This document shows, piece by piece, positions 1-64,000 of a stretch of DNA of 64,000 nucleotides. The stretch covers positions 30,766,445 to 30,830,444 of the forward strand of contig OU744446.1 of the NCBI GenBank assembly GCA_916610825.1, given 5' to 3'. The stretch's first letter is position 1. Each line of letters begins with the position of its first letter. Both the position numbers and the translations under genes were made by a program. Under the pieces are notes generated by a model that saw only the letters and a program-made list of their open reading frames with translations, had not been told where the DNA came from and ran no database searches. This stretch comes from Haliclystus octoradiatus (taxonomy: Eukaryota; Cnidaria; Staurozoa; Stauromedusae; Haliclystidae).

Positions 1-580
1 AACCATAACCCAGGTAAACAAGAACATTGCGTCGAATCATGCTTCGATGATCAAATCAAGGTTCGACATGTCAAGATTTTTTCATATTGATACAATATTT
101 GTGATAATTTAAAACCAAATTTGCACAATATTTGTGATTATTTACGACCATATTAAGACGATATGCGTCATCATATACATGAACGGTGGAAGGTATATTG
201 TTGAAAAGATATAAGATATTTTTATTTATAAATCAGTTATTGACAACATTTTCTTGTGATTATGGGTTTTATAAACACTAGGGTTGTTAAGTTGCTATGA
301 GGCACTTCAAAAGGCTTCAAAAAATCTATATGTGAGCACAAAATACAATCCACAATTGAGTTTATCTTATTCATAATCTTTTGATCTTCAATAAATGTCA
401 AGCTATTTTGCATCTCAGCAGTTGCTTAACAAAAATATCTATTTGAAGCTCGCAGAAGTACATTATGTACTATAATTATACATGTTGACTGCTGCACAAG
501 CATACAAAATGCTTACTATGAAATATCTTCAAGGCAATGCACAACTTAGATAAATCAGTTTATAACTGGTATTCACATAC

Positions 581-662
581 TCATCCATGTCCACTTTCGA
601 CAGCATAGTTGAGAACTTTTCACATGCTGCTGTCAGATTTTGAATGGCTCCTTTAATGTGAT
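581..662 (-). CDS. FOLH1-like: Paralog A exon 15: dimerisation-domain helix
   Basis: 82 nt between CGTTTAG and GA|GTATGTG, phase 1/2. It encodes [27 protein letters not shown], matching the '[23 protein letters not shown]' position of human GCPII. The gene continues to lower coordinates; no convincing next exon is seen in 1-580. Confidence 0.75.
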
Positions 663-3600
663 CTAAACGTACACAACAAGCATTTGCTGTAGTACTTGCA
701 CTATGACATTTAAAAGTACTGAAAAACTACTAAAAATAAATCAGTCAGTAGTATTTCATTCATGATTCTGATTCAGTAGCCTTGCCTTTTTCAGCAGTTT
801 TCCAGCAGTATTTCAGTACTTTTAAATCTCATAGTGTTGAGTAGCAAACAATAATCAGACAAAACAGGCACCATGTGCAAGTTTAGGAAAGTCAAAGGGA
901 CTTAAATCTAATTAAGTAAGGGAATATAAATTTGATAACAACTCTTCTTATCAATTTGTATCACTAATCAGTATCTGAAAATAGGTAAGATTTCAGATCC
1001 TTGCAAGGTGAGTAGTCAAATTTGAATCATTTGCTGAAAATGTTTGATCATTAGACATCTCTATATTATAACAATTATCACTCTGTTATTTTACCCTCTG
1101 TTTAATGTCTGTTTTCCTATTAACTATATACGCAACATGTATCAATCCTTTGAAAAAAAGTTATCTGTAAGTTTTCTAAATAAATGACAATGATGATAAA
1201 ATGATGATGCTTTTTTCCTGGGGATGGAAACCTTGAAAATAATTAATATTTCCAAGTATAAAAAAACTTTCTCAGATAGAAGTAGTGTACTCTTATTGCA
1301 TCAAGAAAAAATACTGACTTGGATTATAATGTTACTATAAACGTGACAGACAAATGATAATATGGGAACATAATGTAATATAAGTATCCTATTGAACTAT
1401 TTCCTACAATAAAATGCTGTTTTCATTGTAATAGCTACATTATGAATATTGGATAACTGAATCGCTACTGAAAACATACAAAAAACACATTGAAACTCTG
1501 AAATTCACCAGACACTTGAATAATCTAGATTCTTCTCATTCTACTGAAAAACTACTTAAAATTCGAAAGCTAAGTAAGTTTTCAGTCTGTGTTCTATAGG
1601 TTTTCAGATGTTCAAAATTCGTAGTGCCATCATACACACAAATCATTTTTAACAAAACAGCTACTGAAACAAGGACCACATAATAAACAACAATAATCTT
1701 TTTTAATTAATGAGTGAAGAAAATTTTTATACTGTAAACTATTTTACCTGTAGAGATCCCTTGTGCATCTGCATTGGCTTTCTTGAGCACTTCATTCAAC
1801 GGATTGACCGCCATTGACATAACAGCTGGATAGTTTTTGACGTTCATTTTGATTATCGGCATGTCAGCTAAATTAAGAAGAATCCGCTGAGTAACACGAG
1901 CAACTGTTAAATGTGCACTGAAATCTTTATCAACAAAATTTGACATCCAATAGTAGGTATCATGAAGTGAATGATAAACAGGATAAAATGATGTATTGTA
2001 TTTGCGATTCTAGAAAATGAATAAAGAATAATGCTAGTTTGGTTATAACAGTACACACATTAAAGGTGTGGGGATCGGATTTGGTTTGACCTTCAGCTTT
2101 CAGTTTTCATTTTGACTTTCGGATTCGGATTGACTTTCAACCTTCGGATCGGATCGGACTTACATAGTTATATCAGATTAAATCTGATTTTGAGAATATT
2201 TTTACATGGTTTTTGTAGATTTCATTGCTATCAATAAAATTTATCCCTAGATTTAATCAAACAATGTTATAGCCATTCTGATTTGATAGGACGATACCGT
2301 CTCAATTACAATTGTTCAATGATTAATAAACTATAGTGGCAATATAAGCAATGATCATGTTCTATAACATTCAAATTGCAACATAGAAAAAGTTTTTGAT
2401 TTTATTTTCGGATTGATGATGACAGTCTTTGGATTTCAGATATTTCGCACCTGTGCTCAGTTTTCTGAAAGTCAGATTCGATGCACACCTCCTCCGCTTG
2501 TTTGTGGAATTATTTGTTCAAAGTAAACTTACCTTTATGCTTTACGCAATCTGATTATTTTTGAAATATAAAACCTGGCAACACATAGATGATGTTGCAT
2601 AATTAGCTGAACTTAGACTTACCACTTGTCTCATTGTGTGGGTCAAATCAACAGAGGGCACACCAGTTAACTGATAGAATGCTAGGTAATCACTACCAGA
2701 ACCAAGATTTCCAATTCTATGAAAGCAAAATTCAAATGACGTAATATTAATTTGTGTCAACTACGCTATTTTCTAGCTTCTTAATATTGATAACAACCTT
2801 CTTTGTAAAACATTTCAAAGTAAATGATAACGACAAGAGAAAACCCTCTTAGTATTCCCTTGTCGTAAATGTTCTTAATATTGATAACAAGTAATCAGAG
2901 CATGGAATTATTCTTTGATGAGATTGCAGTTAATCGAGGGATAAATTTCTTCAATGTCTCAGACTTGATTACATTGAATGTTTATTAATATTAAAACATA
3001 TATATTAGACCGGTAGATAGCTTAAAAGACTACACATTTTGAAATTCATATGGAAACTATTGATAATTAACAATAGAATTTTCCAGTGCACATGGCTAAG
3101 TGGTGAAGCTGTGATTTTCATTAAATTTATCAAACATTATTCTAGCAAACAAAGCTACAAAAATGATTATTTTTCAATCCTAGATTTTCATTTTCTGAGT
3201 ATTATATTATATACTGTACATGTTGATCACAGATACATCAATCTCGCAGGTCTAGATAAAGGTGGTTGCAAGAGATTTATACTGTAAGTCTCATTTTAAA
3301 CACAATAATGTTGTTATCATACAGTTATTATGAAAAGGGGTCTATATCAAGATGTGACCCCTATGGACAGGTGGCTTTTTTAGAGAGGTAATGATTATCA
3401 TAAATATAAAACATGTCACATACGCTGGCATTGTTTTATCGGTCTTTTGGGGGAATGCTTCTGTATAGCGTTCAAATGCTGTCATTCCAGGGTCAGTAGC
3501 ATCTGGTACCTAGAACAAGGCATAAGAAGACACTCGTAATACTGTTATCATCAATATTGTACATATATTACAACAAATGTTTGATAAAAGCTAGATCGAA

Positions 3601-6600
3601 ACAGATCAGTTATGTGCTAGTACATTTTATTTTAATTGCAAGTTAAATAATTTTTTACAGCAACCTGTTAAGCGTCATTTTGGATACTGTAACTACAACT
3701 TGAATAATAAATTGGTACTCATTTGAGCAGATTAAAAACAAAACTAATAATTGCGACAATGTATATTTGTGTTATATAAACTCGTATTGCAAAGAAATTG
3801 TTTAATATTTACTTAATGTGTTAAACAGAGAATGTCAAAAACAGTCTGACATATAGGCCTACTAGGATTAAACTGATAATTTTGTTGCAAAAGCTCAGAA
3901 AAACAAATACCACACCTTTTTTGGGCATAGTTGAAAAACCTTCTCCATCAAAAGCATGCAGTTATGACCGTGCATATACAGTACCGTAGTTTGAAATCCG
4001 CAAAAAATTGTAATGTCTGAGAAAGGTGATTTTTTTAAATAATATAACCTTTATAGGTATTGACTTGCATGTGTTAAAATTAGGTCTTCTTTGTACTCTG
4101 TCAATTATATATAAAAAGATGCTCAATTACTGCCTTGTTTTATCTACATAATATACCTCCTTCATCACATCGTAGATTAAATCATATAATAGAGGACTTG
4201 ATGATGATCTCATAGAATAATTCCCTGAAAAAGAAATAGGATGATAATCGATTAAGCAAATAATATTGATTATTATCATTATTATTTGAGATTTCGAACT
4301 CCATGATGATCTCAACTAATAAGCCTCAAGATAATTTCTAAGTATTCGAAAGAAAACACAATATTTTGAGCTAAAACAAGTTATACATGTACCTCAATAT
4401 ATTAATTTTGTTTGCATATTACGCATAATTCTCGATAATACCTGCAGCCTCATTCAATCATAGCTTAATAATTGTTGGTAATAATTTTACACAGACGCAC
4501 AGGTAACACAGAATTTTACATTTTACAACAACCTTTCTAATAACAACTTGAATAATAAGAAATCAATACAGATAAAGGAAATAAGAATATATTCAGTTGC
4601 AAATAACTACAGTATAGTCTGTATTAAATACAAATACACAGCTATTAAACACTCATGATTTTATAATTAACAACTAATGAATAGGGACCTATGAATTACA
4701 GCATAATAATTGCACGACCACCTTGGCGAGTGATTTTCTAGTGCCTTTTGAGTGTTCTCACAGCCACGCAAGTGCAGTTATCAGGTTGTAATTCACAGCT
4801 CCCTATTCATTATTTGTATTATGACATGATGGTTACCAAAATTTGTATTTTTGAGATCATTTTGTTAATTTTAAAGCTTAATGGTTTGAATTACAACGTT
4901 TGAAATGATAATTCATAGCCGGACCTTTGGAACGATAATTCATAGCTACGATCGCCCATAAATTCGAACATGGTTAGAATATATCGTTCCATTGCTTTAC
5001 TGTTTATTATTTCTATTGTTTCAAAGAAACCAAGCCATTAATTATAGCTTGAGGGTCCATAATAATTAGCCAATCATAACTGAGTACACATTCGAACAAC
5101 AACACGGCATGTCACAACGTCTGATAAGGTGTTGAATGTTGACTCAATTGAGAGCTAGCATTTCATTAATAAAACCTTGTTTTGGTTTGCATTTCTGTAA
5201 CCATCTATTCTTGTTGGAGTTTAAAAATACTATATTTGAAATATAGCTTGCAATTTGATTTTCACTCCTCGTAACATAACAAATTCTCGAAAATTAACAA
5301 ATGGAGACAGCTTGATGAAATCAATAAAGCCTATAATTATAAATAAATCAGAATTAGCTAATCTGAATCTATATAGTAAAATCTGACTCTGAATCCGAAT
5401 GAATCTGATGACACGTGATTCTCCATCCAGGCCAAGGTTTACATTATATGAAGTGCCAAAAGGCTCACTACTACTTCTTGTTCGGCGCGGTACTTGTTTA
5501 TGAGATCGCGTTACTTGTTCGGAGATCCCGTTACTTCTTTCAGAATTTGCGCTACTTGTTTGGAGATCCCGTTACTTGTTTTTGAGATCGCCCTACATGT
5601 TCGGATATCCCGTCACTTGTGAAATTTTAAGATAATTGTAGCCGTGACAAGTGCGGTTGACCGTGATTTTTTTCAAAATCTGAATCTAGATCGCAGATCG
5701 TAAGGCTTTGGTAAAAATATAACACGGGGAATAATGTACCAAAAATATTAATTTACAATAGCTTGTGTAATCATTTTTGTTAAATGGTTATAATTCATTA
5801 AAGGTCATGTTTGTACGTTTGTTGCATATTTCAATAACGAATAATGTATTATTATTTACTATAATCTAATAATTTATAAATGACAGTCGACAATTTCTAA
5901 TACTACAATATTGTATTTAGATTCGATGGAATGAAAGTTTGAATGACTTTCGAATTTACTCAGTATCTGCATACAAGTCTTACAATTATAAAAACTTGTC
6001 TTATAACTTTAGTGAATAATACTCCGAAACGACACAAAAACTATAAGTAAACAAAATGATTGAAAGGAGAGTTTGTACAGGAAATGGAAAATATTCTAGA
6101 TTGAGTGATTGTCATATACCAGTTAATTAATATAAGTCAATGATAAAGATAAAATCAAAACTTCATGATGTTTCCACTATGTTTATTTGGGGTGTATTTC
6201 CAAATTATCCTAATAAGTTTTATATCACTTTATTTCACAGGACTGATTAGGAATACACATAAAATAATTGTTAAGATATAATATGATTTTGATTTGTATG
6301 TTTAAATGTATTAATAATAAACATGAACTTTCACTATTACACTATTTAATAAAATATACAGTGTGTAGAATTTACAATTATAACAGTATAAAATGATTTG
6401 ACAAAAACTATAACTATGACTCTCTGATGATAGTAACGCGATCTCCAAAATAAGTGACGGGAACTCCAGACAAGTAACGCGATCTCCGAAATAAGTGACG
6501 GGAACGTCAGATAGGTAACGCGATCTCGTTAAACAAATGCCGATCCCAAGCAAGAAGTAGCCGAGAAGTAGCAGTGAGTCTTTTGGCACGTATGGCGAAA

Positions 6601-9600
6601 AGGCTCACTACTACTTGTGCGCGGTACTTGTATGCGATCGCGTCGCGTCATCGCGTCTGTGCGTTTATCGATTATTTAGCATGATACGTTTAGCTGTTTC
6701 TGTTTTCACTGATTGCATTTACATTTAATTAGGACTGACTGACAATTGTCGAATCGAATACGTGTACTCACAAACAATAATCTAAATGTAATATGCTATT
6801 GTACTAGTATATACTAATTTTATTGCGATGAAATATTATGTCTACTAGTATATAGAGCCAAATTAGTTTCATATGGCGTTGCTGTATAGAAAAAAGAAAT
6901 CAATTGATCAAAATGTCCAAATTGAGTAGAATTATTTATTCTTTTCGTTTGCCACTGATATGAATAATTTTAATTTTAATTTACTATTTTACTAATTTAC
7001 TAATTTACTATGGGGGTAATATGCGGGAAGTAAGAATCAGCTACGTGCAGTGTACTGTTGTAGCTAGGTTGTCCCTAAAATATTTGTACTCGTTATGAGA
7101 CTTATATTAATTAACTGGTATATGACAATCACTCAATCTAGAATATTTTCCATGTCCTGTACAAACTCTCCTTTCAATCATTTTGTTTACTTGAAGTTTT
7201 TGTGTCGTTTCGGAGTATTATTCACTAAAGTTATAAGACAAGTTTTTATAATTGTAAGACTTGTATGCAGATACTGAGTAAATTCGAAAGTCATTCAAAC
7301 TTTTATTCCATCGAATCTAAATACAATATTGTAGTTTTAGAAATTGTCGACTGTCATTTATAAATTATTAGATTATACTAAATAATAATACATTATTCGT
7401 TATTGAAATATGCAACAAACGTACAAACATGACCTTTAATGAATTATAACCATTTAACAAAAATGATTACACAAGCTATTGTAAATTAATATTTTTGGTA
7501 CATTATTCCCCGTGTTATATTTTTACCAAAGCCTTACGATCTGCGATCTAGATTCAGATTTTGAAAAAAATCACGGTCAACCGCACTTGTCACGGCTACA
7601 ATTATCTTAAAATTTCACAAGTGACGGGATGTCCGAACATGTAGGGCGATCTCAAAAACAAGTAACGGGATCTCCAAACAAGTAGCGCGAATTCTGAAAG
7701 AAGTAACGGGATCTCCGAACAAGTAACGCGATCTCATAAAAAAGTACCGCGCCGAACAAGAAGTAGTAGTGAGCCTTTTGGCACTTCATAACATTACCTG
7801 GACAGGCTATGATACTATCAGATATCATTTAGTGGTGGAAACTGAAAATGTTATTATGTAGCAAAGTGACTAACCAAATACAGCTGTGTCCACATTGATA
7901 TATGCCACAGCACGAGTTGCCAACAATTTTTCTCTTTCCTATCAAAACAGTAAATCGATAAATTATTGTTAGTATTTTCCTATTAATTACAGTGAAACCT
8001 GTATATAACAGCCAACTATGAAATGGATAGATTTACCAATATATGCAGGTGACCTTTATAGACAGGTGGTCGCTGTATAGAGGTGAACATTATAATCGTT
8101 TCAACTTTATACATTGTAGTTTCCATTCCAATTAACAATGCTCCTTTAATTATTGGTCAGAACGAATAAATCCAAGAAGTATGTGAAATACTAAGGCAAT
8201 TTTTCAACTGATATACTGTACTTCATTCACTACAGCACCAGAATTAAAAAAAATAGATAGTGTTGCAGTTTTCAAAGTGTCTAGGCATTTTTATGCTACT
8301 TTTCAGCTTGTTTTCATTGGTTCTTTTTGCATTCTATTCTTCTCCAGTCAAGAACAAACAAAATTGATTTCATTCATTCAAAGTATTTTATGAAGACAAT
8401 AGCTTGTCTCTGAGCCAATCATAATATGGTAATTTGTTCATGCATATTATAAGAGGATTCACATTCTTAATCAAAAAAAGAGAACAACGAACTTATTTGT
8501 TGCCATTCTATACCTCTACCCATTCTTGTGATCCAATGATACCATGTTCTTCTCCATCCCAACTACAAAACATAATGGTGCGACGAGGGCGCCATCCTAT
8601 ATAATGGAGAGAAAGAGGCGGAGAACATGAAACCTTCAAATATTTACTAATAAAGGAAAATTATCATCATTTATTCAGAACACCATTTGTTATTTAATAA
8701 AGCTTATATTTTAATTTAGACAGAGTTAAACTAAGTAGATGTGCTGTTTTGGCAGAGAGCTACTATTCTTTCACATTGCAGGGGCGTGCTGTTAAACTTC
8801 AGGCAGAAGCTAGTTTATCAATTCTGAAAGTACAGATGATGTAAGCATTCACATAATCATACTGTGAAGGTCCGAGGTTCCAGCTAATTTTGCAAAGGTG
8901 CCAGCTGCCTTGGAGCACCTAGTTTTTATTTCAGTTATTATTCCTTGAAGGGATTGAAAAGCTATCAAACGCAAATGTATTTGCAATTATCTTTGTTTTC
9001 TTGTAAGCAAGTTCCGATGCTTTAAAAGCTTTTAGCCTTCCAGCAAAATTTATTATACAGTGGATGTTATTAAAGCATCATGTATTGATCAGACGAGTTT
9101 AATGTTGATTGAAGAATTCATTACAGGATATAAATTTGTTGAGAATGATGAATTCTTCAATTGTTCACAGTAATTCAATATTAAATTACCGGGAAACCTA
9201 TATATAAGAGCAAGCTATAAAAGGCAGATAATTTGACCAATATATGCAGGTGGCCCTTATATACAGGGTTGATTCCATAGAAAATATTATTTTAGACATA
9301 TCAATAATGACCACTATGGACAGGTGGTTTCTTTATAGAGGAGATTGTTATAACAGGTTTGACTGTATATGGATACTTGTAGTGCAATGTAGTTTGTCAC
9401 TGAAACCGTAATTTGTATGTTATTGGTTGTTAGGGTTTCATCATGCTATCCATTGTCGTTTATGTAGTTCCTATTGGCATGCATAAGAGTGTTTAGTCAA
9501 AAGAGAGACAAATTATTGAACACATATAAAAACAATAGCTAGGTAAATGTTTTCTTTGTTTTGGAGCTTATAGAAAAGGAGGAAATCAGCTGATTGGAGG

Positions 9601-12600
9601 AACTCTCGTATGTCTGTATTAGATTAAAAATGTTTTCTATACGTACAGCTGCAGTAGTTGGTCCTTGGTTATACCATAACAAATTCACAAACCTGATTTC
9701 ATTTTATCTGCTAACACTCTTGCCATTTCCATCATAACTGCTGTGCCGCTTGACGCATCGGCCGCTCCAAATACCCATGCATCACGATGGTTACCAACAA
9801 GAACATAACGGTCTAAGAAATTAGAATAATTTAATATGGTTATCAAAAATAAAAAGGTAGTCAAACAAATTTATATTTTTGTCAATCTTGATCACCTAAG
9901 TACAAATTTTGGCTAAATAAAAATTATGTGTCGCACCAAAGCAAAAATCTGCCTGCAAAGTGAATTGAGCATGAAGATCCATGGTCAAATTGTTCATTGA
10001 ACTTTTTCAAACACAGCCTCTCTATATATTTTTTGGTTTTACAAACACAAATCAGAGAATATATAGAAGTGTGATCAGTGCGATGTGAATTATGTCGCTC
10101 ACGATACCTTGGCTACTGTTTTAGACTCTTCTAAGGCTGAAAACCACACACCACGGGTCCTACAATGTACAGTACAGTACACTATGCATTGACAGGGCCC
10201 AACAAAATTAAGAATCTCGCAATCCTAGATTCAGGAAGGCTAGGGCAATTTTAGAAGAAATTGATATTTTTATGATCCCATAAGGCTGAACCTCTAGTCG
10301 GACCTTGCAGCATTGGTCTTGATAAAAGTTGAAATTGAATTGGGTAATAAAAGATTAACAAATTATTTTTTAATTCTACCCTAGGTAAATAAACAAGTTG
10401 AAAACTTCATGATACATCACATAGGAGCGGGATGGTTAACCGGTTGTGAAAATCCCCCCACCATCTCAACCCTAACATTACCCACCTGGCTCAACAGCCC
10501 CTTGAATGGTGCCAATAACATTTGAAATTGCAACCTGCTTCATCTCATTGTATACATAGATTTTGACTTTTCTGTAACAAATAAAATGTACTGCATTGAA
10601 AGTACCGGTAAGAAGAATACGGATTGTGTTTCGCTTCATCATTAGAGCAGTATTAGCAACACATAGCAAGGTTGGTATAGGAATAAAAACAAAAATAAGT
10701 TATGAGAATGGGCCTATCCTACTTCTTCAGTAAATGTAGTCAATTTATATGGGAACTTCGATAAAAGCAATAACATAATTTTTATTCGAACTATAGTTGG
10801 ATTTCTAAAACATATTGCCAATTTCTTCTCATAAATTGGTTCAAGTACCCTTCAAAATAATAATTTCGACAGATTTTTAAAAATATCTAAATGCCAACAA
10901 AATAATTTTTTGATGTGTATAGTTAATGTAATTATAATGCATAGGCTTGTTTCTGTTAATTGAATTGATTTTGAATCGATTTTTGCTTGGGGTTAAATGG
11001 AATTTTACCGAGGTTAAACCATCATCTTTAAGTTGCGTACATTGTGAGCTATTACTTTGTAGGTTAGAGGAAGGGGCCTGGTATTGAGGCTCGGGTTCAC
11101 AGGAGGGGGTAGGTATTACGCAGTGGGTCATCTAATCTACTTAACAGTTTTCTTGGGCGTTTTATTCATTCCTTGCCTTGCCAGCTTGCTGCTTAGTTCA
11201 TTTCAGCCAACTTCCGCAAGTTGTAAATTTATTTTGATGCTGCTTTAATTGAGGTCATATTTACGGTTATAATGCTATGCCAATGATGATTGTGGTGTGG
11301 GCTGCTGTTTTTGATGCTGGTCAAATATGCTTGTTGATTGCTGTGAATTAGGATTTGTGTTGCTGCTATGACATGCTAATGCCTGGGGCGTTCCACTATC
11401 GTTTGTGTTGTTGTTGTTGTTGCTATGCTATGCTATATTAATGCTTTGGGCCAGGCCGCTATCGTTGGTGTTGTTGTTGTGGCTGAGCTATGCTATATTA
11501 TTGCTTTGGGTCATGCCGCTATCATTAATGTTATTGTTGTTGCTATGCTATGATAATGCTTTGGGCCATGCTGCTATTGTTGGTGTTGTTGTTGTTACTG
11601 AGCTATGCTATATTAATGCTTTGGGTCTTGCCGCTATCATTGATGTTATTGTTGTTGCTATGCTATGCTATGATAATGCTTTGGGCCATGCCGCTATTGT
11701 TGGTGTTGTTGTTGTTGCTGAGCTATGCTATATTAATGCTTTGGGTCATGCTGCTATCATTGATGTTATTGTTGTTGCTATGCTATGCTATGATAATGCT
11801 TTGGGCCATGCCGCTATTGTTGGTGTTGTTGTTGTTGCTGAGCTATGCTATATTAATGCTTTGGGTCTTGCTGCTATTATTGATGTTATTGTTGTTGCTA
11901 TGCTATGCTATGATAATGCTTTGGGCCATGCTGCTGTCGTTGGTGTTGTTGTTGTTGCTATGCTATGCTAATGCTTGGGCCGTGCTGCTGCCATTGAGGT
12001 GTTGTTGTTGCTATGCTAGGCTATGCTATTGACGACGGAGTTTGGGCTGCTTTTGTTTATTGCTGGTTAAATGTGGAACAATTTTTCTCCCACCCTCCTC
12101 CCATTCAAAGTTATGGTTGGTAAGTATGACTAGGAATTCCACTGACTTAGCAGTGTGACTGGAGCTTGGTTGGTGGTGTCAGGTCTGCCTTTGTTCTGCC
12201 GGCCTTTTTAATTATTGCCGCCTGCCACCTCCCACCAACCAAGCACCTGGGCCAAAATATTGTTGTATTATTAAGATGAATGGTTTAATCTTGATTAATC
12301 AATTTTCAAAAACTTTGAATTGACATACCACCAGTTCTAACTAATGTAAATTAATGGTTACCATGACAACAAATATATAAAATTAGTTTCTACAGGCATG
12401 TAGGCCTATTATCTAAAGGAAAATTCGTATGACTACAATATGTTGACTTACAGATCTTTGTGAGGAGCAGCAAAGCCAGGTCCAACTTTATAAGTCAAAT
12501 TGTATCCCCCAGTCCAATTACTGAAGACAGGAGTACCATCAAGTTTGCTACAGGAACAAATGATTAAACTAATTGCAGTGATTTATTGCTAAATACTAAT

Positions 12601-15600
12601 CTATCCTTAGGAAAATGTGAAAGTATGCATGCGTGTGTGGTCCAGTTTACCCCTGTTTAGTCATGTATACATCATAAATCATACTTGAATCACAATTTTA
12701 AAAAATTACTTCATACAGTGGAAATTGTTTACAGTGCCACCTTTCATAGCGGAATATTGATTATAACGTACTGAATTCAACTGATCTTCCTAGTGAAGTT
12801 TGGTATCTTAATTCCTTATAACTAATTAGCTATATCTGTACAATGTGCACATCGCCCATAATGTACATTTTAAAAAATCTCTAGGGATGCCATTATAGAC
12901 AGTTTCTACTTTACTATCAAGGATATCTTGAGATAATTTGTATTGGATTTCGATTGGAAAAAGGCAATGCCTGAAAATTCTCATTTTATTTATAAAATTT
13001 CATTTTAATCAATTCTCAAATTACGATTAATTATTGTAGGTCATTTTGAGAGTAAGAAGATGTAAAATGAAAAATGTGACTTTTCCACTAGAACATTGAC
13101 TATATGCACCTGCTGCCTGTATTACTATTTTATGAGGCTATAATGTGGCTAAGAATTCCTTGTCACAACAAAAATTCTACTTTTCTTGTGATCACCCTGT
13201 GAGAAAGTTAGCTGCACTAACAGCAACAATTAACAGGCTGATATAGCTCACCTAATGAAATGTAAAGCATCTTCAGCAGAGATCGGATGGCATGGAATTG
13301 CAGGGATATACTTGCGTCTTCTTGCTTCTTCTTCAGATATACGGAACGCATAATCTTTGAACAAACATATTATTATTGTGAAGTGTGTGAATACCAACTT
13401 ACTAAAAATAATGGATCTTAATTAATTATAAATAGCATCTGGAAAGCATTCTGAAACTTTCAGTCAATTACAAATATATATTCAATATCTTTATCAAAAT
13501 CTGAATAAATGAAATGATGAAAAATCAACAATTCTTATACCAAATATTCAGTTTCTGTACTTGGATAGGGAAGAATGTGCCAGTTAATGTGCATGTAAAT
13601 GTATAATAAAACGCTGTGACTATTTGACCGGCAGTCGCAGCCATTATGGATACCAACGCATGCGTATCATGAACAAACAGTAACTTACAAACATTTTGGA
13701 ATATAAATAATGAAAATAAATTTAAAATTTGGAATAACCTGGACTCGAACAAGATGCACGCTAGTCGGCCCTGCACGCTAGTCGGATGCATCGGACGCCA
13801 ACCGAGGAAAGCTCATGAAACAGAAATGAATTTAGCCTCAACCGGGTTGACTTGCTCAAGTCTCACTTCTATGTCATGCCCATCTTGATGGATTGGGAAG
13901 TGAGACTTGTGTCCTTTGAGAAATCTATTGTCTTTAAACACAGAGAAACCGCTTCAGTATTCAGGAAGTGACGCACATAGTCTGTTAGTGATCCAGGGAG
14001 TCAATGTGCAACTTGAAATCCTTCTCTCGTCATTCACAATTATGGAGCCAAACAAACCACAGCATTGCACGGAAAAACGTTGGTTGAAGCATTTCCTTAT
14101 CATCAAGTTGGTGCTGTCGAAGCTGTTTGTTTTCAATGGCAGAGATGTTTCATAGTCAATTTGCTCTGGCGATATCAAATAATGATCACATTCCCGTTCC
14201 TGAAAAACCTCGCGAAGTCGTGATTTCTGAATATCGTAAATATTTTGTTCTGATCATTTGTCATTTTCTACGTCTAACGAAAGACCAAACTACTATATTA
14301 AAAAACAATTATTTGTCTTACTTTGTAAGATGTGAATGAACATTGAATATTCTAAACGTTTTGTAAACATTTCTAATTACAGGAGCCTAAGATTCTTTAA
14401 AACGTTATCAGTATTAGAGAACTTGCTTGTTTTGGGTGCCCCATCTTTTTCCGCCTTATGAGCGGGTGAACATTTATTAAATAATAGGATCAAACAAAAT
14501 ACCGTTGTGCAGGATTCTGCACAACAGCTCTCAAAGGACACAAGTCCCGCTTTCCAGTCATGAAATTGAGGCAGCAAAAAGAAAGCGGGACTTGAGCCAG
14601 TCAACAACCGGATGGTTATCACGTGATCGGACCCTAACTCTAAACGGGTGGTTATCACGTGATCGGACCCTAAACCTAACCCTGGGACGAGTGAAACACG
14701 TGATCAAATGAATGACGTAATTGACTGTCTGCGCACGCGCAGTTGAATTCGTAATGGCTGCGACTGCCGGTCAAATAGACACTTCGATAATAAAATGATG
14801 TCAATATAAACTTATTTGTTAGGCTATCAGGTATTTAAATAAGGTTACCTCTTAACTCAAGCAATATACATATGTACATGTATCAGAGCAGCCACACTGT
14901 TTAATGCTTATCTTATGCAGAGGATGCGAACGATACCTTTTGATGCATATCCAGGTGTTAATGGATCACCATCTCCTTTTCCAATTGAGCCACGTTGAAC
15001 ACCATCGCGTGGCATCCACCAACTATTTGGAAATAGTTCATCATCACCAACAGGGCCATAATTGATTGGATCGTTATAAATCAAAATTCCAATTGCACCA
15101 TTCATTTGGGCATTTTCAACCTGAAAATGGACCAGAATATAGCTTTTATTGGGGCGATGTTTCAGAAAAACAATTTGGCTGAGGAATGGTTTGAGTTATT
15201 GAAGAATGCAGCCAGAGTCCAACAAAAGTGGGAAACCTGTAATCCTAGATGCCAGGAGGCTAGAAGAAATTCAGAAGAAACATGACATTTTCAAGCTTTA
15301 TATGATCATTTACTGCTCTCAGTAAAACCTGTATGTAAACCAGCTATGACATTGTCCACTAATAGCCTATACCACTATAGACATGTGTACATCAATGCAG
15401 GGTTTATTCAATAGTATAATATTTTTGTATATTACTGAAGTGATTGCTATAGACAGGTTGTCTTTATATACATGGTTGGTTCGATAGAAGAATCCTTCAA
15501 GTGGTCACTATGTACAGGTGGTCTCTAAACAGAGGTGGGTGTTGTAACAGTCTCTTGTTCACTGAGCAGTACTGACAACGGCTAATGGCCAGAAACAAGT

Positions 15601-18600
15601 ACTTGTCTCCTACTAATATATATACTTTGAATAAAATATACAAGTTTAGGAACTCAGTCTTTAGTCTTTACATATCTTAGGTACCACGATTCCTATGTTT
15701 CCCATACCCATCGTCATTTTATAATTGACTAGAAAAAAAGGCTGCCTACGGCATCCTTTTTCTAGCTCCTGAGCAGGGCCTTGTGGGCCTTTGGCCCAAT
15801 TTAAGGTTGTTACTGTGGATGTAGGAACCTTCCTGAACCATCTAGAACATTCTAGAACATAGGAGAACCTACATGACTCCCCGCATGACTCACAATGACC
15901 GTGCATGATCTAGCAGCTTCTAGCATTTATCTAAACACTATAAATACAGTAAATGAAAACTATGAAAACTATGAGAACTTAATGTACAGTCTACTATCAA
16001 CATGTCAACTTGGAATTAATATTATTATTCATAAGAAGAAATATACAAATCAATTCAACCTACGTTGTTATTATTATTTCTTCAACATAATTCTACAGTT
16101 CTCATCAATTGGTCCGTCGAATTATAAGAACAACTCATCAATTGGTCCGTCGAATTATAAGAACAACTCATCAATTGGTCCGTCGAATTATAAGAACAAC
16201 TCATCAATTGGTCCGTCGAATTACAAAAACAACTAATTATGAATAATCTTCACGACTTTACAACATAATTTAAAATCTGAAAGTATTTTATTACAACATG
16301 GAATTGAACACAACATTTTATTCACGACCGCGGCATCAAAACAATATAACTAGATTGGTTTTCACACTGAAGAACAATGGCATTTTACGTAACTTATCAA
16401 AATACGCAGAAAACACAAGAAATGGAACTAAACACAAGAAATGGAACTAAACACAAGAGTGGAACTATGGAACTACACACGAGAAATGGAAATAAACACA
16501 AGAAATGGAACTGAACACAAGGAATTGGATTACCCAAAACTGAAGAGACTGAACTAAAAAAGTAAGATTTTAAAATACTGAACATAAACCATTGAACATT
16601 CCAATATTTTGGAACTTTTAAATATTGAACACTAAACATTGGACATTCCAACATCATAAAACTTTTAAATATTGAAACATTCAACATTCAACTAAGAACA
16701 TTGAAACACAATGAACACACTAAGAATACTAAATGAACTAAGAAACACACAAGAACACACAACAGAGTTTAAAATTGAACACACAAGAATAAGCAACAAC
16801 TCATGAAAATACTGAATTCCTCAAACACACAAGAATAAGCAACAACTCAAGAAAATACTGAATTAATCAAGCACACAAGAATAAGCAACAACTCAAGAAA
16901 ATACTGAATTCATCAAACACACAAGAATAAGCAACAACTCAAGAAAATACTGAATCCATCAAACACACAAGAATAAGCAACAACTCAAGAAAATACTGAA
17001 TTAATCAAGCGCACAAGCAAAAAATATGACTATAAAAGAAACATTGAAGATCACCAAGCTCATAGAAGAAACTGAAATTAAACCAAATATTACACTTGTA
17101 TGAAAATTTCTTTTTCTGGAAATCCAAAGCAATTTAACAAATTGATATGCACCAAAATTGTAATGAATTTTCTCATTAACTGTTATGCAATTAGTCTATA
17201 AGCATATCTAAAACCTTCATTAATAGCTTCTACTATACCATAATTACTTACATTTATATTTACATACATTTATTATTTACAATTTAGCATATATTAAAGC
17301 ATTAATCTTTCTCATTTTTAGCCTATATCATGCGCTTTTATTTATGGCTCCGCCATCTGGCGGGGGGAGTTATGTAGGAACCTTCCTGAACCATCTAGAA
17401 CATTCTAGAACATAGGAGAACCTACATGACTCCCCGCATGACTCACAATGACCGTGCATGATCTAGCAGCTTCTAGCATTTATCTAAACACTATAAATAC
17501 AGTAAATGAAAACTATGAAAACTATGAGAACTTAATGTACAGTCTACTATCAACATGTCAACTTGGAATTAATATTATTATTCATAAGAAGAAATATACA
17601 AATCAATTCAACCTACGTTGTTATTATTATTTCTTCAACATAATTCTACAGTTCTCATCATGGAGAAGCTGTATTTAATTTTGATCACTAAGGAGGTGGT
17701 TTAGCTCTATAGTCTGTATATATAGTAAGGATTTCAGAATCAAAAAGCTTTTGCTAACATGAACGGTATATAATAAAGATTGGCTCTTACAATTTAAGCG
17801 TTAGAAGATTTCAAAAGTGTTATTCGATTTCAGTTAATTAATTATTAATATTATGTTGAAAAATATTTTGCCAAAGTTAATAGGACTACAACGTTACAAT
17901 GATTACAGAAGCGTTTTGGAAAATTTTAAACTAAACATGGTACGGAATTCAGTTACACTATTTGACCATTCCAATATATAAGTAGTAACAACATTGAACA
18001 TAGCTTTTAAAATTGAGTTATCATGTTTCAAATCCATGCAGTTACCAAAATATGTACAAGCTAACGGCCTTCAAAATACATAAAAGTTACTAATCACATG
18101 ACAATATGAAGCACCAATTACAACACATTAGCCTACTAATTATGACGTGAAAAACATGCACAATACCTAAACAATATCATAACTAAATCCTACAAATATC
18201 AAAGCCATAATCATATCCATGATTGTCTAGCGTCATATCGCGGTTCAGTAACCTAACCAGATACTAACCACTCTGTCATTGAATTTGTCGGAATAATACT
18301 ATTGCGTATTTGCGTGGACAGTGGTTTACTATGCTACACCTTTGTCGAATTTGTCGCCTTGAATTTTTTTTGAATAAATGTTGAAATTATCTTTGGGACC
18401 AGCAGCCTTTAGAGATTTGAGATTTATTTATGTTTACATTTCATTATGAATTATGATGATTTTTCTTCTCGCTGTTACTCAAAAGTTTTGGTAGATAATT
18501 TGATACGGTGAATGTTTGGAGATGTTTTCACAATTCAAACGGTTGAATCCAAATATTGTTCAAATTCAAAGGTTTTATGACTTTCATAAACACAGCACTC

Positions 18601-21600
18601 TATAATGAAATTTATAAATGATTTTAAGCAGAGAGCTACATCTGAAAAAGTAGAATATAACTAGGGATGCACCGAAATTCCGTTTCGGCATAAAATTCCG
18701 GCATTTCGGCCGTTTTGCCGGCATTTCGGTTTGGCAGAAATTTGACCTCAGTTTCGGCCGTTTCGGTTATTTCGGCCATTTCTTATAAACACATAAAATG
18801 TAACAAATAATCATATTTGATAACATAAATCAAAATAATAATTGATTCCATCCTGTTTTCAATGCATCATAAAGCCTTTACTGTCTTTGATAAGTCTTGG
18901 AATGGAGTCCTACAAAGTTTTCCGCTGATCGCAGCCATTTTATTGCTTTGCCTCATTCTCAAAAAAACCTCGCTTCCAGATAAATCATCAGACCACGTGG
19001 TCAAATAAATTGGACGGACATGTTTGCTGTGTGAAAATTATGTTTCCTTGGGATCTATTATTTTTTTCCTAAATAGTGAAAAATATTGTTCTTTTTAACC
19101 TTCGATTTGTTTTACGAAGTCGGGTACGAAGTAGTAGGCCTACTACTGGAGTGGAGAAGAGATAAATTGATTGCCTTTTATGATTAAACATGAAATCAAA
19201 TAGGAGCAATCATTTGTGTTGATGGTCAATTTGTTCTAAAAATGATTCTATATTCCAAAGTAAGCAATTTCAACTCGTTTTTGGTGATCAAATATCGTAT
19301 AAGAAATGTGCCGGAACAAAACCGAAATTCGGCCGAATTCCCGCCGATCATACCGGCATTTTCTGTTTTTCAGCCACAGCCGGAATAGCATTCCGATGCA
19401 TCCCTAAATATAACTGATACTTAAACATATTAAACATAATTAATCACAAAAGTAGAAAGTAATTTTCGTCATCATCCCAATTTATGTTTTTGGTTTTGTT
19501 CGAGATTTCAGAACACTTTATCATATTCACGGTTCATTGCTACACGGCTTTGCTCTGAATGGCGGCAGCTTTGATTTTTTACGGAGAAATTTTGATTTTT
19601 CAATTTTACGCCAAATTCAGTTGATTTTTCAAAATTAAATATATCCTATGTTCAGACCACGAAAGAGAGCATTCAAATGATGTATGATGTTCAGGATTTC
19701 TTCGCATGGTTTTTGAGATTTAGAGCGTACAAAGTTTTGAAGGTCAATTTTATATAGCAGTAGAGATTACACTGTATTATAATATTATACTTGCATGAAA
19801 AACCTAGGATCAAGATTAACAGCGAATTTTATGTAAGATTACCTTATCACCACGGAATATAGAACCATATCTTGCAATCACAATCTTTCCTGTGCAGTTG
19901 ACGCCATAATGATTTTTCAGCATTTGAAAATCGTCATATGTTCCATAATTAACATAAACAAGATCACCCTGAAAGAACAGTTAGCTAAAGCTTACTAAAT
20001 AGAACAATCAAAGATCTTATATAGTAATTAGTCAAGATAACAAGATGCTTCAACGGAGCTATGGGCAAGTAGTATCTTTCATTTAATGTTTTGTATCATG
20101 AATTGTCTTACTTACAAGTATCTTCGTCAGCTATGTACGTCTGACCGTGATTTGTGGTGTTTACTGTGTAGAAAATATGTCAGGCGAAAGAGGGAAGGCA
20201 CATTCTTATAATGTGACTGCCTATACTACTAACATTGACAACAATTACAAGATAACGCGATACAAATACATTGAACCTCCCTACTAGTGATTATTGTTAT
20301 TAAAATTAAAAAAAAAAATTAAATTAAAATTGCAAAGTCATTTGGTAGATCATGAAATCAAAGTATTTTTTTTCAAAATCCCAAAAATGATTGATTATCC
20401 ATGTTCATTACACAGCCTATCCAGTTTTTTTTTGTTTTTCAAACACAAATCAGAGATTATATAGAAGTGTATGTGATTAGTGGGTTTAGTGCAATAGGCA
20501 TTAACAGAAGCTCACAATATCTAAATGGATACTTTTTGAGCTACAAGGACCTGTGATATTCTAATGCCTTTCTTTGAGTGGTACTGATGATGGCTAATGG
20601 TCAGAAATCTGTGTCTCTCCAAATTACTAATTATTTATTACTAGCAATGAGTCAATCAATTACTAGCTTTGTGCAGATAATTAAAATAGTTAGGCAATAA
20701 CAACTGTTTCAACCAAGTTGATGATTCTTGGAATTCGACATCTTGTGAAATTTTATATTGAAATTAAAGTCATACAAATTAATACAGCTGAAACACTAGG
20801 CCTATATAAACAGGGGTAAAAAATGTTGGAACCACTGGGACCGGCGGTCGCAGGCACAATTATTGAACAATGGTGCTAAAATTTAGAAGTGCTCTTAATC
20901 TAAGTTTAATTAATGTAGTCTGATGTAAAATATAGATAATTAGTATCAATTAATTTAGTGTTGATATAATTACAGATTTGTTATTTCAGATCACAACAAT
21001 TAATAACGAAACCGAATAGGAGGTGTAAAAGGATGATGAAACTATAAATAAGGTCAGATTATATTGGTTGATGAGGAAAATTCCCGGTAAATATTTGCAG
21101 GCATATTTAAGGCAAAATTATGTGATCGCAGGAACTGGAAAATGTTTACACCCCCGCCTAATAAGCTCCCTTCTGAGTTTTTTCTGCAGCCTTATCAAGG
21201 GAAAACGAGGGAGAAAAACTGCATGTTTTCAAGTAAAATGAATGTTGTTTATCCCCTGGAGAACAATAGATCTAAGAAACTCCGATTGAGCTTATATGTA
21301 TTTTCTTATTGTTATACAAAATGGATTAATAATTTAAAAAATTAAACGCGTCAAAACCAACACTGGAAAACAGTGATTCTACTGATATGTAACTCAGATA
21401 TCTTGAATCTTGAGAAGTGGGTGAGAAAACAGGGGAAAACTGGATCACACACACAGAGACTTATCGCTTTTATAGGTGCAGTGAAACCTGTATATAACAG
21501 TCAGCTACAAGAAATAAATAAATTGACCTCTATGTGCAGGTGGCCTTTATACACAGGGTTAATTAAATTGAAAATACTAATTTAGACATTGCAAGAGACC

Positions 21601-23442
21601 GCTATAGACAGGTGGTCGCTGTACAGAGGTGACCGTTAGAACAGGTTTGACTGTAAAATGTTCAAACAATTTTAGTTAGACCCTGTACATTACCATAGCA
21701 TACCTCAACAATTCCAGCTGGTGAATAAGCGTTGAATGGCTGTACTGCTTCTGTGGTAGTATTTTCACTTGGTTCAAGGAAAGATTCTAAAAGATGTGTT
21801 GTGTATGTCACTGTTGTCACTACTCCAGCTGAATCCTCGATTGTAGCAATATTTGGTTTATCTTTGTTTGGATAAGATAGTAAGACGTTGTAATTTGAGA
21901 ATTCAGCATCAAACCCATACTCCTTAAAACGACGATGAATTTCAATTCCTAAATCATTGTTTCTTTTCCTTCCAGCAACATGAGGTTCTTTAGAAAAGTA
22001 TCTAAATTTAGTAAGTAAGAAAATGATCAGACAATTTGCTTGCCAAGGCACAGGCCAAACACACGGCCAAAATCCCTTCACAAATTCTGTGCAAATGACA
22101 AGTAACATTTACTTTTTGTACTTAATAGGTCTCCAGGATGAACCAATGAGAGCAGCCTCTGAAATATCATTATATGGAAAATGTTTACATGCCCTGAGTC
22201 CCCTATACTAAAAGCCCCTATTAGGGTGTGATCATTTCACTACAGTTCCCCAAATAATAAAATCTAGAAAACACCACTATCTGAAATGTGTGTAATTTGT
22301 AAATGTACTCTAAATATATAGTTATTAACTTATTAGCACTGCATCAATGCTATTTAGCAATGCATGAGTACTATGGCATCATTCAGGCCAGGTTGAAAAG
22401 AATGGTCCGCGCGGGGAATGCATTCCCCGCGCAATCTTTAGGAGTTGGTTTTAAACTCTATTAAAAGATAAATGCATTCCCCGCGCAAAACCAAGTTTTC
22501 TGAATTCTTTGCAACTAGGCATTCAGGTAGATCACATTTTCCTATAAAATAATTTGTGAGATATATTGACTAATGTAGCATGACAAACTGTAATTTTTAC
22601 TAATGACAAGTTCATCAGTAGAAAGAAAATCTTGAATCACATGTTGACTGCTTCCATTTATCCATTATCATTGTGTATAAATATATCATACTATTGTGTT
22701 GGAAATTAGACCCAAATGTGTAGTGTGTATGTACACACTGATTCTGATAATCAATACTGCCATTACCACACCGTTATGGAGTTGTGCCTGAAGTCTGAAC
22801 TGCAAGGGGACCGCAGAAGAGAACGAAATAGTTGTTCATTGTCCTGAAGAAAACCACACCCCTCAAGTGTCAATGACGTCATTTTACGATTTCATTCAAG
22901 TGTTGTGGCAGACAAAATCTCTCAATATGGAGACACTGCTTTCATTTGTATTCAAACTCGAATTTCATGTTACTAACTATTATGATAATACTATAAATAG
23001 TGACACAATGTGTAATCTTATCAGATTCTTACACCCATCATTGAATTTAAAACAAAGATGAATTGAAAAACAAGAGGGTGGCTAAAATTGGAGAAAAAAT
23101 TGTCATTGTGTGAAAACCAACGAGCCAAAACTCGAGCAACTATAATTAGACAACTTTTACTCACTTGAGGTTTTTTCTGATTTCCTCTGCTTTCAAATCC
23201 CCAACTATTTCATTATATAGTTTAGCACGGTCTGCAACTGACATAGACATTGATTTATTATGCTCATTTTTGCAGTCTTTTGAGCCAACAGATCGCCTCA
23301 CTAGGTAACCAATTAAAAAAGCTAGAATCACTGCAACAATGGCTACAATAATAAATATCCATTTCCTTTTCTTGTCGCTTTTTCTAGTGAATGTCAAGTT
23401 TTCTTCTTCAGGAGATAGCATTTCATGTGTGCCCTTAGTCAT
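581..23442 (-). CDS. FOLH1-like: Glutamate carboxypeptidase II-like (NAALADase, M28B) paralog A, 15 exons, 3' end missing
   Basis: This is a type II membrane zinc peptidase of the PSMA/NAALAD family, which cleaves C-terminal residues (in mammals glutamate from NAAG or folyl-polyglutamate) outside the cell. Fifteen exons join with matching phases into 676 codons; human GCPII has 750, so about 75 C-terminal residues lie off the left edge. Order: short cytosolic tail, basic KKRK, membrane helix at about residues 28-48, PA-like apical region, M28 catalytic core, start of the dimerisation helices. All zinc and catalytic residues are visible: His399 and Asp409 (GNHRDAW...D), Glu446/Glu447 (WDGEEHG), Asp475 (INVDT), His575 (YPVYHS). 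They sit at a constant +22 offset from human numbering. The arginine patch is partly lost: Arg485 is kept, but the positions of human Arg534 and Arg536 read Asp554 and Thr556. Substrate preference is therefore uncertain. Family assignment is very secure; orthology to a single human member is not. Confidence 0.93.
699..836. mobile_element. CACTA-like MITE
   Basis: The 138-bp element begins CACTATGACATTTAAAAGTA and its end is the inverted complement, finishing CATAGTG. TTG stands on both sides (696-698 and 837-839). CACTA/TAGTG termini with a 3-bp duplication are the signature of the EnSpm/CACTA superfamily. Non-coding. Confidence 0.65.
837..1747. other. Paralog A intron 14, remainder
   Basis: AT-rich intron sequence between exons 15 and 14. 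Nothing beyond the CACTA-like MITE recognised. Confidence 0.6.
1748..2009 (-). CDS. FOLH1-like: Paralog A exon 14: last zinc histidine and dimerisation helices
   Basis: 262 nt, phase 0/1. It encodes [13 protein letters not shown] with His575 as the last zinc ligand, then [31 protein letters not shown], the first helices of the TFR-like dimerisation domain. Donor ACAG|GTAAAA. Confidence 0.92.
2010..2622. other. Paralog A intron 13
   Basis: Contains a degenerate run of TTTCGGATT/GATCGGA words (2060-2160, 2400-2450) that recalls 30550-30640 in reverse. Probably an old repeat; otherwise featureless. Confidence 0.4.
2623..2716 (-). CDS. FOLH1-like: Paralog A exon 13: LGSGSDY pocket segment
   Basis: 94 nt, phase 2/0, encoding [26 protein letters not shown]. 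The family's LGSGND core is clear. The GRAR stretch that carries two arginine-patch residues in human GCPII reads VDLT here. Confidence 0.9.
2717..4156. other. Paralog A introns 12 and 11
   Basis: AT-rich. 3345-3400 (GTGACCCCTATGGACAGGTG) is a scrap of the pogo-like MITE. No gene seen apart from exon 12. Confidence 0.5.
3424..3509 (-). CDS. FOLH1-like: Paralog A exon 12
   Basis: 86 nt, phase 0/2, encoding [29 protein letters not shown]. Not strongly conserved, but it lies where the family has 'SPDEGFEGKSLYESW...' and it keeps the reading frame. Confidence 0.85.
4157..4224 (-). CDS. FOLH1-like: Paralog A exon 11
   Basis: 68 nt, phase 1/0, encoding [23 protein letters not shown]. Arg485 corresponds to human Arg463 of the arginine patch. 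Confidence 0.88.
4676..4811. mobile_element. Small inverted-repeat MITE
   Basis: About 40-bp imperfect inverted ends (AATGAATAGGGACCTATGAA and complement) around a GC-richer core; non-coding. No clear target duplication. Confidence 0.5.
5447..7790. mobile_element. Foldback pair with about 700-bp inverted arms
   Basis: Left arm 5447-6145 and right arm 7092-7790 are near-perfect inverted copies ending TATGAAGTGCCAAAAGG. ACATTA flanks both outer ends (5441-5446, 7791-7796). Each arm starts with six irregular 20-22-bp tandem units containing GAGATC(G/C)CGTTACTTG. A third array at 6430-6590 ends in the same GTCTTTTGGCAC terminus and abuts a start-like end at 6597, so the structure reads as two related foldback elements in inverted orientation. 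No transposase is visible. It lies in paralog A intron 10. Confidence 0.8.
7875..7938 (-). CDS. FOLH1-like: Paralog A exon 10
   Basis: 64 nt, phase 0/1, encoding [22 protein letters not shown]; Asp475 is the third-position zinc ligand. Same length as paralog C exon 8. The following intron contains the 2.3-kb foldback pair. Confidence 0.92.
7990..8107. mobile_element. Pogo-like MITE copy 1
   Basis: Begins CAGTGAAACCTGTATATAAC after TA; the 3' end is a diverged form of the inverted terminus (consensus GACAGGTTTGACTG + TA). Internal CAGGTGGTCGCTGTATAGAG is shared by the family. Confidence 0.65.
8514..8596 (-). CDS. FOLH1-like: Paralog A exon 9: catalytic Glu pair
   Basis: 83 nt, phase 1/0, encoding [28 protein letters not shown]. 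Glu446 is the expected general base and Glu447 a zinc ligand. Confidence 0.93.
9189..9365. mobile_element. Pogo-like MITE copy 2
   Basis: Diverged 5' end CCGGGAAACCTATATATAAG and good 3' end AACAGGTTTGACTG, flanked by TA on both sides. Confidence 0.7.
9693..9812 (-). CDS. FOLH1-like: Paralog A exon 8: first zinc ligands
   Basis: 120 nt, phase 1/1. It encodes [23 protein letters not shown], with zinc ligand His399 and bridging Asp409 ten residues apart as in human GCPII (His377/Asp387), and then a helix ending DKMKS. Confidence 0.93.
10008..10090 (+). repeat. Dispersed repeat D2, copy 1
   Basis: ACAGCCTCTCTATATATT followed by CAAACACAAATCAGAGA and ATATAGAAGTGTG. The same order recurs at 20405-20495. 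Confidence 0.55.
10193..10307. mobile_element. hAT-like MITE (CAGGGTCC family), diverged copy
   Basis: Starts CAGGGCCCAACAAAATTAAG and ends GTCGGACCTTG, with the family's AATCCTAGATTC and AGGCTAGGGCAA blocks. Confidence 0.5.
10486..10571 (-). CDS. FOLH1-like: Paralog A exon 7
   Basis: 86 nt, phase 2/1, encoding [22 protein letters not shown] and QGAVEP, just before the first zinc-ligand motif. Paralog C has no intron after this point. Confidence 0.9.
11402..12020. repeat. 60-bp minisatellite with 120-bp higher-order unit
   Basis: About ten 60-bp monomers alternate between two types: A contains CTGAGCTATGCTATATTAAT and GGGTC, B contains CTATGCTATGCTATGATAAT and GGGCC. Copies separated by 120 bp are more alike than neighbours. 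Because 60 is divisible by three, several frames stay open by default; these are not genes. Lies in paralog A intron 6. Confidence 0.9.
12452..12547 (-). CDS. FOLH1-like: Paralog A exon 6
   Basis: 96 nt, phase 2/2, encoding [14 protein letters not shown]...[13 protein letters not shown], matching the 'W.G.L...YNVGPGF' segment. Same length as paralog C exon 6. Confidence 0.9.
13252..13354 (-). CDS. FOLH1-like: Paralog A exon 5
   Basis: 103 nt, phase 1/2, encoding DYAFR...[18 protein letters not shown], the conserved 'IP.HPI...DA' segment. Same length as paralog C exon 5. Confidence 0.9.
13616..14782. mobile_element. Long-TIR DNA element, non-coding
   Basis: GTGACTATTTGACCGGCAGT at 13616 is mirrored at 14763-14782. 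Further inside, 13845-13915 and 14525-14610 are also inverted copies (CTCAAGTC, GACTTGTGTCCTTTGAGA). The arms are about 250-300 bp, imperfect. The right arm has two 38-bp repeats with TATCACGTGATCGGACCCTA. No transposase domain recognised; no target duplication seen. Confidence 0.6.
14937..15120 (-). CDS. FOLH1-like: Paralog A exon 4: apical domain
   Basis: 184 nt, phase 0/1. It encodes [24 protein letters not shown] and [11 protein letters not shown], matching 'GVILYSDP', 'PGGGVQRG' and 'GDPLTPGYP' of the family. Same length as paralog C exon 4. Confidence 0.92.
15213..15312. mobile_element. hAT-like MITE, truncated copy
   Basis: CAGAGTCCAACAAAAGTGGG, AATCCTAGATGCCAGGAGGC and TTCAGAAGAAAC match one end of the family; the other end is missing beside a pogo-like MITE. 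Confidence 0.5.
15320..15555. mobile_element. Pogo-like MITE copy 3 (diverged)
   Basis: Starts CAGTAAAACCTGTATGTAAA and carries the family's CTATAGACAGG and CTAAACAGAGGTG segments; the terminal CAGTG complement is weak. It abuts a truncated hAT MITE. Confidence 0.5.
15824..15868 (+). promoter_or_regulatory. Heat-shock-element array in the LTR
   Basis: GAAC occurs at 15825, 15835, 15845, 15855 and 15865, an exact 10-bp period. TTC lies at 15830-15832 and 15850-15852, giving two perfect three-pentamer HSEs (15824-15838 and 15844-15858) joined in phase by an ATC where TTC is ideal. HSF trimers bind inverted nGAAn pentamers of this kind. The same array recurs in the 3' LTR. Confidence 0.8.
15886..15892 (+). 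promoter_or_regulatory. AP-1 site in the LTR
   Basis: TGACTCA, a perfect AP-1 heptamer; a second TGACTC lies at 15874. They fall between the HSE array and the TATA box. Confidence 0.5.
15939..15946 (+). promoter_or_regulatory. TATA box of the TRIM LTR
   Basis: TATAAATA, 71 bp downstream of the HSE array; expected to set a start site near 15970. Confidence 0.55.
16103..16236. repeat. 33-bp tandem repeat spanning LTR end and primer-binding site
   Basis: Four exact-period copies of CATCAATTGGTCCGTCGAAT plus 13 nt. Each unit repeats the last five bases of the LTR and the TGG that starts the candidate primer site (16110, 16143, 16176, 16209). Confidence 0.85.
16777..17012. repeat. 46-bp tandem repeat in TRIM interior
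   Basis: Five copies with ACACAAGAATAAGCAACAAC at 46-bp spacing (16785, 16831, 16877, 16923, 16969 for AAGAA). A 20-bp AACACAAGAAATGGAACTAA repeat lies upstream at about 16410-16520. Confidence 0.85.
17373..17660 (+). repeat. TRIM 3' LTR
   Basis: Same 288-bp sequence as the 5' LTR, including the GAAC array at 17377-17421. Confidence 0.88.
18662..19406. mobile_element. Non-autonomous hAT element with 8-bp duplication
   Basis: 745 bp, starting TAGGGATGCACCGAAATT and ending GATGCATCCCTA, inverted. AATATAAC is duplicated exactly on both sides (18654-18661, 19407-19414). Subterminal TTTCGGCC-type repeats occur near both ends. No transposase reading frame. Confidence 0.85.
19843..19968 (-). CDS. 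FOLH1-like: Paralog A exon 3: GDLVYVNYG / GKIVIARYG
   Basis: 126 nt, phase 0/0. It encodes GDLVYVNYG and then [11 protein letters not shown], the hallmark PA-insert segment of GCPII. The Arg in IARYG corresponds to the pocket arginine Arg210 of the human enzyme. Exon length equals that of paralog C exon 3. Confidence 0.92.
20085..20235 (+). repeat. Dispersed repeat D1, copy 1
   Basis: Shares GTTTTGTATC.TGAATTGTCT, CTGACCGTGATTTGTGG and GACTGCCTATACTACTA-like blocks with the complement of 62765-62910; part also recurs at 57600-57656. Family not recognised. Confidence 0.65.
20405..20495 (+). repeat. Dispersed repeat D2, copy 2
   Basis: ACAGCCTATCCAG ... CAAACACAAATCAGAGATTA ... TAGAAGTGTATGTG, matching 10008-10090. 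Confidence 0.55.
21479..21653. mobile_element. Pogo-like MITE copy 4
   Basis: CAGTGAAACCTGTATATAAC ... ACAGGTTTGACTG followed by TA. Full-length, about 175 bp. Confidence 0.75.
21704..22001 (-). CDS. FOLH1-like: Paralog A exon 2: stalk and start of ectodomain
   Basis: The 298-nt exon enters in phase 2 after TTTAG and encodes [15 protein letters not shown] through [13 protein letters not shown], matching the family's 'PH.AG' stalk and 'F.AYSP.G' segments. Donor GAG|GTATGC. Confidence 0.9.
22409..22432. repeat. GC-rich 24-bp perfect palindrome
   Basis: GCGCGGGGAATG followed by its exact complement CATTCCCCGCGC, in AT-rich surroundings. The half-site TGCATTCCCCGCGC recurs at 22473-22486. Confidence 0.8.
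23165..23442 (-). CDS. FOLH1-like: Paralog A exon 1: cytosolic tail and membrane anchor
   Basis: The ATG at 23442 opens a 278-nt exon. It encodes an acidic/basic tail, KKRK and a hydrophobic helix ([20 protein letters not shown]) followed by RR, as expected for a type II anchor. The donor is CTCAA|GTGAGT, phase 2. A second in-frame Met lies at residue 8. Confidence 0.9.
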
Positions 23443-26400
23443 CGCGTCAGTTGCAAACTAGAAAGAAAGAAAGCATTCAAGATTCAACCTCAACTGAAAG
23501 GACCTTGCTAATCTTTAAAATTAAGCTAAAGTCTACTGTCACAGCTCATTCACAGTTTATGCTTGGTCACACAGCGGCGCGAAAAATCACAAAAACTCCC
23601 ACTTTGCATTTTGGGACTTGCCTCGCCTCTCCTTGCCTAGAAGTGTGAGAACCATCTTTTGGAATTAATGAATTAATAAAGGCCAATAAAGCAATTAAGG
23701 ATAATTTCGGCAACCAAAAATGAAAAAAAATATCGTTATGGATCTGGAGCTAAGGTCGTATGCAAATCATCCCGCAAGTAAAAGAAACTAAAATAACAAA
23801 TTTGAGCCAATTCAATTTTACGTGTTCTTATGAAAACAGAATGACCCTCCTACAATGTCAAATATTATACTGATGTCACTGCTTTACTGCCTGTAAACTC
23901 TGTGCATAGCAACAGTTTAAAATAGCACATCCTGTGTAAAATCTACTTCTATAGTCATTAATTTTGTTTCTGATGAATGAGAATAAACTATTCTGGTTAA
24001 AAAGCTGAATAAAATTGAGTTGAATTTAAAATTGATTGTGCTATAAAAGAAGATCAATCAACCCAAGTCGATTATCTGCATGCGAGAGAATATGTACGGT
24101 CGGTCAGCGTATATACATCCATCAACTATGTTTGCACGCAGCCAGCTCGAATAATTACCTCCAACTGGTGGACACTGCTAGCTGGTCATTCATTCATGAT
24201 CTGACAAATACAATTCGATTTTTTTTAAGTTTGTGTACACAATCGGATTATCCTTTGCAAAAAGCTTCTGAATAATGGTCGGATGATAATAAAGAGATTT
24301 TGATGTTTACTAAGCACAACGTAATTAGTGAATGAAGAATGTTTTTCCGAATCGATACAAAAAGTAATATTATCAATGGCAGTGTTTATAATCCCTATCT
24401 GCTTGTATCGGACCTGCGAAACTTTTTACAGTATTCTACGTGGAATCTGCAAAGACAAATATAACTTGACAACTTTCGAAAGGCAGACAAATAAAGTTCC
24501 CAATTTTGAAATTTTGTTTCGAAAAAAATGTTGCTTGCTTGTTTTAAGAAGCTCTTTATTAGAAGGATTACTATATCTAATAGCCCAGTAAACCGTTGGA
24601 AGATGCAATAAAAAGGTCAATCAAGAACCGTCTGGCACTTCAAAAATGAGAAAAATTGACATATTTGTGATCCCATCCCAAGAACACAATGCAGTACACA
24701 TGGATATGATTCCCAAGTGATGCTCACTGCTCAATATGTCCGAGTTGATCAGCTATCCATCCAATATACATCCATATTTATAACAAATTACCTCGAATTC
24801 TCGCTCCTTTGAATCTGTACATACTTTTAAATCTAAAATTAACGTCTGAAAATTTATCAAAAGATCTTATAGATATTGAGCTAATTTATAACTTAACTGT
24901 AATGTTACCTACTTTACTTTTTGTGTATGAACCAGACATTGTTGCTTTACAGAAATAAATATAAATTATTATCATCATTATTATCCGTGCATGGTCCGAT
25001 CGAGTCACCTCTTCCAGATGATTTCATTTTCCATCGATTTTGTCAAAATTACAGGAAAAACAATTGTTTTTTTTTTTTTTTTTTTCTTTTTTTTTGATTT
25101 ATCATTTTTCCACGAGCCGGGTAAGCTTACAGCTTTTTTTCACCAGGGTGGTTGGTTAATTTGTTAGTATTTTGAAGCTTGTGTGCGTTTAATAGCCGGA
25201 TGCCCTTCCTGACGCCAAACCATAGTTTGAGAGGCACATCACATTATCTCGCTAAAAGGCAGCCTATATAGTTAGCAATCTAGCAAGCAGATTATTAGAA
25301 TGAGTGTAAATCTAATCAGATATAAATTAAAGTAGTATATCTATATATGTCCATTGTACATCATATGGAATACTGTAATTGACTGTATAAGGATTTATGA
25401 ATTTATTAGAATATTCCGCAAAATGACAGCTTGACACACGACGTACACGTTACCCATGGATTATGATGATCGCGACAATTTTGGAACTTGGTATACCACC
25501 GAAAAGTACATCATATCCAGGATACAAGGAATTAGTTGGCCTGAAGGGCCTTTAAAGGATAAAATAGCATGTGGGTGCAGCAGTCACAGTGAGCAATCAC
25601 CGTTTTTCATATTCTTATCAATCGGACTGAACACTAAGAAATATCGGGATAGAATATGACCCCGAAGATAGAAATAATATTTGAAAATGTACAATTCAGC
25701 CAACTGTAAAAATAAAATACATTACATCATTCGATTTGGGATCAATGTGTCATTGTTTAAATTAGGCTACTACAGTATATATACAATTATGTCACTGGAT
25801 TTGTAAGTTGATGGCAGTCAGGCCAAATTGGCCAAATTGGCAGCACCGTTCTTTCTCCTAATTCTTTCACAAATGATCAAAACAGAATTAAATATCTGTG
25901 GTAATTGCTTTAGAAATAACTTTAATTTTGATAAATAAATACTCGAAATACATTTTCGGCAATACGCTTCATGGCAATTCAACCTTGACACAATTTTGTA
26001 TGATTTCCAAAACTGATGATGAATGAAGTAAACCCTCCAAACAGGATGGATCGAATCCCAAATCTCAGATCTATCCTATCAGTACTATTGCAGCCTCTGG
26101 CAGGAAATAAGTCCAAGCATCAAGCTGAGTCCCGAGTTACACTTCGTCATACTTAAATACAATAGTATCTTCCATAAGTTCAGTATAGTATTATATAATA
26201 ACATCAGTGGTTAATAAGTAATGTTGTCGCATTTATCCGATTGCACGATTACGCAAAGGCTCGCCAGCTACTTAAAATCGAGATTTTAGAACTTGACGAA
26301 TCGGAGGACATGCTAATTCAGCATATTTTAGATTAGAATAGCAACACATATCAATCACGTACTGAAAGTCTTTAATTTGAAACGCTGAGCTGCAATGTCA

Positions 26401-27226
26401 AAAATATGTTAAATATGCTGCGCCCTAAAGATGTTGAATTATTACTCATTCTGGATTACAATCACAAAACTACAATATACAACAACACAGGCTTCGATAA
26501 TACAACATTTTAAAGTTGTTCCATTGCATTCCTAAACTGTTTTGCTATTGTTTGATAACAAAATAATGACAAGTTTTCTATTTTAGATGTATCAAACAAA
26601 TTATAATATTGCTCGGACAAGTTACTTTTGTTTGCGGATTATTTTTAATTGAGCATTTCACGTATGTATGAGTTGGATATTAAATAATAGTGATTTTTAG
26701 TAAATAGATCAATCGTAGCGTTAACAACATTGGATAACTATTGATATCCATTATCTATTTTGGGTAGTGTTTAAATCATTGTATAATTTTCATTTGCTTT
26801 GTATGTTCTTTTATGCTCTAAACCTAAAGAAAGTTAGTAGGGGTCTTTGAGAAAAGTAAAGAGGACTCGGTTCTACTTGTCAAATTTAATGTTTGCCGCA
26901 TCATGGATAACTATTTCGCAGCGGCCACACCGCAACTAAGGACAATACGCATAAACTCATGACTTTTACACTCAATTTACAGCATTAATTGTATAAATAT
27001 GGATTTTATATGGCCTTGATCCAAAAGAAGATTGAATTGTACAAGTAGATTTGTTACTTATTTGTTCATTTGGTTGGTTATTTTTATTGAAATTCCAATA
27101 ATTCATCCAAGCATGTCGAAAGTTCCCATGCTGAATTCGTAGGTTTTTGGTTGTCTCTTATCGTTTGTTATATTTTGCATTTTAAATTTGCTGGTGAATC
27201 ACGGCGCAAGCACTTTATTAACAAAC
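23443..27226. other. Intergenic region between divergent paralog A and neurabin
   Basis: 3.8 kb holding both gene starts. It contains a T tract at 25069-25098, a SINE-like fragment and only short chance frames. No CpG island, TATA or initiator stands out, so neither promoter can be placed. Confidence 0.6.
25110..25225 (-). repeat. SINE-like fragment
   Basis: CACCAGGGTGGTTGGTTAAT, TGTGTGCGTTTAAT and GGATGCCCTTCCTGACGCC parallel the 3' half of the SINE at 54145-54315. Follows a T tract of about 30 bases at 25069-25098. Confidence 0.5.
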
Positions 27227-55524
<28,298 letters not shown>

Positions 55525-56271
55525 ATTGATGCCTTGATTAAATGATTAAATAGCAATTCTAGTATGCTGGATGCCCCGAATAATGAATCTCATAAGCACC
55601 AGCACATTAAAATAATATCCTCATTTGCAAAAATATAAATCAAATAACGAGGTTGTGATGTAACAAAATATATTTTTATATAATATTATCAGCGCGATTT
55701 ATTTATTAGTGACAGTTATAGACTACTACTGAACGTCATAATATTTTGATAGCTTCAAAACGTTTATCATTTTAAAGAAAAGAAAATGTTTAGTAAATGT
55801 AATAGTATAGTAGCTTTGGTAGTATAGAGAATCTCATTAAAATAATTTATATCTGTAATTATATTAGTAAGTATTAAGTCTTGAATTATTAAAGACAATT
55901 ATATTTTGTGTTTAATTTCAAATAATAAATGAAATGAATTGTTTTCATTTTTCATGTAAATTGGAAAATGTAATCTATAATAATAATTGATAAAAATTTA
56001 CATAATAATGAATTGAGTGTCATTAAAAAATGTAATTTGTCCTTACATTGAAATATAAAATTATTCCCAAGTCACTGTCTTCTCCGTCCTTTTATTGGTA
56101 AATTTGTAAACTTGAATTCTCTGGGTAACACTAAGATACTGTAGGAGATATTATACTGCCCTGCATTCTGCATATAGTCATAGATCTATCTCGCTATTCT
56201 GTAAAACGTGCCAAAATTTATTTTCCTATAGGTATACCATGTAGTAGAATGCGATTTGAAATAAATGAAAT
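55525..56271. other. Neurabin 3' UTR and flank
   Basis: Very AT-rich, expected to contain the 3' UTR; several AATAAA or AATTAAA-like hexamers. No second gene. Confidence 0.5.
55924..55929 (+). terminator. Possible neurabin polyadenylation signal
   Basis: AATAAA about 400 bp after the neurabin stop codon in AT-rich sequence. Such hexamers are common by chance here; no cleavage site can be seen. Confidence 0.35.
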
Positions 56272-57022
<751 letters not shown>

Positions 57023-57023
57023 A

Positions 57024-57114
57024 TTTCGCGCTTTATTGCGATCATCAGACAGTTCAAAAACTAGATAATTTATCTAGTTTTTGAACTGTCTGATGATCGC
57101 AATAAAGCGCGAAA
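57024..57114. repeat. 45-bp-arm perfect palindrome between two (ATT)n tracts
   Basis: TTTCGCGCTTTATTGCGATC ... GATCGCAATAAAGCGCGAAA with one central base. The right arm contains CTGATGATCGC...GCGCGAAAC, also found (diverged) at 59049-59072. Confidence 0.95.
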
Positions 57115-57160
57115 CTTTAAGTTACAGTAACAAAATGTGTAGTCTTTGACTCCTCTATTT

Positions 57161-57447
<287 letters not shown>

Positions 57448-57656
57448 TTAATTCGCTACTTGAGTGTGACATTTTAAAGAAATTATCATAATGAATTGGC
57501 ATTATACCATCAATTTTGGTATATCAAATTTAAACAGGGTGCACGCCTCAATTCATAATGAGATCAATTATGTCATATTCCAGTGATTTCAGTGAAATGT
57601 TAGGCGTAAAGGGAGACAGCACATTCTTATAATGTGACAGTCTGTCTATATTACTA

Positions 57657-57837
57657 CTAGTGAAACCTGTCTATAACAGCCACCTGTGATTGAGAGATGA
57701 ATAAATTGGCCACTATATACAGGTGGCCTTTGTAGACAAGGTTGATTCAATAGAAATTCCAATTTAGACTTACCAAGATTGACCACTATAGAAAGTCAGC
57801 CGCTGTGTAGAGGTGACCGTTATAACAGGTTTGACCA
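57657..57837. mobile_element. Pogo-like MITE copy 7
   Basis: CTAGTGAAACCTGTCTATAA ... TAACAGGTTTGACCA, with TA at both borders. Confidence 0.65.
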
Positions 57838-58312
57838 TAATCAGTGTTTTACATCTGCGAAACATGGAAATGAGGCAAAATTCAATCTGGGTTGAGTTGA
57901 ATGATTCATAAAAGTGGAGTACATAGCAAGTTGCTATAGCAACTAAAGATAGAGTGACACTAAATTGTCAACTGTTGAATTGACTTCATAATAATCTTGT
58001 AGGATGTTACACAAAAGCAGCGGCAAAAATACACGCATTCAAAAAATTTGATAACATTCTAAAACCACGCACTACAGGAGATCTTTATTCTAATTTCGCA
58101 ATCAAATTTTGTTTAGTAGATTTATATGGTTAGGTTTTGATCTAACGTCATTGAATAATAAACAAGCACCGCCATTCTTTTTTGTCTAAGAATGCCGTTT
58201 TCACATCAAACCGTTCTAGATCAATAAAAACATTCTCAATGATGAAGTCGTTCTAGAATCTAGATTTACACCGCTTGGAATCAATGTAAAAATATAAATA
58301 TATTCAGCAAAG
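57838..58312. other. Upstream region of paralog C
   Basis: About 475 bp between a pogo-like MITE and the paralog C ATG. AATATAAATATA at 58290-58301 is TATA-like but too close to the ATG to be a sure promoter. Repeated TTCTAGA words occur at about 58215-58265. Confidence 0.35.
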
Positions 58313-58536
58313 ATGAAATTCACAAATGATACTAAAAAAAATCAAATTGGTAGATTTATAGTTTTAATTTTAATAGGTTTAATAGCTATCGGTCTTGGTT
58401 TTATCATTGGTTATTTTGTACGTAAGAATGTCGAAGATAATGATGATGAGGAAATTGCAAAATCAAGTAATTTAAATGGGTTTATTACAGAAATTATGAC
58501 AGAAATCAAACCTGAAAATATGAGGTCGACACAAAG
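58313..58536 (+). CDS. FOLH1-like: Paralog C exon 1: membrane anchor
   Basis: 224 nt, ending CAAAG|GTAAAA in phase 2. It encodes [14 protein letters not shown], then a hydrophobic helix ([20 protein letters not shown]) followed by FVRKN. Confidence 0.9.
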
Positions 58537-61500
58537 GTAAAATATATTTAATTTCATTCAAGATCATTAATTTTGTCTACGAATTACATATGTCAATGTC
58601 TTAGCTTAGCAATAGCGTAGGGTTATGAAATTACATATTATCTAATCGATACCAGGCCTATGACGGACGCGATTATTGGACTAATCGGACTAATCGTTGT
58701 GCTATCTTATGCTGTCAATATACCAGTACAGAATGTTCTAAACGTACATGCTTGAAGCACTAAAGGAGCCTTGATAATGTTGATACTATAATTAAAATGA
58801 TTTAAATGTGCTCCGTCTCGTATCAATTGTATGTCTATTCTTATTGTTCAACGTCATTGATGCCGTCATACGAATCAGCAATGGGGAGAATTAATTCAGA
58901 TATGAAAAATGGGGATCTAAACAGTACGGCCAGTGCTTACTTCTTATAAATAATAATGGTATTTGATATTTCTAGATATAGCTAGATTATAATAAAAGGA
59001 GTCAAAGACTGCACATTCATAATTGTTACTATAATTTAGTTTATTTGTCTGATGATTGCGTAAGCATGAAACTATTAGTAACAATTATGAATGTGTAGTC
59101 TTTGACTCTTTTTATTATATTTAGCTCTGTCAAATGATATCGAGCACTATTTTTTGCTATTAGATAATATCTAATATATATAGATTATATATTTCAAACA
59201 TTTCAATTTGGCAAATTACAAATTATTGTGTTACATGTGCAAATTAACCTGGGGTTAACACTATCTGGTATTTGATATTTCTAGATATAATTATAGAAAT
59301 TTTTGTATGAGATTCAGTCTGAAAAGTATGCCTGACTTTCTATTGCTTAAACCGAGAAGTTTTCAACGTCAATTGATCTATATCTTTGCAAAGCTTTTAA
59401 AAAAGGTTTTTACACTCGTATTTAAATGTTTCAGTTATACTATCTTTACATAACATCAACATTCGTTACTATAATATGTCAACATATAAGTCATATAACA
59501 TATATCATATAATGTTTCAAGCTGTCATTTTATATAATCATTTTCTATTTTCTCTTTTTTAGATTTTTTGCATCAAAAATCCATCTCGCTGGTTCACCTC
59601 GTAATTTAGAATTAGCAGATGAAATTGATAAAAGATTTAAATCATATAATTTCACTTCAAAAACATCTGATTATAACGTATTGATGTCATACCCTCAATT
59701 GAACAAACCAAATTATGCACATTTAATTGATGAGAATGAGCAATCGCAATTCGCCTCACAAGTATATGAAGGAATCGTAGAAGGAAGTGAAGCCACAGCA
59801 GATCGTATCCAACCTTTTAGTGCGTATTCACCAGCGGGAGATGTCAAGGTGAAATTTGAGTGCATTTCAACTTTTAATATGTTTAATAATTTACCATCAT
59901 TATGAGTAAAACATTGAACTTTCAAGGTAAAATTCAATTCCAGCAGCTTATCTTACATTTTCATATCCATTGATAGTTAATTCAATTCGGAGAGTCAGCA
60001 TTATACTTTGATTAGCCCCCCTCCTTCCTTACCTTGGAACCCACACGTTATTTTGAAAAGATTATTCTTCGATACAATACTAATAATAATCTAGAATTCC
60101 ACAGTCTTGTCAATGTCAAATTATCACTTAATTATTATTTAAAATATAACAGAAGGACAGTTTTATCGCAAACAAATTGAGCTCAAATAGCTGGTTTAAC
60201 ATTGAAAAGTTAACGACCAAAATTGTATAGCCAGAAGGTCATAGTATGCATCCAGACTAGAACGATTCCTAATGTAAAGCTTTTTACTTTCCTTAAGAAA
60301 CACTTTAGTCTCGACGAAGTCTAAAAGTTTATAATACAGCCGAAACGTTTAACATTTTAATGACGATAATCGACTTATCTATTTTAATCTATACTGTAAT
60401 GTTTACCAAAGTGCAGATCGGAACCATCGTAGCCGATCAAAGACATCACATGACTAAAGATCCAATATGGGCCCGTATGTGATGATATTCGATCATAGAT
60501 CTAGCTTGGACCAGGCTGGGACCACATCAATACTTTCGTCTTTCTAATTCGAAAATAAAACGATTATCAATGTCATCGTAGAAGTGGTGTATGTAATGTG
60601 TAACAGTCCAATAGGCTACATAGTTGAAATAGTTGATACAATTATAATTGCCTTATTTTCTTGCAGGCTGATCTTGTTTACGTGAATTACGGACGACATG
60701 AAGACTTTCTTAGTCTTAAAAATAATTATAATGTTGACTGTTCAGGGAAAATAGTCATTGTACGATATGGCAAAATTTACAGAGGAGAAAAGGTATTTTG
60801 AATTATATATAGAGTAAAATGTGAGAGGTTAGGCTACTGTTCCGACCCAAATGAGGACTGCAAAATATTGAGCAATGCCGTTGGTTCTATTGGTCAATTA
60901 TCAAACAGACTGTCTTGAATGCAATCAAGTAAAATTTATTAAGGCCTTGGGTTCATAGAACTAATGAACTCCCAACGCCTTCCAACAACACACTAACTTA
61001 TAAATTACAAAACAAACTATGTAAATACAAACTACATTACATCATACAAGGCTAATGATTAATTATAATCCAATTACATTAAAATGGGTCTAATTAATAA
61101 ATACGACGAAATTATACAAAAACTACTACTGTATACTATCGCTATAACCATGCTGTTTTCGCTTGAACAGCTACAGCGTATGTGTATGTGTACTTGCGAG
61201 TGATATATGATTTCCAGTGTTGGTTCTGGCCACAAAATTGGCTTATGAGTTGTTGAGTCCAACTTGTTTATGAGTTACTGCACAAAATATGGGATCTCAG
61301 TGGGTTGCCTGTCTAGTTGCACCAAGATTCAACAATAATTAGAAGTCAAAGATAAACAACCTACATCGGTAACTTGAATAACACTCAATCAATATTAATA
61401 TTACAGAGCTACTTACTATACGATTATGAGGTTACATACAAAAGAGGATAATAACTAAACCAAATAAAAACACTAACATTGTGTTATAAGATAGTTATAC

Positions 61501-63962
61501 TTGTATATGTATAGTCACAAGAATATATATTCTAATGACAATGCTCTATATGGCATTAACCTGTCATTAACCACAGACAGAAACACGAAAAATCGTGATG
61601 CATTCATACAATCATACATATGCAGTACCTAACAAATTAAAAAATGTTCACAAATGGTTCATGTCAGCGTGTCATTGCCACTCTGGTAAATGATTGAACA
61701 TCCCTCAGTGATTTTTTACTTGAATTTTAAGGTCATCATATTGCATACTCATAATTTTCTCCGTCCTACCTAGAACTTTCTAGCCTCATCTCAATTTCAC
61801 AGCTATCATTTTAATCGTAGGTTCGCAATGCACATGACAACGGAGCAGTCGGGGTTTTGCTTTATTCTGACCCAGCAGATTTTGGACCTGTCCCTGACGA
61901 TGATTTGTACCCAAAGAGCAGATGGCTTCCACGTGATGGTATTCAATCTGGTTCAATTGCATATTTGGCATTTGATCCTCAAACTCCATCGTACCCTTCA
62001 AAAGGTAAGTACTACACACGTATATGCACTGCCGTTTGTGTGCAATTTTATTTAACATCGTTTTTTTAACATGATAAATATTTTTGGTTACATTGCTACA
62101 ATGGGTGAGTGATGTAAATAATTCACCAACACTTAGTTTGACTACGTATTATGCCATATTAACTTCCGATGATGTGAATTTAAAACATAAATATAAAGAA
62201 AAGTTTTTTATCTACTTCATTTTTATTATGGCTATATACTTTCAACCTATATATTTTATGCGAGATGAGACGTCTTTCAAACAATTGATTATAGACGGTA
62301 CCTAATTTGGTAATAATGAAGGATTAACGTTGATGTACACTAAATTATGATATGTGATTTAACAAACATTGATCTTACGAACTAACTTATCTGATTGAGT
62401 TCAAGAATGTGAAGCACGTGGAATATCATCTGCTTAATGAAAACTCACCTTACCCTATTAACAGGCTCACAATAGACACTAATGGAAAAATTCTTAATTT
62501 AAATATTAGTGTTGTACTGCTTCATGTTATCTTATCTGCCCGCTTATCTGTATTCTATGGTGCAAAATTCTCAATTCTTCATCACCTAACAATTTGGCTG
62601 TAGATACGTTTTGCGAAATTATTTAATTTATTTATTATTTTTAGATTACGCCTACCGCCTAAATACAGATGAATTAAACAGCGAAAATGTTTTACCCAAA
62701 ATCCCATGTCATCCAATCTCATCTATAGACGCTTTTCATTTTATCAGGTAAAACCCACTTATGTTATACAGTACTAGTAGTAGTATAGGCAGTCTATGGC
62801 CTAACATATATTCTACATAAAGAACGCCACAAATCACGGTCAGGCATAGATGGCCAAGAAACTTGTAAATAAGACAATTCACGATACAAAACATTATGAT
62901 AGGTACTACAGTACTACAACATGGTCACAGGATATTTATTATAGAGTAATAATCCAGAACAGAATTTACCTGTTCATAGCGGTCAGATGACCCGTGTCAT
63001 ATTTCTTTGATCAACATTGGCATACTCATGAAAAACAATCATTTCGTTTTCTTTCAGTCGTTTAGCAGGTCCTACATCCCCTGTTGCGTGGACAGGAATG
63101 ATGAATACAACCTATAATATTGGCCCAGGATTCAAGTCACCTTTTGATCAATGGTAAGTGGAGAAAGTATTAAATTATTACCATAGATCTGTACAGTATA
63201 GAGGCTGTATAGCTGACAATTACTCTCAGTAAAATGCTTATATAATGTCATTAAAACCATATAATATTAGCACGAAAACGGTCTAATCTTATTACATAAT
63301 TGCTTCTTGTCTTGTTTTAAGGAAGGTCCAACTCGAAGTTCACAACGAACTCAAAAGTGTGCGCATACGAAATGTTATTGGCACAATACCAGGAAGTGTT
63401 GAACCTGATCGTTATGTATTAATTGGTAACCATCGTGATGCATGGACATTTGGAGGACTGGATCCAGTTAGTGGTACAATGGTGATGATGGAAATTGCAC
63501 GTGCACTCAGCGTAAAAATGGGACAAGGCTGGCGCCCAAGAAGAACTATCAAATTCTGTAGCTGGGATGGGGAGGAACAAGGAATGATAGGCTCAGGAGA
63601 ATGGGTCGAGGTTTGAATTTTACTTTCTACGATAGTTCTATATACTATATATGTATTAAGTGTACGAGTAAAGGCGCGATTAACGGATCCAGTAATATGT
63701 CAGATATGATTTAATAGTGGCTTATGAAGATTTAATATTATTTGTGAATAAATATATTATATTCATTTTAATCTGTACAATATGATTACATGAAAACCCC
63801 AACGAAGCAATTCTTCAAGAAGTTCCCTCATGACATTTTGGCAATGTCCCATCATTATTTTCTTTGTTAATTGATTGTAAATCTTTTTATTACTTTAGGA
63901 ATTTAGGACTCAACTATCCCAGCGTGCGGTAGCGTACATTAATACGGATATAAGTGTTTTTG
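58313..63962 (+). CDS. FOLH1-like: Glutamate carboxypeptidase II-like (NAALADase, M28B) paralog C, first 8 exons, 3' end missing
   Basis: A second type II membrane zinc peptidase of the GCPII family. Eight exons chain in phase into 457 codons and the gene runs off the right edge. Start ATG 58313 has A at -3. Order: short N-terminus, membrane helix at about residues 15-36, stalk, apical region, catalytic core. The zinc-site residues fall at exactly the human GCPII numbers: His377, Asp387, Glu424/Glu425, Asp453 (the His553 equivalent is outside). Relative to paralog A on the other side of neurabin, exons 3-6 and 8 have identical lengths and C exon 7 equals A exons 7+8+9. The N-terminal tail and membrane helix are diverged between the two. 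Active peptidase is expected, but the substrate pocket lies mostly beyond the window. Confidence 0.93.
58987..59119. mobile_element. MITE with about 45-bp TIRs and CTGATGA...GAAAC core
   Basis: Arms TATAATAAAAGGAGTCAAAG and complement extend through ACATTCATAATTGTTACTA. The loop carries CTGATGATTGCGTAAGCATG then AAAC. The right half is related to 57080-57155. Lies in paralog C intron 1. Confidence 0.6.
59563..59848 (+). CDS. FOLH1-like: Paralog C exon 2
   Basis: 286 nt, phase 2/0, encoding [20 protein letters not shown] through [13 protein letters not shown], the same landmarks as paralog A exon 2. Confidence 0.92.
59849..60666. other. Paralog C intron 2
   Basis: AT-rich. 60313-60357 has CTCGACGAAGTCTAAAAG and AGCCGAAACGTTTAAC, similar in layout to the tails of the Penelope-like remnants. 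Otherwise empty. Confidence 0.4.
60667..60792 (+). CDS. FOLH1-like: Paralog C exon 3
   Basis: 126 nt, phase 0/0, encoding [14 protein letters not shown] and [18 protein letters not shown]. Confidence 0.93.
60838..61407. repeat. Possible solo LTR
   Basis: Begins TGTTCCGACCC and GCTAC occurs at both 60833-60837 and 61408-61412, like a 5-bp duplication. The end (TTACAGA) does not fit TG...CA, so this could be chance. Lies in paralog C intron 3. Confidence 0.25.
61821..62004 (+). CDS. FOLH1-like: Paralog C exon 4
   Basis: 184 nt, phase 0/1, encoding [17 protein letters not shown] and [12 protein letters not shown]. Confidence 0.93.
62005..62644. other. Paralog C intron 4
   Basis: AT-rich intron; only short chance frames. 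Confidence 0.5.
62645..62747 (+). CDS. FOLH1-like: Paralog C exon 5
   Basis: 103 nt, phase 1/2, encoding [20 protein letters not shown] then [14 protein letters not shown]. Confidence 0.92.
62765..62910 (-). repeat. Dispersed repeat D1, copy 2
   Basis: Reverse-complement match to 20085-20235 over the whole length with scattered differences; lies in paralog C intron 5. Confidence 0.65.
63058..63153 (+). CDS. FOLH1-like: Paralog C exon 6
   Basis: 96 nt, phase 2/2, encoding [20 protein letters not shown] then [11 protein letters not shown]. Confidence 0.92.
63322..63610 (+). CDS. FOLH1-like: Paralog C exon 7: fused catalytic exon
   Basis: 289 nt, phase 2/0, carrying [17 protein letters not shown] and [11 protein letters not shown] with His377, Asp387 and Glu424/425. 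It covers what paralog A splits into exons of 86, 120 and 83 nt (sum 289), so two introns differ between the paralogs. Confidence 0.95.
63899..63962 (+). CDS. FOLH1-like: Paralog C exon 8
   Basis: 64 nt, phase 0/1, encoding [20 protein letters not shown] then FG; Asp453 is a zinc ligand. Donor TTTG|GTAAGT; the rest of the gene is outside. Confidence 0.92.
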
Positions 63963-64000
63963 GTAAGTTTGTTGCTAACACAAACTTGCTAGTATGTCAT

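Follow-up and report, generated by a model that had tools for sequence, protein, structure and literature searches.

A heat-shock-element-like array at the start of the LTRs of a young, non-coding retrotransposon in the staurozoan Haliclystus octoradiatus

Results

An LTR element in the intron of a carboxypeptidase-like gene

The window, by which we mean the whole 64-kb stretch of DNA analysed here, carries a glutamate-carboxypeptidase-II-like (GCPII-like) gene whose nine-exon model (Table 1) leaves out two short paralogue matches at 20195–20086. Both of the exons checked against the PDB (2 of 9) match glutamate carboxypeptidase II, and a weak peptidase M28 match that lies over the cut-off (9697–9825) overlaps one exon of the model. 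The intron between 19840 and 15120 holds, antisense to the gene, the compact LTR element treated here.

Elsewhere in the window, a gene that we take to be neurabin-like, a tentative name suggested by a PDZ_5 match (PF17817), extends over 27143–52041 (+) and includes charged coiled-coil-like frames. With its frames taken as one gene, it presumably spans a BEL/Pao element (44732–50649), also young, that has identical 254-bp terminal repeats (44732–44985, 50396–50649) and whose pol frame is open over 1423 aa. Long ATT/AAT triplet arrays lie at 56186–57447 (about 17% GC over 56001–58000), and a TTTA-rich array lies at 38440–39072.

Table 1. Features of the GCPII-like gene and of the LTR element in its intron (window coordinates)
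Feature	Position	Strand	Remarks
Glutamate-carboxypeptidase-II-like (FOLH1/NAALADase-like) gene	7873..21982	-	homology to paralogous region at 59–64 kb
GCPII-like exons, inferred	21982-21701, 19980-19840, 15120-14935, 13376-13251, 12570-12454	-	
GCPII-like exons, inferred (continued)	10573-10487, 9813-9691, 8597-8511, 7923-7873	-	
Target-site duplication, left	15816..15819	+	TGGA
5′ LTR, 288 bp	15820..16107	+	TG...CA; identical to 17373-17660
Heat-shock-element array	15825..15867	+	GAA TTC GAA atc GAA TTC GAA tag GAA; 5-bp grid; 7/9 units perfect
AP-1/bZIP-like site	15886..15892	+	TGACTCA
Candidate TATA box	15939..15946	+	TATAAATA; word also in coding partner's LTR
33-bp unit, 4.1 copies	16101..16234	+	LTR end CTCATCA plus PBS-like ATTGGTCCGTCGAATT, repeated
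Non-coding internal region, 1265 bp	16108..17372	+	largely tandem repeats, periods 19, 33 and 45-47 bp
Polypurine-tract region	17345..17372	+	TGGCTCCGCCATCTGGCGGGGGGAGTTA; common to coding partner
3′ LTR, 288 bp	17373..17660	+	identical to 5′ LTR
Heat-shock-element array, second copy in 3′ LTR	17378..17420	+	
Target-site duplication, right	17661..17664	+	TGGA

The element is short, gene-less, abundant and young in the sample taken

The element (15820–17660; 1841 bp, or 1.84 kb) has two direct LTRs that run from TG to CA, a PBS-like word after the 5′ LTR and a polypurine tract (PPT) before the 3′ LTR, both of which also flank the LTRs of a coding partner family, and no stop-to-stop frame that reaches 120 aa. 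In both LTR length and total length, it reaches or exceeds the maximum in the plant definition of TRIMs. Judged by these features it reads as a non-autonomous TRIM of the Ty3/gypsy kind, which agrees with the description given in an earlier, sequence-only reading of this DNA, a non-coding TRIM with paired 288-bp LTRs.

The PBS-like word shares its 33-bp unit with the last 7 LTR bases and is repeated four times here; across 18 paired elements its count ranges from 1 to 5. Such a repeated unit of PBS and LTR end may reflect priming at a downstream PBS, or slippage. Rfam and tRNA scans of the window gave no match.

We searched the genome from which the window comes (262 Mb in 33 contigs, nine large contigs making up about 257 of the 262 Mb). 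A 40-base anchor taken from downstream of the array matched at 320 places with at most 3 mismatches, compared with none for the reversed anchor, and the best 40 of 612 candidates in a search with the LTR were all at least 99% identical to it; the TRIM is thus abundant. From 19 rows of paired LTRs we obtained 18 distinct elements, since two of the rows (L024 and L071) are the same copy. The LTR pair was without differences in 14 of the 18, and a matching 4-bp duplication was present in 16, the two misses being inner units of a tandem chain at 1.12 Mb on contig C1. These elements were chosen as close matches and not at random, so that youth, which the sequence-only reading had also stated for the element, holds for the sample taken.

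That chain (C1:1118836–1123439) alternates four identical LTRs with three internal regions. Other places, with anchor matches 182 bp apart (C2:4412633, 4412815 and 4412997) and two arrays 69 bp apart (C2:16526513 and 16526582), suggest local amplification of LTR pieces.

A phased GAA/TTC array opens each LTR

Alternating GAA and TTC on a 5-bp grid is the layout that defines heat-shock elements (HSEs). In the 5′ LTR, GAAC occurs five times at an exact 10-bp period (15825, 15835, 15845, 15855 and 15865, read from the sequence), with TTC at 15830 and 15850, between members 1–2 and 3–4, and imperfect triplets in the other even slots (ATC at 15840, TAG at 15860, TAC at 15870). Two perfect GAAnnTTCnnGAA runs result, at 15825–15837 and 15845–15857, in a single phase. 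The array starts 5 bp from the LTR end and is confined to the first 48 bp; TGACTCA and the TATA-like word follow it, and the 3′ LTR, identical over all 288 bp, repeats the whole arrangement. The period, the two in-phase elements, the two downstream words and the second copy had all been claimed in the sequence-only reading, and each was found at these coordinates.

That reading had further held the phasing to be very unlikely by chance, and shuffling bears this out. The real LTR fills 7 of 9 slots. Among 5000 dinucleotide-shuffled LTRs, the best count was 1 slot in 1423, 2 in 3229, 3 in 341 and 4 in 7; among 60 shuffled versions of the whole window, it was 3 (23 versions), 4 (35) or 5 (2). The four 3-unit runs in the 64-kb window all lie inside the two LTRs, with none elsewhere in it, and shuffled windows (n = 60) hold 0.77 on average. 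The phased array is therefore far beyond chance. TGACTCA is present too, yet a match to a 7-mer proves little, and the transcription start is placed near 15966–15976 from distance alone.

Compared with ONSEN-like elements, the LTR has at least three adjacent nGAAn units, in two 3-unit runs, and stays below the strongest class (at least four adjacent perfect units), its fourth slot being ATC. Under the strict plant scheme, as set out in the accessible text of PMC5059998, it amounts to two 3-unit sites split by an imperfect slot, with no run of four or more.

Neighbouring 10-mers of the array are 60–80% alike when counted by eye, so the array probably grew through tandem duplication. It is possible, although we rate it as rather unlikely, that nothing else lies behind it: a 10-bp GAAC unit expanded at the LTR end and matches an HSE by accident, with no control by HSF. 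The C after GAA is kept in 5 of 5 units, beyond the nGAAn consensus, and the element is rich in other tandem repeats, both of which fit such a relic. However, direct 10-bp repeats alone account for the GAA spacing but leave the TTC of the opposite slot unexplained, and HSEs can also arise by duplication, as the excerpted text of PMC5059998 proposes for the ONSEN site, from a proto-site.

The LTR and host HSP70 promoters share a layout

The HSF DNA-binding domain is encoded at three places in the genome (contigs C7, C1 and C2). The domain on C7 is split over exons, and by eye we take its pieces to be the HSF1-type DNA-binding domain, so that an HSF1-type gene is present. Three HSP70 genes are intronless, each an uninterrupted frame, and two of them lie head to head. 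Scanned for at least three perfect units, upstream stretches of 541 and 766 bp yielded one site each (TTCcaGAAtaATCtcGAA and TTCtcGAAtaGTCtcGAA), and the minus-strand gene of the head-to-head pair has a weaker site, TTCcaGAAtaATCtcGTA. Counted from the start of each HSP70 site, TGACGTAA follows at 25 bases and AATAAATA at 95–96 bases; the LTR counterpart is TTCctGAAccATCtaGAA, followed by TGACTCA at 56 bases and TATAAATA at 109 bases. The order of HSE, bZIP site and TATA-like box is thus common to the LTR and the three HSP70 promoters. In the LTR and in all three HSP70 stretches the third unit is imperfect; it reads ATC in the former and in two of the latter. Each of the HSP70 stretches has fewer perfect units than the LTR. 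This shared layout is the strongest sequence-only support here for a heat-responsive promoter; were the array a mere duplication relic, the layout, down to the ATC unit, would be a coincidence.

The two further HSF-domain places, on C1 and C2, bear on another explanation, which we hold to be highly improbable, that a different factor uses the site, either a nuclear receptor on AGAACA half-sites or a gamete-active HSF paralogue, and that the element is driven by hormones or in the germline and not by heat. The half-site AGAACA occurs twice, and expression in the germline would be fitting for an element that is young and inherited. What speaks against a receptor is that steroid receptors prefer an inverted repeat, whereas the two half-sites are repeated directly, at a distance of 10 bp.

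A coding family shares the ends of the TRIM

A diverged LTR beside one TRIM copy (L024) led to a partner family with a total length of 5.08 kb, whose 294-bp LTRs are in most cases spaced at about 4.8 kb. In a search with its LTR, 32 of the best 40 (570 candidates) were identical to the query over its full length. Two pieces of the internal region of one copy revealed a gag-like frame (DUF7041) and a pol with protease, reverse transcriptase, RNase H and integrase in the Ty3/gypsy order; the integrase core (rve) scored 31.7 bits, just under the cut-off of 32.6, the integrase zinc-binding match was over its cut-off, and the best solved relative of the second piece was the Ty3 Gag-Pol polyprotein. 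Possibly, we presume, the lineage is CsRn1-like, which it resembles in a gag with DUF7041, the PR-RT-RNaseH-IN order and 4-bp duplications, and this placement is by such shared features. The putative PBS word is TGGTCCGTCG, for which no tRNA primer was found.

Partner and TRIM LTRs are about 80% identical and most alike at both ends, and the PBS word after the LTR and the PPT before it are common to both. Inside, the two families have in common only the PBS end (16–22 bases) and the last 60 bases or so (79%). Judged from these shared ends, the partner is the likely natural source of the TRIM's proteins. The BEL/Pao element of the window was considered as a helper and rejected, as its LTR aligns poorly with that of the TRIM and BLAST gave no match between them. 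A third, more distant LTR family was not found. At one partner-family LTR (C2:28539797), repeats directly follow the LTR, as in the TRIM.

The partner LTR keeps 5 of the 7 units, with one full 3-unit site, TGACTCA and TATAAATA. All 30 partner LTRs examined have one sequence in this region, GAAnnTTCnnGAA plus TTCnnGAA, in which a 1-bp deletion breaks the phase (a loss in the partner or a gain in the TRIM). That a partner which needs expression too has a phase-broken array counts against control by HSF1. So does the position of the array, as the first 48 bp of the LTR are also constrained by integration, and the array could have been kept for integrase binding or reverse transcription at the first 50 bp or so and not for transcription. 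We consider this quite unlikely. The array does begin 5 bp from the LTR end, and the partner LTR is likewise most alike at both ends; however, the array reaches 48 bp, beyond the 10–20 bp or so that known integrases need, and partner LTRs spread in identical copies although their phase is broken. In ONSEN, the longest conserved LTR stretch is approximately the first 25–30 bp, according to the portion of PMC5059998 available to us, which would suit a role in integration.

Consensus arrays also come from other repeats

Genome-wide, the perfect 5-unit HSE pattern had 418 matches (overlapping and both-strand matches included), compared with 3 for the reversed pattern. Many of the 100 5-unit places listed are paired, 2.8–3.0 kb apart. 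In the one pair that was read (L096 and L097; C1:3742414 and 3745277), the palindrome GTTCATGAAC is repeated in a long run at either side; this is a repeated element of about 3 kb with GTTCATGAAC runs near both ends, each matching a perfect multi-unit HSE consensus. These runs are probably subterminal repeats of a DNA transposon, its class being guessed from its looks; they could be transposase sites that mimic HSEs or, equally, real HSF sites. At two further places (L098 and L099), no HSP frame was recognised by eye. We therefore reject the notion that genome-wide array matches are all host HSEs, the 5-unit arrays at L096 and L097 being GTTCATGAAC palindromes of an unrelated repeat. Since these palindromes fit the HSE consensus better than the TRIM does, a consensus match alone is no proof. 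That arrays of this kind can stem from unrelated palindromic repeats counts against the HSF1 reading, and longer perfect GAA/TTC arrays in a different repeated element favour an accidental match in the TRIM.

The 7-slot pattern of the LTR had 302 matches in the genome, compared with 0 for its reversal; among 100 listed matches on C1 and C2, 79 were of the LTR type and 21 were other sequences. Four inverted pairs of arrays lie on C2, three at a distance of 4072–4073 bp and one at 4368 bp. In the pair that was read (L102 and L103; C2:2689700–2694600), one member is an older TRIM end, 83.5% identical to the window LTR, and the other is a solo LTR, with ACTA as its duplication, that lies within a Helitron Rep/helicase-like frame (PF14214, E 9e-6, over a 33-aa piece, at 26.4 bits under the cut-off of 28.9). 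The downstream part of the old LTR occurs at nine places, eight of them identical and one at 96%, and its outer flank occurs at the same nine and no others (97–100%), so a larger mobile unit carried at least the old LTR there. This carrier was most likely a Helitron; joint travel of both LTRs was seen, by spacing, at 4 of the 9 places.

The array is a family trait without evidence of selection

To follow the array among copies, LTRs of the fetched loci were counted by genome place (62 TRIM-type and 30 partner-type), which makes a young sample. All seven units are intact at 56 of the 62 TRIM-type places: the first 56 bases are identical in 54, and two more differ only outside the units. The remaining six have one substituted unit each, GAA to GCA in the third slot (four LTRs) or GAA to GAG in the last slot (two).

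A second sample comprised 20 places picked, regardless of the array, by a downstream anchor from a diverged LTR; two (L114 and L116) were without the 5′ LTR end and were dropped. Nine of the resulting 18 LTRs have all seven units, seven have one substituted unit base and two have two or three; L106 and L107 have a one-base gap in addition. Six of the 18 are simply young: their single difference from the window is at position 82, where the window stands apart from all the others. One unit or more is gone from each of the four most diverged LTRs (L105, L106, L107 and L110), which show 8 to 11 differences over 85 bases.

Substitutions were summed over the 18 together with L102 and L103, two sequences found via their intact arrays, so that the sums lean towards intact arrays. 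They amount to 12/420 in the units and 26/577 in the other bases of positions 1–50 (column shuffle P = 0.17), and to 48/698 in positions 51–85, 20 of the 48 at position 82. Leaving out these two sequences and position 82 gives 12/378, 23/520 and 17/611, so the units change no less than the rest. We accordingly do not claim selection on the units and regard the array simply as a trait of the family; the lack of a sign of selection would fit a relic of duplication.

Other copies lacking the periodic pattern had been named in advance as what would speak against the heat reading. The outcome is divided, as 56 of 62 young LTRs keep the pattern, whereas the four most diverged have lost a unit and the phase is broken in the partner. 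Because the supposedly older sample is partly young and its most diverged members have all lost a unit, we put less weight on HSF1 and more on the relic.

Discussion

We consider it fairly probable that the array is the HSF1-driven promoter region (U3) of a young Ty3/gypsy-type TRIM served by its coding partner, and the TRIM probably switches on in stress, as the layout shared with HSP70 would suggest. In response to proteotoxic stress, HSF1 would bind the array, probably as two adjacent trimers, about 145 to 100 bases before the start and, together with the bZIP site and the TATA box, would drive transcription from the 5′ LTR. The 5.08-kb coding family would then supply the proteins that package the TRIM RNA, reverse-transcribe it and integrate the product, and with every new copy, full or solo LTR, the genome would gain a potential heat-responsive promoter or enhancer. 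In the window, the LTR promoter would point antisense through the intron of the GCPII-like gene, and read-through of a heat-induced transcript would yield RNA antisense to the first two GCPII-like exons seen.

The closest known systems differ in host, in element or in proof. ONSEN/COPIA78 and other heat-responsive Brassicaceae COPIA elements likewise have strong, multi-unit HSF sites in the LTR; they are plant Ty1/copia elements with proven heat induction, whereas here an animal, gene-less Ty3/gypsy-type TRIM is described at the level of sequence (PMC3907296 and PMC5059998, both in excerpt). For plant LTRs, the accessible text of PMC5059998 relates predicted 3-unit sites to heat induction of up to about a hundredfold and 4-unit sites to induction of up to a thousandfold, and one of its sentences on activation of this sort names D. 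melanogaster. HSE-bearing Helitrons of Caenorhabditis also spread HSEs through an animal genome as a mobile element; according to the available part of PMC6927752, those HSEs sit in a rolling-circle DNA transposon, whereas ours sit in an LTR, of a type that a Helitron-like unit of this genome also carries. Cryptococcus TCN3 and TCN12 have putative HSEs in the LTRs of heat-mobilised elements, but these are fungal, with one or two sites each, and, in the part of PMC12810828 at hand, their mobilisation at 37 °C was measured. In the literature searched, which covered few subscription journals, we found no HSE array in an animal TRIM or Ty3/gypsy LTR.

A wider proposal, which we regard as doubtful, is that HSF licenses a community of elements: the TRIM, the LTR-spreading Helitron and the unrelated repeat with its hundreds of perfect HSE-consensus matches. 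If true, the TRIM, with an array stronger than those of its helper and of HSP70, would outcompete helper RNA under stress, and hundreds of new HSF sites would have been seeded, rewiring the animal's stress response.

For LTR elements, control by heat has been proven in plants; the best animal case that we found in print is a Helitron. With an abundant animal TRIM whose array is stronger than that of its likely helper, one could ask whether a parasite that has no genes of its own can gain the upper hand by responding to stress signals of its host. Stress bursts are a possible reason why most of the sampled copies look newly inserted, and hundreds of LTRs with near-identical arrays would offer ready-made natural reporters.
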